From Pseudooceanicola nanhaiensis DSM 18065 (GTDB taxonomy: Bacteria; Pseudomonadota; Alphaproteobacteria; Rhodobacterales; Rhodobacteraceae), in assembly GCF_000688295.1 (NCBI RefSeq), contig NZ_JHZF01000011.1, positions 1,272,288 through 1,336,287 on the forward strand: 64,000 nt of DNA, given 5' to 3'. The notes beneath the pieces are model-generated. The model did no database searches. It was given only the letters and a program-made list of their open reading frames with translations, and was not told the DNA's origin. The position numbers were made by a program, and so were the translations under genes. Every line of letters begins with the position of its first letter. The first letter of the stretch is position 1. Shown one piece after another: positions 1 to 64,000 of this stretch.

Positions 1-1050
1 GAACAGATCGGCCTCCGCCTCGGTCAGAAGTGACCGCTCGATTGCCTGCTGCCATGCCTCGAACCACGGGTTCAGTGCGTAACGGACGAAGAACTGCCCG
101 AGCACGTCGATCCCCGAGCCCCACGATGTGTCATCCACGCCCAGCAGGGGGCGCGGAACGCCGAACGGACGGGCGATGTCTTCGATCTGGAACTTCCGGT
201 TCTCGATCGCCTGACTGTCGCGCCCCGAATGGCCGGGATCCTCGGCCTCCATCCCCTCCTCGAGGATCTTCCACCTGTGGGCGTTCTCAGCCCCCTCGTT
301 CTCGGCCATGCTCTCCTTGAGCCGATCGTATGCTTCCTTAGAGAGCCTTTCCTTGTGCTTCAGGTAGCCACCCACGATCATGCCGTTCCGGAAGAGCCGC
401 GCGGCCGCCTTCTCGGTCTGGATCGCCAGAGCGATTGCCTCGGCCGCTTGCTTGACCAGGGAGAGCCCGGTGATCCCGTCGTCGCTCATCCCGTAGCGCA
501 GGTGGAAAACTTCGCTCTGGGGGAGGATCACCGTCTCCGCGCCGTTGCGCTTCAGGTGATACTCGAGGGCCCAGTCAGGGCGCTGAACCACCTTCACGTC
601 CTTGGACGCCAGCGGCACGAGCTGGATGATCCGCCGACCGCTGCGCACGATCAGCGCATATGCGTTCCCGTCCACCAGCGCCCGCTGCTGCATGAGCGAG
701 CGAAACTCGAACGCTGTCTGCCACCCGTTCGGACGCCGATGCAGTACCCGGAAGAGCGGATGGTCGTCGGCTTTGCCCTTGTCTGCCTTCCGTTGGAGAT
801 GCAGGGGCAGCATGCCGATCGAGAACGCGATCAGCGAGACGCACCGCAGAACCGTGGTGTTGCGCATCGCCACCTTGGGCGAGATCGACAGGCCCGCCTC
901 CGTCAGCGCGGAACCACCACCGCGGATGAACTCCAGCAGGTTCGGGTCGGTCATGCCGGCGAACATGCCTGCCTCTCCCGCCATCGCCTGAACCGACGGC
1001 AGGTTGGCCGCCTCCGGTTCACGGCGGCGAAAGAAGTTCATAAAGCTCAT
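1..1050 (-). CDS. Phage portal protein, HK97 type (partial, C-terminus off the window)
   Basis: The reading frame is open from an ATG at 1050 to base 1, giving 350 residues without a stop. The product resembles HK97-family portal proteins, the dodecameric ring at the capsid vertex through which DNA is packaged. Visible family features are the stretch RNTTVLRCVSLIAFSIGMLP near residue 64, LVDGNAYALIVR near 125, and IEDIARPFGVPRPLLGV near 295. A GAGGG ribosome site (1056-1060) lies between the terL stop and this ATG. Position directly after terL is the standard packaging-module order. The C-terminal part and any following protease or capsid genes are outside the window. Confidence 0.9.
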   Translation of the reverse strand, partial: MSFMNFFRRREPEAANLPSVQAMAGEAGMFAGMTDPNLLEFIRGGGSALTEAGLSISPKVAMRNTTVLRCVSLIAFSIGMLPLHLQRKADKGKADDHPLFRVLHRRPNGWQTAFEFRSLMQQRALVDGNAYALIVRSGRRIIQLVPLASKDVKVVQRPDWALEYHLKRNGAETVILPQSEVFHLRYGMSDDGITGLSLVKQAAEAIALAIQTEKAAARLFRNGMIVGGYLKHKERLSKEAYDRLKESMAENEGAENAHRWKILEEGMEAEDPGHSGRDSQAIENRKFQIEDIARPFGVPRPLLGVDDTSWGSGIDVLGQFFVRYALNPWFEAWQQAIERSLLTEAEADLF

Positions 1051-1060
1051 TCCGTCACCC

Positions 1061-2773
1061 TCATACGGTCAGCAGGCCGCGTTCTTCGTAGACACTGGGC
1101 CCGCCGCTCGCGACGGGGTTCCAGCTCATCAGCATCACGGCGTTGAAGAGCGCCATCAGCGGGTCGATCTTCGCGGAGCCGCTCTGCGCCTTGGTCACAA
1201 TGACCGCGTTGCCGCGAGCCTCGACCTTTGCGTTCCCGACGCACCAGTCCATGATCCGCTGTCCGCAATGCACCATGGAGCCGTTCTTGAGCTTGACCGG
1301 CGCGATCTTGATGGCCGCGTTCAGCTTGTAGCCCTGGCTGATCGAGCGGATGTCCTCGATCCGGAACGCCGCCTCAGTCAGCTCGTCGATGATGCTCCCG
1401 ACGCCCTCCGGGTCCATCCCGATCGAATCTTCCTCCGGAAGCCGACCCGCCAGTTTCAGGCGGCTGCAGATGTCGACGATCTCGGGGTTCGCCTCGGCCT
1501 CGATGTTGTCGACCAACACCAACTCACCCGCCGCCGCCAAGTCCTCGAGCTCGGGCGCAATGACCTTGCGCAGCTGGAGGACGTCCCGATCCGCCCAGGC
1601 CTTCGCCCACGCCTGCCACGCCTTCGTTTCCGCATGCCGCCCTAGGACGCAGATGCCGAGCAGGTCATCAAGCCCGCCCCCGTCGACGCCGACGACGCAG
1701 ACCTCAGACTTGGCGATGATGTCATCGAGAGTCATCCCCTCCCGCGCCGCCTTCGCCCAGTAGTCGGCGCCGACCCAACGATCGTCATGCAGGCCGATGC
1801 CGATCTCGATGTTCAGGTGCTGCGACACCCAGACCTGTTCGACCTCGGGCGAGATCGACCCGTTGTTCGTGTAGTCGTCCTCCAGCCGCTGGCGGCTGAT
1901 CGACCGCCCGAGGTTCGGCAGAAGGCAACCCCAGTTCTCGCGGTTCCGCCAGAACGATTCCATCTTCTGCAGCTTCTCCGGGAACTCATAGAGCACCGGA
2001 AGCATGATCGGGCTTTCGCCGGCCTTACCGTCCCGGATCGCGCGAGCCTTCTGCAGCTCCGATTTCCAGATACCTGCCGGCCGCTTGTCCGACTGGGTGG
2101 TGATCATCATCACCTGCCCGCCGTTCATCGTGATGCCGCCGCCCCTGATCTGCTGCATCACCTGGATCGCGCCCGCCTTCTTCCCCAGTTCGTGCAGCTC
2201 GTCGATGATCGTCATCACCGGGATCTCGCCGGTGAGGATCGAGGTGTCGAAGGTCTTCACCTCGAGCGTCGTCATCGTCTTGCGCCGGGTGATCGTCTTC
2301 AGGTGATCCTGCACCTTGAAGATGAGCTTCAGGTTGTCATCCAACCGGATCATGCCCTGCGCCTGGTCGAAGCACCGCGCCGAGATGTTCTGCGACGGCC
2401 CGATCAGCAGCATCTGCGCGTTCGGAATCTCGCACATGTAGAGCGCCGTCAGTCCCAGGGCCGCCGTGTAGGTCGACTTGCTGTTCTTCTTCGGCACCAT
2501 GCACAGGCATTCCCAGACGAGGCGCTCCATCGTCTCCGGGTCCTCGCCTGCCAGGAAGGCGACGAGGATGTCCTTGAACCACTGACCGCAGGCCTCCTTC
2601 ATCGTCGGGTTGCCTGGCACGTCCGGCAGGCGCAGGCGGTTGAAGAACGCCAGAGCCTTTGCCGCCTTCGCCTCGTTGATCGGCACGTCCGCCATGGGCG
2701 TTTCGCCGGCCTTGATCTTGGCCCACCAGTCTGGGCAGGCGAACCGCGGCGCGGCCTCAGTGGCGCTTGTCAC
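1061..2773 (-). CDS. Phage terminase large subunit (TerL)
   Basis: This 570-residue protein is the packaging motor ATPase and nuclease that pumps phage DNA into the prohead. An atypical Walker A loop, VPKKNSKST, lies at residues 93-101 and Walker B with the coupling motif, TIIDELHELG, near 188-197. The C-terminal half contains VVGVDGGGLDD near residue 365, fitting the first acidic metal site of the RNase H-like nuclease. Length agrees with the HK97/P2-type large terminases (about 500-600). It overlaps the small-subunit candidate upstream by 17 bases and is followed after 10 bases by the portal gene, so the three are probably cotranscribed leftward. Confidence 0.93.
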   Translation of the reverse strand: MTSATEAAPRFACPDWWAKIKAGETPMADVPINEAKAAKALAFFNRLRLPDVPGNPTMKEACGQWFKDILVAFLAGEDPETMERLVWECLCMVPKKNSKSTYTAALGLTALYMCEIPNAQMLLIGPSQNISARCFDQAQGMIRLDDNLKLIFKVQDHLKTITRRKTMTTLEVKTFDTSILTGEIPVMTIIDELHELGKKAGAIQVMQQIRGGGITMNGGQVMMITTQSDKRPAGIWKSELQKARAIRDGKAGESPIMLPVLYEFPEKLQKMESFWRNRENWGCLLPNLGRSISRQRLEDDYTNNGSISPEVEQVWVSQHLNIEIGIGLHDDRWVGADYWAKAAREGMTLDDIIAKSEVCVVGVDGGGLDDLLGICVLGRHAETKAWQAWAKAWADRDVLQLRKVIAPELEDLAAAGELVLVDNIEAEANPEIVDICSRLKLAGRLPEEDSIGMDPEGVGSIIDELTEAAFRIEDIRSISQGYKLNAAIKIAPVKLKNGSMVHCGQRIMDWCVGNAKVEARGNAVIVTKAQSGSAKIDPLMALFNAVMLMSWNPVASGGPSVYEERGLLTV

Positions 2774-3338
2774 CCGAAGCCTCGAGTTCGAGTTCGGCCA
2801 TCAGCAGTGCGTCCGCTTCCTCGGCCGCCCGGGCACTGGTCTCCTTCTTCCCGAGCTTCTCTTCCTTCGCCTCATCTTGCCGATCGGGGCGACCGATCCG
2901 ATCTTCGGCGCGCATCAGATCGTTCTTCTCGACAAGCTGGTTGAAGAAGCGCATCGCGCCGACATTGCCGTTTTCGAATGCCGCCACCGCGGCGACCTCG
3001 AGCTGACGGGCGATCAGCCTGTCACGGGCGAAGTCGCGCTCCTGCAGCTCAGATCTAAAATACCGCTTCAGCGTCGGCTCGGAGATGTGTTTCCCGGTCC
3101 GAGGATCGATGATGCAGCGAGCAACCCGCGCATTGTTCCAACCCATTGCCAGTAACATACTGACTTTGCGTGCGTTTTCTTCGGTGCGCTCGAAGGGCGG
3201 CCGACCGCGCTTACCTTTGCGGCTGAAGGTACGGTTGCCCCAGAAGTCGATCTCGAACGAATCTTCATGCTCAGCCAAAAAAAATCTCCGAATGAAGGGG
3301 GCGCGGGTCTGGGGCTCGGACGCATTCCGGACTTTCAC
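2757..3338 (-). CDS. Putative terminase small subunit / DNA-binding protein
   Basis: Position immediately before terL, with a 17-base overlap, suggests the small subunit that recognises the packaging site. The N-terminal half has a basic segment, GKRGRPPFERTEENARKV, followed by a helical region resembling an HTH (MGWNNARVARCIIDP), and the C-terminal half is charged and probably helical. Two starts are possible: a GTG at 3338 behind a G-rich run, giving 193 residues, or a TTG at 3278 with GGAG seven bases upstream, giving 173. An uninterrupted run of eight A (3277-3284 on the plus strand) overlaps the second start. No specific family is recognised beyond this. Confidence 0.7.
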   Translation of the reverse strand: MKVRNASEPQTRAPFIRRFFLAEHEDSFEIDFWGNRTFSRKGKRGRPPFERTEENARKVSMLLAMGWNNARVARCIIDPRTGKHISEPTLKRYFRSELQERDFARDRLIARQLEVAAVAAFENGNVGAMRFFNQLVEKNDLMRAEDRIGRPDRQDEAKEEKLGKKETSARAAEEADALLMAELELEASGDKRH

Positions 3339-3362
3339 CCACCCCCCCTGCCGCCGGGCCGC

Positions 3363-3722
3363 TCAGACCTCGCCGCGTTTCTCGAGGCCCTGCTTCACCC
3401 GGTCGTGCCAGAGCTTGCTGACCGCCTGCAGGTTCCCCTCGTCCCAGAAGAGATCAGGGTTGCCGCGGTGCGGGACCTTGTGATCGACCACCGGGCTGTC
3501 GGGAGCCGGGTGCTTGCCGACCAGCGCAACGCCAGTCTGCTGGCAGACGTAGCCGTCGCGCTCGAGCACCTTGAGGCGCAGGCGCTGCCACCGTGCCGTA
3601 TTCAGCCAGTCACGCGAGCGGCGCGCGCCGCCCTCGCGTTCAGCCGAAGGAGCGGGCGAGCGCAGCCGTGCGGGCGCACGGCCCAGCCTGTTGGGTAGGC
3701 CGCGGCCTGCCAGCTTTCCCAT
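3363..3722 (-). CDS. HNH endonuclease
   Basis: The 119-residue protein has the core of small phage HNH nucleases. LRLKVLERDGYVCQQTG (about residues 48-64) corresponds to the first zinc knuckle region, VVDHKVPHRGNPDLFW (about 77-92) carries the catalytic D-H pair, and DEGNLQAVSKLWHDRVK supplies the following N and H. Phage HNH proteins next to terminase genes nick or cut DNA to help packaging in HK97-like phages, and that role is inferred here from position upstream of terS/terL. Only one of the usual zinc-binding CxxC pairs is evident, so metal binding may differ. The basic N-terminal 35 residues may be untranslated if an internal start is used. Confidence 0.85.
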   Translation of the reverse strand: MGKLAGRGLPNRLGRAPARLRSPAPSAEREGGARRSRDWLNTARWQRLRLKVLERDGYVCQQTGVALVGKHPAPDSPVVDHKVPHRGNPDLFWDEGNLQAVSKLWHDRVKQGLEKRGEV

Positions 3723-3724
3723 GA

Positions 3725-3910
3725 TCAGCCGTTGTCCTGCTGGTCGGCCAGGTAGAACACCAAGACGAACGGGCCGACGAACACGCAGAGGGTGATCCGG
3801 TCAATGTCGACGCCGAACATGAACCGATGAAGGTAGACCTTCAGCGCGAGCCGCCGGTGAAGGAGCACCCAACCCATCAGGCCATCCGGATACCACCGCG
3901 CTTTCAGCAT
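3725..3910 (-). CDS. Small hydrophobic phage protein
   Basis: This is a 61-residue protein of unknown function whose stop lies two bases before the HNH gene start. The C-terminal half (ITLCVFVGPFVLVFYLADQQ) is long and hydrophobic enough for one membrane helix, and the middle contains a shorter hydrophobic stretch. Its place between the tRNA and the HNH gene would suit a small accessory or holin-like protein, but nothing specific supports lysis activity. Codon use and spacing look gene-like; the small size keeps confidence moderate. Confidence 0.5.
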   Translation of the reverse strand: MLKARWYPDGLMGWVLLHRRLALKVYLHRFMFGVDIDRITLCVFVGPFVLVFYLADQQDNG

Positions 3911-4000
3911 CCATCGACCTCACAATAGATCGGCCAGCCGCCCCCGCCGCTGCAGCTGGCCATCTGTCATCGCGCTTGTCGGCGGGCGCGCTCTGGGTAT

Positions 4001-4075
4001 TGGTTGCCGGGGACGGGATCGAACCGCCGACCTCGTGGTTATGAGCCACGCGAGCTACCGCTGCTCCACCCGGAC
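4001..4075 (-). tRNA. Phage tRNA with CAU anticodon (Met-like, or Ile2)
   Basis: A cloverleaf can be folded on the minus strand. The D stem is GAGC/GCTC, the anticodon stem CGTGG/CCACG encloses the loop CTCATAA (anticodon CAT), and the T arm has GGCGG, the loop TTCGATC and CCGTC. CCA is encoded at 4001-4003. The anticodon stem lacks the three consecutive G-C pairs of initiators, so an elongator Met or lysidine-modified Ile tRNA is more likely. The acceptor stem pairs at positions 3-7, but positions 1-72 (G/A) and 2-71 (T/C) do not, which is unusual. It lies between the packaging genes and the terminator of the early operon. Confidence 0.85.
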
Positions 4076-4145
4076 ACAGCCAGCCGACCGGCGATCGAGC
4101 GGCCCAATGTGGCACGTCGGACCTCTCCCCGGCAGGCGGACATGA

Positions 4146-4177
4146 GAAAGCCCGGCAGCGGGGTCTCCGCTCCGGGC
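4146..4177 (-). terminator. Hairpin terminator after the leftward early operon
   Basis: On the minus strand GCCCGG and CCGGGC (4172-4177 and 4150-4155) enclose an inner GCGG/CCGC stem and are followed by TTTCTC. It sits about 50 bases after the stop of the gene at 4225-5094 and before the tRNA, so it probably separates the early block from the tRNA and packaging genes. The T tract is weak. Confidence 0.55.
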
Positions 4178-4224
4178 GCATTTCGTGATGATGACAGATC
4201 TCTAAGATCCGGTGAGGCTAACTG

Positions 4225-5094
4225 TCAACCCACATTTTGCGGGCGCGCGAGATCGAACCCCCGCATACGGTCCAACGCCGAGCACAGAGCGTGGCGAAGA
4301 GCCGACCTGGCCTTGTGGTCGGACGCCCAGCCATGAGCCTCTAGCACCTCAGTCAGCGACATTTCCCCGACACACACGCTGTCGACCAGCGTCTGCGCCA
4401 GGATCGCCTTCCGCTGCCGCTCAATCAGAGCCCTTTTGGCGGCGGCCTCCGTTGAGCTCTTCGGCTTGCCGGGTCGCAGACGCCGGACCTCCTTCGCCAA
4501 CCCGTTGCCGATCCGACGCTCGAACACCCTGAGGCGCTGGAAGTCCCGAAGGATCGCTACCTCACGGTCACCGCCACCGGAGGCCGCGCTGCGCAACGCC
4601 TCGAGAGAGGCGCATTTCACGCCCGAGGCGGCACAGCGCTCCACCAAGGCTGCATACTCCCGGCCGATCACGACCTGGCCGACGGTGAACGGCGGCACGA
4701 ACGGTGGCGCCCGGAACTCCTTGTCGCGCAGCCCCTTCTCCCATTCCCTTCTAGCCTTCGCCACGACAGCGGCGTGGCGTCTCTGGGCTTGCTCGGTCAT
4801 CACGTCGAAGGCATCCGCCATCTGCATTGCCCGACGGCCGGCATATCCGTCAGGGCGCGAGCGCGGCCCGGAGGCCGTCATGGTCACTGCGCGCGGCGTG
4901 AAGACCTTCGTGCCACCACGAGCGGGAGCCGCGACAATGTCGGAGCCGCACTCGAATGGGACGGCGGCGCCCGACATGACGCTGGCATAGGCCGCGCGCG
5001 CATTCGCCTTGCGGGACGCAGCGGCATCGCCAGGCCACGGGCAGTCGAGCCGCGCGCGACCAGCCGGATCAACCCAGATCACGTCGCCCCTCAC
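4225..5094 (-). CDS. Phage protein of unknown function, last gene of early block
   Basis: This 289-residue protein is not recognised. The N-terminal 90 residues are Ala/Gly-rich, the centre (about 100-130) is strongly charged and probably helical (MTEQAQRRHAAVVAKARREW), and the C-terminal part is basic (RRLRPGKPKSST) and ends with a region that could form an HTH-like fold (SLTEVLEAHGWASDHKARSALRHAL). A nucleic-acid role is possible but unproven. Its ATG overlaps the stop of the upstream gene by four bases (ATGA at 5091-5094), pointing to translational coupling in the early operon. The gene is followed by a hairpin terminator. Confidence 0.7.
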   Translation of the reverse strand: MRGDVIWVDPAGRARLDCPWPGDAAASRKANARAAYASVMSGAAVPFECGSDIVAAPARGGTKVFTPRAVTMTASGPRSRPDGYAGRRAMQMADAFDVMTEQAQRRHAAVVAKARREWEKGLRDKEFRAPPFVPPFTVGQVVIGREYAALVERCAASGVKCASLEALRSAASGGGDREVAILRDFQRLRVFERRIGNGLAKEVRRLRPGKPKSSTEAAAKRALIERQRKAILAQTLVDSVCVGEMSLTEVLEAHGWASDHKARSALRHALCSALDRMRGFDLARPQNVG

Positions 5095-5696
5095 GCTGCC
5101 TGCCCTTCGGCCCGCGCGGCGGCACCATCACGCACCAGGCGCAGCGCCCGCTCTTCGATCGACTTCCAGTACTCGAGCTGTTCGAGGTCGGGCTGCAGCG
5201 GCGCGACGCCCCGGTTAAGCTTGTCCTCGGTCCGAGCCCGCTCCGACGCGATCGAGGCCGCCCGGTCCGCGACCAGCTTGCGCTCGTGTGCGCTCAGCGG
5301 CGGGCGCTTCTTGCGCTCCCACCACAGGAACTCGGCGATGAGGCGATTTTCGGCGAGCGCCGCTTCGCCCGCTCGAGAGCGGAACCAGCCCGCCACGCCG
5401 GGGGTCTCCTCGAGCGGTCGCGGCTCATAGGCCTCGGCGGTCGAGACGATCGAGGTGTGCGTCGGCCAGAACGTCCGCTCGGAGCCCTCGCCGTGGGTGG
5501 TCACCCACTCGCGCAGCGCATCGAGCGTCCGATCGCTCAGGTACGCCAGCTCGTCGCAGAGCCGGTCGAGGTGCTTGCGCTGGTCCTCGTCCGAGGTGCC
5601 CTTCCGGAACCGCATGCCCCGTTCCTGCGCCGGGGTGATCAGCAGGCGCCGCACCCGGTCTCGCTTGGTCTCGATGGTGGTCTGTTCTTCGGTCAT
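5091..5696 (-). CDS. Phage protein of unknown function, follows the replication-initiator-like gene
   Basis: The protein has 201 residues if it starts at the ATG at 5696, which has GGGGAT six bases upstream; TTG or ATG starts up to 5717 are also in frame. It is predicted helical and highly charged, with no recognised motif; the segment RMRFRKGTSDEDQRKHLDR and the later ERKLVADRAASIASERART are notable. In lambda-like genomes the gene after the initiator encodes a helicase loader, so that is one hypothesis, based only on position. Start and stop overlap the neighbours closely, supporting one early transcript. Confidence 0.7.
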   Translation of the reverse strand: MTEEQTTIETKRDRVRRLLITPAQERGMRFRKGTSDEDQRKHLDRLCDELAYLSDRTLDALREWVTTHGEGSERTFWPTHTSIVSTAEAYEPRPLEETPGVAGWFRSRAGEAALAENRLIAEFLWWERKKRPPLSAHERKLVADRAASIASERARTEDKLNRGVAPLQPDLEQLEYWKSIEERALRLVRDGAAARAEGQAA

Positions 5697-5717
5697 AGCC
5701 ATCCCCATTCTCAGCAA

Positions 5718-6362
5718 TCAGGCCGCATCCCCGATGCCCACGGCTTCGGCCTCTTCTCGGGTGATCAATCCCTCAAGGATCATGCAGGCGGCGACGGTTG
5801 AGCTAATGGCGTTGGCCGGTATGAACCGCCCACCCCTGATCTCGCCGGCCCAGTACCGGGCTGCGACACGGACCTTTTCGTCGAAACAGGCCGCTGCCCG
5901 GGAGCTCGGAAGGTTATTTACTGGTTCCTTACAGGTTACCTCTCCAGTGGGCTGGAGACGGGACGTGGTCGAATTTGGAGACGGGACGCCATCAAAATTG
6001 GAGTCGGCCCCGTCTCCATTTTTTGGAGTCGGCTTCTTGGGCCCCCCGTCTCCAGTTTTTGGAGCCGGTTTCTTTTCCTGGACCGCGTCGCAACCGAGAA
6101 CGTAATGGGTCGGCAACTGCTTGTGCGTCTTGCCGTCCCAGTGGCGCTCACGGCGCAAAAGGCCCTTCGCCTCGAGCCCGCGCAGGGCATTGTTCAGCGT
6201 GCCGTTCGAGACGCCCGTCGCGTCAATCAGGTAGGCCTGTGTCGGGAAGCAGCCTTGCGACGGGTTGTGGCAGTCGCACAGGTGGAAGAGCACCCGGAAC
6301 TCGCTGTTGGTCAGGTCCTCTGCATCCAGTGCAGCTAGCCAGTTCGTGGCCTTGTGGCTCAT
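5718..6362 (-). CDS. Winged-helix replication-initiator-like protein (O-like), with iterons in the gene
   Basis: The 214-residue protein starts with an HTH_36-type winged-helix region: NSEFRVLFHLCDCHNPSQGC, then FPTQAYLIDATGVSNGTLNNA and a wing LEAKGLLRRERHW (about residues 18-75). Such domains are common in phage replication initiators. The centre (about 95-140) is a low-complexity Lys/Pro/Gly/Asp linker encoded by short DNA repeats (see 5953-6068), and the C-terminus is a small helical domain. Coding-sequence iterons followed by an AT-rich stretch resemble lambda O and its origin. The start at 6362 is chosen because the upstream open frame looks non-coding, although its GAAGG is only one base from the ATG. 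Confidence 0.8.
   Translation of the reverse strand: MSHKATNWLAALDAEDLTNSEFRVLFHLCDCHNPSQGCFPTQAYLIDATGVSNGTLNNALRGLEAKGLLRRERHWDGKTHKQLPTHYVLGCDAVQEKKPAPKTGDGGPKKPTPKNGDGADSNFDGVPSPNSTTSRLQPTGEVTCKEPVNNLPSSRAAACFDEKVRVAARYWAGEIRGGRFIPANAISSTVAACMILEGLITREEAEAVGIGDAA
5953..6068 (-). repeat. Intragenic iterons, candidate phage replication origin
   Basis: On the plus strand, copies of TGGAG(A/T/C)CGG begin at 5953, 5976, 5999, 6024 and 6060, and inverted copies CCCCGTCTCCA lie at 6008-6018 and 6044-6054. The first three are exactly 23 bases apart. The copies at 5999-6018 and 6044-6068 form dyads. The adjoining segment at about 5908-5940, downstream in the gene's direction, is clearly more AT-rich than its surroundings. 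The layout of phased binding sites inside an initiator gene next to an AT-rich region matches the lambda origin plan; origin function is an inference. Confidence 0.65.
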
Positions 6363-6493
6363 ACCTTCATTCCATGCCTGTTGCGCCGCCGGAAACCGAC
6401 AGGCGCACGTTGCCTTCGGGGTCGCGGCCCTGCCTCGGACCGCTTGCGGCTGTTGCGCCGCCTCTGGTTGGCCGCTGGCGCCTCTGCGGGCGC

Positions 6494-6823
6494 TCAGGCG
6501 GCGGGTATCGGCTCTTCGGACACGATCTCGGCGCCCCACGCCTCGTATGCCGCCCGGGCGCGCCCTATGGCGTCATCCTCGAGGAGCATGCGCAGGAAGT
6601 GCTGGACCTCGGGCAGGCACAGCGGGCCACCGCTCACCATCCGTTCGGCGATTGAGCGCAGCGTGGTGCCGGCGATTTCCGGGCCGGGCCCGGGGTCGGA
6701 GATCTCTGGCAGAACCTCGGCCAAGGCCTCGACATGAGCCCGGATGATCGGATCGGCCGCGCTGCCCCGGTGATGGGCCAGGACATCGCAGCATGCGAGG
6801 AACAGGGTTTCGGCACGGGTCAC
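6494..6823 (-). CDS. Small acidic phage protein of unknown function
   Basis: The 109-residue product is acidic and probably mostly helical, with a Pro/Gly turn (SDPGPGPEIAG) near residue 43. No family is recognised. The start ATG overlaps the stop of the methyltransferase gene by four bases (6820-6823), which supports coupled expression. The following 131 bases, up to the initiator start at 6362, show no convincing gene. Confidence 0.65.
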   Translation of the reverse strand: MTRAETLFLACCDVLAHHRGSAADPIIRAHVEALAEVLPEISDPGPGPEIAGTTLRSIAERMVSGGPLCLPEVQHFLRMLLEDDAIGRARAAYEAWGAEIVSEEPIPAA

Positions 6824-7527
6824 AGCAGGGAGCCCTCCGGTGCTTTTAGGTGATCAGGAACGGGCGGGTAGTCACCCGGCCGAGTGAGACGCTGGCGACA
6901 GGGCGGGATGCGGCAGTGCTCGGAGACCTCCGAGCCATGCGTCCAGACGAGCCAGGAATAGGCCGTCGCGCTGGTCGGGTTGCTCTCCCGACCGTCCCGC
7001 CAGACCTTGATGTCCGGGTCCAGCAGGACCCCCTTCCAGAGCGCCACGCGCTCCACGAAGGGCATCACGATGGCCTCTGGACGATCGCGGAAGAGGTCCA
7101 CGTAGCGTCCCTGCCCCTCGACGAAGGCCGAACGGACGAAAACCGCGACGCCCACGCGGGCGAAGCGAAGGGCATGCCGGATGAAGTCGGCGGCGAGACG
7201 GAATGGCGGGTTGGTGATCACCCAGTCGACGTCGGGCGCATCGGCGCCCCAGTCGATCAGGAAGTCGATCACGCCGTCCTGTCGCGGATCGCCATAGTCG
7301 TGCACGTCGGTCGCGTGCACGCGGTCGAAATACTCACCGAGCGGCCGGACCATGTGCATGCGGTTGCAGGCGGGTTCCCAGACGTGCTGCAGGTGCAGAT
7401 GGTGTCCCCGGGCGACGAGCTGCTCACAGAGCGCGCGGGTCGCCCAGGGCGGCGTCGGGAAGTCGTCGAGGCTGTCGAGCGCCTCGTGACGCTGTTGCAT
7501 GACGGCCGGGGAGCGGTTCTGGCTCAT
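6820..7527 (-). CDS. Phage adenine-specific DNA methyltransferase
   Basis: This 235-residue enzyme should transfer a methyl group from S-adenosylmethionine to N6 of adenine in phage DNA. The catalytic motif IV is NPPF at residues 106-109 within DWVITNPPF, and DDFPTPPWATRALCEQL (about 21-37) is the lead-in seen in phage-encoded class I adenine methyltransferases. The SAM-binding loop, normally EPACGxGxM, reads EPACNRMHM at 51-59, so a glycine is replaced by asparagine; activity could be affected. It lies in the early block and overlaps both neighbours by four bases. Likely roles are protection from host restriction or regulation of phage genes. Confidence 0.85.
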   Translation of the reverse strand: MSQNRSPAVMQQRHEALDSLDDFPTPPWATRALCEQLVARGHHLHLQHVWEPACNRMHMVRPLGEYFDRVHATDVHDYGDPRQDGVIDFLIDWGADAPDVDWVITNPPFRLAADFIRHALRFARVGVAVFVRSAFVEGQGRYVDLFRDRPEAIVMPFVERVALWKGVLLDPDIKVWRDGRESNPTSATAYSWLVWTHGSEVSEHCRIPPCRQRLTRPGDYPPVPDHLKAPEGSLL

Positions 7528-7832
7528 CGACTGACCTCCGACCCGTCACGAGCGACCCCGCCCCTCGTGAGAAGCCCTGCGAGGCGTTTCGGATAGATAC
7601 CCATCTCACGCGCGATCGCATGGACGTTTCCGCCGCTGAGGAGCCTTTGCTGCGCCAAGCGCACATAGCCTGCCTCGACATCCGTCAGCGGTTTGAACCG
7701 GCTGGCGAGCGCGATCTCCCCCGGGCGATGCCCCTCGGCCCACGCGAGCCGCTTCATGGCGGCCGCCGTCATGGCCTCGACCTCCGGAGACGTTCGCGCA
7801 CGCGGATGGAAGACCGGGGCGATCATCTGCAT
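7524..7832 (-). CDS. Small phage protein with possible HTH
   Basis: The 102-residue protein ends with a segment, NVHAIAREMGIYPKRLAGLL, that looks like a helix-turn-helix recognition unit and is preceded by a helix beginning TDVEAGYVRLAQQ. A DNA-binding or regulatory function is therefore possible, but no family is recognised. The stop overlaps the methyltransferase start (ATGA at 7524-7527). Confidence 0.65.
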   Translation of the reverse strand: MQMIAPVFHPRARTSPEVEAMTAAAMKRLAWAEGHRPGEIALASRFKPLTDVEAGYVRLAQQRLLSGGNVHAIAREMGIYPKRLAGLLTRGGVARDGSEVSR

Positions 7833-8104
7833 GGAATGCTCCCACGGATGGCGGGACGCGCAGGGAGAAGGAGACGCGTCCCGCCAGGGAGGAGCGGGGT
7901 GGCACTCGCGTTACCGGCAGCCGCGCACCCCTTGCAGTACGGCCCTGAGGAGGACCGAGATCCTCGCCGCGCTGATCGATCAAAACGCGCGGAGGACGTG
8001 CCCCTCATCGCCCCCCGCGCTAGTGGGCCGCGCGAATCCCCATGGCGCAGCCCGGCAGTGCCGCACAGGCAGGCGGCATTCCGTGAGTGTGTGGCGGGGA
8101 TCAT
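7823..8104 (-). CDS. Possible small Cys-containing phage protein
   Basis: This 93-residue frame fills the gap between two early genes. Its ATG overlaps the stop of the upstream gene (ATGA at 8101-8104) and its stop overlaps the next start by ten bases, a pattern seen throughout this operon. The composition is Arg/Ser/Gly-rich with cysteines at CLCG and YCKGC, and codon use is less convincing than its neighbours. It could be a non-coding spacer instead. Confidence 0.35.
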   Translation of the reverse strand: MIPATHSRNAACLCGTAGLRHGDSRGPLARGAMRGTSSARFDRSARRGSRSSSGPYCKGCAAAGNASATPLLPGGTRLLLPARPAIRGSIPCR

Positions 8105-8514
8105 TCGGTCATCCCTTCGGCCTGCAAATGCTCCAGCAGACGCTGGTCGGCCGCGATGGCTTCGCTCAGCTCCTTAATCGCCCCAGTGCGGTCGCCGGCG
8201 GTGAGCAGGCGCAGGATGGCATTCGCCACGTCACCGTTCTCCGCCATCACTCGGGCGGCGAGCTTTTCGACCTCGCCTTGGGCGCCCCTGCCCTCGCGCC
8301 GGCCGTGCAGCAGGCTGGTGATGGGCCAGTGTTCGAGCTCATCCTCCAGCGCGGCCCAATGCTCGACCGGGATCTGCATGTGACCCGCCATCTCCTTCGA
8401 GATGGTTCCCTTCGTGCTGCGCAGGAAGGACGCCGACGCCTCCACGCCGCCGAAGTCGTCGACAAGCTGGCGGAAGAGCGCGCGGATCGCGGGACCATCA
8501 TATGGGCGCGTCAT
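8101..8514 (-). CDS. First gene of the leftward early operon, possible regulator
   Basis: The 137-residue protein begins with a region (IRALFRQLVDDFGGVEASASF, then RSTKGTISKEMAG) that reads like a small HTH, followed by an acidic helical C-terminus rich in Ala, Glu and Leu. Its place as the first leftward gene, facing a dyad-rich intergenic region, would suit a CII- or Cro-like control protein, but the family is not recognised. A palindrome with the ribosome site in its loop lies 3-17 bases upstream of the ATG. Confidence 0.65.
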   Translation of the reverse strand: MTRPYDGPAIRALFRQLVDDFGGVEASASFLRSTKGTISKEMAGHMQIPVEHWAALEDELEHWPITSLLHGRREGRGAQGEVEKLAARVMAENGDVANAILRLLTAGDRTGAIKELSEAIAADQRLLEHLQAEGMTE

Positions 8515-8516
8515 GC

Positions 8517-8531
8517 GGAAACCTCGTTTCC
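8517..8531 (-). promoter_or_regulatory. 6-3-6 dyad covering the ribosome site of the first early gene
   Basis: GGAAAC-CTC-GTTTCC is a perfect inverted repeat ending two bases before the ATG of the gene starting at 8514. On the transcript the loop region reads GAG and forms part of the GAGG ribosome site, so the element could be either a protein operator or an RNA hairpin that limits translation. Its 6-3-6 geometry equals that of the operators at 9810-9850 and 10328-10367, although the sequence differs. Confidence 0.45.
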
Positions 8532-8683
8532 TTTGCCGTTAATCGGCGGGGTGGCAGTGTGGAGGCATGAGAGGGATGCCGCGGGCGAAAAAGGAGGTTG
8601 AAGAGACATCAGGCGGCGTCCCTTTCGTCTTGGCAGGTGACGCGGAATCGCGTCATGCTCCTACCAGAGCCAACCTGGGGGAG

Positions 8684-9580
8684 ATGATGAGACTGCTGAA
8701 TTGGCTGATCGACCGCGCCGCAACAGAAGCGAGTGACGTTCCACCCGCACCGGTGTTTCAGGACCGGAAGCAGGTGATGCCGCCGGACCCAGTGACGCCC
8801 GACGAGCCTGAAATGGAGACCCCGGACGAGGACGGACGCATCGCTCTGGAAGAGGTCTTCACCCTGATCGACTACATCGACGGGAAGGGGCGGCACAGCC
8901 GCCGACGGATCACGTTGCGCGCGATCGTCGTCGGCCCGAACGGGCCCGTCTTGCATGCCATCTGCCACGAGAAGAAGGCCTTCCGAGCCTTTCGGTGCGA
9001 TCGGATCGATTGCTTCATCAACCACGATGACGGCGAGATCATCGAAACCAGCACCTTCTTTCGAGACATCCTGCTGGTGGACCTTGAGGCGCTGGCGCCG
9101 GTTGAGACCGCCGACTATCTGGCGCCGCGGGAGCCCGGTCCGACGCCGGTATCCTCGGCCGTCATCGCGGCCAGGGAGATGCGGGAGATGCTGCGCGCGC
9201 CGCTCTCCCTTCTTGTGCTCGCCGCCACTGCCGACAACGATTTTCATCCCGAGGAACTCGATGTGATCTGCCGCTGGGTCGAGGACGAAGTCGATCACCT
9301 CGTCACGGGGACTGGGGTCGGCCTTGATGAACTTGACGCGATGACCGTGCTCATCCGAAAGATGCACCCGACGCGAAAGTCGCTGCCGACGCACCTCGCC
9401 AATGTGAGACGAATGGACAGCGTCAGGTTCAAGCGCCTGGCCGAGGCTCTGCGCGACGTCATCATCGCCGATGGCGCGCTGCACTTTGGGGAAGCGGAAT
9501 TCTATACTGAGGTCGGCCAGCTGCAGACCCATAACGTCCGCACCCTGGTTGAGCAGGCAGAGCAGAAGAGGTTCCACTGA
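8684..9580 (+). CDS. WYL-like and TerB-like fusion protein, prophage accessory gene
   Basis: With the ATG at 8684 (GGGGGAG just upstream; another start at 8567 is in frame) the product has about 298 residues. Residues about 75-120 resemble a WYL domain: RRITLRAIVVGPNGPVLHA followed by KAFRAFRCDRIDCF, the ligand-sensing fold of many defence regulators. Residues about 170-290 resemble TerB, with LVLAATADNDFHPEEL and a matching acidic VIIADGALHFGEAEF. The gene stands alone, opposite in direction to the early operon and convergent with the HTH gene at 9592. This is the layout of a lysogenic accessory gene. A role in superinfection exclusion or stress sensing is an inference. Confidence 0.65.
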   Translation: MMRLLNWLIDRAATEASDVPPAPVFQDRKQVMPPDPVTPDEPEMETPDEDGRIALEEVFTLIDYIDGKGRHSRRRITLRAIVVGPNGPVLHAICHEKKAFRAFRCDRIDCFINHDDGEIIETSTFFRDILLVDLEALAPVETADYLAPREPGPTPVSSAVIAAREMREMLRAPLSLLVLAATADNDFHPEELDVICRWVEDEVDHLVTGTGVGLDELDAMTVLIRKMHPTRKSLPTHLANVRRMDSVRFKRLAEALRDVIIADGALHFGEAEFYTEVGQLQTHNVRTLVEQAEQKRFH

Positions 9581-9591
9581 ACAGGTCCGGG

Positions 9592-9801
9592 TCATGCGGC
9601 GCTCTCGTCGGGCTGTTCGGCCCATGCCGCAACCGGGACCGCGCCACCGGTGGTCACGGCAATCCTTTCGGCCACCCTCCAGCTTGGCCGGGCTTCACCC
9701 TTGAGCCAGCGGTGGACGGTGGGCTGCTTCACACCCACCCTCTCTGCGAATGCAGCTTGGGTCAGTTCGGCAGAGCGGAGATATTCGGCGAGACGCAACA
9801 T
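9592..9801 (-). CDS. Cro/YdaS-type HTH regulator
   Basis: The 69-residue protein is almost entirely one HTH: LAEYLRSAELTQAAFAERVG, then VKQPTVHRWLKG, with the second helix and recognition helix in standard spacing. Such proteins act as Cro- or repressor-like switch proteins in lambdoid phages. No ribosome site precedes the ATG, and the predicted promoter at 9807-9836 would start transcription at or next to the ATG, so the message may be leaderless. It diverges from the second regulator at 9905 across a 103-base operator region. Confidence 0.85.
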   Translation of the reverse strand: MLRLAEYLRSAELTQAAFAERVGVKQPTVHRWLKGEARPSWRVAERIAVTTGGAVPVAAWAEQPDESAA

Positions 9802-9806
9802 GCGTC

Positions 9807-9836
9807 GATATACTCACGACGTATTAAATCAGTCAA
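9807..9836 (-). promoter_or_regulatory. Leftward sigma70-type promoter for the HTH gene at 9592-9801
   Basis: On the minus strand TTGACT (9836-9831) and TATATC (9812-9807) are 18 bases apart. The expected start of transcription is close to 9800-9801, the first base of the ATG. The promoter lies within the operator dyads described separately, so autoregulation is likely. Confidence 0.55.
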
Positions 9837-9850
9837 TACGCCACGCGAAT
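9810..9850. promoter_or_regulatory. Operator pair in the divergent regulator region
   Basis: Two imperfect 15-bp dyads share the pattern of the sites at 10328-10367. ATACTC-ACG-ACGTAT lies at 9810-9824 and ATACGC-CAC-GCGAAT at 9836-9850, 26 bases apart. A further half site, ATACGC, lies at 9855-9860. They overlap the leftward promoter and lie upstream of the rightward HTH gene. Confidence 0.5.
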
Positions 9851-9904
9851 ATTTATACGCATGGAGGTCTGTTCCAGTGAACCAGACCCGATCATAAGTC
9901 GCGC

Positions 9905-10183
9905 ATGAAGAACCTTTACCAGATCCGTAAGTCGAAGCGCATGTCCCAGGCGGAACTCGCCCACAAGGTCGGCGTGAAGCAAGCAACGATCTCCAGGATT
10001 GAAAAAGGGGTCAACAACCCCTCCCTGGCAGTTGCACGAAATATCGCAGACGCTCTCGACGTCAGCGTGGTCGAACTCTTCGGCCTTCCCGAGCTGGAGC
10101 AGCGGCTTCTTCAAGGCTTTCGAGAAGCCTCGCCCGAACGGCAAGCCGCGCTTCTGACGCTTCTCGGCGGCGATCAGAAATAG
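9905..10183 (+). CDS. XRE-family phage repressor-like regulator
   Basis: The 92-residue protein has a classical HTH_3 domain: IRKSKRMSQAELAHKVG, VKQATISRIEKG, NNPSLAVARNIADALDV (residues about 6-60), and a short C-terminal tail with ELEQRLLQGFREASPERQ. It lacks a peptidase domain, so it is not a LexA-like cleavable repressor. It diverges from the Cro/YdaS-type gene; one of the two is presumably the lysogeny repressor and the other its antagonist. No clear ribosome site precedes the ATG. A weak stem GACGC/GCGTC at 10299-10314 downstream could end its transcript. Confidence 0.88.
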   Translation: MKNLYQIRKSKRMSQAELAHKVGVKQATISRIEKGVNNPSLAVARNIADALDVSVVELFGLPELEQRLLQGFREASPERQAALLTLLGGDQK

Positions 10184-10327
10184 CTGATTCCTCGCAGCCA
10201 TCCTCAAGATATTGAAGTGCGGCCCAAATCTGCCGTCGATACTCCCCCATTTGAACCCAATCCCTTCCTGTTCGCACTCCACCGCCTCTACCACGGCCTG
10301 ACGCTAGCTGGCGTCGGTTTGTGCTTT

Positions 10328-10370
10328 ATACGTTTTACGTATTGACAGAATGATACGTCAAACGGATATT
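10328..10370 (+). promoter_or_regulatory. Rightward promoter with two repressor operators
   Basis: TTGACA (10342-10347) and GATATT (10365-10370) are separated by 17 bases. A perfect dyad, ATACGT-TTT-ACGTAT (10328-10342), abuts the -35 box. A second, ATACGT-CAA-ACGGAT (10353-10367), lies 25 bases further and covers the spacer and -10. The repeat of the same 15-bp pattern seen at 9810-9850 marks these as binding sites of one phage regulator that would block this promoter. It would drive the operon from 10403 to the integrase. Confidence 0.65.
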
Positions 10371-10402
10371 TGCCCTCATCGACACCCGATGGAGGCACCA
10401 CC

Positions 10403-10741
10403 ATGCGAGACCACCTCGCCCAGCCGAACCTCTCCCTCGACAGCGCCCGCGCGGCGGTCTGCGACCCGGCCCGCGCTGTCGCTTACCCGTGGAACGTGCA
10501 GGATGCCTGGTTCCGACTGAAGGAAGTGCAGGGCCATCCGATCAGCCGCGAGGCCGCGGAGCGCCTCATCCCCTCGCACCTGATGACGGTCGATGAGACG
10601 ACACCCTGCGACGTGATCCCGCTGCCTTGGGGCGGCTCGCACGTGGCGGAGCAGATCGAACCTTACCGCCTCAGCGCACTCTCAAAGGTCCGCGCCATGA
10701 TCGGCCGCGGCGCCGATCCGACGGGGGGCGATGCGGCATGA
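10403..10741 (+). CDS. Phage protein of unknown function, first gene of rightward operon
   Basis: The start at 10403 is chosen because GGAGG lies seven bases upstream and because an earlier in-frame codon at 10370 would fall on the promoter -10 box. The 112-residue product is not recognised; it contains WNVQDAWFRLKEVQGHPISR and ends Gly/Asp-rich. It is the first gene behind the repressed rightward promoter, followed by a start that overlaps its stop (ATGA at 10738-10741). Confidence 0.65.
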   Translation: MRDHLAQPNLSLDSARAAVCDPARAVAYPWNVQDAWFRLKEVQGHPISREAAERLIPSHLMTVDETTPCDVIPLPWGGSHVAEQIEPYRLSALSKVRAMIGRGADPTGGDAA

Positions 10742-11022
10742 ACGTGATCCCCTGCATCCGAGCTCATCGCCTCGCCTTCGCGGCCGCGCTCGAGACACTC
10801 GATCCGGCAGCCCGCTTTGAGGCCGTCGAGGCCGCTGCCGTGCAATCCGGCGGGACCTTCGTCCTGCCCTCCCAGAACAGCTGGGGACCGCACGATGTCG
10901 AGGTTTCGCTCTTCGGCATATCGCAGTCCGGCGACACGGCCGAGAGCGCGATCCGGCACTGGATCGCGACCGTGCTTCGCATGGAGCGCGCGCTTCAGGA
11001 AGAAGAGGGGTTGGCGGCATGA
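10738..11022 (+). CDS. Small phage protein of unknown function
   Basis: The 94-residue product starts at an ATG overlapping the previous stop. The C-terminal half (EVSLFGISQSGDTAESAIRHW) reads like a compact alpha/beta fold seen in small phage proteins that sit near the early genes of Rhodobacterales phages, but no function is known to me. The next gene again begins within its stop (ATGA at 11019-11022). Confidence 0.6.
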   Translation: MNVIPCIRAHRLAFAAALETLDPAARFEAVEAAAVQSGGTFVLPSQNSWGPHDVEVSLFGISQSGDTAESAIRHWIATVLRMERALQEEEGLAA

Positions 11023-11150
11023 AGGCCTTCGCCCTCGCCTTTGGCTGGTCGGTCGCCGGGATCTTTGCGATCGCGGTCGCCGGGAACTCAGGGCCGCAGA
11101 TGGCCGAGATCGCCTCGACCCGGGCGATGACTGTAGAGGCCCCCCAGTGA
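11019..11150 (+). CDS. 43-residue membrane or exported peptide
   Basis: The frame begins MKAFALAFGWSVAGIFAIAV, a lysine followed by a hydrophobic stretch that could serve as a single membrane helix or signal anchor, and ends in a short polar tail. Its ATG overlaps the upstream stop and its own TGA overlaps the GTG start of the next gene (GTGA at 11147-11150), which argues for translation despite the short length. Confidence 0.5.
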   Translation: MKAFALAFGWSVAGIFAIAVAGNSGPQMAEIASTRAMTVEAPQ

Positions 11151-11362
11151 AGGCGCTCCCCGAAGAGACGTTCTGGATGATCTGCCGGAAGCCGACGCAT
11201 CCGAATGCCAAGCCCGAGCCGAAACAGCTCTACCAGAGCTACCTCTCGGCCAAGCGCGCGGCGATCGACATGGCCGCTAAGACCAACGCCGATTTCGTGG
11301 TGCTGACCTGCACCGACGTCTTCCGACCGACCGACCGATTGCTCGACCACGGGCTCTTCTGA
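11147..11362 (+). CDS. Small phage protein of unknown function (GTG start)
   Basis: The 71-residue product begins at a GTG that overlaps the stop of the preceding peptide. It contains EETFWMICRKPTHPNAKPEP, then a helical segment and a hydrophobic strand, ADFVVLTCTDVFRP. No family is recognised; the size and order suit an early accessory protein. It is the last member of the first overlapping run before a hairpin at 11390-11427. Confidence 0.55.
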   Translation: MKALPEETFWMICRKPTHPNAKPEPKQLYQSYLSAKRAAIDMAAKTNADFVVLTCTDVFRPTDRLLDHGLF

Positions 11363-11389
11363 GCCCTCACCCTCCGCAATGGTGCGGAT

Positions 11390-11427
11390 CCCCCGCGGCG
11401 GCAGCATCCCATCGTGCCCCGCGGGGG
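11390..11427 (+). other. GC-rich hairpin between rightward phage genes
   Basis: CCCCCGCGG (11390-11398) and CCGCGGGGG (11419-11427) form a nine-pair stem in the 90-base gap before the GapR-like gene. There is no T tract, so it could be an attenuator, a processing site or a protein-bound structure rather than a terminator. Confidence 0.4.
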
Positions 11428-11452
11428 CAACCTGACCCGAGGATTCCCAAGC

Positions 11453-11752
11453 ATGAACGCACAGATCAAGACGCCCATGAAAAACACCCCCGCCGACGAG
11501 GAGGTGAAGGATGCGGCCTACCGGGTCACCGCCAACGAGCTCCGCAGCTTCATCGAGCGGATCGAGCGACTAGACGCCGAGAAGAAGGACCTGACCGACC
11601 AGCAGAAGGAAGTCATGGCGGAGGCAAAGGCCCGCGGCTACGACACCAAGGTCATGCGCAAGGTCATCGCGCTGCGCAAGCGCGACAAGGACGACATCGC
11701 CGAGGAAGAGGCGGTGCTCGAAATGTACAAAGAAGCCTTGGGGATGTCCTGA
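11453..11752 (+). CDS. Phage-borne GapR-like (DUF2312) nucleoid protein
   Basis: The 99-residue protein matches the GapR/DUF2312 family closely: TANELRSFIERIERLDAEKK, then a basic segment around AEAKARGYDTKVMRKVIALR and the acidic end EEEAVLEMYKEALGM. In Caulobacter, GapR clamps overtwisted AT-rich DNA ahead of replication forks and helps topoisomerases; it is nearly universal on alphaproteobacterial chromosomes. A copy inside a prophage operon may assist phage replication or interfere with the host protein. The start at 11453 is used, with GAGGA upstream; an earlier in-frame codon at 11414 is less likely. Confidence 0.85.
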   Translation: MNAQIKTPMKNTPADEEVKDAAYRVTANELRSFIERIERLDAEKKDLTDQQKEVMAEAKARGYDTKVMRKVIALRKRDKDDIAEEEAVLEMYKEALGMS

Positions 11753-11994
11753 TGCGCCGCTCTCACAATTTCCGCGCGCCGGGCTGCACCGAAGGGGTCC
11801 ACCTGAACAGCCTCGCCGGCGTCTGCTGGCACCATATGCACGATCCGGATCACTGCGGATGCCGGACCTGCTCTGCCGCGCGCACGCGCCGCGACCGGCC
11901 GGACATCCGCGTCGTGGACGTGCCCTACCTCTCCACGACATCGGGCGTACCCGCCAGCGCACCGGTGTCTCTGCCGCGGGAGCCCTGGTCATGA
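11752..11994 (+). CDS. Cys/His-rich small phage protein
   Basis: The 80-residue protein starts within the stop of the GapR-like gene (TGATG). Its first half has C12, C25, H27-H28, C35, C37 and C40, a spacing that could bind zinc, for example VCWHHMHDPDHCGCRTC. The second half is Ser/Pro-rich. No named family is recognised. Confidence 0.6.
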   Translation: MRRSHNFRAPGCTEGVHLNSLAGVCWHHMHDPDHCGCRTCSAARTRRDRPDIRVVDVPYLSTTSGVPASAPVSLPREPWS

Positions 11995-12197
11995 GCATCA
12001 TCTGCGACCACCCCGGGTGCGGGGAAACGGCCAGGCGGCGAACGCTGAAGTTCGACACGTGGCACTCGGTCCCGACCTTCGAGACCGACGACATCGAGGT
12101 CACCTTCAGCGAGTTCTCGGCCGACCTCTGCGACGACCACGCCGACCAGCTGCTGATCTTCGTCGGCGCCCGGATGACGGAGCGAGACGATGGATGA
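11991..12197 (+). CDS. Small phage protein with putative zinc site
   Basis: The 68-residue product has IICDHPGCGETARRRTLKF at its start and SADLCDDHADQLL near its end, so a C-H-C with C..H arrangement could hold one zinc ion. The fold would be a small zinc ribbon-like domain. Its ATG overlaps the preceding stop (11991-11994), and the next start lies inside its last codons. Confidence 0.6.
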   Translation: MSIICDHPGCGETARRRTLKFDTWHSVPTFETDDIEVTFSEFSADLCDDHADQLLIFVGARMTERDDG

Positions 12198-12291
12198 TCG
12201 GCCCGCCCTCGCGTTGCCCCGCTGGCTTCTATACGCCTCCGCCGCGTTCTGGTTGGGCGTGATCGGCATCGTCGTCTGGGTGCTGGTATGA
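12190..12291 (+). CDS. 33-residue single-helix membrane peptide
   Basis: The frame codes for a short polar head (MDDRPALALPR) and one hydrophobic helix ending VIGIVVWVLV. It overlaps the preceding gene by eight bases. Two even shorter frames continue the same overlapping pattern (12288-12335, 15 residues, and 12332-12376, 14 residues), but these are too short to call. Confidence 0.4.
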   Translation: MDDRPALALPRWLLYASAAFWLGVIGIVVWVLV

Positions 12292-12378
12292 CCATGATCC
12301 CCTTCCCCCGGTTCGGCGTGGAGGACACGTTATGATCTCAAAGCTGACCTCAACCGATCGGTCGATGGAATACTGACA

Positions 12379-12561
12379 ATGGGCAAAGCGCGCTTCACCA
12401 AGGCAGAGATCACGCGCGCCGTCGAGGCGGCGAAGGCGTGTGGTCTCGTCGTGGCGGGAGTACGTGTCGGCCCCGACGGGTCAATCGAGATCACCTGCCC
12501 GGTGGACAGCAAGTCCGAAACCCAGCAACGTGGAGAGCCTAAGCGTTACAATGCAGGCTGA
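12379..12561 (+). CDS. Small basic protein before the integrase, excisionase candidate
   Basis: The 60-residue product begins MGKARFTKAEITRAVEAAKA and continues with a strand-rich segment (GVRVGPDGSIEITCPV). It overlaps the integrase start by 11 bases. Small basic proteins directly upstream of tyrosine integrases are often directionality factors, so a role in excision is plausible by position; the sequence does not show a clear excisionase wing. Confidence 0.65.
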   Translation: MGKARFTKAEITRAVEAAKACGLVVAGVRVGPDGSIEITCPVDSKSETQQRGEPKRYNAG

Positions 12562-13642
12562 GAGCGTGAAGCACGATTTTCCGGGCTGGTATCAAGAGCG
12601 TTTGCCCTCTGGCAACGTCAGAAACATCGTCCGGAAAGAGGGCGACAAGCGCAAGAAGACGACCATTCCGGTCGGCCCAGAGCACCACAATTTCCTGAAC
12701 CACTACTGGGCCGCGCGCGCCGGGCAGAAGTGGGCCGAGGAGAAGAGCACCGGCGCTGAAAAGAGTCTCGGCTGGCTCCGGCACGAGTATCTCGCCTACC
12801 TCGAGCGCCTGGTCGCGGGCGGCAACGCTTCCCCGCTGACGCTGAAGCAGCGCCGGAGCCTGCTGACCCGTCTTTGTCGGTTCTCCGATGCTGACGGCGA
12901 TGCCTACAGTGACCTGCACCTGGACATGCCCACCGATGCCTTCATTCGGGTCCGAAACGCGATGGCCGCCACTCCGGCCGAGGCCGACAACATGATGAAG
13001 GCCGCCCGTTCAATGTACGCCTTCGCCATCGAACTCGGTTTGCTGGAAGCCAACCCTCTCGCCGGCATCGCCAAGATTCATCGGGGCAAGGGCGGCGCGA
13101 AACCGTGGACGGCGGACGACCTCCGGAAGTATCGCGAGCGCCATCCGCCCGGAACAATGGCGCACCTCTACCTCACTCTGCTGATGTTTACGGGAACGCG
13201 CATCGGCGATGCCATATGGCTTGGCCGCAAGCACGAGGTGGCGGACGCTGGCCAGGTCTGGCTCGAATGGCAACCAGGGAAGAAGGGCTCCAGAAAGGTC
13301 TCCCTGCCTATCCTTCCGCCCCTCCTCCGCGCCACGCGCGGCATGACGGTTCAGGGGGAGGCCTACATCCTCAATGAGCGCGGCCGGCCCTTCAAGAATT
13401 CCGAGACGCTCAGAACACGGGTGCGCCGCTGGTGCGATCAGGCGGGGCTCGAGGAGCGATCCTCGCACGGCGTGCGCAAAGCCATGGCCACCCTGCTCAG
13501 CGAGGCCGGGTGCTCGGACAAGCAGGTTGGGGCGATCCTCAGCCATTCGAAGGCGGCCACAACCGCGATCTACACAGAGAGCGCGCAGCGGCGGATTCTG
13601 AGCGCCGATGCGATGGACGCTCTCAGGGGGCTGGAATGGTAA
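12551..13642 (+). CDS. int: Phage integrase, tyrosine recombinase family
   Basis: The enzyme catalyses site-specific insertion and excision of the phage genome. With the ATG at 12551 it has 363 residues: an N-terminal arm-binding/SAM-like region (about 70-150) and the catalytic domain. Visible active-site residues are the first Arg in MFTGTRIGDAIWL (about 216), H-x-x-R in SSHGVRKAMATLL (about 306-309), the SHSK histidine (about 332) and the nucleophile in ATTAIYTES (about 341). A longer in-frame start at 12440 overlaps the small gene upstream and is not favoured. The gene ends beside tRNA-Leu, its presumed target. Confidence 0.93.
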   Translation: MQAESVKHDFPGWYQERLPSGNVRNIVRKEGDKRKKTTIPVGPEHHNFLNHYWAARAGQKWAEEKSTGAEKSLGWLRHEYLAYLERLVAGGNASPLTLKQRRSLLTRLCRFSDADGDAYSDLHLDMPTDAFIRVRNAMAATPAEADNMMKAARSMYAFAIELGLLEANPLAGIAKIHRGKGGAKPWTADDLRKYRERHPPGTMAHLYLTLLMFTGTRIGDAIWLGRKHEVADAGQVWLEWQPGKKGSRKVSLPILPPLLRATRGMTVQGEAYILNERGRPFKNSETLRTRVRRWCDQAGLEERSSHGVRKAMATLLSEAGCSDKQVGAILSHSKAATTAIYTESAQRRILSADAMDALRGLEW

Positions 13643-13675
13643 AGTGCCCCACGCTACTATTTCGTGGGGCACTTT
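13641..13675. terminator. Perfect 13-bp hairpin at the end of the integrase gene
   Basis: AAAGTGCCCCACG (13641-13653) is exactly repeated in inverse as CGTGGGGCACTTT (13663-13675) around a nine-base loop. The integrase TAA overlaps the first arm. The A/T ends would give short U tracts in both directions, so it can act as a bidirectional terminator between the prophage and the leftward tRNA. Confidence 0.75.
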
Positions 13676-13706
13676 CGGCAGTTAAGTATGGGCAATGTAC
13701 TTGCTA

Positions 13707-13791
13707 TGGTACCCGCGGCCGGACTCGAACCGGCACGGCACAAGGCCTAGGGATTTTAAGTCCCCTGTGTCTACCATTCCACCACGCGGGC
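13707..13791 (-). tRNA. tRNA-Leu (UAA), host gene at the prophage boundary
   Basis: The minus strand folds as a class II tRNA. The acceptor is GCCCGCG/CGCGGGT, the anticodon loop CTTAAAA (anticodon TAA), there is a long variable arm, the T loop is TTCGAGT, and CCA is encoded at 13707-13709. Its 3' end faces the integrase gene, the arrangement expected when a phage inserts into the 3' end of a tRNA and restores it. Confidence 0.95.
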
Positions 13792-13838
13792 AGGTCCGGC
13801 GGACGTTATCGGAAGGCTCGGTCGGGGAAAAGGCGCGA

Positions 13839-14378
13839 TCACAGGTCCTCTCCCGGATCGATCAGCATGCGGCGTTCGGGCAACCAGGGGTGCAGCGCGA
13901 GCGCGGCACGCAGGGCGGCCTGCCCCTCCTCCACCTGGCCGAGCCCCATGAGCGTCAGCGCGCGCCCGGCCATCGCGGCGACATGCCGGGGGTTCAGGTC
14001 GATGGCCCGGTCGAGATCCGCCAGCGCCTGCGGATAATCGCCCCGGATGAAGCGGGCGAAGGCGCGCTGGTTGTAGCCTTCGGCATAGGTCGGGCAATAG
14101 GCGATCAGCCGGTCGAAATCCGCGATCGCGCCCAGCAGGTCGAACCCGGCGCGCTTGGCCATCCCGCGGTCGAGCACCGCCTGGGCGGCCTCGTCCGGCG
14201 CCTGGGACCACAGTTCCCACATGGCATTGGTGATCGGCTGCGCCTCCTGCGCGGTGTCGGCCTCCCGCACCTGTTCGAGGAGCGCCGAAATCCGCGCCGA
14301 ATGATCGGCGGGAACCGGACACTCCCTGGCCAGGGCGGGAGGCGCGAACGCCAGGAGAAGGACCATCATCAGTCGCAT
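13839..14378 (-). CDS. Exported TPR-repeat protein
   Basis: The 179-residue protein has a signal peptide (MRLMMVLLLAFAPPALARE, cut near residue 18) and a series of tetratricopeptide-like helices, clearest in DLLGAIADFDRLIAYCPTYAEG and QALADLDRAIDLNPRHVAAM (about residues 80-150). Such periplasmic TPR proteins act in protein-protein contacts; the partner is unknown. It stands between the tRNA-Leu gene and putR, all on the minus strand. Confidence 0.8.
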   Translation of the reverse strand: MRLMMVLLLAFAPPALARECPVPADHSARISALLEQVREADTAQEAQPITNAMWELWSQAPDEAAQAVLDRGMAKRAGFDLLGAIADFDRLIAYCPTYAEGYNQRAFARFIRGDYPQALADLDRAIDLNPRHVAAMAGRALTLMGLGQVEEGQAALRAALALHPWLPERRMLIDPGEDL

Positions 14379-14434
14379 GCCCCAAGCCTGCCCCTACGTC
14401 AGTTAAAATCAAGTTCACGCCGGCGGCGGGCGGA

Positions 14435-14917
14435 TCACAATCCTGAAACCACCTCGTCCTTCACCGCCTCCATCGCGACGAAGGTGGAAGTGCCCGCCAC
14501 GTTCGGCAGGGTCGAGATCGCCTCGGCCAGCACCCGGCGGTAATCGCTCATCGAGGCGGTGCGGACCTTCAGCAGGTAGTCGAAATTCCCGGCAATCATA
14601 TGGGCTTGCTCGATCTCTGGCACCTTGGACACGGCCGCGTTGAACGCCGCGAGCGAGGTCTCGGAGGTGTCGCGCAGACGCACCTCCACGAAGGCCACGT
14701 GGTCCAGCCCCAGCCGGATCGCGTCGATCTGGGCGCGGTAGCCGGTGATCACGCCCTCCGCCTCCAGCCGCTTCAGCCGGGCCTGCGTCGGCGATTTCGA
14801 CAGCCCGATGCGCCGGGCGACATCCGCCACCGGCAGCCGCCCCTCGGCCGCGAGCACCGAGAGGATCGCGCGATCGTGCCGGTCGAGCTCTGCCGGCCCC
14901 TGCGGATCATCCGTCAC
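14435..14917 (-). CDS. putR: Lrp/AsnC-type regulator of proline use (PutR)
   Basis: The 160-residue protein has the Lrp/AsnC winged HTH (LDRHDRAILSVLAAEGRLPV, then VARRIGLSKSPTQARLKRLE) and the C-terminal ligand-sensing RAM domain (HVAFVEVRLRDT to the end). It diverges from putA with 104 bases between the starts. In alphaproteobacteria PutR activates putA when proline is present, and that function is inferred from this position and similarity. Confidence 0.87.
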   Translation of the reverse strand: MTDDPQGPAELDRHDRAILSVLAAEGRLPVADVARRIGLSKSPTQARLKRLEAEGVITGYRAQIDAIRLGLDHVAFVEVRLRDTSETSLAAFNAAVSKVPEIEQAHMIAGNFDYLLKVRTASMSDYRRVLAEAISTLPNVAGTSTFVAMEAVKDEVVSGL

Positions 14918-15021
14918 GTGTCTGCCCCCGAAATAAGGTCAATGGTGCTTGAGATGCCCCGGGATCGGGCCATCGTCCTTCGTGATAGCTGATATTCTGT
15001 CCGAAAGAACAGGAGATTCCC

Positions 15022-18000
15022 ATGCAGGCCCCGCTGTCCCGCGCTCCCCGAGACCTTCGCACCCGGATCGACGATGCGATCCACGACGGGCCCGCAATGG
15101 TGCCGCAGCTGGCCGCAGCCGCGGGTCTCTCGCCCGACGACCGGCGCGCGATCGGGGACCATGCGGTCAGGCTCGTCCGCGCCCTGCGCTCCGAGGCCCG
15201 GCCGGGGCTGATGGAGACCTTCCTTGCGGAATACGGCCTCTCGACCGAGGAGGGCGTGGCGCTGATGTGCCTGGCCGAGGCGCTGCTCCGGGTGCCCGAC
15301 GCCGACACAATCGACGCGCTGATCGAGGACAAGATCGCACCGTCGGACTGGGCGAAGCACCTCGGCAAGGCGTCCTCGCCGCTGGTCAATGCCTCCACCT
15401 GGGGCCTGATGCTGACGGGCCGGGTGCTGCGCGACGCGGCGCCGGGGCCTGCGGGGCACCTGCGCGGCGCGATCCGCAGGCTCGGGGAGCCGGTGATCCG
15501 CCGCGCGGTCGGCCAGGCGATGAAGGTCATGGGGCGCCAGTTCGTGCTGGGCGAGGACATCCGCGCCGCGATGAAACGCGCCGCGGGCATGGAGGCGAAG
15601 GGCTACACCTATTCCTACGACATGCTGGGCGAGGCCGCCCGGACCGAGCCCGACGCGAAGCGCTACGCCAAGGCCTATGCCGACGCGATCGACGCCATAG
15701 CGTCGGCCTGCACGTCACGGGACGTGCGGGACAATCCCGGCATCTCGGTCAAGCTCTCGGCGCTCTTCCCGCGCTACGAGGTCGCGCACCATGACGCGGT
15801 GATGGAGGTCCTCGCCCCCCGCCTCCTGACCCTCGCGCAACAGGCGAAGGCGGCCGGCATGGGGCTCAACATCGACGCGGAGGAGGCCGACCGCCTCTCG
15901 CTCTCGCTCGACGTGATCGAGGCGGTGCTGGCCGATCCCTCGCTCGACGGTTGGGACGGGTTCGGCGTGGTGGTGCAGGCCTACGGGCCGCGGGCCGGCT
16001 TCGTGCTCGACTGGCTGCACGGGCTGGCGGAGCGGCTCGACCGGCGGATCATGGTCCGGCTGGTGAAGGGCGCCTACTGGGACACCGAGATCAAGCGGGC
16101 GCAGGTGGCGGGGCTGGACGGTTTCCCGGTCTTCACCTCGAAACCGGCGACGGATATCTCCTATCTCGCCAATGCCCGGAAACTGCTCGGGATGACGGAC
16201 CGGATCTATCCGCAATTCGCCACCCACAACGCCCATACGATGGCGGCGGTCCTGCACATGGCCGAAGGCGTCCCGCGCGAGGCCTGGGAATTCCAGCGCC
16301 TGCACGGCATGGGCGAGGCGCTGCACGACATGGTGCATGAGGCGCAGGAGACCCGGCATCGCATCTATGCCCCCGTGGGCGCGCACCGGGACCTGCTGGC
16401 CTATCTCGTCCGGCGGCTTCTCGAGAACGGGGCGAATTCCTCTTTCGTGAACCGGATCGTCAACGAGGAGATCCCGCCAGAGGAGGTCGTGGGCGATCCC
16501 TTCGCCGCGCTCGAGGCGGAGCTGCCGACCCTGCCGACGGGGCCGGAGCTCTTCCTGCCCGAGCGTCCGAACTCGCGCGGCTGGGATCTGACCCATGCGC
16601 CCACCCTCGCCGCGATCGACGCCGCCCGGGCGCCGTTCCGCGAGACCCGCTGGCGCGCGGTGCCCCGCCTCGCCGACGACGCGGCGCCCGGGCCGGAGCG
16701 CCCGGTGACCTCCCCGGCTGACGGATCGGCGACAGGCAGCGTCGCCTGGGCAACGCCCGGCGCGGTCGAGGCCGCGCTGAACGCCGCGCGGCCCTGGGAT
16801 GCGACACCCGCCGAGCGGGGCGCCGTCCTCTCCCGGGCCGCCGACCTCTACGAAGAGCATTACGGCGAGATCTTCGCCCTGCTCGCCCGGGAGGCCGGCA
16901 AGACCCTGCCCGACGCAGTGGCCGAGATCCGCGAGGCGGTCGATTTCCTGCGCTACTACGGCGCCAACGCGCCCGAGGGCGAGGGCGTCGGCACCTTCAC
17001 CTGCATCTCGCCCTGGAACTTCCCGCTGGCGATCTTCACCGGGCAGGTCTCGGCCGCGCTGGCGGCGGGCAACGCGGTGCTGGCGAAACCGGCCGAGCAG
17101 ACGCCGCTGATCGCGGACCTCGCCGTGGCGCTCCTGCACGAGGCGGGCGTGCCGCGCAGCGCGCTCCAGTCCCTGCCGGGCGACGGGAAGACCGGGGCGG
17201 CGCTGACCTCGGACCCGCGGGTCGGCGGGGTGGCCTTCACCGGATCGACCGACACGGCGCGGGCGATCCGCCGCGCGATGGCCGGGTCGCTCGCCCCCGG
17301 CGCGCCGCTGATCGCCGAAACCGGCGGGCTCAACGCGATGATCGTCGACAGCACGGCGCTGCCGGAACAGGCGGTGCAGGCGGTGGTGGAATCGGCCTTC
17401 CAGTCGGCCGGGCAGCGCTGCTCGGCGCTGCGCTGCCTCTACGTGCAGGAGGAGGTTTCGGACACGATCCTGACCATGCTGAAGGGCGCGATGGACGCGC
17501 TGACCCCGGGCGATCCCTGGCAGCTCTCCTCCGACCTGGGGCCGGTGATCGACGCCGAGGCGCAGGCCGATATCGACGCGCATGTCGCGAAGGCCGAGGC
17601 CGAGGGGCGGCTGCTGCACCGGATCGCGGTTCCGGGGGCCGGGTCCTTCTCGGCTCCCGCGCTGATCCGCGTCCCGGGCATCGCGGATCTGGACCGCGAG
17701 GTCTTCGGCCCGGTGCTGCACGTCGCGACCTTCCGGGCGAACGAGCTCGACGCCGTGGTCGAGGCGGTCAATGCCACGGGCTACGGGCTGACCTTCGGGC
17801 TGCAGACCCGGATCGACGACCGGGTCCAGCACGTGGCCGAGCGCATCCGCACCGGCAACATCTACGTCAACCGCAACCAGATCGGCGCCATCGTCGGATC
17901 GCAGCCCTTCGGCGGCGAGGGCCTGTCCGGCACCGGTCCCAAGGCGGGCGGGCCGCATTACCTGACCCGGTTCCAGCGCCATTCCGCCCCCGCGGCGACC

Positions 18001-18450
18001 GGCTGGGAGACAGACGCGCCGCGCAGGCTTCCCGCGCCGCCCAACCTGCCCGAGGGCGTCACGGGGCGCCTGCCGCTGCCCGGCCCCACGGGCGAGAGCA
18101 ACGTGCTGAGCACCCTGCCCCGCCCGGGCGTGCTCTGCCTCGGCCCGGGGGCCTCGACCGTCGCGGCCCAGGCCCGCGCGGTCGAGGCGCTCGGCGGCGT
18201 CGCCTGGCGGGCCGAAGGGCCGGTCGCACCGGAGGCGCTCACCGAACTGCCGACCCTCTCGAGCGTCCTGTGGTGGGGCAATTCGGATACCGCGCGCGCC
18301 CTCGACCAGGCGCTCGCCGCGCGGACAGGACCGCTCGTCCCGCTGGTGACCGGGCGCCCCGACACCGGCCACGTCCTGCACGAGCGCCATCTCTGCGTCG
18401 ACACGACGGCGGCCGGTGGCAATGCCGCATTGCTCGGAGGGATGTCCTGA
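15022..18450 (+). CDS. putA: Bifunctional proline dehydrogenase / P5C dehydrogenase PutA
   Basis: This 1142-residue flavoenzyme oxidises proline to pyrroline-5-carboxylate and then, in its second domain, to glutamate with NAD. The PRODH barrel includes SVKLSALFPRYE (about 243) and GAYWDTEIKRAQVAG (about 350). The aldehyde dehydrogenase domain has AETGGLNAMIVD (about 767) with the base Glu, and the nucleophile in SAGQRCSALRC (about 798). There is no N-terminal ribbon-helix-helix, so unlike E. coli PutA it is not a repressor; PutR does that job. About 140 residues follow the ALDH domain, as in longer PutA types. AGGAG precedes the ATG. Confidence 0.96.
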   Translation: MQAPLSRAPRDLRTRIDDAIHDGPAMVPQLAAAAGLSPDDRRAIGDHAVRLVRALRSEARPGLMETFLAEYGLSTEEGVALMCLAEALLRVPDADTIDALIEDKIAPSDWAKHLGKASSPLVNASTWGLMLTGRVLRDAAPGPAGHLRGAIRRLGEPVIRRAVGQAMKVMGRQFVLGEDIRAAMKRAAGMEAKGYTYSYDMLGEAARTEPDAKRYAKAYADAIDAIASACTSRDVRDNPGISVKLSALFPRYEVAHHDAVMEVLAPRLLTLAQQAKAAGMGLNIDAEEADRLSLSLDVIEAVLADPSLDGWDGFGVVVQAYGPRAGFVLDWLHGLAERLDRRIMVRLVKGAYWDTEIKRAQVAGLDGFPVFTSKPATDISYLANARKLLGMTDRIYPQFATHNAHTMAAVLHMAEGVPREAWEFQRLHGMGEALHDMVHEAQETRHRIYAPVGAHRDLLAYLVRRLLENGANSSFVNRIVNEEIPPEEVVGDPFAALEAELPTLPTGPELFLPERPNSRGWDLTHAPTLAAIDAARAPFRETRWRAVPRLADDAAPGPERPVTSPADGSATGSVAWATPGAVEAALNAARPWDATPAERGAVLSRAADLYEEHYGEIFALLAREAGKTLPDAVAEIREAVDFLRYYGANAPEGEGVGTFTCISPWNFPLAIFTGQVSAALAAGNAVLAKPAEQTPLIADLAVALLHEAGVPRSALQSLPGDGKTGAALTSDPRVGGVAFTGSTDTARAIRRAMAGSLAPGAPLIAETGGLNAMIVDSTALPEQAVQAVVESAFQSAGQRCSALRCLYVQEEVSDTILTMLKGAMDALTPGDPWQLSSDLGPVIDAEAQADIDAHVAKAEAEGRLLHRIAVPGAGSFSAPALIRVPGIADLDREVFGPVLHVATFRANELDAVVEAVNATGYGLTFGLQTRIDDRVQHVAERIRTGNIYVNRNQIGAIVGSQPFGGEGLSGTGPKAGGPHYLTRFQRHSAPAATGWETDAPRRLPAPPNLPEGVTGRLPLPGPTGESNVLSTLPRPGVLCLGPGASTVAAQARAVEALGGVAWRAEGPVAPEALTELPTLSSVLWWGNSDTARALDQALAARTGPLVPLVTGRPDTGHVLHERHLCVDTTAAGGNAALLGGMS

Positions 18451-18499
18451 CCGCGCCCAATTCGCTTGACGCCCCGGGGCTTTCGCCTAGCGTCTGCGC

Positions 18500-19246
18500 A
18501 TGTTTCCGCTGCGCGATCACAACCCGTCAGGGCGAAGGCCCCTCGTCACCTACGCCCTGATCCTGGCGAACGTCGCGGTCTTCCTGCTGACGTTGCCGCT
18601 GCAGACGGATCTGGCGGCGATCAACGAATTCTATGCCGAATGGGCGATGATTCCCGCCCGGCTTTCGGCGGGCGACGGCTATCTCACGCTGCTGAGCTCC
18701 ATGTTCCTGCATGGCGGCTTCCTGCACATCGCCTTCAACATGCTGTTCCTGTGGATCTTCGGCGACAACCTCGAGGACGAGATGGGCCACCTGCCCTTCC
18801 TCGCCTTCTACCTCGCCGCAGGGATTGCCGCCGGGCTCGCGCAATACCTCTCCGCCCCCGGCACCTACGTTCCCGTCGTCGGCGCCTCGGGTGCCATCGC
18901 GGGGGTGATGGGCGGATATTTCCTCCTGTTCCCCAGGGCGAAGGTCGACGTGCTGGTCATCATCATCGTCTTCTTCCGGATCATCCCGATCCCCGCCTGG
19001 CTGATGCTGGGCGTCTGGTTCGCGCTGCAGGTCTTCAACAGCTTCGGCGCCGATCCGGACGTGGGGGGCGTCGCCTACCTTGCCCATGCGGGCGGCTTCG
19101 TGGCGGGCATCGTGCTGGCCCTGCCGCTCTTCCTCAGGCTCGGCGGCCCCGCCTTCTGGAGCCGCACCCACGGCCGCCCGCCCCACCCCGAGGCGCAATA
19201 CGCGCTGTCGCCGTCGCGTGTGCCGACCGTCCGACGCCGCCGCTGA
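18500..19246 (+). CDS. Rhomboid family intramembrane serine protease
   Basis: The 248-residue membrane protein has about six hydrophobic segments. The catalytic serine lies in VVGASGAIAGVMGGYF (about residues 129-145), the partner histidine in AHAGGFVAG (about 194), and the conserved HIAFNMLFLWIFGDNLE segment (about 75-91) precedes them. Rhomboids cleave membrane proteins inside the bilayer; the substrate here is unknown. TTGACG at 18466-18471 with a CTAGCG-like -10 may be its promoter, placing it apart from putA. Confidence 0.92.
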   Translation: MFPLRDHNPSGRRPLVTYALILANVAVFLLTLPLQTDLAAINEFYAEWAMIPARLSAGDGYLTLLSSMFLHGGFLHIAFNMLFLWIFGDNLEDEMGHLPFLAFYLAAGIAAGLAQYLSAPGTYVPVVGASGAIAGVMGGYFLLFPRAKVDVLVIIIVFFRIIPIPAWLMLGVWFALQVFNSFGADPDVGGVAYLAHAGGFVAGIVLALPLFLRLGGPAFWSRTHGRPPHPEAQYALSPSRVPTVRRRR

Positions 19247-19272
19247 GACCGTGCCCCGGACCGGCGGCGCGA

Positions 19273-19914
19273 TCACTCGGTCGCGGCGGTTTCCGAATCG
19301 AGCTTCAGCCGGGTCACGAAGGCCTGGCTGATGTGCTTGCGCAGCATCTCTCCCGCCCGGCCCTCGTCGCGGTCGCGGATCGCATCGACGATGGCGCCGT
19401 GTTCGGCCAGCGCCACCTCGTCCCGGCCGCGCGCGGCAAGCGACGTGGTCGCCAGGAGCGCCATGGAGCGGTGCACGAGGTCCAGCTGCTGGACCAGGAA
19501 CCGATTGTGCGAGGCGAGGTGGATCTGCTTGTGGAACCGCCGGTTCGCGCGGGACAGCGCGCCCGGATCGCCGAGATGGGCGCGGTCCGCCTCCACCATG
19601 TCGGTCAGCACGCGGACCTCCTCCTCGGTCGCGTGACGCGCGGCGAGCCGGGCCGCCAGCGCCTCGAGCTCGGAACGCACGACATAGAGCTCGGCGAGCT
19701 GGTTGTGATCGAGCGAGGCGACGATCAGCGAACGCCCGTCGCGGGCCAGCAGCGACTGCGTCTCGAGCCGCTGGAGCGCCTCGCGGATCGGCGTGCGCGA
19801 GACCCCGAAGCGCTCGGCCAGCTCGCTCTCCACCAGCCGGTCGCCGGGCTTGTAGAGCCCCGTGTCGATCGCCTCGAGAATCAGCGAATAGGCGTCTTTC
19901 GGCGGGGTCTTCAT
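19273..19914 (-). CDS. GntR family transcriptional regulator, FCD type
   Basis: The 213-residue protein starts at the ATG at 19914; a longer open frame upstream reads like non-coding sequence. It has a GntR winged HTH (YKPGDRLVESELAERFGVSR then TPIREALQRLE) and an all-helical FCD effector domain with RRFHKQIHLASHNRFL and a metal/ligand histidine set including EHGAIVDAI. FCD regulators usually sense organic acids or sugars; the target is not evident. It is convergent with the rhomboid gene. Confidence 0.9.
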   Translation of the reverse strand: MKTPPKDAYSLILEAIDTGLYKPGDRLVESELAERFGVSRTPIREALQRLETQSLLARDGRSLIVASLDHNQLAELYVVRSELEALAARLAARHATEEEVRVLTDMVEADRAHLGDPGALSRANRRFHKQIHLASHNRFLVQQLDLVHRSMALLATTSLAARGRDEVALAEHGAIVDAIRDRDEGRAGEMLRKHISQAFVTRLKLDSETAATE

Positions 19915-20021
19915 GAGGCCGGCATTCCTTTTTCCGTTCGTTTGCGCGACCCTAGCCGCGCGGGCCGCCCCCCGGCAAGGCGCCGCTTGCCCCCTCGCCC
20001 CGCGGGGCATAGCTTGCGGCC

Positions 20022-20690
20022 ATGACCAACGCCCCCCTCGCCATCGACCTCGTGCCGCTGTTTTCCCATGTCACGACATGGGTCTTCGATCTCGACAACA
20101 CGCTCTATCCGCCCGAGGCCCGGCTCTTCGACCAGATCGAGGTGCGGATGACCGATTTCGTGATGGAGGCGCTCGGCGTCGGGCAGGAAGAGGCGAACCG
20201 CCTGCGCCACGAATACTGGCGCGACCACGGCACGACGCTGGCCGGGCTGATGCGGCTGCACGGGGTGGAGCCGGGGCCCTACCTCGACCGGGTGCACGAG
20301 ATCGACCTGACGCATCTGGAGCGCGACGCGGCGCTGGCCGAGGGCATCCGCGCCCTGCCCGGCCGCAAGATCGTCTACACCAACGGCTGCGCGCCCTATG
20401 CCGAACGGGTGGTCGCGGCGCGCGGGCTCGAAGGGCTCTTCGACGCGATCTACGGGGTCGAGCACGCGAACTTCCAGCCCAAGCCCGACCGCGCGGCCTA
20501 TGACATCGTCTTCGGCCTCGACGGGCTGACGCCGGGCGCCGCCGCGATGTTCGAGGACGACGCGCGCAACCTCGCCGCGCCGCACGAGATGGGGCTGCGG
20601 ACCGTGCACGTGGCGCCAGAGGCCGCGCCCGCGGAGCACATCCATCACCATACCGACGACCTGGGCGCCTTCCTCCGCCGCATCGTCTGA
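20022..20690 (+). CDS. HAD-family phosphatase, pyrimidine 5'-nucleotidase type
   Basis: The 222-residue protein carries all HAD motifs: DLDNTLYPP near residue 23 (nucleophile D and acid D), the motif II threonine in KIVYTNGCAPYAE, the lysine in NFQPKPDRAAYD, and FEDDARNLAAPH for motif IV. The DLDNTLY form is typical of pyrimidine 5'-nucleotidases of the SDT1/phm8 type, which hydrolyse UMP or CMP. Substrate is inferred from family only. It is divergent from the GntR regulator. Confidence 0.88.
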   Translation: MTNAPLAIDLVPLFSHVTTWVFDLDNTLYPPEARLFDQIEVRMTDFVMEALGVGQEEANRLRHEYWRDHGTTLAGLMRLHGVEPGPYLDRVHEIDLTHLERDAALAEGIRALPGRKIVYTNGCAPYAERVVAARGLEGLFDAIYGVEHANFQPKPDRAAYDIVFGLDGLTPGAAAMFEDDARNLAAPHEMGLRTVHVAPEAAPAEHIHHHTDDLGAFLRRIV

Positions 20691-20776
20691 CAGTCTGCCG
20701 CGCGGCATTCCGACGCTTTGCCGCGCGCCCGGTCCGCCCCTATCTGGAGGCCCGTATCCCCGGACCGGAGCCCACC

Positions 20777-21016
20777 ATGACCCATGCCACCCCCGACGCC
20801 CCCCGCGGCCTGTTCTACCGCCTGCCCGTGCTTGGCTGGTTCGCCCGTGACCTTGCCCGCGATTTCCACGGCAATATCTGGTATTTCCTGCTGATCGTCG
20901 TGACGCTGCTGGTGCTCGCGGTGAAGACCTGGGGCCTTGTCGCGCTCGGCTTGACCGCGGTGGCGGCGACGCCGGTGATCTTCGTCGTGCTGCTCATGAT
21001 CACGGTCGGCGGCTGA
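20777..21016 (+). CDS. Small inner-membrane protein
   Basis: The 79-residue product has a polar N-terminus (about 30 residues) and two hydrophobic helices, IWYFLLIVVTLLVLAVKTWG and ALGLTAVAATPVIFVVLLMI. No family function is known to me. A GGAGCCC element precedes the ATG, and it lies between the phosphatase and the hydroxylase on the same strand. Confidence 0.65.
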   Translation: MTHATPDAPRGLFYRLPVLGWFARDLARDFHGNIWYFLLIVVTLLVLAVKTWGLVALGLTAVAATPVIFVVLLMITVGG

Positions 21017-21088
21017 GGACGACTTGCCCCGGGCCGCCGCCCGGGACATGGTCCGCCGCGTGAGAGGCCCGGACAAGGGAGACGCCGG

Positions 21089-22294
21089 ATGACATTCGAC
21101 TACGACATCGTGATCTCGGGCGGCGGCGTCGCCGGGCTGACCGCGGCCTGCCTCTTCGGGACCGAAGGCTTCCGGGTGCTCTGCCTCGACCCCGCGCCGC
21201 CGGTGACGGACGGCGCGGCCGCGGGCGCCGACCAGCGCACCACGGCCTTCCTCCAGCCCGCCCGCGGCCTGCTCGAGGAGGCCGGGCTCTGGGAAGCACT
21301 GGCACCCCATGCCGCGGCGCTCCGGATCATGCGGATCGTCGATGCCGGCGGCGAACGCGCCGAGGCGCGGCAGGTCCGCGACTTCGCCGCCTCCGAGATC
21401 GGCGACCTGCCCTTCGGCTGGAACCTGCCCAACTGGCTCCTGCGGCGCGAGATGGTCGCCCGCATCGCGGCGCTGGAGACTGTCGAATTCCGCCCGGGCA
21501 CCGGCACGGCCGGGCTCTTCACCCGGGACCGCGAGGCGCGGGTGACGCTTTCCGACGGCAGCAAGGTCCGCACGAAGCTCGTCATCGCCGCCGACGGTCG
21601 CGGCTCGCCGATGCGCGAGGCGGCGGGGATCGGGGTGAAGGTGACGCGCTACGGCCAGAAGGCGCTGGCCTTCGCGGTGACGCATCCGATCCCGCACGAG
21701 AATGTCTCGACCGAGATCCACCGCTCGGGCGGGCCCTTCACGCTGGTGCCCCTGCCCGACCGCGACGGCCGCCCCGCCTCGGCCGTGGTCTGGATGGAGG
21801 ACGGGGCCGAGGCGCTGCGCCTCGCGGCGCTCGAGCCTGCGCCCTTCGAGGCGGCGCTGATGGAGCGCTCCTGCGGGCTCTTCGGGCCGTTGCGGCTGGA
21901 AACCCCGCGCGCGGTCTGGCCGATCGTCACCCAGGTGGCCGAGCGGATGTCGGGCCAACGCCTTGCGCTGATCGCCGAGGCGGCGCATGTGGTGCCGCCG
22001 ATCGGGGCGCAGGGGCTGAACATGTCGCTGGGCGATCTGCGCGCGCTGCGCGACCTCGCGGTGGCGGCGCGCGACGATCCCGGCGCCGCGGAGGTGCTCG
22101 ACGCCTATCACCGCGCGCGGCACACGGAGGTGGCGATCCGCGCCACCGGCATCGACATGCTGAACCGGGCGAGCCAGGTCCACGCCCAGCCCCTGCGCGA
22201 CCTCCGCGCGGCGGGTCTCTCGGCGCTCTACGGCGCGGCCCCGGTCCGGCGGATGCTCATGCAGATGGGCCTCGGCGCCCGCGGCGGGGCCTGA
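21089..22294 (+). CDS. UbiH/COQ6-type FAD-dependent hydroxylase
   Basis: The 401-residue flavoprotein starts with the FAD-binding fingerprint YDIVISGGGVAGLTAACLFG and has the second FAD motif as AEAAHVVPPIGAQGLNMSLG near residue 300 (usual form GDAAH). The family hydroxylates the ubiquinone ring during biosynthesis; which position this enzyme modifies cannot be read from sequence. Length is normal for UbiH/UbiF/UbiI. Confidence 0.87.
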   Translation: MTFDYDIVISGGGVAGLTAACLFGTEGFRVLCLDPAPPVTDGAAAGADQRTTAFLQPARGLLEEAGLWEALAPHAAALRIMRIVDAGGERAEARQVRDFAASEIGDLPFGWNLPNWLLRREMVARIAALETVEFRPGTGTAGLFTRDREARVTLSDGSKVRTKLVIAADGRGSPMREAAGIGVKVTRYGQKALAFAVTHPIPHENVSTEIHRSGGPFTLVPLPDRDGRPASAVVWMEDGAEALRLAALEPAPFEAALMERSCGLFGPLRLETPRAVWPIVTQVAERMSGQRLALIAEAAHVVPPIGAQGLNMSLGDLRALRDLAVAARDDPGAAEVLDAYHRARHTEVAIRATGIDMLNRASQVHAQPLRDLRAAGLSALYGAAPVRRMLMQMGLGARGGA

Positions 22295-22396
22295 GCCGGA
22301 GGCGCCCCCGGCGCCGTTCCTCCGTTCTTGCCGAGGGGACCGGCATCGCCATTCGCCCCGCACGACAAGAAGCGGAAACCGGGACGGCGCCCCAAA

Positions 22397-22446
22397 CTTC
22401 CTCTTGCCACAAATATCCTGGGGGTCCGGGGGCAAGGCCCCCGGGT
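22397..22446 (+). repeat. Rhodobacteraceae-type intergenic repeat, copy A
   Basis: CTTCCTCTTGCCACAAATAT is followed by CCTGGGGGTCCGGGGGC and AAGGCCCCCGG, a stem. The pattern matches copies at 38371-38445, 39979-40056 and 56101-56315 (the last two inverted). It lies downstream of the hydroxylase gene and convergent Lrp gene, so it can act as a terminator. Confidence 0.6.
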
Positions 22447-22447
22447 C

Positions 22448-22906
22448 TCAGCCAAGCGGACCCGGCAGGCGTTCCTCCGAGAGCAGCACGTTCGCATCGA
22501 CGCTCGCCACCCCGGGCAGCGTCATGATCCTGCGCCTGAGCACCCGCTCGAAATCGGCGATGTCGCGCGCCGTCACCCTCAGGCGGTAGTCGTAGAGCCC
22601 GAGGATATGCTCGACCGATTGCACCTCGGGGATGGCCGAGACCGCGCGTTCGAAATCCTCGACCGAGACGCGGCCGCGGGTGGCGATCTTCACGCCGAGA
22701 AAGACCGTCACCCCGAAGCCGAGCTTCGCGAGGTCGAGATCGGCGCGGCGGCGGCGGATGGCGCCCGCCTCCTCCAGCCGTTTCATCCGGCGCCAGGTGG
22801 CGGGCTGGGACAGGCCGATCTTCCGGCCGAGGGCACCCGCGCCCGCGCCCGCGTCCTCGGCCATGAGGCGGAGGAGCTTCCGGTCGGTTTCGTCAAGCGC
22901 GATCAT
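22448..22906 (-). CDS. Lrp/AsnC family transcriptional regulator
   Basis: The 152-residue protein has an Lrp HTH (LDETDRKLLRLMAEDAGAGA, then IGLSQPATWRRMKRLEEAG) and the RAM sensing domain (GVTVFLGVKIATRG onward). It overlaps the stop of a second Lrp gene by four bases (ATGA at 22903-22906), so the two form one leftward operon divergent from ilvC. Branched-chain amino acids are a likely signal by context. Confidence 0.88.
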   Translation of the reverse strand: MIALDETDRKLLRLMAEDAGAGAGALGRKIGLSQPATWRRMKRLEEAGAIRRRRADLDLAKLGFGVTVFLGVKIATRGRVSVEDFERAVSAIPEVQSVEHILGLYDYRLRVTARDIADFERVLRRRIMTLPGVASVDANVLLSEERLPGPLG

Positions 22907-23382
22907 ATCGGCAGCGCCTCCTCGTCCTTCAGCCGGGCGATGTGCATCAGCGCCTCGATGTCGAGGATATGCGGGAGGGTCAGGATGCGGTCGCGGTAGA
23001 TCTCCTTGTAATGGAGCATGTCGCGGGCGATCACCCCGAGCCGGACGTCGACCTGCCCGAGGAAGGTCTGGATCTCGAGCACCTCGGGCACCTTGCGCGC
23101 GGCCTCCGTGAAGTCGTCGAAGGCGCGGGCGGCGGTCTTGTCGAGGGTGATCCTGAGCGAGACCTCCACCTCGTAGCCGAGCGCGCGCCAGTTTATGTCG
23201 GAGCGGATGCCGCGGATCACGCCCGCCTCGCGCAGCTTCTCCATCCGGCGCCAGCAGGTGGCGGGGTTGAGGCCGGCGCGCTCGGCCAGCTCCGCCGCGC
23301 TGGCGGTCGGATCGGCCTGGAGGTGCCGCAGGATGCGGCGGTCGCTGTCGTCGAGCATGGTATTTTCGGGCAGAGCGCTCAT
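22903..23382 (-). CDS. Lrp/AsnC family transcriptional regulator, divergent from ilvC
   Basis: The product has 159 residues from the ATG at 23382; the longer frame to 23487 would run over the ilvC start. It contains the HTH LDDSDRRILRHLQADPTASA followed by AGLNPATCWRRMEKLREAG, and a RAM domain with VSLRITLDKTAARAFDDF. With its partner gene it probably controls ilvC across the 103-base divergent region, where an AT-rich stretch (about 23389-23440) could hold the binding sites. Confidence 0.9.
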   Translation of the reverse strand: MSALPENTMLDDSDRRILRHLQADPTASAAELAERAGLNPATCWRRMEKLREAGVIRGIRSDINWRALGYEVEVSLRITLDKTAARAFDDFTEAARKVPEVLEIQTFLGQVDVRLGVIARDMLHYKEIYRDRILTLPHILDIEALMHIARLKDEEALPI

Positions 23383-23467
23383 GGCGAATAGATTTCTCGC
23401 AAATGACCGCAAACCGGCAATATTTGCAACCCGGTTTCGCCCGCAGCTCCTATGCTGCGCACCATAA

Positions 23468-24508
<1,041 letters not shown>

Positions 24509-24530
24509 TCCCTGCGGGATGTCAGTCGAG

Positions 24531-24559
24531 GGGGCGGTGCCGCAGGGCGCCGCCCCTTT
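24531..24559 (+). terminator. Terminator after ilvC
   Basis: GGGGCGG (24531-24537) and CCGCCCC (24550-24556) form a stem followed by TTT, 22 bases after the ilvC stop. The remaining gap up to 24786 contains no convincing gene. Confidence 0.65.
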
Positions 24560-24786
24560 CGCTTGGCGTCACGGGGATCCCGAGCGTCTCGCGGCGCCCC
24601 GCCGCGCAATTGCCGCGCGCCGCATCGTTCCGCCGGCACCAGGCCCTTTTCCGCGGGCGCTGCGTGCTCGGGAGCCCCGCCCGTTCCGGCAGCTCGGGAT
24701 GGCGGCTCGTCCGCGGCCGGGACATTTCGGGACCATCGGCCGGCATCCGGAAGCAGACGAGGGGTCCGAGGGTGCCGGCGGCAGGA

Positions 24787-26133
24787 TCAACCGCCCGCCG
24801 CTTCGACTTCCGCGACGATTCCCGAGACGACCTCCCGCATCAGCCCCTCGTCCTCGCATTCCGCCATCACGCGGATCAGCGGCTCGGTGCCGGACTTCCG
24901 GATCACCAGCCGCCCGTTCGCCGCCAGGCGCCGCTCGCCCGCGGCGATGGCCTGTCGCACCGCCTCGGCCCCCAGGGGATCGCTGCCCGCGGCATAGCGC
25001 ACGTTCTCCAGCATCTGCGGCACCGGGTCGAACTGCGCGGCAAGCGCCGAGGCGGGCTTGCCGGTCTTCACCATCGCCACGATGAATTGCAGCGCGGCCA
25101 TCAGCCCGTCGCCGGTGGTGGCGTAATCGGTCATCACGATATGACCGGACTGCTCGCCGCCCAGGTTGAAGCCGCCCTCGCGCATCCGTTCGACCACGTA
25201 GCGGTCGCCGACCTTGGTCCGCTCCAGCCGCAGCCCGCGCGCCCGCAGGAACTGTTCGAGGCCGAGGTTCGACATCACCGTCGCCACCAGCGCGCCGCCC
25301 TTCAGGTGCCCCTCCTCGGACCAGCGCGAAGCGAGCAGCGCCATCACCTGGTCGCCGTCGGCCACGCGGCCGGTCTCGTCGATCAGGATCACCCGGTCCG
25401 CGTCCCCGTCGAGGCAGATGCCGAGGTCCGCGCCATGGGCCACCACCGCCGCCGCGCAGGCATCGGGGTGGGTCGAGCCGCACTTGTCGTTGATGTTCGA
25501 CCCGTTGGGCGCGGTCCCGAGCGGCACGACATCGGCGCCGAGCTCCCACAGCAGGTCGGGCGCCGTCCGGTAGGCGGCCCCGTGGGCGCAGTCCACGACG
25601 ACCTTCACCCCGTCCAGCCGCATCCCGTGCGGCAGCGTCGCTTTCAGCCGCTCCATGTAGCGGAAGCGGCCCTCGTCGATGCGCTTGGCACGGCCGATGT
25701 TGCCGGCCTGCGCCGGCTCCACGCCCTCGGCGACCATGCGCTCGATCTCTTCCTCGGCGGCGTCCGACAGCTTGAAGCCGTCGGGGCCGAAGAACTTGAT
25801 CCCGTTGTCCTCGGCCGGGTTGTGGCTGGCCGAGATCATCACCCCCAGATCGGCCCGCATCGAGACCGTCAGCAGCCCCACGGCGGGCGTCGGCACGGGG
25901 CCGAGCAGCAGGACGTTCATCCCGGTCGAGGTCAGCCCCGCGGTCAGCGCGTTCTCGAACATGTAGCCCGAAAGCCGCGTGTCCTTGCCGATCACCACCC
26001 GGTGCGCCCGCCCGCGGTCGCGCCGGAAATAGCGCCCGGCGGCGGCGCCGATCCGGAGCGCCGTGTCGGCGGTCATCGGATGGGTGTTGGCAAGGCCCCG
26101 CACCCCGTCGGTTCCGAACAGATCACGCCCCAT
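24787..26133 (-). CDS. glmM: Phosphoglucosamine mutase
   Basis: The 448-residue enzyme interconverts glucosamine-6-phosphate and glucosamine-1-phosphate for peptidoglycan and LPS precursors. It opens with [15 protein letters not shown], carries the phosphoserine loop [17 protein letters not shown] (about residues 98-114), the metal loop [15 protein letters not shown] (about 240) and the C-terminal phosphate loop [12 protein letters not shown]. The start at 26133 overlaps the folP stop by 11 bases, linking it to folate genes as in many bacteria. Confidence 0.96.
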
Positions 26134-27127
26134 GGGCCACTCCTTCTTCCTGTCCCGCCAGTGCCGACCACAGCCCGAGGGCCTGTCGCGTCTCGGCCGT
26201 GTCGTGCACCCGCAGGATATGCACCCCCTGCGCCGCCCCGTGCAAGGCCACGGCGAGCGATCCGGGCATCCGCGCCGCCGCATCCTCGGCGCCGCCGAGC
26301 GTGCCGATGAACCGCTTGCGCGAGGCACCGAGCAGGAGGGGCGCGCCGAGCCCGTGAAAGAGGCTCAGCGCCTGCAGGAGGGCGATGTTGTGGGCCAGCA
26401 CCTTGCCGAAGCCGATGCCCGGATCGACGATCATCCGCGACGGCGCGATGCCCGCCGAGGCCGCGGCCTCCATGCGTTCGGCAAGATGGTCATGGACCTC
26501 GGCCACCACGTCGTCGTAGCGGGCGTGCTGCTGCATGGTCTCGGGGTCGGCGACCGAATGCATCAGGCAGACCGGCACGTCGCGCTCGGCGACCAGCGCC
26601 GCCATCTCCGGGTCGAACCGCAGGGCCGTCACGTCGTTCACCATGTCCGCGCCCGCGTCGAGCGCCGCCGCCGCCACCGCCGCCTTCCGCGTGTCGATCG
26701 AGATGGGCGTCCCGATGCCCGCCTCCCGGATCGCGCGGATCACAGGGGCCGTGCGGGCGATCTCCTCGGCCACGGGCACCTCGCGCGCGCCGGGCCGGGT
26801 GCTCTCGCCGCCGATGTCGAGGATGTCGGCCTCCGCCGCCATGCTGCGGGCGCGAGCCACGGCGTCCTCGTGGGCGAAGTGGCGCCCGCCGTCCGAGAAG
26901 CTGTCGGGCGTGACGTTGAGGATGCCCATGATGCGCGGGCGGTCGAGCGTCAGGCCGCAGATCTCGGCAGGTGCGGCCGAGAACGCGGCCCGTTCCTGCG
27001 CATCGGGCGCGCGGAGCGCCTCTCCGGCCGCCATCTCCCGCCACCAGACCGCCCGGCTGCCCGCGAGGGGCAGCGCGTCCCGGGGCCGCGGCAGGCCGGT
27101 CTGCGCCCGCGGGAAGGCCCGGCTCAA
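26123..27127 (-). CDS. folP: Dihydropteroate synthase
   Basis: The enzyme joins hydroxymethyl-dihydropterin pyrophosphate with p-aminobenzoate, the step blocked by sulfonamides. The conserved core begins [19 protein letters not shown], followed by [11 protein letters not shown] and [10 protein letters not shown], and ends [11 protein letters not shown]. The start is uncertain: a TTG at 27127 overlaps the folB stop (TTGA) and gives 334 residues with a 60-residue N-terminal extension; an internal ATG near [11 protein letters not shown] would shorten this. Operon order folB-folP-glmM supports translational coupling. Confidence 0.93.
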
Positions 27128-28044
27128 GGCCCGGCCTCGACGGCGGCGGCGCGCACCGGCACCGGCGCCTTGGGCGGCTCGGCGCCAACGACCACCAGTT
27201 CGCGCGCATCCATCAGCCCGGCGAACCATGCGGCCAGCGCCACCGGGTCGTGGACGGCGGCCCCCGGCCCCTCGACCGCATCGAGCACGATCTTCGAGGG
27301 CGCCCAGACCGAGATCTGCCCGTGCTTCATCGCCCAGTCGAGTTCCGTCCGGGTGTTCACCACCACGCAGCGCGCGTCGCGCCCCGCCAGAACCCATGCG
27401 TTCTGCTCGATCGCCAGCAGGTCGATCCGCCGCTGCGCAAGCCGCGCCGCGCTGCGCGGCCGCGCGCCGTCCGGCAGGCCCAGCGTCAGGATGACGGGCG
27501 CGCCGCCCGCCGCGAGCCGGTCGAGCCAGCCCGTCAGCTCCGGCGACACCACCGCCTCGGGCCCGAGATGCACGACCACCGGGTGCAGCCCCTCCTCGTA
27601 CGCCTCTTCGGCCGCCAGGGGCGCATCGTCGCGCGACCGCACGATCTCGACGCCGAGCGCGCCGGGACCCCGGTCCAGTTTCTCGATGCGGACATAGACC
27701 CTTACGGCCAGCGGCTCATGCAGAACCCGAAGCGCGATCCGCTCCGCCAGCGTCTCGAGCAGGTTGAGCCGCTCGGCGTGCAGCTCGGTCGCGATGGCCT
27801 CGGTCACCTTGTCGTAGGAGAGGATGCGGTCGACGTCGTCCTCGGCCGGCGCGTCGCTGCGCGCCACCTCGACGACGATGTTGAAGCGCAGTCGCTGGGT
27901 CGCGCCCCGTTCGCTCTGAAAGGCGCCGATCTCGACCTCGGTGACGTGATCGCGCACCGAGATCCGGTCGAGCGGGTCGTCGCCCGAGAGCGCCACGGCC
28001 CGTGCCAGCGGGTGGCCGAAGGCCTGACTAATGCGATCGCTCAT
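27124..28044 (-). CDS. folB: Dihydroneopterin aldolase with long C-terminal extension
   Basis: The 306-residue protein has an N-terminal FolB domain (about 20-135) with DRISVRDHVTEVEIGAF, a glutamate at the pterin pocket in FNIVVEV, and LNLLETLAERIALRVL. FolB alone is about 120 residues, so a second domain of about 170 residues follows (PVVVHLGPEAVVSPELTGWL, then ARCVVVNTRTELDWAMKHG). Similar long forms occur in Rhodobacterales; the job of the extension is unknown to me. The ATG at 28044 is the first with good coding statistics. Confidence 0.87.
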   Translation of the reverse strand: MSDRISQAFGHPLARAVALSGDDPLDRISVRDHVTEVEIGAFQSERGATQRLRFNIVVEVARSDAPAEDDVDRILSYDKVTEAIATELHAERLNLLETLAERIALRVLHEPLAVRVYVRIEKLDRGPGALGVEIVRSRDDAPLAAEEAYEEGLHPVVVHLGPEAVVSPELTGWLDRLAAGGAPVILTLGLPDGARPRSAARLAQRRIDLLAIEQNAWVLAGRDARCVVVNTRTELDWAMKHGQISVWAPSKIVLDAVEGPGAAVHDPVALAAWFAGLMDARELVVVGAEPPKAPVPVRAAAVEAGP

Positions 28045-28144
28045 GCCCGCCTCACTCGGATGGTCCCCGCCTCTTGTCACACGGGCACCGGGCTATCAGG
28101 CCCGGAAGCGGCAGGCCAGCCGCGATTTGCGGCCGGCCGGGAGC

Positions 28145-28780
28145 TCAGTTCGAGGTGACCTGGGTGTGCTTGCGGTAGAACTCGTGCACCCCGATGGAGG
28201 CGGTCTTGGCGAAGCGGTTCGCCCAGCGGGGCTTCACGTGGGTCGTGTGGTAATAGGTGGCCCCGTCGGTCAGCGCGCGCGGCGCACCGGCCAGCATCGC
28301 GGCGGCGACCTTGGCGACGCGCTGGTAGGCGCGCGGCTCGCGGATCACTTCCTCGACCCCGTCGCAGGTGTAGGTGAACTGGCAGGCGTATTTCTTGCCG
28401 GTGCCCTGGTGGATAACGCCGCAGATCGAATTCGGGAAGGCCGGGCTTTCCACACGGTTCAGGATGACCTCGGCGACGGCGAATTGGCCCTTCACAGTCT
28501 CGCCACGCGCCTCGAAATAGAGCGCTTCTGCGAGGCAGGCCCATTGGTCGTCGCCGGACGCGCGGGGCTGCCGCGCGAGCCATTGCCGCGAGTATTCCAC
28601 GATCGGTGTGCCCATCTCCAGACGGTTGTCGATGGGTGTCTGCAACAGAGCGTCCAGAGTCCCTTCGGAGAGGGCACTGAGCCCTTTACTCTCTTGCCTC
28701 AAAGTTGCATCCAGAGGCGTCTCTGCACGCGCGATTCCTGTGAGCGCGCACAGGATGAGCATCGCATTGATGATCCGCAT
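28145..28780 (-). CDS. Cell-wall hydrolase, SleB/CwlJ (Hydrolase_2) family
   Basis: The 211-residue exported protein has a signal peptide ([20 protein letters not shown]) and a Hydrolase_2 domain from about residue 80, with [31 protein letters not shown] and [19 protein letters not shown]. The first Glu in [10 protein letters not shown] is the expected catalytic residue of these lytic enzymes. It would trim peptidoglycan in the periplasm during growth or division. The gene is leftward and separate from its neighbours. Confidence 0.88.
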
Positions 28781-28940
28781 AGCCGATTACTGTCCCTTCC
28801 CAGACGCTCCCCCAATGAGCGACCGGGGACGACGGCTAACGAAGTTTCGCCAACGGGTCCACCCGGGCGGGTTCCATGCTTTAGGGCTTCTTGCGAGATT
28901 CCGCCGATGCGATTCACTATCACATTGAATTTGCGGAATT

Positions 28941-31490
28941 TTAATTTTCGGGATCCAGTCTGTCCCGTACGGCAAGCTGCGCCGCCGCAAGCCGTGCGAC
29001 CGGCACCCGGAAGGGTGAGCAGCTGACATAATCGAACCCGGCGCGCCTGCAGAAGGCGATCGATTCGGGATTTCCACCGTGTTCCCCGCACACCGAAAGG
29101 ACAAGATCCTTCCGTGCGGCGCGGCCCCGTGTGGCGCCGATCTGCAACAGCTCGCCCACCCCGTCGATGTCGAGCATGTGGAAGGGATCCTCGGGGAAGA
29201 CCCCCTTCTTCACGTAGTCCGACATGAAGCGTCCCGCGTCGTCCCGCGACAGGCCATAGGTCATCTGGGTGAGGTCGTTCGTCCCGAAGGACAGGAAGGC
29301 GGTGAAGGGCGCGATCTCGCCCGCCCTGAGCGCCGCGCGCGGCGTCTCGACCATCACGCCCAGCCGGTAGGTGAAATCGCTGCCGCGTTCGTTCCGCACG
29401 GCAGCCGCAATGGCGTCGATGCGGGTCTTGACCAGTTCGACCTCGCGACGCGCGCTCACCAGCGGGATCATGATCTCGGGCACCACCGGGGCCCCTTCGC
29501 GCGAAGCGGCGACGGTCGCCTCGAAGATCGCGCGGGCCTGCATCTCGTAGATCTCGGGCACGGTCACGCCGAGCCTGACACCCCGCATGCCCAGCATGGG
29601 GTTGTATTCCGAAAGCGCCTCGACCCGGCGCTCGACGTCGGAGCGCGGCAGGTCCAGCGCCTCGGCCAGTTCGCGGATCCCCGCGCTGTCGGAGGGCAGG
29701 AATTCATGCAGCGGCGGATCGAAGAGCCGGATGCAGACCGGCTGGCCCTGCATGATGCGGAAAAGCTCGATGAAATCGCCCCGCTGCATCGGCAGCAGCC
29801 GGTCGAGCGCGGCACGGCGGTCGGCCTCGCCGTCGGCGAAGATCATCTCGCGCATCACGGTGAGCCGGTCCACGTCGAAGAACATGTGCTCGGTCCGGCA
29901 GAGCCCGATGCCCTGCGCGTTGAAGTTGCGTGCCGTCTGGGCATCCGCCGGCGTGTCGGCATTGGCCCGGATGCCGATGTCGCGGACCTCGTCGGCCCAG
30001 GTCATCAGCGACTGGAAGGCCTCGTCCTGGATCGCCTCGAGCAGCGGCGGATCGCCCGCGAGGATCTGGCCCGAGGTGCCGTCCACGGTGATGATGTCGC
30101 CCGCCTTGAAGACCCGGCCGTCGGGCGCCGTCAGCCGCTGCTTGGAGACCGAGAACTTCATGTCCGAGGCCCCGACCACGCAGGGCAGCCCGAGCCCACG
30201 CCCGATCACCGCGGCGTGCGAGGTGATGCCCCCCCGCTCGGTGAGCACGGCGGCGGCGGCATGCATGCCGCGGATGTCCTCGGGCGTGGTCTCGCGCCGG
30301 ACCAGAACGCAGGGCTCGTCGCGCGCGGCGGCGGCCTGCGCGGCCTCGGCCGAGAAGACGATGCGCCCGCAGGCGGCACCGGGACTGGCGGCGATGCCGC
30401 GGCCCACCACGTCGCGGGGCGCGTCGGGGTCCACCTGCCGGTGCAGCATCTCGTTCAGCGCCCGCGGCTCGACCCTGAGCAGCGCCTCTTCCTTCGGGAT
30501 GATCCCCTCCTGCGCCAGCGCAACGGCGATCTGCACCGCCGCGCGGGACGAGCGCCGGATGCGGACGCCGTCGAGCACGTGGACCTTGCCGTTCTCGACC
30601 GTGAATTCGGTCTGCATCTCTTCGCGCAGGCGCACGCGCATCATCCGGGTGTATTCGATCAGCTGGGCAAAGGCCTCGGGCGCCTGATCCTCGAGCGAGG
30701 GGCCGCGCGGGTCCCTGGCGAGGAACACCGACCCGGCCTCGCTGCTGAGCGCCTCGCGGCCCTGGCTCTGGCTGCGGTAGCGTCCGGTGATCGCGGGCTT
30801 GCCGGTGGCCGAGCTGACCAGCTGGATCACGCCCGAGCCGCATTCCCCCTGCCCCAGCCCGAGCGCCATCTCCTGCACCACGAGCCCCAGCCCCGCATCC
30901 GCGGGCGCGCCCTTGGCCTGGCGCAGCAGCCGGGCGGTCGTCCCCTCCCATGCGCGCGCCATCGACCTGAGCACGGCCGCGAGCTGCACGGCGGGGTCCT
31001 GCGGGAAGGGTTCGTCGGTCTCTTCCTCGTAGGCCCTCAGCGCGGCCGAGAGCCCCTCCTGCCCGGCAAGGTCGATGTCGTCGAACATGTCGGGATCGAG
31101 CCGGGCGACATTGATCGAATAGGCCTGCACGAAGCGCAGGTAGAGCCGCGTCGCGGCCTCGGCGCCGATACTGTCGCGCAGCTCGACAAAGGAGCGATCG
31201 TTGAGCCCGATGTTCAGGATCGCGCTCGGCCCGCCCCAGTCCGGATCCTCGGACGAGGGCCGGACGCAGACCAGCGGGGTCTCTCCGAAGGGTTCGAGCA
31301 GCTTCGCCATGTCGGGCATCTCGCCCTGGGCGATCCCCTTCACTTCGCGGAACGACAGGGCCACCGTGCGCGGCACCGGCACGTCGAGCCGGACGAGGCG
31401 CTGAAGACACTTCGCCCGGCCGCCATGCGTCGCCACCGCGATCTCCGCGGTCGGCGTGATGAGGGCGGGTTCGGACGGCTTCTGCTGCAC
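28941..31490 (-). CDS. Pyruvate phosphate dikinase-like PEP-utilising enzyme
   Basis: The 849-residue protein has the three-part PPDK layout. The swivelling phosphohistidine domain shows TERGGITSHAAVIGRGLGLP (about residue 410), and the C-terminal barrel has FLSFGTNDLTQMTYGLSRDD and CGEHGGNPESIAFCRRAG with the catalytic Cys. The N-terminal nucleotide-binding part is divergent from ordinary PPDK: VCVRPSSEDPDWGG replaces the usual VSVRSGA form, and the glycine loop is altered. It could therefore be a paralogue with a changed donor or function. Reaction of the family: pyruvate, ATP and phosphate to PEP, AMP and pyrophosphate. Confidence 0.8.
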   Translation of the reverse strand: MQQKPSEPALITPTAEIAVATHGGRAKCLQRLVRLDVPVPRTVALSFREVKGIAQGEMPDMAKLLEPFGETPLVCVRPSSEDPDWGGPSAILNIGLNDRSFVELRDSIGAEAATRLYLRFVQAYSINVARLDPDMFDDIDLAGQEGLSAALRAYEEETDEPFPQDPAVQLAAVLRSMARAWEGTTARLLRQAKGAPADAGLGLVVQEMALGLGQGECGSGVIQLVSSATGKPAITGRYRSQSQGREALSSEAGSVFLARDPRGPSLEDQAPEAFAQLIEYTRMMRVRLREEMQTEFTVENGKVHVLDGVRIRRSSRAAVQIAVALAQEGIIPKEEALLRVEPRALNEMLHRQVDPDAPRDVVGRGIAASPGAACGRIVFSAEAAQAAAARDEPCVLVRRETTPEDIRGMHAAAAVLTERGGITSHAAVIGRGLGLPCVVGASDMKFSVSKQRLTAPDGRVFKAGDIITVDGTSGQILAGDPPLLEAIQDEAFQSLMTWADEVRDIGIRANADTPADAQTARNFNAQGIGLCRTEHMFFDVDRLTVMREMIFADGEADRRAALDRLLPMQRGDFIELFRIMQGQPVCIRLFDPPLHEFLPSDSAGIRELAEALDLPRSDVERRVEALSEYNPMLGMRGVRLGVTVPEIYEMQARAIFEATVAASREGAPVVPEIMIPLVSARREVELVKTRIDAIAAAVRNERGSDFTYRLGVMVETPRAALRAGEIAPFTAFLSFGTNDLTQMTYGLSRDDAGRFMSDYVKKGVFPEDPFHMLDIDGVGELLQIGATRGRAARKDLVLSVCGEHGGNPESIAFCRRAGFDYVSCSPFRVPVARLAAAQLAVRDRLDPEN

Positions 31491-31615
31491 TGCGGCACCC
31501 TTTCAGGAATTGCCGAACAATACGCCCCGCGCCTCATGGCGCAAGCGTCGATTGGACGGTGACCCAAAGTGTGCGCCCCCTGCGTCACCCGGACGCGGGA
31601 GGCGCAGAGCGCTCG

Positions 31616-33415
31616 TCAGTCCCAGCAGCTCACCAGCACGGTCATGCTTTCGGCGATGCGGATCAGGTCCTCGGGGTCGAGGGCGCTGCCGCCCTCGCCG
31701 GTGGCCGCCTCCACGCCCGCCGCGCTCAGCGCCTGCCGCACGGCGCCGGCGTCGACAGCGAAGCTCACGTCCTCGGGCAGTTTCTGCGCGCTCTCGACGG
31801 GCGGCAGGAGCACGCCCAGAACCGCGCCGCCGGCATCGAAGACCGGACCGCCCGCGTCACCCGCCTGCGCGGCCAGCGCAAGGCGGCGGACGTTTTCCTC
31901 GCCGTTCAGACCGCGCAGGTCGGCGAGCTGGCCGAAGGTCAGCGTGGGGGCGTTCAGCACGCCCTCGTAGGGATAGCCGGCGACCGCCACGTCCGATTTC
32001 AGCCGCGGCACGCCCCCCGAGAAGGTCGCCGCCGCGATCGGTGCCACCTGCCCCGTCGGGCGCAGCACGGCCAGGCCGGTGTCTGCATCGCTGCTGAGGA
32101 CCTGCGCCTCGATGTCGTGGTCGATGGTGACCCGGCCGCAGGCATTCACCGCCTCGGCCACGGTCACCACGGTGCCCTGCCCGTCGACATAGAAGCCCGA
32201 GCGCGACTTGACAGGACGGCGCACCTGCAGCCCGGAGACCAGATCGACGCTCTGCCCCTCGTCCAGCCCGGCCGAGGCCGGAAGGACGGCCGGGAGGGTG
32301 CGGAAGCTCGTCTGCATGGCATCGAGCAACCGGGTCCGGCGCTCCTCGTCGTCGACCGGCCAGACCAGCGTGAAGCCCTTGATGACCCCGCCGTCGAGCG
32401 ACACCTCGGTGTGCGACACGATCCGGGAGTTCCGGCCCTCGATGGTGAAGGCGGTGTCGCGGCGCTGGCGCTCGCCCTGTTCGGGCACGATCTCGAGCGT
32501 CTGCATGATCTCGTAGAGGCCGCGGAGCGTGTTGCGGTCGCCCTCCTGCGAGACCAGGATCACCCGCGCCGGCAGGTCGGTCGAGGCATCGTAATGCGCA
32601 AACGGCGCCTCGTAATCCTTCAGGGCGACCACCTCGGTCGGCATCTTGATCTCGATCCCGGCCTTGTCGTCACGCACCAGCTTCACCCCGAGCCCGTCGA
32701 GAACCGAATTGTACTGCGTCTCGAGCTGGTTGCGCTGGTAGCTCGTCAGGACGCCGGTCGGCTCGAACCCGTTGGCCTGCTGCCAATCGGCCATCGAGCT
32801 GCGCGTCCCGCGCCCGAAGGCACCGTCGATGCCGGCGTCGTAGAAGCCCGCCCATTGCAGCATCACCTGCAGCTGCATCCGCTCCTCGCGGCTCAGCAGC
32901 GACTCGCTGCGGCGCGCCTCGGCCGGGCTCTCGTCGGGGATGGCGGGGCGTTCGGGCTCGGCCTCGGCCGCCGCCGTCGCCTCGGGTTCGGCGGCCGGCT
33001 CTTCGCCAGGCTCGCTGCCCTGCGCCGGAAGGGTCGTCGTCTCGACCTCCGGCTGCTCCGTGGCCGTCGCCGTCACGGGATCGTTCAGTGCCGCGCCCAC
33101 GGGATAGAACTGCTGGCGATAGGCCGAGGAGAAGGCGATATAGGCATCCCGCGGGATCGCGCCCTCGCTCCGAAGCACCCGGAGCACCTCGCCCGCGTCG
33201 TCGCGGGAATAGGGGCCGAGCGCGATGGCATACCAGCCACCGTCCAGCGAGAAGCCGTTCACGTCCTGCAGGCGCTGCGCGTAAAGCCGGATGGCCCGCT
33301 GCGCCTCGGACAGCGTGGGTTGCGCCTCGATCTGGACCCAGACGTTCTCCTGGGCGACGGCGGGCCGTCCCAGAAGCGTCACCGCCAGAACGAGCGAAAG
33401 GAGAATGCGATGCAT
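31616..33415 (-). CDS. Exported SPOR / peptidoglycan-binding protein with trypsin-like pseudoprotease domain
   Basis: With the ATG at 33415 the product has 599 residues: a signal peptide (cut near AVAQE, residue 21), a SPOR-like domain (about 22-95), an Ala/Glu/Pro linker, a peptidoglycan-binding region with [18 protein letters not shown] (about 190), a middle domain and a C-terminal trypsin-like fold (about 400-560). In the latter the expected serine motif GNSGGP reads GDAGGP (about 518) and the histidine motif AAHV reads VAEA (about 417). Two triad residues are thus missing, so it is probably a non-catalytic scaffold. Four of the five visible regions point to the cell wall. Confidence 0.82.
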
Positions 33416-33513
33416 GGGGAATGCCTCTGTCTGTCTTTTCTTGCTCGGTTGACCCGTTTTATCAAATCCCGCGGCAGCCGCATCCGAAATGTGCGGGTGC
33501 GACACCCCATTTG

Positions 33514-33541
33514 TTGACGCTGACCCCTGCAACGCATAGGC
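33514..33541 (+). promoter_or_regulatory. Predicted promoter of glyQ
   Basis: TTGACG (33514-33519) and ATAGGC (33536-33541) are 16 bases apart and about 30 bases before the glyQ ATG. The form matches common alphaproteobacterial housekeeping promoters, though the -10 is weak. Confidence 0.4.
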
Positions 33542-33570
33542 AGTCGCCGATGCTTCGGGCGAGGAACGAG

Positions 33571-34509
33571 ATGGCCGAGACGAGTAAACCGAAAAGCTTC
33601 CAGGAGATCATCCTCAGGCTCCAGTCCTACTGGGCCGCGCAGGGCTGCGCGATCATGCAGCCCTACGACATGGAAGTCGGCGCCGGCACCTTCCACCCCG
33701 CCACCACCCTGCGCTCGCTGGGCTCGAACCCCTGGGCCGCGGCCTATGTCCAACCCTCCCGCCGTCCGACCGACGGGCGCTACGGCGAGAACCCGAACCG
33801 GCTGCAGCATTACTACCAGTACCAGGTGCTCATCAAACCGAGCCCGCCGGATCTGCAGGAGCTCTACCTCGGCTCCCTCGCGGCCATCGGCATCGACATG
33901 GAGATGCACGACATCCGCTTCGTCGAGGACGATTGGGAAAGCCCGACGCTGGGCGCCTGGGGCCTCGGCTGGGAGGTCTGGTGCGACGGGATGGAAGTCT
34001 CGCAGTTCACCTATTTCCAGCAGGTCGGCGGCCATGATTGCCACCCCGTGTCGGGCGAGCTGACCTACGGGCTCGAGCGGCTGGCGATGTACGTGCTGGG
34101 CATCGATCACGTGATGGACATGCCCTACAACGACCCGCAGGCGCCGATCGCGCTGAGCTATGGCGATGTCTTCCGCCAGACCGAAGAGGAATATTCCCGC
34201 TGGAATTTCGACGTGGCCAACACCGAGGTGCTGCTGAGGCATTTCGAGGAGGCCGAGGCCGAGTGCGAGGCGATCCTGGCGCAGGACACCGTCGATCCGA
34301 AGACCGGCAAGCGCATTGTCATGGCGCATCCGGCCTATGACCAGTGCATCAAGGCCAGCCACATGTTCAACCTGCTCGACGCGCGCGGCGTGATCTCGGT
34401 CACCGAACGGCAGGCCTATATCGGCCGGGTCCGGACGCTCGCCAAGAAATGCGCCGACGCCTTCGTGACCACCCGGGCGGGCGGCTGGACGGAGGAGACG
34501 GCGGCGTGA
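33571..34509 (+). CDS. glyQ: Glycine-tRNA ligase alpha subunit
   Basis: The 312-residue catalytic subunit of the bacterial alpha2-beta2 enzyme charges tRNA-Gly. It begins [20 protein letters not shown] and includes [12 protein letters not shown] and [20 protein letters not shown], signatures of GlyQ. The ATG at 33571 has GAGG a few bases upstream. The beta subunit glyS lies 1.6 kb further on with two other genes between, and the next frame overlaps the stop by four bases (GTGA). Confidence 0.97.
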
Positions 34510-35051
34510 ACATCGGGCGCCTCTTCGTCATCCTCATCGTCGTGGCCGCCCTGCTGACGGGCGGCGCGATCTACTACCTGCAGGTCTACGCCTTCTACGA
34601 CGAGATCGCGCCGCGCGGCGCCTCGGACGTGGTGCTGACCCCGCTCGGCGCCGAAGAGCCCGAACCGATCGCCCACGACGATTTCCGCGCCATCGACGCC
34701 GACAGTTCGCCGATCCGCTACCGCGCCTGCTTCACCACCGAGATGGGCACCCCCGACCTCGCCGCCTACGAGCCCTACCCCGACGCCGATCCGCTGGTCG
34801 CGCCCTCTTGGTTCGACTGCTTCGATGCCGCCGAGGTCGGCGCGGCGCTCGAGGACGGATCGGCCCGGTCCTACCTCTCGGTGGCGGAGGTCCATTACGG
34901 CATCGACCGCGTCGTCGCCGTCTTCGACGACGGCCGCGGCGTGGCCTGGAACCAGATCAATGCCTGCGGCGAGGTCGTCTTCGACGGCAACCCCGCCCCC
35001 GAGGGCTGCCCGCCCGCGCCCGAGGGCTACGACCCCGCCTTCAAGCCCTGA
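34506..35051 (+). CDS. Membrane-anchored protein, DUF6446-like
   Basis: The 181-residue protein starts at a GTG overlapping the glyQ stop. A single hydrophobic helix near the N-terminus ([20 protein letters not shown]) anchors an exported domain with three cysteines ([26 protein letters not shown] and PEGCPP give possible disulfides). I recognise the family as a DUF6446-type protein found in this place in Rhodobacterales; no function is known. Confidence 0.7.
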
Positions 35052-35138
35052 TCGCAGCTCTCCGGCGAAACCGATTTCGCCCGATACGGGAACTTTGACG
35101 CGAGTCACGCGCTCTTCTCCCAAAGAGGAGATCATCCC

Positions 35139-36017
35139 ATGTCCAATGAACAGGCCCCCGGATGGGTCGTGCCCGTGATGCGCTTCGGATATTCCGCGCG
35201 CGGGGTCGTTTACATCATCGTCGGCGGGCTCGCCGTGCTGGCCGCCTGGCGCGGCGGCAGCGCCGAGGGCACCACGGGCGCGCTCCAGACCCTCAAGGGC
35301 GAACCCTGGGGCTATGCCGCGCTCTGGATCATCGCCATCGGGCTCTTCGCCTATGCCGTCTGGCGGCTGATCGACGCCTGGATGGACCTCGAGAATTACG
35401 GCACCGACATGAAGGGCATCGTCGCCCGGACCGGCCAGACGGTCACCGGCCTGATCCACGCCGCGCTCGGCGTCGGCACGATCCGCATGGCCATGGGCGA
35501 CAGCTCGGGCTCGGGTGACGGCGGCGGGACCCAGAGCCTCGCCTCCCGGGTGCTGGCCATGGAGGGCGGTGCGATCATCATGATGATCCTCGGCGTGATC
35601 ACCATGGGTGCGGGCATCTACTACGGCTACAAGGCCTATGCGGAGAAGTACAAGGAACACCTCCGCGGCACCTCCACGACGGAGAAGCTGGACCCGGCGA
35701 TCAAGGCCGGCCTCGTCGCCCACGGGATCGTCATCGTGCTGATCGGCACCTTCCTCTTCTACGCCGGCCAGAACACCGACCCCGGACAGGCCGGCGGCAT
35801 CGGCGCGGCGTTCGATACGGTGCGCGCCCAGCCCTTCGGCCGCATCCTGCTGGGCCTTCTCGGCCTCGGCATGCTCGGCTTCGCGCTCTACTGCTTCGTC
35901 GAGGCGATCTACCGCGTGGTGCCCCGCGTGGCGGGCGACAGCGTGACCACGCTCGCCTCGAAGGCCAAGTCCCGGGCCGAGGGCGAGGCGCGCCGCGCCG
36001 CCGCCCGGATGCCCTGA
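35139..36017 (+). CDS. DUF1206 multi-pass membrane protein
   Basis: The 292-residue protein has about six hydrophobic segments arranged as three similar pairs, such as GVVYIIVGGLAVLAAWRGG, TGLIHAALGVGTIRMAMG and AGLVAHGIVIVLIGTFLFYA, the internal threefold repeat typical of DUF1206. The role of the family is unknown. A GAGGAG ribosome site precedes the ATG, and a GC hairpin (36100-36122) separates it from glyS. Confidence 0.82.
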   Translation: MSNEQAPGWVVPVMRFGYSARGVVYIIVGGLAVLAAWRGGSAEGTTGALQTLKGEPWGYAALWIIAIGLFAYAVWRLIDAWMDLENYGTDMKGIVARTGQTVTGLIHAALGVGTIRMAMGDSSGSGDGGGTQSLASRVLAMEGGAIIMMILGVITMGAGIYYGYKAYAEKYKEHLRGTSTTEKLDPAIKAGLVAHGIVIVLIGTFLFYAGQNTDPGQAGGIGAAFDTVRAQPFGRILLGLLGLGMLGFALYCFVEAIYRVVPRVAGDSVTTLASKAKSRAEGEARRAAARMP

Positions 36018-36099
36018 GGCAGGCGGCCGTCTCGGGGGGCGAAATGCCCTGCCCCTCTGGACCCTCGTGCCCATCACCGCTAATCACCCACGCAAGGAA

Positions 36100-36122
36100 G
36101 GCGGCCCCCCACCGGGGCCGCC
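36100..36122 (+). terminator. GC hairpin between the DUF1206 gene and glyS
   Basis: GGCGGCCCC (36100-36108) and GGGGCCGCC (36114-36122) make a nine-pair stem. A T tract is lacking (GTTGCG follows), so it could equally be a structured leader of glyS. Confidence 0.4.
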
Positions 36123-36143
36123 GTTGCGCGACGGTGACAGGAC

Positions 36144-38366
36144 ATGCCCGATCTTCTGATCGAACTCTTCTCCGAGGAAATCCCGGCCCGGATGCAGGCC
36201 GACGCGGCCGAGGCGCTGAAGAAGCGCGTCACCGACGGTCTCGTCGAGGCGGGTCTCACCTATGCCGGCGCGCAGGCCTTCCACACGCCGCGCCGCCTGA
36301 CCCTCGCGCTCGAGGGCCTCTTGGCCGAAAGCCCCACCACCCGCGAGGAACGCCGCGGCCCCCGCACGGACGCGCCCGAGAAGGCGGTCGAGGGCTTCCT
36401 GCGCGGCGCGGGCCTGACCCGCGACCAGCTGACCGAGCGCGAGGAGAAGAAGGGCACCTTCTTCTTCGCCGTGATCGAGAAGCAGGGCCGCCCGGCCGCC
36501 GAGATCGTGGCCGAGGTGCTCGAAACCACGATCCGCACTTTCCCCTGGCCCAAGTCGATGAGATGGGGCACCGGCACCCTCCGCTGGGTCCGCCCGCTGC
36601 ATTCGATCCTCTGCCTCATGACCACCGAGGCCGGTTCCGAGGTGGTCCCGCTCGACATCGACGGCATCACCGCCGGTGACAGCACCCGCGGCCATCGCTT
36701 CATGGCCCCAGCCCGCTTTTCCGTAACCGGTTTCGAGGATTACGCCGCGAAGCTCAAGCGCGCCCATGTCGTGCTGGATGCCGCCGAGCGCGCCGATCAC
36801 ATCTGGAACGACGCCACCAACGCCGCCTTTGCCGCCGGGCTCGAGGTCGTCGAGGACAGGGGCCTGCTCTCCGAGGTCGCGGGCCTCGTCGAATGGCCCG
36901 TCGTGCTCATGGGCGAGATCGGGGCCGACTTCCTCGACCTGCCGCCCGAGGTGCTGCAGACCTCGATGAAGGAGCACCAGAAGTTCTTCTCGGTGAAGAA
37001 CCCGAGCACGGGGCGCATCGAACGCTTCGTCACCGTCGCCAACCGCGAGACCGCGGACAACGGCGCGACCGTTCTGGCGGGCAACCGCAAGGTCCTCGCC
37101 GCGCGGCTGTCGGACGCGAAGTTCTTCTGGGAAAACGACCTGCGGGTGGCCAGGGCCGAGAAGATGCAGCCCTGGCTCGACCAGCTCGAGAACGTGACCT
37201 TCCACGCCAAGCTCGGCTCCCAGGCCGACCGCATCCGCCGCATCGCGGCGCTCGCCCGCGAGATCGCCCCCCATGTCGGCGCCGACCCCGACATGGCGGC
37301 GCAGGCCGCCCGCGTCGCCAAGGCCGACCTGTCGTCCGAGATGGTCTACGAATTCCCCGAACTACAGGGCCTCATGGGCCGCTACTACAGCGAGGCCGCC
37401 GGGCTGGCGCCCGAGATCGCCGCCGCCTGCGAGGAACATTACTCGCCGCTCGGGCCTTCGGATGACGTGCCGGAAGCGCCCGTCTCGGTCGCCGTGGCGC
37501 TGGCCGACAAGCTCGACACGCTGACGGGGTTCTGGGCGATCGACGAGAAGCCGACCGGGTCGAAGGACCCCTACGCGCTGCGGCGCGCGGCGCTTGGGGT
37601 GATCCGGTTGGTGCAGAACAACGCTCTTCGCCTGCATCTCGGCAATCTGATTGACAAACAAAATGTTCGACGCGAGACGGCGCTGCCGCCCATAGACGAA
37701 ACCGCTCTTGCCGATCACTTTAGGATAGTGAAAGCCTCACATGATCTAACCGAAGCCGATAATAAAGCGATCGCCGACCGGATAGCGGACGCCCCCTCGG
37801 AACAGGAAAGCAAGATCACGGATGATTCCGTTGATATCAGGGCCGACCTCCTCGCCTTCCTCCACGACCGCCTCAAGGTCCACCTCCGCGACGCCGGGAT
37901 CCGCCACGACGTGATCGACGCCTGCCTCGCCATGCCCGGCAATGACGATCTCACGCTGCTGGTGAAACGCGCCGAGGCGCTCTCCGCCTTCCTCGCGACC
38001 TCCGACGGCGAGAACCTCGTCCAGGGCTACAAGCGCGCCAACAACATCCTCACCCAGGCCGAGCAGAAGGACGGCGTCGCCTACGAGTTCGGCGCCGACC
38101 GGAAGTTCGCCGAGACCGACGAGGAACGCGCCCTCTTCGACGCGCTCGAGACCGCCAGGCCGCAGATCGACGCCGCCGTGGAAGCGGAGGACTTCTCCGC
38201 CGCCATGACCGCCATGGCCGCCCTCCGCGCCCCGATCGACGCCTTCTTCGAGGCCGTCCAGGTGAACGCCGACAACCAGGTCGTCCGCCGCAACCGGCTC
38301 AACATGCTGCACACGATCCGCGAGACCTGCCTGAAGGCCGCCGATCTCACGAAGCTCGAAGGCTGA
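36144..38366 (+). CDS. glyS: Glycine-tRNA ligase beta subunit, with an inserted low-GC segment
   Basis: The 740-residue subunit starts PDLLIELFSEEIPARMQADA and contains FPKSMRWG-like PWPKSMRWGTGTLRWVRP and GYKRANNIL, all GlyS hallmarks; it supports tRNA binding. At residues about 490-565 (37610-37840) the DNA is much less GC-rich than the rest, and the protein carries around 50 extra polar residues (RRETALPPIDETALADHF, then DAPSEQESKITDDS) between the usual GVIRLV and LLAFLHDRLK elements. Ordinary GlyS has about 690 residues. The frame is intact. Confidence 0.95.
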   Translation: MPDLLIELFSEEIPARMQADAAEALKKRVTDGLVEAGLTYAGAQAFHTPRRLTLALEGLLAESPTTREERRGPRTDAPEKAVEGFLRGAGLTRDQLTEREEKKGTFFFAVIEKQGRPAAEIVAEVLETTIRTFPWPKSMRWGTGTLRWVRPLHSILCLMTTEAGSEVVPLDIDGITAGDSTRGHRFMAPARFSVTGFEDYAAKLKRAHVVLDAAERADHIWNDATNAAFAAGLEVVEDRGLLSEVAGLVEWPVVLMGEIGADFLDLPPEVLQTSMKEHQKFFSVKNPSTGRIERFVTVANRETADNGATVLAGNRKVLAARLSDAKFFWENDLRVARAEKMQPWLDQLENVTFHAKLGSQADRIRRIAALAREIAPHVGADPDMAAQAARVAKADLSSEMVYEFPELQGLMGRYYSEAAGLAPEIAAACEEHYSPLGPSDDVPEAPVSVAVALADKLDTLTGFWAIDEKPTGSKDPYALRRAALGVIRLVQNNALRLHLGNLIDKQNVRRETALPPIDETALADHFRIVKASHDLTEADNKAIADRIADAPSEQESKITDDSVDIRADLLAFLHDRLKVHLRDAGIRHDVIDACLAMPGNDDLTLLVKRAEALSAFLATSDGENLVQGYKRANNILTQAEQKDGVAYEFGADRKFAETDEERALFDALETARPQIDAAVEAEDFSAAMTAMAALRAPIDAFFEAVQVNADNQVVRRNRLNMLHTIRETCLKAADLTKLEG

Positions 38367-38370
38367 CCCG

Positions 38371-38445
38371 CTTTCCCCTGGTCCCGTATCCCGGGGGGTG
38401 AATTGCACGGGCCTGCCCGTGCAAGAGGGGGGCAGCGCCCCCCTC
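38371..38445 (+). repeat. Rhodobacteraceae-type intergenic repeat, copy B
   Basis: CTTTCCCCTGGTCCCGTATC and CCGGGGGG are followed by two nested hairpins, CACGGGC/GCCCGTG (38406-38422) and GGGGGGC/GCCCCCC (38427-38442). It lies between convergent glyS and trkH and probably terminates one or both. Confidence 0.6.
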
Positions 38446-38473
38446 CGTCGCGACGGGCGCAGCCCGGCGCAAC

Positions 38474-39922
38474 TCAGGCGCGCCAGAAATTCACCGTCAG
38501 GATGGCATAGACCACCATCAGCTCCAGCCGCCCGATGAACATCGCGATCGCCAGCAGCCATTTCGCGGCATCGTTCAGCGGCGCGAAATTCCCCGCCGGG
38601 CCGATCGTGTCGCCCAGGCCCGGCCCGATGTTGGCCAGCGCCGTCGCCGCCCCCGAGAGCGCGGTGACGAAGTCGAGCCCGGTCATCGCCAGCAGCACCG
38701 AGAGCACCCCCAGCGTCACCACGAAGAAGACGAAGAAGGTCATCACCGAGGACAGCACATCCTCCGCGATCGGCCGCCCGTCGTAGCGCGCCGTGACGAT
38801 CGCGTGGGGGGCGTGGATCCGGCGGGTCTGCGCGCGGATCGAGGCGAAGAGGATCTGGTATCGGAAGATCTTCACCGAACAGGCGGTGGAGCCCGCGCAG
38901 CCCCCGATCAGCCCGATGAAGAAGAAGATCGTGATCACGAAGGCGCCCCAGGACATGTAGTCCACGCTGGCATATCCGGTGCCGGTGATGATCGAGGTGA
39001 TGTTGAAGAGCGCCTCGCGCAGGCTCTTCTCCCAATGGTGCGGGAAGATGTGCAGAAGCGCCACGAAGACCACCGCGACGAGCACCCCGATGGTCCAGAG
39101 GAAGGCCCGCGCCTGGCTGTCGCGGAAGATCGCTCCGTGGCTGCCGTTCAGCATCTGCACGTAGCGCACGAAGGGCAGCGCCGCGAGGATCATGAAGAGC
39201 GAGGCCACGTATTCCATCGGCCCCGAGAAGGCCCCGAAAGAGGCGTCCCGGGTCGAGAACCCGCCCGTCGAGACCGTCGTCAGCGCATGCACCGTCGCGT
39301 CGAAGGCCCCCATGCCGAGCGCGAAGTAGCAGATCGCGCAGGCCAGCGTCAGCCCGACGTAGATGACCGAGATCTGCGCCGCGATCGCCCCCGCCCGCGG
39401 CAGGATCTTCCCCATGGTCTCGAAGGCCTCGGAGCGGAAGATCTGCATCCCGCCGACCCGGAGCTCGGGCAGGAAGACCATGGCGACGACGATGATCCCG
39501 ATGCCCCCCAGCCATTGCAGGATGCCGCGCCAGAGCAGGATCCCGCGCGGCAGGGTGTCGAGCCCCACGAAGACGGTGGAGCCGGTGGTGGTCAGGCCCG
39601 ACATCGCCTCGAAGAAGGCGTCGACGATCCGCGCGTCGGTGGCCCCCAGCACGAAGGGAATCGCCCCGAAAAGCGGCAGCACGACCCAGACCAGCGAGGT
39701 GAGCAGGAAGGTCTGCTGGATCGTCAGCCCCTCGGGCACCCCGTTGGCACAGGAGAGCGCCGTGATGCCGCCGCAGAGAATGGTGATGATGGCCGCCTCG
39801 AGGAAGACATGCCATTCGCCCCGGCCCTCGGCCAGGTCCACCGCCATCGGCAGCAGCATGGTGACGCCGAGAACGGCGGTCAGCAGCCCGATGACATATC
39901 CGACGGGGCGCAGGTCAAACAT
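38474..39922 (-). CDS. trkH: TrkH-family potassium uptake protein
   Basis: The 482-residue integral membrane protein has about ten hydrophobic helices and four pore-loop regions, seen as AMSGLTTTGSTVF, LTTVSTGGFSTRDASFG, SIITGTGYASVDYMSWG and LANIGPGLGDTIGPAG. These four selectivity loops define the TrkH/KtrB ion channel fold that partners with TrkA for potassium uptake. No trkA is seen in the window. Confidence 0.93.
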   Translation of the reverse strand: MFDLRPVGYVIGLLTAVLGVTMLLPMAVDLAEGRGEWHVFLEAAIITILCGGITALSCANGVPEGLTIQQTFLLTSLVWVVLPLFGAIPFVLGATDARIVDAFFEAMSGLTTTGSTVFVGLDTLPRGILLWRGILQWLGGIGIIVVAMVFLPELRVGGMQIFRSEAFETMGKILPRAGAIAAQISVIYVGLTLACAICYFALGMGAFDATVHALTTVSTGGFSTRDASFGAFSGPMEYVASLFMILAALPFVRYVQMLNGSHGAIFRDSQARAFLWTIGVLVAVVFVALLHIFPHHWEKSLREALFNITSIITGTGYASVDYMSWGAFVITIFFFIGLIGGCAGSTACSVKIFRYQILFASIRAQTRRIHAPHAIVTARYDGRPIAEDVLSSVMTFFVFFVVTLGVLSVLLAMTGLDFVTALSGAATALANIGPGLGDTIGPAGNFAPLNDAAKWLLAIAMFIGRLELMVVYAILTVNFWRA

Positions 39923-39978
39923 GAACGGCAGGCTTGGCCGGGGGGTGAGCGTCTGTCAAGCGGCGGTGCCCTTGGCTG

Positions 39979-40056
39979 GCGGCGGAGGGGGGCTGTCTGC
40001 CCCCCGACTGGCCTGACGGCCAGTCCCCCCCCGAGGATACATGGACCAGAGGAAAG
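39979..40056 (-). repeat. Rhodobacteraceae-type intergenic repeat, copy C
   Basis: Read on the minus strand it has CTTTCCTCTGGTCCATGTAT, then CCTCGGGGGG, a stem GGCCGTCAGGCC and a second stem with the GGGGGGC core. It shares GATACATGGACCAGAGGAA with copy D at 56300. It sits between trkH and the end of the ureG gene. Confidence 0.65.
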
Positions 40057-40061
40057 CGGGG

Positions 40062-40691
40062 TCAGGCGGGCTGGAGAGAGAGGCCGCCGATCTCCTCGAT
40101 CAGGCGGAGGATCTCGGGCACGCCCTCGCCCGTCTTCAGGTTGGTGAAGACGAAGGGCCGGCCCGCCCTCTGGGCGCGCGCGTCACGCTCCATGACCGAG
40201 AGGTCGGCGCCGACATGGGGCGCGAGGTCGGTCTTGTTGATGACGAGGATGTCGGAGCGGGTGATCGCAGGCCCGCCCTTGCGGGGGATCTCCTCTCCGG
40301 CGGCGACGTCGATCACGTAGATCGTCATGTCGGCGAGTTCCGGCGAGAAGGTGGCCGAGAGGTTGTCGCCCCCCGATTCCACCAGCACGAGGTCGAGACC
40401 CGGGAACCGCGCGTTGAGCTGCGCGATGGCGTCGAGGTTGATCGAGGCGTCCTCGCGGATCGCCGTGTGCGGGCAGCCCCCGGTCTCGACCCCCATGATC
40501 CGGTCGGCCGACAGCGCCTGCATCCGCACCAGCGCCTCGGCGTCCTCCTGCGTGTAGATGTCGTTCGTCACCACCGCGATCGAATGGCTGTCGCGCAACG
40601 CCCGCGCGAGGGCGGCGGTGAGGGTCGTCTTGCCCGCACCCACGGGGCCGCCGAGGCCGATCCGCAGGGGGCCGTTCGGGGATTGGCTCAT
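40062..40691 (-). CDS. ureG: Urease accessory GTPase UreG
   Basis: The 209-residue SIMIBI-class GTPase supplies energy for nickel insertion into urease. It has the P-loop [19 protein letters not shown] near residue 11, the metal-binding CPH in [16 protein letters not shown] (about 65-80), [17 protein letters not shown] and the guanine motif [10 protein letters not shown]. Start ATG overlaps the previous gene's stop by four bases. It ends the urease operon. Confidence 0.96.
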
Positions 40692-41080
40692 GTGACGTCT
40701 CCGATCCGTTCGATCAGTTGCAGATGCATCCGGCCGGGGCCGATCTCCGAGGTGCCGATGCGCCAGAGGCCCTTGCTTTCCGTCGCCCGCGGGTCGTCGC
40801 GCCCGTCCGGCATCACCTGCCGCACCCAGACGATCCGCCCCGGAGCGAGCGCGCTGCGCCAGCCCTCGTGGTCCTCGCCCATCCACCAATCGGCGCCGCC
40901 CTCCTCGGCCCGCGCCTCGTAGGTCGGGCCGCTCTCGGCCTGCCAGTCGAAGGCGCCGGCCTCGCGGTCCGGCAGGATCGGCACCGGGTCGGTGCCCAGG
41001 CGTGCGATCGACGTGGTGCTCGTGGCGCGGGCGAACCACGACCCTCGGTAGAGATGTGCCAGCTTGAAGAAATCACTCAT
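40688..41080 (-). CDS. Unknown gene between ureF and ureG
   Basis: The 130-residue protein is not recognised. It is Trp-rich ([16 protein letters not shown] and [11 protein letters not shown]) with an acidic, strand-like composition. It overlaps ureF's stop and ureG's start by four bases each, so it is co-translated with the accessory genes and may act in urease maturation, but no motif shows metal binding. Confidence 0.75.
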
Positions 41081-41724
41081 GACCGGAACAGACGTGTCCC
41101 CTGACTTTCGTGCCGCATCGACGCAAGATCGATCATCGGCACCGCACCCCCGATCCCTTCAGCATCGCCCGGCTCCGCCTCCCGTGCAAGGCGTTCGATC
41201 GCGGGCGACGCAAGGGCAAGCACGCGCTGGCCCTCGGTCTGGCCGAGCGGGACGAGGCGGATGGCGGCGGAGGTCAGGTTGGCGGCGAAGGCCTGCAGGA
41301 AGAGGCGCAGCGTCAGCGAGAGCGGCAGGTCCATGAGCCGCGCCGCGCGTCCGACGACCACCGGGTAGGCCGCCCGAGGCAGGGCGATGTCGTGCAGGGC
41401 GGCGGCGGTGGCGGCGAAGGCGCGGCCCTGGGAGAGCGTCTCTTCCCTCCGCTCGGCGGAGGGGGCGAGCGCGGCGGCCAATGCGGCGATCTCCTCGAGC
41501 GCCCTGCCCTCGGCCCGGTAGGCGGCGGCGAGCAGGATCGCGTCGTTGCGCCCCGACCCGTGGGCCAGGACCGTATCGAGCCAGTCTGCGAAGCTGGCGG
41601 CATCATGGACACGGGCGGCGTGGACCTCCCATTCGAGGCCGTGCGACCATGCGAAGGCGCCCACCGGGAAGGCGGGCGAGAGCCATTGGTGCAGGATCAG
41701 CGCGGGGTCAGTGGTGGTGGTCAT
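41077..41724 (-). CDS. ureF: Urease accessory protein UreF
   Basis: The 215-residue helical protein bridges UreD-urease and UreG. It has LHQWLSPAFPVGAFAWSHGLE near the start, the family hallmark, and FLQAFAANLTSAAIRLVPLG near residue 150. The ATG at 41724 lies within the end of ureE, so 17 bases serve both genes; an earlier in-frame start in the His-tail DNA is unlikely. Confidence 0.93.
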   Translation of the reverse strand: MTTTTDPALILHQWLSPAFPVGAFAWSHGLEWEVHAARVHDAASFADWLDTVLAHGSGRNDAILLAAAYRAEGRALEEIAALAAALAPSAERREETLSQGRAFAATAAALHDIALPRAAYPVVVGRAARLMDLPLSLTLRLFLQAFAANLTSAAIRLVPLGQTEGQRVLALASPAIERLAREAEPGDAEGIGGAVPMIDLASMRHESQGTRLFRS

Positions 41725-42253
41725 GGTCGTGGCCATGCCCGTGCCCGTGGTCATGCGCGTGGGATTGGTGGCGATGCGGCCCGCCCTCGGCCTCGCCATG
41801 GCTGTGGCCATGGGTGCGGCCCTGTCCGTAGGCGCCGCCCTCGGGACGGAAGGGCGCTGTCACGGCCGTCACGCTGGCACCGAGGCGGTGGAGCATGTCC
41901 TCCATCACCCGGTCGGCGCGGATGCGGAGCGCGTCGGCGCTGATCTCGCAGGGGGTGTGGCGGTTGCCGATATGCCAGGCAAGGCGCGGCAGGTCGGGGC
42001 CCGTCACCTCGGTCAGTGGCTCGGGCGCGGCTTCGACCGTGACGAGGCGCCCGTCCTCGCAGACCAGCGCGTCGCCCTCGTCGAGCGAAACGGTCTGGTC
42101 GAGATCCACCAGCACCCGCGCGCCGGAGGTCGTCGCCAGCACCTTGCGGCGCAGGAAGCGCGCGTCGTAATCGAGCCGCACGCTGTCATCGGCATCGCGG
42201 CCGTGGCCTGCGCGCAGGATCTCGCGGGCGGGGATCGGGGGAGCGGCGCTCAT
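41708..42253 (-). CDS. ureE: Urease nickel chaperone UreE with His-rich tail
   Basis: The 181-residue protein delivers nickel to urease. The core has LDYDARFLRRKVLATTSGA and a peptide/metal-binding domain with WHIGNRHTPCEI near residue 105, including the conserved histidine. The last 35 residues hold about 17 histidines, partly as GHGHGHDHDHHH, a nickel store as in Klebsiella UreE. The tail is encoded by a CAT/GGC-type repetitive stretch at about 41711-41820. Confidence 0.95.
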   Translation of the reverse strand: MSAAPPIPAREILRAGHGRDADDSVRLDYDARFLRRKVLATTSGARVLVDLDQTVSLDEGDALVCEDGRLVTVEAAPEPLTEVTGPDLPRLAWHIGNRHTPCEISADALRIRADRVMEDMLHRLGASVTAVTAPFRPEGGAYGQGRTHGHSHGEAEGGPHRHQSHAHDHGHGHGHDHDHHH

Positions 42254-42281
42254 CGCGCCGCCCCCGGGGTCGCATCCGGGA

Positions 42282-42503
42282 TCAGATGTAGAAGAGGTCG
42301 CGGAAGACGTGGGCCGGGATCTCTTCGCGCTTGATGCCGCGCTTTGCCAGCTCGTCGTCCGAAAGCGCGTTCAGCTGGTGGATCTGGCTGATGCGCGAGC
42401 GGCTTTCGACATAGGCGTTGAAGCCCCGGCCGAGCCCGGCGAGGAAGTTGTCGAAGCGGGCGCGGAGGCCGGATGCGTTGGAAATCGTGGATGCGTGTGC
42501 CAT
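42282..42503 (-). CDS. DUF1127 small protein inside the urease cluster
   Basis: The 73-residue protein ends with the DUF1127 motif: ALSDDELAKRGIKREEIPAHVF (read in two parts, DDELAKRGIKREEIP and HVFRDLFYI), preceded by an arginine-rich helix. Small DUF1127 proteins in alphaproteobacteria are linked to RNA turnover, phosphate or stress responses. GAGG lies six bases before the ATG at 42503. Its place between ureC and ureE is odd, and it may have its own promoter. Confidence 0.82.
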   Translation of the reverse strand: MAHASTISNASGLRARFDNFLAGLGRGFNAYVESRSRISQIHQLNALSDDELAKRGIKREEIPAHVFRDLFYI

Positions 42504-42659
42504 TGGAAACCTCGTTCGGTCTGTGTTCGCGTCTCCCTTGGCACTCAAGATAAGTCAGCGAGGCTTCCCTAACCACCGACAATGGGGAAACCCCGCCATG
42601 CGCATGCTGCAATGCGGCGAAAATCCGGGCAGTTTGTGAAGAAGCGGTCATGGCAGGTC

Positions 42660-44411
<1,752 letters not shown>

Positions 44412-44445
44412 GGGGGGTCAGTCCTGTTGGAAGTCGTCGCTCTGG

Positions 44446-44808
44446 TCAGTCCGGGGTGCCGGGCATGGCCGGGGGCTTGGAGGGCTTGCGGCGGGCCCGC
44501 TTGCCGGCCTGGGCAAGCGCGGGGCGTGCCGCCTCGGGCGTCACGGGCCGGGGCGTGTCGGAAACCAGCTTCGGCCTGGCGCGCGGCCCGGGACGAGAGG
44601 CGTGCGGCTTCGGTGCGGGCCGGATGCGGGTCGTGCGCTTCGGTGCGGGCCGCTCCAGTTCGAGCCCGACGCAGGCCAGCAGGAACGGGTTCGGCTGCAT
44701 CATCATGCGCGTCATCTCGGTCGCCAGCCGGATCTGGCGCTCGGCCAGCACGCCGTAGAACCGGATCATCCGCGCGGGCAGCGCGGCAAAGGTGTCGTGG
44801 TCGGTCAA
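44446..44808 (-). CDS. Unknown basic protein between ureB and ureC
   Basis: The 120-residue protein starts with a helical region (FAALPARMIRFYGVLAERQI) and ends in a basic Pro/Arg/Lys-rich tail (about residues 55-120). It resembles no family I know. Genes in this slot occur in some alphaproteobacterial urease operons, and the tail suggests a disordered, nucleic-acid- or membrane-contacting region. Confidence 0.65.
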   Translation of the reverse strand: MTDHDTFAALPARMIRFYGVLAERQIRLATEMTRMMMQPNPFLLACVGLELERPAPKRTTRIRPAPKPHASRPGPRARPKLVSDTPRPVTPEAARPALAQAGKRARRKPSKPPAMPGTPD

Positions 44809-44838
44809 CGCTTTGCCTTTCCTCGCGGCGGCCGGGGC

Positions 44839-45144
44839 TCAGAGCTCGCCCATCACCGCCTGGTTGAAGCCATAGATGCGGCGCGCGCCCGAGACCGGGA
44901 TCAGCTGCACCTCGCGCCGCTGGCCCGGCTCGAACCGGACCGCGGTGCCCGCCGCGATGTCGAGCCGCATGCCCCGCGCCGCGACCCGGTCGAAATCGAG
45001 CGCCGGGTTCGCCTCGGCGAAGTGGTAATGCGAGCCGACCTGCACCGGACGGTCGCCGGTATTGGCGACCATGAGCGTGATCGCCTCGCGGCCCGCGTTC
45101 AGCTCCAGCGTGCCCTCGGCCGGGAAAAGCTCACCAGGGATCAC
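44839..45144 (-). CDS. ureB: Urease beta subunit
   Basis: The 101-residue structural subunit starts at a GTG ([20 protein letters not shown]) and has [20 protein letters not shown] and [18 protein letters not shown], standard UreB features. The GTG is inside the last codons of a 35-residue frame upstream, suggesting coupled translation. Confidence 0.95.
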
Positions 45145-45238
45145 GGCGCTTCGCCTCCACCCTGACCGGGACGGGACGGCGCACCGGGGCCGGGAGCAGG
45201 CCCAGTCGGATCGCCAGTTCTCTGAGGTGTTCGAGCAT
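45131..45238 (-). CDS. 35-residue peptide between ureA and ureB
   Basis: An ATG at 45238 preceded by GGAAGGGGG opens a short frame coding for a leucine-rich then Arg/Pro/Val-rich peptide ([15 protein letters not shown], then [11 protein letters not shown]). Its stop overlaps the ureB start by 14 bases. It could be a leader that couples ureB translation to ureA, or a conserved micro-protein. Confidence 0.45.
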
Positions 45239-45252
45239 CTTGCGCCCCCTTC

Positions 45253-45555
45253 CTACCGTATCGGATTATGAACGGTGACCAGCTTGGTCCCGTCCGGGAA
45301 TGTCGCCTCGACCTGGACCTCGTGGATCATCTCGGGGACACCCTCCATGCATTGCTCGGCCGTGATGACCTGCGCGCCCGCCTCCATCATGTCGGCGACC
45401 GAACGCCCGTCGCGCGCGCCCTCGACCACCGCGTCGGTGATCAGCGCGATGGCTTCGGGGTGGTTCAGCTTCACCCCCCGGGCGAGCCGCTTCCGGGCCA
45501 CCTCGGCGGCCATCGAAATCAGCAGCTTGTCTTTTTCTCTCGGCGTCAATTGCAT
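45253..45555 (-). CDS. ureA: Urease gamma subunit
   Basis: The 100-residue subunit begins [20 protein letters not shown] and contains [21 protein letters not shown] (read as [11 protein letters not shown] and [10 protein letters not shown]), MEAGAQVIT and [18 protein letters not shown], matching UreA throughout. It follows ureD after one base. Confidence 0.96.
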
Positions 45556-45556
45556 G

Positions 45557-46453
45557 TCAGAGCATCCACGGTCTTGGTATGTCGCCGCCCGCGAGCAGGC
45601 GGATCGCCGGGATCAGGCTGCGCCTGAGCGCAAAGCCGTCCTCGGCCAGTATCCGGGCAAAGAGAACACCGGGGCGGATCTCGCTGCAAGCCCCCTGCGG
45701 GCCGATCGCCGCGCGCAGAGGGGCCGCCATGTCCCCGGCGTGGGGCCGGACGAGGAGCAGCGAGGCCATGGCCCGCGCGCCATCCGCAACGCCCGGCCGG
45801 CAGAGCAGCGCATCGATATCGCCGTCCATTCGCAGGGTGTCTGCAAAGACCAGCTCCCCGCCCCGCCGGATGCGCCAGCGGTCCTCGAGCCGGGCGTCGT
45901 GGACCCGTTCGTTCATCGCGGCGCGGCCGAAGATCAGCGGCTCCACGGCAAGGAAGCTCGCGGTCTCGTCAAGCTCGGCATCGATCCGGCGTTCCAGCGC
46001 GGCGCCTTCGAAGACGATGGTCTCCTGCGGCAGCCAGTGCAGCGTCGCCCCCGCGCCCGCCGCCAGACGCGTCGCGACCCGCCCGACCTCTCCCGGCTGC
46101 GCGCGGTAGATGCGTTCCGCCGCCTGGCTGGTGAGCGTCAGGCTTGCGCCCGGTTCGGCCTCGGCCCGGAGCGAGAAGCGGTCGCCCCCGGTCACGCCGC
46201 CGCCGGTGTTCAGGAACACGGCCTTCAGGGCGGCGCCCGAGCCGTGCGGAAACAGCGCCTTGAGCGAGCCCTGCTGGCGCAGCGCACCGATCCGGCTCTG
46301 CCCGCCGCGCAGGCGCGCCGACAGGACAAGCTCTCCCTGCGCGCGGGGCTGGCGCGGCAGAGCGGGCCGGGTCAGGTCTTGGGCAGCGGCGTTGATGTCA
46401 GAATCCTCCGTCGGATCGAGACTAGGCGGATTCTCGGCCCGAGGGGGAGGCAA
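45557..46453 (-). CDS. ureD: Urease accessory protein UreD, start uncertain
   Basis: The conserved part runs from about [11 protein letters not shown] through [32 protein letters not shown] and [17 protein letters not shown], the UreD/UreH scaffold that receives UreF and urease. The only standard start upstream of this core is a TTG at 46453, which falls in the T tail of a folE2 terminator and has no ribosome site. A GGAGG lies eight bases before an in-frame ATC at 46396. The true start is therefore open. Confidence 0.88.
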
Positions 46454-46486
46454 AAGAAACGCCGCGCCCTTTCGGGGACGCGGCGG
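46452..46486 (-). terminator. Terminator after folE2
   Basis: On the minus strand CGCCGCG-T-CCC and GGG-CGCGGCG form a strong stem closed by CGAAA and followed by TTTCTTTT. It begins 38 bases after the folE2 stop and separates folE2 from the urease genes. Confidence 0.75.
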
Positions 46487-46524
46487 AAACAGGCGTTTGC
46501 CTGAAATTTCATCGCTGCCCGGGA

Positions 46525-47619
46525 CTAGCCCGGATGATGCAGCGTGGCGAAGAGCTTGGGGTCGAGGCTCTGGGAGGCGAAGGTCGGCCCTTCCGTCAGG
46601 ATCGAGACGGCATCATGAGAATGCAGGCTCTCCTGGTGGCTGGCCACGACGCGGAAATCGCCGATCCTCGGATCGTCCGAGAGCTGTTCGGAGAAGAGCC
46701 GCGCGGCGTCCTCCACGAAGATCGGATTGGCGGCGTTCAGTTCCGCGAAGGCCTGTTCGTCCTCGCGCTTGACCATCACCTGCGTCTCGGTCGGGACAGC
46801 GGCCCGCGCCATGTCGATCAGGTCCTCGAACCAGACCCGGTCGCCCGGCTTCAGAACCGCCGAGAGCCGCGCGACGGAGCGCTGCGAATGCGGCGTCGCA
46901 AGCTGCCCGCGGGTGCGGCGGGCGTGTTCCGACAGCTCCAGCGAGCACGGGCATGTGGAGGAATAGACATAGTCGAGATGCACGATCTTCAGACGCTCGC
47001 CCGCCTGCTCCACCAGTTCGAGCGCGATGTCGTAATACTGGTAGCCCTCGAGCCCGGAGCGCAGGCTTTCGCGCCGCACCGGGTAGGAGAAGCGCATCTG
47101 GATCCGTGCGTCGAGGCTTTGAAGGTCGGTCTTGTAATCGTCGAGCGCCGCTTCGATCACGCTGAACGAAAAGGTCTTCTCGGCGTGGGCATAGAAGCTC
47201 CGCATGATGCGGGACATGTTGATGCCCTTCTTGTCGGCCTCAAGGCTGACCGTCCCGGTGACCGAGCTTTCCAGCGTCATCTCGCCCCCGGCGCGGGTGC
47301 GGAAGCGGATCGGCAGGCGGAAGTTCGAGATGCCGACATGCTGGAGCGGCAGCCGCGCGCCGCGGATCAGCGAGGCGGGGCCGTTCTGGAGATCGGGCAG
47401 AGAGGCGCGATAGGCGGCATCCGCCCTGAACTGATGGGGATACTCGCGCGAGAGCGTCGGGTAGCCGTCGTCGTTCGGCAGCAGCCGCGCCACCGCGGCA
47501 TCGAGCGCCACGATCTCGGCATCGCTGGCCGTTTCGGCCCAGAGCCTGAGCCGGTCCAGCGCCTCGCGCGCCTGCTGGCTGTCGGGCCGCTGCGCCATGT
47601 CCTTCTGGTGAATGTTCAT
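46525..47619 (-). CDS. folE2: GTP cyclohydrolase FolE2
   Basis: The 364-residue type IB enzyme makes dihydroneopterin triphosphate from GTP, the first step of folate synthesis. It has the T-fold with VGISNFRLPIRFRTRAGGE and the metal cysteine in YVYSSTCPCSLELSEHAR. The start at 47619 (MNIHQKDMAQ) is preferred to the longer frame. FolE2 works with several metals and often substitutes for zinc FolE. An inverted repeat GGGCCCGAG/CTCGGGTCC in the leader (about 47632-47672) overlaps the predicted promoter region. Confidence 0.94.
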   Translation of the reverse strand: MNIHQKDMAQRPDSQQAREALDRLRLWAETASDAEIVALDAAVARLLPNDDGYPTLSREYPHQFRADAAYRASLPDLQNGPASLIRGARLPLQHVGISNFRLPIRFRTRAGGEMTLESSVTGTVSLEADKKGINMSRIMRSFYAHAEKTFSFSVIEAALDDYKTDLQSLDARIQMRFSYPVRRESLRSGLEGYQYYDIALELVEQAGERLKIVHLDYVYSSTCPCSLELSEHARRTRGQLATPHSQRSVARLSAVLKPGDRVWFEDLIDMARAAVPTETQVMVKREDEQAFAELNAANPIFVEDAARLFSEQLSDDPRIGDFRVVASHQESLHSHDAVSILTEGPTFASQSLDPKLFATLHHPG

Positions 47620-47718
47620 CGACCGTCCCTTCCTCGGACCCGAGCCTGATATAATCACTCGGGCCCGGGTTTTCCAATTCCGATACGTCATACGCCGGAA
47701 GCGACGCGCCGGATCAGC

Positions 47719-48900
47719 TCAGGCCTGGTCGAGCGCCTGTTCCAGGTCCGCGATCAGGTCGGTGACGTCCTCGAGCCCGACCGAGAGCCGCACGAGACCC
47801 GGCCCGATGCCCAGCACGTCCTTCTGATCCTGCGGCAGTCGCTGGTGCGTGGTCGTCGCGGGATGGGTGACGATCGACTTCGCATCGGCGAAGTTGTTGG
47901 AAATGGTGAAGAGTTCCAATGCGTTGAAGAAGCGGAAACAGGCCTCCTTGCCGCCGTTCACGTCGAAGGCGATGACCGTCCCGCCCGAGGGTGACTGCGT
48001 CATCGCGACGGCGTGCTGCGGGTGGCTCGGCAGCTGCGGGTAGCGCACCTTTCCCACCTTGGGATGCGTTTCGAGCCATTCGGCGATCTGCAAGGCGCCG
48101 GCGGCCTGTGCGCGGACGCGCAAATCCAGCGTGTCGAGCGATTTCAGGTGCGTCCACGCGGCGAACGGGTTCATCGCGCCGCCGGTGTGCTTCACGTAGG
48201 TCTCGATGGGGCCGCGGATCAGCTCCTGCGAGCCGCAGATGATGCCGCCCAGCATCCGCCCCTGCCCGTCCACGTGCTTGGTCGTCGACACCACGCAGAG
48301 GTCCGCGCCGCATTGCTTCGAATAGGCGAAGACCGGTGTCGCCATGGCGTCGTCGACCACCACCAGCGCACCGACCGCATGGGCGCGCTCGCAGACGTGG
48401 CGCAGGTCCACGACCTCGAGCGTCGGGTTCGAGATGCCTTCGAGGAAGACGAGCGTCGTGCCCTCGGTGATCGCCGCGTCCCAGGCGGCGTTGTCGGTGC
48501 CGTCGACCAGCGTGATCTCGACCCCGAAGCGCGCCAGCACCTGTTCCAGGACATAGAGGCACGAGCCGAAGAGCGCGCGGGAGGCCACGACCCTGTCGCC
48601 GCCCTTCAGCAGCGCCATCAGCGCACCGTTCACGGCCGCCATGCCCGAGGCGCAGGCGAACCCGTCCTCGTAGCCGATGACCTGCGCCATGCGGTTCTCG
48701 AACATCCGCACGGTGGGATTGCCGTAGCGGGCATAGATGAATTCGTCGGGCCCGGTCTCGATGAACCGCGCCTCGGCGGCCTCGGCCGTGTCGTAGACGA
48801 AGCCCTGGGTGAGGAAGATCGCCTCGCTCACCTCGCCGTATTGGGACCGGCGGATGCCGCCATGCACCAGTTGGGTGCGCTTTTTCCAGTTGTCGCTCAT
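47719..48900 (-). CDS. metZ: O-succinylhomoserine sulfhydrylase
   Basis: The 393-residue PLP enzyme makes homocysteine from O-succinylhomoserine and sulfide in methionine synthesis. The cofactor lysine lies in STTKHVDGQGRMLGG (about 209), with SGMAAVNGALMALLKGGD and EFIYARYGNPTVRMFE earlier. GAGAGG precedes the ATG at 48900. It is controlled by a SAM-II riboswitch and intrinsic terminator upstream. Confidence 0.94.
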   Translation of the reverse strand: MSDNWKKRTQLVHGGIRRSQYGEVSEAIFLTQGFVYDTAEAAEARFIETGPDEFIYARYGNPTVRMFENRMAQVIGYEDGFACASGMAAVNGALMALLKGGDRVVASRALFGSCLYVLEQVLARFGVEITLVDGTDNAAWDAAITEGTTLVFLEGISNPTLEVVDLRHVCERAHAVGALVVVDDAMATPVFAYSKQCGADLCVVSTTKHVDGQGRMLGGIICGSQELIRGPIETYVKHTGGAMNPFAAWTHLKSLDTLDLRVRAQAAGALQIAEWLETHPKVGKVRYPQLPSHPQHAVAMTQSPSGGTVIAFDVNGGKEACFRFFNALELFTISNNFADAKSIVTHPATTTHQRLPQDQKDVLGIGPGLVRLSVGLEDVTDLIADLEQALDQA

Positions 48901-48930
48901 GTCAGCCTCTCCCGGGCCTTCCGCCCAAAC

Positions 48931-48965
48931 AAAAACCCCCAGACGCAGGTCACGCGAATGGGGGT
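48931..48965 (-). terminator. Intrinsic terminator of the metZ leader
   Basis: CCCCC and GGGGG (48964-48960 and 48940-48936) with an inner CGCG/GCG-like stem are followed by TTTTT, 30 bases before the metZ start. The loop side holds TGACCT, complementary to AGGTCA at the riboswitch 3' edge. Confidence 0.85.
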
Positions 48966-48974
48966 CCCGTTCGA

Positions 48975-49030
48975 TGACCTCTTTAGCGGAGTGTTTAACG
49001 TGGCCCGCAATCCGGTAACAAATCGCCACG
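48975..49030 (-). ncRNA. SAM-II riboswitch in front of metZ
   Basis: On the minus strand the sequence contains CGTGGCGATTTG, ACCGGATTGC, GCCACGTTAAAC and CGCTAAAGAGG in order, the conserved backbone of the SAM-II (metA-type) riboswitch. P1 is CGTGGC/GCCACG (49030-49025 with 49004-48999), and the 3' GAGG-U can pair with ACC in the first loop as the pseudoknot. It senses S-adenosylmethionine and lowers metZ expression when SAM is plentiful. It is the first element of the transcript. Confidence 0.92.
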
Positions 49031-49035
49031 CCGCC

Positions 49036-49064
49036 AGATAGGGCAAGCCGCCTTGGGGCGTCAA
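49036..49064 (-). promoter_or_regulatory. Promoter of the metZ transcript
   Basis: TTGACG (49064-49059) and CTATCT (49041-49036) are 17 bases apart on the minus strand. The expected start near 49029-49030 coincides with the first base of riboswitch stem P1. Confidence 0.65.
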
Positions 49065-49177
49065 GGCCGATCCGGTGGCGCGCGGGCCCGTGTCCCAAGC
49101 GCATCGTCACCAGGCTGTCACGGTGCATTCACCTATATTTTGCAGGCCCCGGCCAAGTTGCCCCCAGATGCTGCGGA

Positions 49178-50101
49178 ATGGGGCCCGAGATGGCGGTTCT
49201 GAGGATCAATGCGGGCTCGGCGGGTCTTTCACTGCATGACAGTCCTGCGCCGCTCACACCGGTGCTGACGGCGGCGCTGGACGGACATGCTCCCATCGTG
49301 GTGATGGTGCACGGTTTCAAGTTCGACCCGGGCCATCCGGAGCATTGCCCGCACGATCACATCCTGTCCTGCCGGCTCACGCCGCGCAATCCCCGCGCGC
49401 TCAGCTGGCCGCGGGGTCTGGGCCTGAGCGGCACGGGCGGACCGCTCGGCATCGCCTTCGGCTGGCGGTCGGGCTTCCGCATCGGGCCCGCCTACCACGG
49501 GGCCGAGGCAGCCGGCGCGGCGCTGGCCGCGCTGATCCTGCGTCTGCGCCGGATCGCGCCGCACCGGCCGGTGCGCGCGATCGCGCATTCGCTGGGCGCG
49601 CGGGTGGTGCTCTCGGCCCTGCCGCATCTGACGGCGGGCGATCTCGACCGCGCGGTCCTGCTGTCGCCCGCCGAGTTCGCAGGCCCCGCCGCGGCCCGGC
49701 TCGCCAGCCCCGCCGGGCGCGCGGCCGAACTGCTGGCCGTCACGAGCGGCGAGAACCTGGTGTTCGACCGCCTGCTCGAGGCGGCGATCCCCTTCGGCTG
49801 GCGGGACCGGGCGCTCGGGCGGGCCGGGCTTCCGGGGCTGGCGACGCTGCGGCTGGACGATGCGGCGACGCTGACCGCGCTCGCCCGGCTCGGTCATCCC
49901 GTCGCGCCGCCCGACCGCCGCGTCTGCCACTGGTCGAGCTACCTGCGGCCGGGCGTCTTCGACCTCTACCGCGCGCTTCTGCTGGACACCGAGGGGCCCA
50001 GCCCCGCCGCGCTGCGCGCCGCCCTGCCCGCCCCCGGCCCCGGCCCGCGGCGCCGCGGCGTCGCCGGGTGGTCCTTGCCAGTGGCGGGGAATGCGCCATG
50101 A
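49178..50101 (+). CDS. Alpha/beta-fold hydrolase
   Basis: The 307-residue protein has PIVVMVHGFKFDPGHPEHCP near residue 39 (oxyanion region) and the nucleophile in AIAHSLGARVVLSAL (about 147), an AHSLG form of the G-x-S-x-G elbow. A histidine in RVCHWSSYLRPG (about 250) could complete the triad. It resembles DUF900-like hydrolases; the substrate is unknown. The start may be 49178 or 49190. Confidence 0.75.
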   Translation: MGPEMAVLRINAGSAGLSLHDSPAPLTPVLTAALDGHAPIVVMVHGFKFDPGHPEHCPHDHILSCRLTPRNPRALSWPRGLGLSGTGGPLGIAFGWRSGFRIGPAYHGAEAAGAALAALILRLRRIAPHRPVRAIAHSLGARVVLSALPHLTAGDLDRAVLLSPAEFAGPAAARLASPAGRAAELLAVTSGENLVFDRLLEAAIPFGWRDRALGRAGLPGLATLRLDDAATLTALARLGHPVAPPDRRVCHWSSYLRPGVFDLYRALLLDTEGPSPAALRAALPAPGPGPRRRGVAGWSLPVAGNAP

Positions 50102-50124
50102 TGACCGCGCAGAGGAGGACAGAC

Positions 50125-50829
50125 ATGGCCGATCCGATAGAGCTCTATTACTGGCCCACCCCGAACGGATGGAAGGTCTCCATCTGCCTCGAGGAGATGG
50201 GCCTGCCCTACAACGTGACCCTCGTGAACATCGGCAAGGGCGACCAGTTCGACCCTGCCTTCCTGAAGATATCGCCCAACAACCGGATGCCCGCGATCAC
50301 CGATCCGCAAGGCCCGGACGGCAGGCCGATCTCGATCTTCGAATCCGGCGCCATCCTGCAATACCTCGCCCGCAAGACCGGCACCTTCTGCGGCCCGACC
50401 CAGCGGGACCGGATCGCCGTGGACCAGTGGCTGATGTGGCAGATGGGCGGCCTCGGCCCGATGGCCGGTCAGGCGCATCACTTCCTCGCCTATGCGCCGA
50501 ACATGGACCCACCGAACGACCTGCCCTACGCCAAGGACCGCTACCGCAACGAGGTCTCGCGCCTGCACCGGGTGCTCGACACGCAGCTCGCGGAGAACGA
50601 ATACGTGGCGGGGGACTTCTACTCGATCGCCGACATGGCGATCTGGCCCTGGGCGATGCTCTGGGAAAAGCAGGAGCAGGACCTCGGCGACAAGCCGAAC
50701 CTGCGCCGCTGGCTCGATCTCGTGGGCGGGCGCCCGGCGGTCCAGACCGGCCAGCAGCTCCATATCGACAAGCGGAACGCGCCGCGGGGCAAGGAGTCCC
50801 AGAGCATCCTCTTCGGCCAGAAGGGCTGA
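50125..50829 (+). CDS. Glutathione S-transferase, YghU/YfcG-like
   Basis: The 234-residue protein has the Nu-class N-terminal thioredoxin fold with ELYYWPTPNGWKVSICLEEM, then MPAITDPQGPDGRPISIFES, the ESGA glutathione-binding turn, and a helical C-terminal domain with IADMAIWPW. YfcG/YghU enzymes reduce disulfides with two glutathiones rather than transferring them. GAGGAGG precedes the ATG at 50125. Confidence 0.9.
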   Translation: MADPIELYYWPTPNGWKVSICLEEMGLPYNVTLVNIGKGDQFDPAFLKISPNNRMPAITDPQGPDGRPISIFESGAILQYLARKTGTFCGPTQRDRIAVDQWLMWQMGGLGPMAGQAHHFLAYAPNMDPPNDLPYAKDRYRNEVSRLHRVLDTQLAENEYVAGDFYSIADMAIWPWAMLWEKQEQDLGDKPNLRRWLDLVGGRPAVQTGQQLHIDKRNAPRGKESQSILFGQKG

Positions 50830-50856
50830 GCGGACCGCGGAAGGCGGGGCCTGCGC

Positions 50857-51471
50857 TCAGGCCCCGCCGTCTTCCTTCTTCTCGATCCCGTGCTCCTGGA
50901 ACAGCTTGCCCTGCGTCATGAAGAAGGCGAAGAGCGCGGCGGTCAGGCCGAAGGTCTTGAACCAGACCCAGGCCTCGGTGCTCTGGGTGCGCCAGACCAG
51001 CTCGTTCAGCGCGGCGAGGATCAGGAAGAAGGCGCAGACCCGCTTCGTCAGCTTCATCCAGCCCGCGTCATCCAGCGGCACGGCCTCTTCCATCACCAGC
51101 TTCAGCCAGCTCTGCCCCCTGAGCAGGCCGATGCCGAGCAGCCCGCCGAAGATCAGGTAGATCAGCGTGGGCTTCATCTTGAAGAACCGGTCGTCGTTCA
51201 GCCAGACCGAGAGCCCGCCGAAGACCGTGATCAGCACCGCCGTCACGATCTGCATCTTCGACAGCTTGCCCGTCAGGCGCCACAGGATGCCGGTGCAGAT
51301 CAGGATCAGCGGGATGAAGCCCGCGGTCACGACGATGAAGCCCTCGTACTCGCGCCCGCCGATGATGAAGGTGCGGTCCTTCAGCAGCAGATAGGCGGCG
51401 AAGAAGGCGACGATCGGGCCCAGTTCCAGCGCGGGTTTCACCCATCCCGGCAGGGTCTTCGGGTTGTTCAT
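50857..51471 (-). CDS. yciB: Inner-membrane septation protein, YciB/IspZ family
   Basis: The 204-residue protein has about five membrane helices (GPIVAFFAAYLLLKDRTFI, then GFIPLILICTGILWRLTG, LIYLIFGGLLGIGLL) and the family segment DRFFKMKPTLIY. YciB takes part in cell envelope integrity and septation. It is preceded by two bases after an EamA transporter gene on the same strand. Confidence 0.88.
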   Translation of the reverse strand: MNNPKTLPGWVKPALELGPIVAFFAAYLLLKDRTFIIGGREYEGFIVVTAGFIPLILICTGILWRLTGKLSKMQIVTAVLITVFGGLSVWLNDDRFFKMKPTLIYLIFGGLLGIGLLRGQSWLKLVMEEAVPLDDAGWMKLTKRVCAFFLILAALNELVWRTQSTEAWVWFKTFGLTAALFAFFMTQGKLFQEHGIEKKEDGGA

Positions 51472-51473
51472 GC

Positions 51474-52376
51474 TCAGCCTCCAAGCTCCACCACGACCGC
51501 GCCGAACGCGATCATCACCATCAGCGCCACCCGGCGCGGACCCACACTCTCCTTCAGGACCAGCCAGCCGATCAATGCGGCAAAGACGGTCGAGGTCTCG
51601 CGCAATACAGCCGCCTCCCCCACCTTGTCGAGCCGCGTCGCCAGCATGACCGTGCCGAAGGAGCCCCAGCCGATCACCGCGCCCGTGACGCCGAGCCGCA
51701 CGAGATCGCGCAGCGGCGGCTTGTAGGGGGTGGCCTTCCAGCGCCAGGCGGCGATCAGCGGCATGTCCACGGCGCAGAGGACGAAGAACCACGCGAGATA
51801 GGTGAAGGGGTCCTCGGTCCCGCGGATCGCATAGGCGCCCCAGGTCGTGTAGGCGGCGGTGGCAAGGCCCGTCGCCACCGCCAGCCAGAGCGCCGGGACC
51901 AGCCGGTCGCGCCCCACCGAGACGTGGCGCAGGTTGTAGACCGCAAGGCCCAGGATGCCGCCCATCAGGATCCCCACCCCGGCCCATTGCATCGGCGTGA
52001 AGGTCTCGCCGATCAGCAGCCAGGCCCCGATCACGGTGAAGAACGGGCCCGAGCCGCGGACCACCGGGTAGACCACGGTATAGGCCGCCCGGGTATAGGC
52101 CAGCGCCAGCAGCCACTTGTAGGCGAACATGAAGGGCATGGTGCCGATCACCAGCGCCCATTCCCGGCCCTGCGGCAGCGGCACGAGGAAGAGCGCGATC
52201 GGCAGCGTCAGCACGATGAAGGCCGCGTCGATCGCCCCGCGCGACAGCCACGGATCGACCCGGCCCTTCTGGATCGCGCCGAGGAAGGCGTGCAGGAGGG
52301 CCGCCGTCAGGGCGAGGACGAGAGCCAGCTGATGGCCCGCCGCCGTCCCCTCGAGGGCGCGAATCGCCTCGCTCAT
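51474..52376 (-). CDS. EamA/DMT family transporter
   Basis: The 300-residue protein has ten hydrophobic helices in two similar halves of five, as in drug/metabolite transporters, with LALAYTRAAYTVVYPVVRGS and PFFTVIGAWLLIGETFTPMQ in the first half. The transported compound cannot be told. The stop is two bases from the yciB start, so the genes are probably cotranscribed. Confidence 0.88.
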   Translation of the reverse strand: MSEAIRALEGTAAGHQLALVLALTAALLHAFLGAIQKGRVDPWLSRGAIDAAFIVLTLPIALFLVPLPQGREWALVIGTMPFMFAYKWLLALAYTRAAYTVVYPVVRGSGPFFTVIGAWLLIGETFTPMQWAGVGILMGGILGLAVYNLRHVSVGRDRLVPALWLAVATGLATAAYTTWGAYAIRGTEDPFTYLAWFFVLCAVDMPLIAAWRWKATPYKPPLRDLVRLGVTGAVIGWGSFGTVMLATRLDKVGEAAVLRETSTVFAALIGWLVLKESVGPRRVALMVMIAFGAVVVELGG

Positions 52377-52445
52377 GTCGCCAGCCCCCGCGACAGGCGG
52401 AAACCCCCGCGGTCAGAATGCGTTAGCCATGAAAACGAGGCACAC

Positions 52446-52931
52446 ATGGACGAACTGATACGTGAATTCACCGCCCCGCCGATACCGGGGCACGGCTGGG
52501 GCATCGTGGTCCTGAGACTGGCCGTGGGCATCGTGCTGGGCGGCATGATCGGCTGGGAGCGCGAATCGAGCCAGAAGCACGCCGGCCTGCGGACGCATGT
52601 CATGATCTCCCTGGCGGCCTGTCTCTTCGGGCTGATCACGCTGGCGATAATGCTCTCGCCGATCGGGGACGACGACAGCATCCGCAAGGATCCCATCCGC
52701 CTGATCGAGGCGGTCACCGCGGGCGTCGCCTTCCTGGCCGCGGGCACGATCTTCACCCGCGGCGGCGACGTGAAGGGGCTGACCACCGGCGCCGGGATGT
52801 GGCTGGCCGGGGCGGTCGGCGTGGCCTGCGGCCTCGGGCACCTCGGCCTCGCGGTGGTGGCGACCGTGCTCGGGCTGACGGTGCTGCGGATCTTCAAGGC
52901 GCTCGAGGTGGGGCGCCCGGACGACGGCTGA
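52446..52931 (+). CDS. MgtC/SapB family membrane protein
   Basis: The 161-residue protein has the MgtC signature GGMIGWERESSQKHAGLRTH near residue 33 and four to five membrane helices (LAACLFGLITLAIML, VAFLAAGTIFTRGG, LAGAVGVACGLGHLGLAVVA). The family affects magnesium limitation and phosphate or membrane potential responses. It lacks the cytosolic C-terminal domain. It is divergent from the EamA gene by 69 bases. Confidence 0.88.
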   Translation: MDELIREFTAPPIPGHGWGIVVLRLAVGIVLGGMIGWERESSQKHAGLRTHVMISLAACLFGLITLAIMLSPIGDDDSIRKDPIRLIEAVTAGVAFLAAGTIFTRGGDVKGLTTGAGMWLAGAVGVACGLGHLGLAVVATVLGLTVLRIFKALEVGRPDDG

Positions 52932-53011
52932 CGCGCGCCTGCCCGGATCATGCCGGGCGGGCCCTGCGGCCGGCGGGCCCCGGCGTGTCACAGCGCGAGG
53001 CGGGGGTCACG

Positions 53012-54355
53012 TCAGGCCTCGGCGCCGGTGAGCGCGCGGGCGAAATCCTCGGGGTCGAAGGGGGCGAGGTCGTCGATCTGCTCGCCAACCCCGATGGCGT
53101 GGATCGGCAGGCCGAACTTGTCTGCCAGCGCCACCAGGACGCCGCCCTTGGCGGTCCCGTCGAGCTTGGTCATCACGAGGCCCGAGACATCGGCGAGCTT
53201 GCGGAAGGTCTCCACCTGGCTCAGCGCGTTCTGGCCGGTGGTGGCATCGAGCACCAGCAGGGTGTTGTGCGGGGCCGAGGGGTCCTTCTTGCGGATCACC
53301 CGGACGATCTTGGCCAGCTCCTCCATCAGGTCCTGACGGTTCTGCAGGCGCCCGGCCGTGTCGATCATCAGGAGGTCGGCGCCCTCGGCTTCGGCGCGGG
53401 TCATCGCGTCGAAGGCGAGGCTCGCCGGGTCGGTCCCCTGATCGGCCTTCATCACCGGCACGCCGGCGCGATCGCCCCAGACCTGGAGCTGTTCGACCGC
53501 CGCGGCCCGGAACGTGTCGCCCGCGGCGATGATGACCTTCTTGCCGGCAGCGTTGAACTGCGAGGCGAGCTTGCCGATGGTCGTGGTCTTGCCCGAGCCG
53601 TTCACGCCCACCACCAGCACCACCTGCGGCTTCCTGGGATAGAGCGGCATCGGCCGCGCCACGGGCTCCATGATGCGCGAGATCTCCGCGGCCAGCAGGC
53701 CCTTGATCTCGGCCACCGACATCCGGCGCCCCATCCGCCCCTCGGCGAGGTTCGAGGTCACGCGGAGCGCGGTGTCCACGCCCATGTCCGCCGCGATGAG
53801 CAGCTCCTCGAGCTGCTCCACCATGTCGTCGTCGAGCGCCCGGCGCACGACGGGGGCGGCGGGCGCGCGGGCCGGCGCCTCCTCGCGGCCGAAGAGCCGG
53901 CCGAGGAAGCCGGTGGTCCGGCCCGGATTGCCCGGGTTCGTCGGGATCTCGTTCGGGGTGCCGGTCGGGATCTCCTGCGGCAGATCGGGCGCGGGCGCCT
54001 CCTGCGGGGCGGGGGCCGGCACGAAGTCGGGCGGCGAGGCCGGGACCTCCTCGGGGCCCGGCGCGGGAATGTCCGGGCCGGGGGTCGGGCCGGGATCGTT
54101 CGGCGGCACCTCGTCCGGGCGCGGCGCGGGATCGGGCTCGGGCGCGGGCGGAACCGGCGTCGGTTCGGGCTCGGGCTGGGGATCGGGGGGCTGCGGGACC
54201 GGATCGGGCTCGGCCGGGGGCGTGATGTCGGGGCCGGGCGTGCCGGGCGTCTCCGGATCGGCGCTGCCGCCCTCTTCCACGATCGCGTCGAGTCCCTCCT
54301 CGATCTTCGAGGAGGACTTGAAGAGGCGGTCCTTGAGTTTCGAGAAAAACGCCAT
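53012..54355 (-). CDS. ftsY: Signal recognition particle receptor FtsY
   Basis: The 447-residue GTPase brings SRP-ribosome complexes to the Sec translocon. The NG domain starts near residue 150; it has VVGVNGSGKTTTIGKLASQF, AGDTFRAAAVEQLQVW, LMIDTAGRLQNRQDLMEEL and TKLDGTAKGGVLVALA. The N-terminal A region (about 25-140) is a low-complexity stretch of Pro, Asp and Glu repeats (PDPQPEPEPTPVPPAPEP), an acidic membrane-associating tail type but unusually proline-rich. Confidence 0.96.
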   Translation of the reverse strand: MAFFSKLKDRLFKSSSKIEEGLDAIVEEGGSADPETPGTPGPDITPPAEPDPVPQPPDPQPEPEPTPVPPAPEPDPAPRPDEVPPNDPGPTPGPDIPAPGPEEVPASPPDFVPAPAPQEAPAPDLPQEIPTGTPNEIPTNPGNPGRTTGFLGRLFGREEAPARAPAAPVVRRALDDDMVEQLEELLIAADMGVDTALRVTSNLAEGRMGRRMSVAEIKGLLAAEISRIMEPVARPMPLYPRKPQVVLVVGVNGSGKTTTIGKLASQFNAAGKKVIIAAGDTFRAAAVEQLQVWGDRAGVPVMKADQGTDPASLAFDAMTRAEAEGADLLMIDTAGRLQNRQDLMEELAKIVRVIRKKDPSAPHNTLLVLDATTGQNALSQVETFRKLADVSGLVMTKLDGTAKGGVLVALADKFGLPIHAIGVGEQIDDLAPFDPEDFARALTGAEA

Positions 54356-54542
54356 TGCAGGCTTCTCCTATGTCAGTGCAATTCACCTAGTGCGGAATGG
54401 TCCGGGATGGAAGGCCACCCGGCCCGCCGCAGTTCCCGCCCTGCCGCGAGATCTTCGCCTTTGCGCCCGAAATTGTCCGGATTCGCCCGGCATTGACGGA
54501 TCCGGGGCAAACCGGGCAGAAACAGGCAAAAGGATCAGGTTC

Positions 54543-55610
54543 ATGGCCGCATTCACCGTGGCATCGCTCATGCCGCTGCCGCTGCTTCTGATGGCGGCCT
54601 GCCTGGGCGGGCCCTGGGACTGGGTCGCGCTGCTCTACCTGACCGTCTTCACCGCCGTGATGGACAAGCTCGTCCCGCGGGCCTGGCGCAACCGCAACCC
54701 GCAGGCGGAGTTTCCCGCCTCCAAGGGGCTGAGCCAGTTCCTCGGGATCGCGCATCTGTGGATGATGGCCGCCGCGCTCTACTGGATCGGCGGGCCGACC
54801 GGCGCGGACGGCATGGACGCGGTGGTGGCGGGCCTGGCCTTCGCCACGTGGTTCGGACAGGTCGGCCATCCGAACGCGCACGAGCTCGTCCACAGCCCCG
54901 AGCGCGAGGCGCGCAAGCTCGGGCGGCTGGTCTATACCTCGCTGCTCTTCGGACACCACGCCTCGGCCCATCCCAAGGTCCACCACCGCCACGTCGCCAC
55001 GCCGCTCGATCCCGCGACCGCGCGGCCCGGCGAAGGCTTCTGGCGCTACGCGCCCCGCGCCTGGATCGGCAGTTTCCGCGCCGGTCTCGCCGCCGAGCGG
55101 GCGGACCTGCGCCGCGCGGGACGCCCGGCCCTCGCCAATCCCTACATCGGCTACGTGCTGGGCGCGGCGGCCATGATCGCGCTGGCCTGGGCGCTGGCGG
55201 GGGGATCCGGGATCGTCGCGCTCCTCGGGATGTGCGGCATGGCGCAGGCGCAGGTCCTGCTGTCGGATTACGTGCAGCATTACGGGCTGGAACGCGCGCG
55301 GCTGGAGGACGGACGTTACGAACCGGTGGGGCCGCAGCATTCCTGGAACTCGCCGCACGCGATGACCGGCGCCTCCATGCTCAACGCGCCGCGCCATTCG
55401 GACCACCACATGCATCCGATGCGCCCCTTCCCCGCGCTCCAGCTCGACCGCGACACGATGCCGATCCTGCCCTATGCGCTGCCGATCATGGCCTGCATCG
55501 CGCTTGTCCCGCGGCTCTGGCGGCGGGTGATGGACCGCCGGCTGCCGGACTGGGCCCCCGACGAGGTCGCGCCGGGCTACCCCGGTCTCTACGGCGACCC
55601 GGCCGAGTGA
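54543..55610 (+). CDS. AlkB-like membrane di-iron hydroxylase
   Basis: The 355-residue integral membrane enzyme has the three histidine boxes of alkane/xylene monooxygenases: HPNAHELVHSPER, HPKVHHRHVATPLDPATA and PRHSDHHMHPMRPFPALQ, plus helix pairs before and between them. NSPHAMTGASMLN precedes the last box. The family hydroxylates terminal carbons of alkanes or similar chains with a rubredoxin partner, which is not seen nearby. Substrate is an inference. Confidence 0.87.
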   Translation: MAAFTVASLMPLPLLLMAACLGGPWDWVALLYLTVFTAVMDKLVPRAWRNRNPQAEFPASKGLSQFLGIAHLWMMAAALYWIGGPTGADGMDAVVAGLAFATWFGQVGHPNAHELVHSPEREARKLGRLVYTSLLFGHHASAHPKVHHRHVATPLDPATARPGEGFWRYAPRAWIGSFRAGLAAERADLRRAGRPALANPYIGYVLGAAAMIALAWALAGGSGIVALLGMCGMAQAQVLLSDYVQHYGLERARLEDGRYEPVGPQHSWNSPHAMTGASMLNAPRHSDHHMHPMRPFPALQLDRDTMPILPYALPIMACIALVPRLWRRVMDRRLPDWAPDEVAPGYPGLYGDPAE

Positions 55611-55664
55611 TCCTCACGGCTTTTGTCATTGGAATCCGGCGCGCGCATGCGCCATGATCGCGCC

Positions 55665-56069
55665 ATGAAACGGATCGCGACCTTCCTCCTTCTCTGCGCG
55701 GCAAGCCCGCTGATGGCGCTCGACGGCCCGATGTCGGGGGCCGAGTTCGACAGCTATTCCCGCGGCAAGACCTTCTATTACGGGGCCGACGGGGCGGCCT
55801 ACGGGGTCGAGAAATACATGGACGACCGGCGGGTGCGCTGGTCCTTCCTGGACGGCAATTGCAAGGAGGGCCGCTGGTACGAGGAAGCCGGCGGGCTGAT
55901 CTGCTTCGTCTACGAGGACACGCCCGGCGAGCCGCAATGCTGGAGCTTCTACCTCGGGGCCGGCGGCCTCGTCGCACGGTTCGAGAACGACCCGGGCCGG
56001 ACCGAGCTCTACGAGGTCGAGAATTCCACCGACGAGATGATGTGCAAGGGGCCCGAGGTGGGCGTCTGA
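55665..56069 (+). CDS. Small exported protein, DUF995-like
   Basis: The 134-residue protein has a signal peptide (MKRIATFLLLCAASPLMA) followed by GAEFDSYSRGKTFYYGADG and a strand-rich domain with two cysteine pairs (NCKEG, LICFVYED, QCWSF, MCKG). It resembles small exported alphaproteobacterial proteins of unknown role (DUF995-type). It is convergent with xseA across a repeat array. Confidence 0.7.
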   Translation: MKRIATFLLLCAASPLMALDGPMSGAEFDSYSRGKTFYYGADGAAYGVEKYMDDRRVRWSFLDGNCKEGRWYEEAGGLICFVYEDTPGEPQCWSFYLGAGGLVARFENDPGRTELYEVENSTDEMMCKGPEVGV

Positions 56070-56100
56070 CCTCTGGCGGCGGATCGCATCGCCGCCCCGC

Positions 56101-56315
56101 CGCCGGAGGGCGGCAGAGGATGGCACGGGGGCTCTGCCCCCCGCCGCCGGAGGGCGGTAGAGGATGGCACGGGGGCTCTGCCCCCCGCCGCCGGAGGGCG
56201 GCAGAGGATTGCACGGGGGCTCTGCCCCCCGCCGCCGGAAGGCGGCAAAGCATGGTTGGGGGCTCTGCCCCCGTCGCCCTGCGGGCGACTCCCCCGGGAT
56301 ACATGGACCAGAGGA
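56101..56315 (-). repeat. 44-bp tandem array and intergenic repeat, copy D
   Basis: Four units of 44 bases begin at 56101, 56145, 56189 and 56233, each containing CGCCGGAGGGCGG and GGGGGCTCTGCCCCC palindromic parts; the last is diverged. The array adjoins a copy of the wider repeat ending GGGATACATGGACCAGAGG (56297-56315). It fills the space between convergent genes. Confidence 0.85.
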
Positions 56316-56329
56316 AGGCAGGGGGTGGC

Positions 56330-57871
56330 TCAGAAGAGCGAGCCCTGCTCCGGCTTGTCGGTGGATTTCGCCCGCGACGGCGCGGTGCCGCCGATCCTGA
56401 GGCGGCCGTCGGCGAACTGGATCTCGAGGGCGCCCGCGGCCTCGGCCTCGGTCCTGCGGGTGAGCAGGTGTCCCGCGGTGTCGCGGACCACGGCGTAGCC
56501 GCGTTCGAGGGTGGCCTCGTAGCCCAGGGACCGCAACAGGCGGTCGGTCGCGTCGAGCCGGTCCTGCGCCCTGGCGATGCGGGCCTCGCCAAGCGCCTTG
56601 AGGCGGGCGGCGTGGCGGTCGAGTTCGCGGCGCTTGCGGGCAATGTCCTGCGAGATCGGCTCGACCCGGAGGCGGCGGGCGGTGGCGGCGAGCGCCTCCT
56701 CCTTGCGCTGGCGCGCGCGGGCGAGGCCCGGGACGAGACGCCCGGCGCGGTCCTCGAGCCGGTCCTGCGCGCGGTCGATCCGGGCGCGGAGCACGCCGGG
56801 GCGGAGACTGCCCGACACCTCCGAGAGCAGGACCCGGCGGCGCTGGACGCCGCCCTTGAGCGCGGCGGGAAGGCGGTCGGACCAGACATCGAGCCTCTGG
56901 CGCGGACCGTCGAGGAGCGTCTCCGGCCGGGGGAGCGCGCGGGCGAGATCGCGGAGGCGCTGGCCGCGCAGGGTCACCATCTGGGTCTCGGCCCGGATCA
57001 GGCGGCCGGCGGTGCCCTCGAGCCAGGCCATCAGCTCGACCCGGACCGGCACGGCGCGCTCGGCCGCGCCCGTGGGCGTGGGCGCACGGTAATCCGAGAC
57101 GTAATCGATCAGCGTGGTGTCCGTCTCGTGCCCCACGGCCGAGATCAGGGGAATGTCGGAGGCCGCGGCGGCGCGGGCGACGCTTTCCTCGTTGAAGCCC
57201 CAGAGGTCCTCGATCGAGCCGCCGCCCCGGGCGACGATCAGCAGGTCGGGCCGCGGCAGCGCGCCGCCCGGGGTGAAGCGGTTGAAACCCTCGATCGCGC
57301 GGACCACCTCGGGCGCGCAGTTCTGGCCCTGCACCGCGACGGGCCAGATCAGCACCTTCCGGGGGAAGCGGTCGCGCAGCCGGTGGAGGATGTCGCGGAT
57401 CACCGCGCCCGAGGGCGAGGTCACGACGCCGATGACCTCGGGCAGGAAGGGCAGCGGGCGCTTGCGTCCGGTCGCGAAGAGCCCCTCGGCCTCGAGCTTC
57501 TTCTTCCGCGCCTCGAGCATCGCCATCAGGGCGCCCGCCCCCGCGGGTTCGACCGATTCGACGTTGAGCTGGTACTTGGATTGCGGCCCGAAGGTGGTCA
57601 TCCGCCCGGTGACGATGACCTCCATGCCTTCCTCGGGCTTGTGGCGGAACTTCGACACCTGCCCCTTCCAGGAGACGCAGGCGATCACCGAGCGGTCGTC
57701 CTTCAGGTCGAAATACATGTGCCCGGTGCGGGCGACGACGACACGGCCGACCTCGCCGCGGACGCGGACGTGGGAGAACTCGCCCTCGATCAGCCGCTTT
57801 ACCGCGCCGGTGATGTCCGAGACGGTGAATTCCGGCGTGTTGCCCTGTGCGTCGTCCTCGAAAAGCTCCAC
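56330..57871 (-). CDS. xseA: Exodeoxyribonuclease VII large subunit
   Basis: The 513-residue protein has an N-terminal OB fold (EFTVSDITGAVKRLIEGEFS, VRVRGEVGRVVVARTGHMYF), a catalytic domain with VVTSPSGAVIRDILHRLRDR and LIVARGGGSIEDLWGFNEE, and a long coiled-coil Arg/Ala-rich region. A GTG start at 57871 with AAGGGG upstream is used because the longer open frame reads like antisense sequence. It degrades single-stranded DNA with XseB. Confidence 0.93.
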   Translation of the reverse strand: MELFEDDAQGNTPEFTVSDITGAVKRLIEGEFSHVRVRGEVGRVVVARTGHMYFDLKDDRSVIACVSWKGQVSKFRHKPEEGMEVIVTGRMTTFGPQSKYQLNVESVEPAGAGALMAMLEARKKKLEAEGLFATGRKRPLPFLPEVIGVVTSPSGAVIRDILHRLRDRFPRKVLIWPVAVQGQNCAPEVVRAIEGFNRFTPGGALPRPDLLIVARGGGSIEDLWGFNEESVARAAAASDIPLISAVGHETDTTLIDYVSDYRAPTPTGAAERAVPVRVELMAWLEGTAGRLIRAETQMVTLRGQRLRDLARALPRPETLLDGPRQRLDVWSDRLPAALKGGVQRRRVLLSEVSGSLRPGVLRARIDRAQDRLEDRAGRLVPGLARARQRKEEALAATARRLRVEPISQDIARKRRELDRHAARLKALGEARIARAQDRLDATDRLLRSLGYEATLERGYAVVRDTAGHLLTRRTEAEAAGALEIQFADGRLRIGGTAPSRAKSTDKPEQGSLF

Positions 57872-57954
57872 CCTGGCGTCCCCTTGCTGCTCCGGGACCA
57901 AGCATAGAGAAGCGCGGCGCGGGCCTCCAGCCCTGCCGGGCAGGATCGGGCGCG

Positions 57955-58584
57955 TCAGATCAGGCGGACAAGCCCGCCGAGCCCGTTGGTGAGCATGAGC
58001 GAGACCTTGATGCCCCAGGGATCGCGGATCACGTAGGCGGTGCCGCGGACCCCGGTGTTGCACGAGATCGGGATGCGCTGCGCGCGCGTCGCGTCCGGTT
58101 CGACGCGGAGGGTGCCGGTGCAGACCCCCTCGCCGCCCGCGATCCGCAGCGTGTAGCCGCCCGAACGGGTGCGGACGAGCTGCCCGTTGACCGGCGACGC
58201 GCCGACCTTGCCGGTGCCGGCATAGGCCGCGGCGGAGCTGTCGGGCAGGGCCGGACGGGCGGCGAGATAGGGGCGGATCGCGGCCTCGGCGCCCTCGGTC
58301 TGGACGCGCAGGCAGGCCGCCCCCTCGCCGATCAGCGCGCCCTCGTCGGTGTAGAGCAGGAAGCAGCCGTTGGGATAGCGCAGCACGATCTCTCCCTCCG
58401 CGCGGCGGCTCGCCACGGGGCGGAGCGCCTCGGCGGTGCCCGCCACGGCCAGGATGCCGGGCCCTGGGGCGGCGGGCGCGGGCCCGGCCGGGGCCGGCAT
58501 CCCGCCGGCGAGGGCGGCCCCGGCCGCGAGGAACAGGACGACGGCACCGCAGAGGCCGCGCAGGCGGGAGGGGGAGAGTGGCAT
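57955..58584 (-). CDS. Exported protein of unknown function
   Basis: The 209-residue protein has a signal peptide ([20 protein letters not shown]) and a Pro/Ala linker. A folded domain follows with cysteines at [26 protein letters not shown] and ISCNTGVRG, likely two disulfides. No family is recognised. It is leftward, 83 bases before xseA's start, and may share its transcript. Confidence 0.7.
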
Positions 58585-58731
58585 CGGAAGCTCCTTCGGC
58601 TATCCCGGGACGAGATAGCGCGGCGCGGGCATTCGTCACATGCCGCCGCGCCGGCCGCGCCCGCGCCGCCCGCGCGCTTGCCCTGCCCCGGCCGCGCGGC
58701 TAAACCGCGCCAAACGACGGAAGGGCGATCC

Positions 58732-60000
58732 ATGAACATCCTGATCCTCGGCGGCGGCGGCCGCGAGCATGCGCTGGCCTGGGCCACGATGCAGAACCCG
58801 AAATGCGACAAGCTGATCGTCGCGCCGGGCAATGCGGGGATCGCCGCCATCGCGGAATGTGCCCGGCTCGACATCCTCGATGGCACCGCGGTGACGGAAT
58901 TCGCGGGCGACAACGCCATCGACCTCGTGATCGTCGGGCCCGAGGCGCCGCTTGCCGCGGGCGTGGCCGACGATCTGCGCGCCGCGGGGATCCTCGTCTT
59001 CGGCCCATCGAAGGCGGCCGCGCGGCTCGAGGCCTCCAAGGCCTTCACCAAGGAAATCTGCGATGCCGCGGGCGCCCCAACGGCCGCCTATGCCCGCTTC
59101 ACCGACGCCGCCGCCGCCCGCGCCCATGTGGAGCGCGAGGGCGCGCCCATCGTCATCAAGGCCGACGGTCTGGCCGCCGGCAAGGGCGTGATCGTCGCGA
59201 TGGACCTCGAGACCGCGCTCGCGGCCGTGGACGACATGTTCTCGGGCGAATTCGGCGCGGCCGGGGCCGAGGTGGTGATCGAGGCGTTCATGACCGGCGA
59301 GGAGGCCTCGTTCTTCGTGCTCTGCGACGGCGAGACGGCGCTGCCGATCGGCACGGCGCAGGACCACAAGCGCGCCTTCGACGGCGATGCGGGGCCGAAT
59401 ACCGGCGGCATGGGGGCCTATTCCCCTGCCCCGGTGCTTTCGGACGAGGTCGCCGCGAAGACGATGGAGCGGATCGTGAAGCCGACGCTGGCCGAGATGG
59501 TCCGCCGCGGGACGCCCTACCAGGGGGTGCTCTACGTCGGGCTGATGATCGAGGACGGAGAGCCCCGGCTGGTCGAATACAACGTCCGCTTCGGCGATCC
59601 CGAATGCCAGGTGCTGATGCTGCGCCTCGGGGCCCAGGCGCTCGATCTCATCCACGCGGCGGCCGAAGGGCGGCTTGCGGAGATGAAGGTGAACTGGGCC
59701 GAGGACCACGCGATCACCGTGGTGATGGCGGCCGAAGGCTATCCCGGCGCCTACGAGAAGGGCACCGAGATCCGGGGGCTGGACGAGCTGGTCGAAAGCT
59801 CGTTCGAGATGTGCTTCCACGCCGGCACCATCGCCGACAAGGGCCGGATCCTGGCCAGCGGCGGGCGCGTGCTGAACGCCACCGCCCGCGGCCCCAGCCT
59901 TTCCGAGGCGCGCGAGAGGGCCTATGCGATGATCGACGCGATCGACTGGCCCGAGGGGTTCTGCCGCCGCGACATCGGCTGGCGGGTGCTGGGCGGCTGA
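58732..60000 (+). CDS. purD: Phosphoribosylamine-glycine ligase
   Basis: The 422-residue ATP-grasp enzyme makes glycinamide ribonucleotide, the second step of purine synthesis. It begins [17 protein letters not shown] and shows [17 protein letters not shown] (about 143), [20 protein letters not shown] in the form [19 protein letters not shown], and [12 protein letters not shown] (about 281). Start and length are normal. Confidence 0.96.
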
Positions 60001-60049
60001 CGGGCCGGCCCGCGCACCGGGCCTTTCCCCGCGGGAGGATCCGTGTTCA

Positions 60050-60679
60050 ATGGATCCGATGGATGCCTCGGACCTGATAACCGCCTTCGTCGCGCTCTTC
60101 GTGATCATCGACCCGATCGGGCTCACGCCGCTCTTCGCGGCGCTGACCCAGGGCGATCCGCAGAGCCACCGCCGCGCGGTCGGGATCCGTGCCTGCCTCG
60201 TCGCGCTCTTCATCCTGTCGCTCTTCACCATCTTCGGCGAGGCGGTGCTGGGGTTCGTCGGCATCTCGATGCCGGCCTTCCGGATCGCGGGCGGGATCCT
60301 CCTGTTCCTCACCGCGCTCGACATGCTGTTCGAACGCCGCACCAAGCGGCGCGAGGACAAGGCCGACGAGGAGGAGGACGGCGACGACCCTTCGGTCTTT
60401 CCGCTCGCCATTCCCCTGATCGCGGGGCCCGGTGCGATCGCGACGGTGATCCTGCTGGCGGGCCGCGATCCCGGGCTGCCGGGGATCCTCAGCACCATCG
60501 GCGTCACCGTGGCGGTCCTGCTGGTGGTCTTCGCGCTCTTCCTGACCGCGGGCCTGCTGGAGCGGCTGCTCGGCCGGGTCGGCATCAACGTGGTGACACG
60601 GCTGCTCGGGATGTTGCTTGCGGCGCTGTCGGTGCAGTTCGTGCTGGACGGGCTGCGGGCCTTCGGAATGGCCGACTGA
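60050..60679 (+). CDS. MarC family membrane protein
   Basis: The 209-residue protein has six membrane helices and the family segment FVALFVIIDPIGLTPLF; a charged cytosolic loop with EEEDGDDPSVFPLAIPLIAG lies in the middle. MarC was once tied to multiple antibiotic resistance, but its role is unsettled. It starts 49 bases after purD on the same strand. Confidence 0.88.
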   Translation: MDPMDASDLITAFVALFVIIDPIGLTPLFAALTQGDPQSHRRAVGIRACLVALFILSLFTIFGEAVLGFVGISMPAFRIAGGILLFLTALDMLFERRTKRREDKADEEEDGDDPSVFPLAIPLIAGPGAIATVILLAGRDPGLPGILSTIGVTVAVLLVVFALFLTAGLLERLLGRVGINVVTRLLGMLLAALSVQFVLDGLRAFGMAD

Positions 60680-60733
60680 CACCTCGCCGCCGCCGCCCGG
60701 CCCTCCTATATGAAGGGCAACGGGAGGGATGCG

Positions 60734-61309
60734 ATGACATCTTACGACTTCGGCAGCCTCGTCTACCTCGTGCTGCTCGGCGCGGCGATCGGCGGCTACA
60801 CGATCGTGCGCTACCGCGGACGGATGGGGGTGATGCTCCAGCACGCGGCGCTCTGGGCGCTGATCTTTCTGGGCGTGGTGGCGGCCATCGGGCTCTGGGG
60901 CGACATCCGCCGCACCATCGCGCCGGTGCAGCGCGTGCAGAACGGCGTGATCGAGGTGCCGAGGTCGCCCGACGGGCATTACTATGTCACGGCCGAGGTC
61001 AACGGCGCGCCGCTCAGGATGATCGTGGACACCGGGGCGACCGATCTGGTGCTCAGCCACGAGGATGCCGAAGCGGCAGGGATCGACCTGTCCGGCCTGA
61101 CCTATTTCGGGCAGGCCGCCACCGCGAACGGCACGGTCCGGATCGCGCCGGTGCGGCTCGACAGCATCAGCCTCGGGCCGGTGACCGACCGGAACTTCCG
61201 CGCCTTCGTCAGTGAGGGGAAGATGCCCGGCTCGCTGATGGGCATGGCCTATCTGCAGAATTTCTCGAAGATCGAGATCGAGAATGGCGCGCTCGTGCTG
61301 ACGCGGTAG
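60734..61309 (+). CDS. Retropepsin-like aspartic protease, TIGR02281 type
   Basis: The 191-residue protein has two N-terminal membrane segments (SLVYLVLLGAAIGGYTIV and WALIFLGVVAAIGLWG) and a periplasmic aspartic protease domain with the active-site motif MIVDTGATDLVLS (about 99-111) and the flap FGQAATANGTVR. A single-chain pepsin-like half domain would dimerise. The ATG at 60734 has GGGAGGG upstream. Confidence 0.88.
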   Translation: MTSYDFGSLVYLVLLGAAIGGYTIVRYRGRMGVMLQHAALWALIFLGVVAAIGLWGDIRRTIAPVQRVQNGVIEVPRSPDGHYYVTAEVNGAPLRMIVDTGATDLVLSHEDAEAAGIDLSGLTYFGQAATANGTVRIAPVRLDSISLGPVTDRNFRAFVSEGKMPGSLMGMAYLQNFSKIEIENGALVLTR

Positions 61310-61423
61310 GCCGGCGAAACGGCATGGGCTCGGGTCCGGTCATCCGCCCAGGGCGGGCTGCACCTGCCCCGGGTCAGGCTTTTCGGTCAGGAGATGCAGG
61401 CCGGGATCGCGCCCGGCCCCGCC

Positions 61424-62380
61424 TCACGCCCCCAGCCCGAGCCGTTTCAGCCGGTTCTCGCGGAGCCGCGCGAAATCGTCGCCGGCGTGGTAGGAGGACC
61501 GCGTGAGCGGCGTGGCCGAGACCATCAGGAAGCCCTTGCCATAGGCCGCCTTCTCGTAGCCCGCGAATTCCTCGGGCGTCACGAAGGCCGCAACCGCGTG
61601 GTGCTTCGGCGTCGGCTGGAGGTACTGGCCGATGGTCAGGAAATCGATGTCGGCCGCGCGCATGTCGTCCATCACCTGCACGACCTGCTGACGCTCCTCG
61701 CCCAGCCCCACCATGATGCCCGACTTGGTGAACATCGAGGGGTCGAGCTCCTTCACCCGCTGCAGCAGCCGCAGCGAATGGAAATACCGCGCCCCCGGCC
61801 GCACCTCGGGATAAAGGCCCGGCACGGTCTCGAGGTTGTGGTTGAAGACGTCCGGCTTCGCCTCGACGACCTTCTCCAGCGCCTCCGGCCCGCAGCGGAT
61901 GAAATCCGGCGTCAGGATCTCGATCGTGGTGCCCGGCGCGCGGTGACGGATCGCGCGGATGGTCTGGGCGAAGTGCTCCGCCCCGCCGTCATCGATGTCG
62001 TCGCGGTCGACCGAGGTGATGACCACGTGGTTCAGCCCCAGCTTCGCCACCGCGTCCGCGACCCGGCCCGGTTCGAACACGTCGAGCGCCTCGGGCGGCT
62101 TGCCGGTGGCGATGTTGCAGAAGGTGCAGGCCCGGGTGCAGACCTCGCCCATGATCATCATGGTGGCGTGGCCCTGGCTCCAGCATTCGCCGACGTTCGG
62201 GCAGCCGGCCTCTTCGCACACGGTCGAGAGGCGATGCTCGCGCATGATCTCGCGGGTGTCGAAATACCCCTTCGACGTCGGCGCCTTCACCCGGATCCAC
62301 GAGGGTTTCTTGGGCTGGGCATTGTCCGGCCGATGAGCCTTCTCGGGATGCCGTTGCTCGGGTATCTTGAGGTCGCGCAT
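61424..62380 (-). CDS. lipA: Lipoyl synthase
   Basis: The 318-residue radical-SAM enzyme inserts two sulfurs into octanoyl chains on lipoyl domains. The auxiliary cluster cysteines lie in [12 protein letters not shown] (about 71-82), the radical-SAM triad in [13 protein letters not shown] (about 97-103), and RSSYHA near the C-terminus is the conserved RSSY. The start at 62380 is used instead of the longer frame. Confidence 0.96.
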
Positions 62381-62500
62381 TGTCCGCCTCCGGTGCCGTG
62401 TCCGTCTGCGTTTAACATAGGCGGGGCGCAACACAAGCGCCACCCGGTCAGGGCGGCCTTGCCCGGCATGCAGGTCTCGCACCCGCCGCGGGGCGGCCGC

Positions 62501-63448
62501 TCAGACCCCCGCGACCACGGGAACCTCGGCGCGGCAGCCCTGCACGATCCCGTCCCCCGCCTCGGCCAGAACCCCGGCGAGCGTCTCGAACCAGCCGTCG
62601 TCGCGGCTGCCCGAGCGCCGGACGAGGCCGATCTGCCGGGCCGGTTCGGGGGTGGCGAAGCGCATCACCGACAGCCCCGGCGCCGCCATCCGTTCGACCG
62701 ACAGCGCGATCTCGGGCAGGAGCGTCAGGCCGAATCCCGCCGCCACCAGTCGCGACAGGGTGCTGAGCGACGAGGCGCCCATGTTGATCTGGGCATGCCC
62801 CCGCCCCCGGCCGCAGACCTCGAGCGCCTGGTCCGTCAGGCAATGCCCGTCCTCGAGCAGGAGAAGCTGGCCCGGTTCGATCTCGGTGGGCCGCAGCGCC
62901 TCGCTCCGTTCGCCCAGCGAGGCGAGGCGCGCGGCGGTGCCGGCCAGCAGGAAGCGGTCCTCGAACAGCGGCGCGGCCACCAGCCCCTTCCCCTCGGCGG
63001 GCAGGGCCATGAGGGCGGCATCGATCCGGCCCGAAGCCAGTTCGCCCAGCAACCGGTGCGTCTTGCCCTCGCTCACCTGCACGTCGAGCGACAGGTCGCG
63101 CGCGCGCAGCGCCGCCAGCGCGCCGGGCAGGATGTAGGGCGCGACGGTCGGGATGATCCCCAGCGAGAGCCGCCCGGCGAGGCCCTCGCGCCAGCGCGCC
63201 TCCTCCTCCATCTGGGCGACGCCGGACAGGATCGCCTCGGCATGGACCAGCATGCGCCGTCCGAAGGGCGTCAGCAGCGCCCGGCGCGGCTGGCGTTCGA
63301 TCAGCGGCGCGCCGAGGGTCAGCTCGAGCTCGCGAATCTGGGCCGAGAGCGCGGGCTGCGAGACATGTACCGTCTCGGCGGCGCGGCCGAAGTTCTGCTG
63401 TTCGGCCAGCGCCTTGAAGTAGGTGAGTTGCCGGAAGGTGACTGCCAT
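62501..63448 (-). CDS. oxyR: LysR-type peroxide regulator OxyR
   Basis: The 315-residue LysR protein has the HTH FRQLTYFKALAEQQNFGRAA then VSQPALSAQIRELE. Cys203 and Cys212 in GHCLTDQALEVCG match the redox pair Cys199/Cys208 of E. coli OxyR in spacing, and LVAAGFGLTLLPE follows as in OxyR. It should activate catalase and other defence genes after disulfide formation. No catalase is seen in the window. Confidence 0.9.
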   Translation of the reverse strand: MAVTFRQLTYFKALAEQQNFGRAAETVHVSQPALSAQIRELELTLGAPLIERQPRRALLTPFGRRMLVHAEAILSGVAQMEEEARWREGLAGRLSLGIIPTVAPYILPGALAALRARDLSLDVQVSEGKTHRLLGELASGRIDAALMALPAEGKGLVAAPLFEDRFLLAGTAARLASLGERSEALRPTEIEPGQLLLLEDGHCLTDQALEVCGRGRGHAQINMGASSLSTLSRLVAAGFGLTLLPEIALSVERMAAPGLSVMRFATPEPARQIGLVRRSGSRDDGWFETLAGVLAEAGDGIVQGCRAEVPVVAGV

Positions 63449-63515
63449 AGGCGCAGATTATCGGAAACGGGCGCCTCCGCAAGCTGTCGCTATCGCTGCT
63501 GCCCGGCGCCCCCGG

Positions 63516-64000
63516 TCAGCCGATCATCCCGCCCGCATCGCCCAGCTCGTCGTAATGCCGCCGCAGCCGCTGGAGCGCGATGCGCAGCACGATCTTGCCG
63601 GAGCGCGCGGACCAGCCCAGCGTCTGCTCGGCGGTCTCGAGCCCCTGCTGGTAGCAGCAGCAGCGCAGCACCACGTCGCCCAGCCCCGGCCCGAGATCGC
63701 GCAGCGCGCCGGCCACCCGGTCGCGCGCCGCCTCGGCGCCGCGCGCATGCCCGGGCGCAGCGGTGGTCGCGGTGCCGGCGGTCAGGAACCCGTCCCAGTT
63801 CTGCGCCGTCCGCCCGCCCATCTGGGCCAGCTCGAAATCCTCCGCGAGCCGTTCGCCCGCCCGCACCAGCGCATCGTCCAGGAAGGGCTGCCCGTTCCGG
63901 TCCCGCCGCCGTGAGAGCATGGCGAGCGGCGTGTCGGGGGCGCCGTAGCGGATGCGGCGGCGGTCGGCGGCCGCATCGTCCTCCTCGTCGTCGCGGGAGC
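63516..64000 (-). CDS. DUF6456-like protein (partial, N-terminus off the window)
   Basis: The frame is open from base 64000 to a stop at 63516, so at least 161 residues are coded and the N-terminal part lies outside. The seen part has RIRYGAPDTPLAMLSRRRDR and GRTAQNWDGFL, then a C-terminal helical region with VLRCCCYQQGLETAE and KIVLRIALQRLRRHYDEL, resembling DUF6456 proteins of Rhodobacterales. The upstream end is acidic (SRDDEEDDAAADRRR). Function is unknown. Confidence 0.65.
   Translation of the reverse strand, partial: SRDDEEDDAAADRRRIRYGAPDTPLAMLSRRRDRNGQPFLDDALVRAGERLAEDFELAQMGGRTAQNWDGFLTAGTATTAAPGHARGAEAARDRVAGALRDLGPGLGDVVLRCCCYQQGLETAEQTLGWSARSGKIVLRIALQRLRRHYDELGDAGGMIG

What the first reader, a model, noticed from the sequence alone, without database searches (positions are those of the whole stretch)
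5908..6068. Phased iterons inside a phage initiator gene, a lambda-like origin
Five direct TGGAG(N)CGG units (three exactly 23 bases apart) and two inverted CCCCGTCTCCA units lie in the linker of a winged-helix initiator-like gene, with an AT-rich stretch just downstream. They code a low-complexity peptide, so selection seems to act on the DNA.
Basis: partly seen in the sequence, partly recalled or inferred. Interest (0 to 1): 0.78.

Follow-up and report, generated by a model that had tools for sequence, protein, structure and literature searches.

The report
Phage origin inside its initiator gene
A bacterial virus seems to carry its DNA-replication start site inside the gene for the protein that should recognise it, and across about a hundred relatives the protein's reading helix and the copies of the site change together, so a single gene shows both a reader and what it reads.

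Summary
Confirmed and extended. The prophage gene at 5718-6362 (minus strand) encodes a winged-helix, O/DnaD-like replication initiator. Its linker DNA holds seven exact TGGAGnCGG half-sites in 116 bp (at most 2 in 300 Markov windows), then an AT-richer element. In 101 of 115 non-redundant homologues the linker DNA is more repetitive than synonymous shuffles of the same peptide (p<0.05); the test gives 1 of 115 in the N-terminal and 1 of 79 in the C-terminal part; lambda O behaves alike. The motif differs between lineages, yet its copies in a gene share it across reading frames and strands, so selection acts on DNA. The motif follows the recognition helix: Arg at its first position goes with G (mostly GTGTCC), other residues with C (TCTCC, ACTCC): 43 and 49 loci concordant, 1 contrary, 8 uncalled; a hold-out set, all Arg, gave 26 of 28, 2 unclear. 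Layout is mostly conserved: palindromes, a 23-bp register, then GTAA-type repeats with Val written GTA in 156 of 177 codons against 63 of 1170 elsewhere. Best reading: a lambda-like origin inside its initiator gene. Binding and origin activity were not measured; the adjacent gene is not demonstrably a lambda P.

The parts
5718..6362 (-). Initiator gene, 214 aa: winged helix (about 1-90), low-confidence linker (about 97-155), C-terminal helices (about 156-207)
6168..6206 (-). Codons of the recognition helix, residues 53-65; N53, T55 and N58 align with the residues that co-vary with iteron bases in the family
5938..6068. Iteron array: exact TGGAGnCGG half-sites at 5953, 5976, 5999, 6024, 6060 (+) and 6010, 6046 (-), plus a degenerate last inverted half-site near 5938-5946 (read by eye and the homologues)
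6046..6068 (.). Palindromic iteron: two facing half-sites around a 5-bp A/T-rich centre
6010..6032 (.). Palindromic iteron, same layout
5953..6007 (.). Three half-sites in strict 23-bp register, a spacing found in 81 of 101 homologues
5912..5940 (.). AT-richer element (GTAA-containing repeats on the coding strand), candidate unwinding element
5091..5717 (-). Adjacent downstream gene of about 200 aa, member of the largest downstream family (20 of 112 loci); candidate helicase-loading partner, not shown

Best explanation
The array is the replication origin of a temperate phage, placed in the DNA that encodes the linker of its own initiator. Shown: the repeats are kept as DNA words and not as peptide; they are concentrated in this linker; their sequence co-varies with the recognition helix of the protein encoded by the same gene; their layout (palindromes, sites in 23-bp register, then an AT-richer element with GTAA repeats) is conserved in most homologues. 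Inferred: the winged helix of an initiator dimer binds the palindromes, the bound array opens the adjacent element, and the C-terminal part with a partner loads the host helicase, as lambda O does at ori-lambda.
For: Synonymous-shuffle test: 101 of 115 linkers p<0.05 (80 below 0.01), N-term 1 of 115, C-term 1 of 79; lambda O linker 0.002, N-term 0.99, C-term 0.50. In 78 of the 80 homologues below 0.01 the sites use four or more of six strand/frame classes (its printed 81 includes lambda). Best-word density 19.7/kb in the linker against 0.28-0.39/kb upstream, in the N-term, in the rest of the gene and downstream (the word was chosen in the linker, where shuffles alone give a mean of 3.2 copies). 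Helix Arg with G, others with C: 43 and 49 concordant, 1 contrary (L180), 8 uncalled. Hold-out found by DNA pattern alone: 26 of 28 concordant, 2 unclear, all Arg type. Asn-Arg with three or more GTGTCTCA/GTGTGTCA-type sites: 7 of 7, 0 of 94 others. In the other 43 Arg loci, Thr at the third helix position goes with a final G in 16 of 16, Ser with A in 19 of 21 (1 tie, 1 G). Val as GTA: 156 of 177 in the 20 codons after the last site, 63 of 1170 elsewhere. DNA-only array scan: 70 of the 80 loci read have the pair inside a homologue of this gene. PHROG 270/345/391/678 are replication-initiation families, and lambda O also matches 345, 391 and 678.
Against: No replication start or binding was measured. 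14 of 115 homologues fail the repeat test, among them L054/L057, RcKemmy (L096) and PPF1 (L098). Direct profile comparison with lambda O finds no alignment worth the name (0.5% probability). The adjacent gene matches lambda P neither by profile nor convincingly by PHROG (1 of 17 members, E 0.07), and it is not the neighbour in most homologues. On the tree only two helix/base switches rest on well supported branches, too few for significance. Foldseek hits are generic winged helices, none at E <= 0.001. In a wider PHROG 270 sample only 8 of 29 loci show such repeats.
Confidence: 0.86

Rival explanations
1. The sites are an intragenic operator: the winged-helix protein binds its own gene to control transcription, and replication starts elsewhere.
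For: The best fold matches include MarR-type regulators; binding by the encoded protein would explain the helix/iteron code equally well.
Against: The PHROG families matched are replication initiation. Operators usually sit at promoters (general knowledge), whereas these lie mid-gene next to a conserved AT-richer GTAA-repeat element, as in lambda (passages of PMC7466680).
Confidence: 0.08
2. The repeats reflect a selected repetitive peptide linker.
For: The linker peptide is itself repetitive and rich in Pro, Gly and charged residues.
Against: Synonymous shuffles keep the peptide and lose the repeats in 101 of 115 genes. One DNA word is used in several frames and on both strands, giving different peptides, and its fifth base follows the helix in four of six strand/frame classes; in ('-',1) the sites found are mixed and in ('-',0) few.
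Confidence: 0.02
3. A mobile palindromic element (REP/RPE-like) inserted in the gene.
For: Short palindromes inside a coding gene.
Against: The double half-site occurs once outside this locus in the genome. Of the 80 loci read from a DNA-only scan 70 lie in this gene, 1 looks like the same gene cut by a contig end, and 9 have fewer than four half-sites. The sequence varies with the protein.
Confidence: 0.01
4. A partition or incompatibility site bound by the protein rather than the origin.
For: Iteron-like arrays also serve such roles (general knowledge); two homologues lie on plasmid records.
Against: AT-richer element and initiator family fit an origin better; an integrase gene and a terminase-like gene point to an integrating phage.
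Confidence: 0.03

Closest known systems
Phage lambda ori-lambda / O protein
   Same: Iterons that are imperfect inverted repeats, in the middle of the initiator gene, 20-24 bp apart, followed by an AT-rich tract (passages of PMC7466680); the same synonymous-shuffle signal; shared matches to PHROGs 345, 391 and 678.
   Different: Other iteron sequence; a 23-bp register; GTAA-type repeats instead of lambda's A-rich tract; no direct profile match to O; no demonstrable P-like neighbour.
Phage P1 RepL / oriL
   Same: Origin proposed inside the initiator gene; synonymous changes in an AT-rich region inhibit RepL-mediated amplification (PMC9948254, abstract and outline seen).
   Different: The abstract names an AT-rich region, IHF and DnaA sites, no iterons; relation of the proteins was not tested here.
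Geminivirus Rep and iterons
   Different: Iterons lie upstream of the Rep coding region (same listing); single-stranded DNA viruses of plants; unrelated initiator (recalled).
DnaD-type replication proteins
   Same: N-terminal winged helix (Pfam DnaD_N E 9e-4, below its cut-off; 2v79 among Foldseek hits, E 0.012).
   Different: Weak match; no in-gene iteron comparison was made.

Membership tests
Lambda-type in-gene phage origin | Iterons inside the initiator coding sequence, conserved as DNA | tested here: met
   101 of 115 homologues
Lambda-type in-gene phage origin | Iterons are imperfect inverted repeats spaced about two helical turns | tested here: met
   (facing sites in 68 of 101, 23-bp pairs in 81 of 101); lambda coordinates
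Lambda-type in-gene phage origin | AT-rich tract next to the iterons | tested here: met
Lambda-type in-gene phage origin | Initiator binds the iterons | not testable with these tools
   only helix/iteron co-variation:
Lambda-type in-gene phage origin | Replication starts there | not testable with these tools
   needs an experiment
Lambda-type in-gene phage origin | Adjacent P-like helicase loader | tested here: inconclusive
   no profile match to lambda P; 1 of 17 members matches the P-like PHROG at E 0.07
Lambda O protein family | Sequence homology to O | tested here: inconclusive
   shared PHROGs 345, 391, 678, but 391 is matched by different halves of the two proteins, and hhalign against O gives 0.5% probability
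REP/RPE mobile palindromes | Copies dispersed in the genome | tested here: not met
   one pair outside this locus in 4.66 Mb

The most novel reading that the evidence does not exclude
A self-labelled protein-DNA recognition code: in a large phage initiator family each gene carries a DNA reader and a set of its own cognate sites, and a few helix residues set the bases of the sites together, across reading frames. Initiator/iteron types would then be replication-compatibility groups of prophages, readable from sequence alone.
Probability: 0.7. Interest if true: 0.75.

Novelty: new variant of a known kind. Interest (0 to 1): 0.62.

Why it matters
It marks a testable origin in prophages whose initiators are annotated, in the phage records seen, only as helix-turn-helix proteins or putative regulators. 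It also gives about a hundred natural pairs of DNA-binding helix and target, each pair in one gene, with several apparently linked switches of specificity. How an initiator and its array of sites change together without losing replication is, in my judgement, an open question that these pairs make testable.

Tried and rejected
Peptide-level repeat, mobile palindrome and chance clustering were tested and rejected. Homology to lambda O by direct profile, and of the downstream gene to lambda P, was sought and not found. The wider PHROG 270 family was sampled: 8 of the 29 loci for which a result was printed pass the repeat test after Bonferroni correction; 30 loci had been fetched and L349 gave none, for a reason I did not look into. 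The frame in that test was the longest one over the locus centre, so some may be the wrong gene.

Literature: searches listed no paper on an origin or iterons in this family. Only the top rows of each were seen, most subscription papers are not held, and two papers were opened (PMC7466680 passages; PMC9948254 abstract and outline), so this is weak evidence of absence.

Known weak points: shuffle seeds depended on Python's string hash, so p-values may shift slightly on a rerun, and the floor is 1/151. The site finder is built on CCRnnTCCR and misses the GTGTCTCA type, counted apart. The hold-out genes are relatives of each other, many of them close in helix sequence, and all carry Arg, so they test one side only. 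In one search the offsets 10, 12 and 14 between facing sites are largely one geometry seen through words shifted by 0-2 bases; one search repeats the count in a fixed register.

Full report
What is there. The minus-strand gene 5718-6362 encodes a 214-aa protein whose N-terminal part is a winged helix (Pfam HTH_36 E 1.7e-10, MarR_2 6e-9) and which matches PHROG replication-initiation families (phrog_270 E 1.8e-14, 345 E 2e-11, 391 E 3e-10). AlphaFold2 with a 16-row alignment gives a confident N-terminal domain with a recognition helix at 53-65, a low-confidence linker and C-terminal helices (mean pLDDT 80, pTM 0.46). An integrase gene at 12440-13642 and a terminase-like gene at 1061-2773 (Pfam TerL matches just below their cut-offs) mark a prophage. 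The reported units are there: seven TGGAGnCGG matches in 116 bp out of 17 in the window; simulated windows never hold more than 2 in that length (300 windows). Genome-wide the word is hardly commoner than its reversed control (17 against 15; pairs 6 against 6); it is the clustering that stands out.

Is it DNA or peptide? Homologues came from viral contigs, genomes and six phage or plasmid regions. From 173 open-frame hits 169 genes were kept and 115 are non-redundant. For each, the most repeated 9-mer of the linker (both strands, one mismatch) was compared with 150 shuffles of synonymous codons within the same linker. 101 of 115 exceed the shuffles at p<0.05 and 80 at p<0.01, against 1 of 115 for the N-terminal part and 1 of 79 for a C-terminal part where that was long enough. 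Lambda O, whose four iterons are annotated, gives 0.002 in the linker and 0.99 and 0.50 outside. The 14 that fail are L033, L049, L054, L057, L093, L096, L098, L126, L147, L151, L178, L179, L183 and L185. An earlier run with 60 shuffles had 56 of 61 at p<0.05.

One word, many frames. Within a gene the copies share a word although they lie in different reading frames and on both strands: 78 of the 80 homologues below 0.01 use four or more of the six strand/frame classes. Between lineages the word differs: CCGTCTCCA, CCATCTCCG, CCAACTCCA, CCGTGTCCA/G, GTGTGCAAA, GTGTCTCA, CCGAGTCCA.

The helix reads the word. With a site finder blind to the fifth base, the majority base is G in 38 of 50 loci with Arg at the first recognition-helix position and C in none (7 mixed, 3 with under three sites, 2 other), and C in 41 of 51 loci with another residue and G in none (10 mixed). 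With a two-to-one rule 93 of 101 loci can be called: 49 not-Arg/C, 43 Arg/G, 1 Arg/C (the divergent L180); of the 8 not called, 6 are of the Asn-Arg type below. By strand/frame class the base follows the helix in ('+',0), ('+',1), ('+',2) and ('-',2); in ('-',1) the sites found are mixed and in ('-',0) few. All seven loci with Asn-Arg in the helix carry at least three GTGTCTCA/GTGTGTCA-type sites and none of 94 others does; in the other 43 Arg loci Thr at the third position goes with a final G (16 of 16) and Ser with A (19 of 21).

Phylogeny. On a tree made without the helix columns the helix state changes 7 times and the base 8 times; leaving out the two most divergent rows it is 7, 7 and jointly 7, so on the best tree the switches coincide. 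The tree has 83 columns and only two independent pairs rest on strongly supported branches, so the number of independent switches is uncertain and not significant by that test.

Hold-out. A DNA-only pattern (two half-sites 23 bp apart, neutral to the bases in question) was run on viral contigs. Of the 80 listed loci, some of which the protein searches had already found, 70 have the pair inside a homologue of this gene, 9 others have fewer than four half-sites, and one array lies in what I judge by eye to be the C-terminal remainder of the gene at a contig end (L263). 28 of the genes are new by an 88% similarity rule; all have Arg; 26 show G, 2 are unclear, none shows C. By my reading of the same rows, Thr at the third position has a final G in 20 of 21 and Ser has A in 5 of 5.

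Anatomy. In a fixed register, same-orientation sites 23 bp apart occur in 81 of 101 loci (132 pairs) and facing sites 14-15 bp apart (a 23-24 bp palindrome) in 68 of 101; an inverted site is followed by a direct one after 11 bp 65 times (the locus-specific words give 166 pairs at 23 bp). After the last site comes an element with CCWGTAARGGAA-type repeats: in the following 20 codons Val is GTA in 156 of 177 cases against 63 of 1170 elsewhere in the same 101 genes, and a CYNGTAA word lies within 75 nt in 83 of 101. With the element defined by peptide instead, found in 86 of 115 genes, it is 153 of 166 against 47 of 1028. In the window the element is 41% G+C.

Mechanism. The best reading is a lambda-like origin: initiator dimers on palindromic iterons, opening of the AT-richer element, helicase recruitment through the C-terminal part and a partner. 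[quoted passage not shown] For this family binding, opening and loading are inferred. The gene next downstream belongs to a family found in 20 of 112 loci with a downstream frame; it has no clear PHROG or Pfam match and no profile match to lambda P. Other loci have other downstream genes, so a fixed partner is not shown.

Scope and limits. In a sample of PHROG 270 from 398 genomes of the phylum, 86 of which match, 8 of 29 loci tested show such repeats after correction. Direct profile comparison with lambda O failed. The finding is therefore a variant of a known kind of origin; the initiator/iteron code readable within single genes is the part I did not see in the top listings of the searches made.

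Noticed in passing
window 4001-4076 (-) and 13707-13791 (-): A tRNA-Met gene between the terminase side and the replication gene, and a tRNA-Leu gene next to the integrase gene, a possible attachment site.
   Followed up: no
L069, about 1108-2346: Two tandem copies of the initiator start in one genome (G149), one with a stop inside.
   Followed up: no
L054-L063: A group of close homologues with other linkers in which no iterons were detected (L054 and L057 tested): either lost or of another kind.
   Followed up: partly
L010 3675-4340; L067 downstream; L069 and L156 upstream: Iteron-like words or their peptide also outside the linker in single loci.
   Followed up: no
L036, L098 and 8 other loci: Ten loci share another downstream family, annotated as NusG in Rhizobium phage PPF1.
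   Followed up: no
L096, L097, L100: Initiators of isolated Rhodobacter and Labrenzia phages are annotated only as helix-turn-helix proteins.
   Followed up: partly
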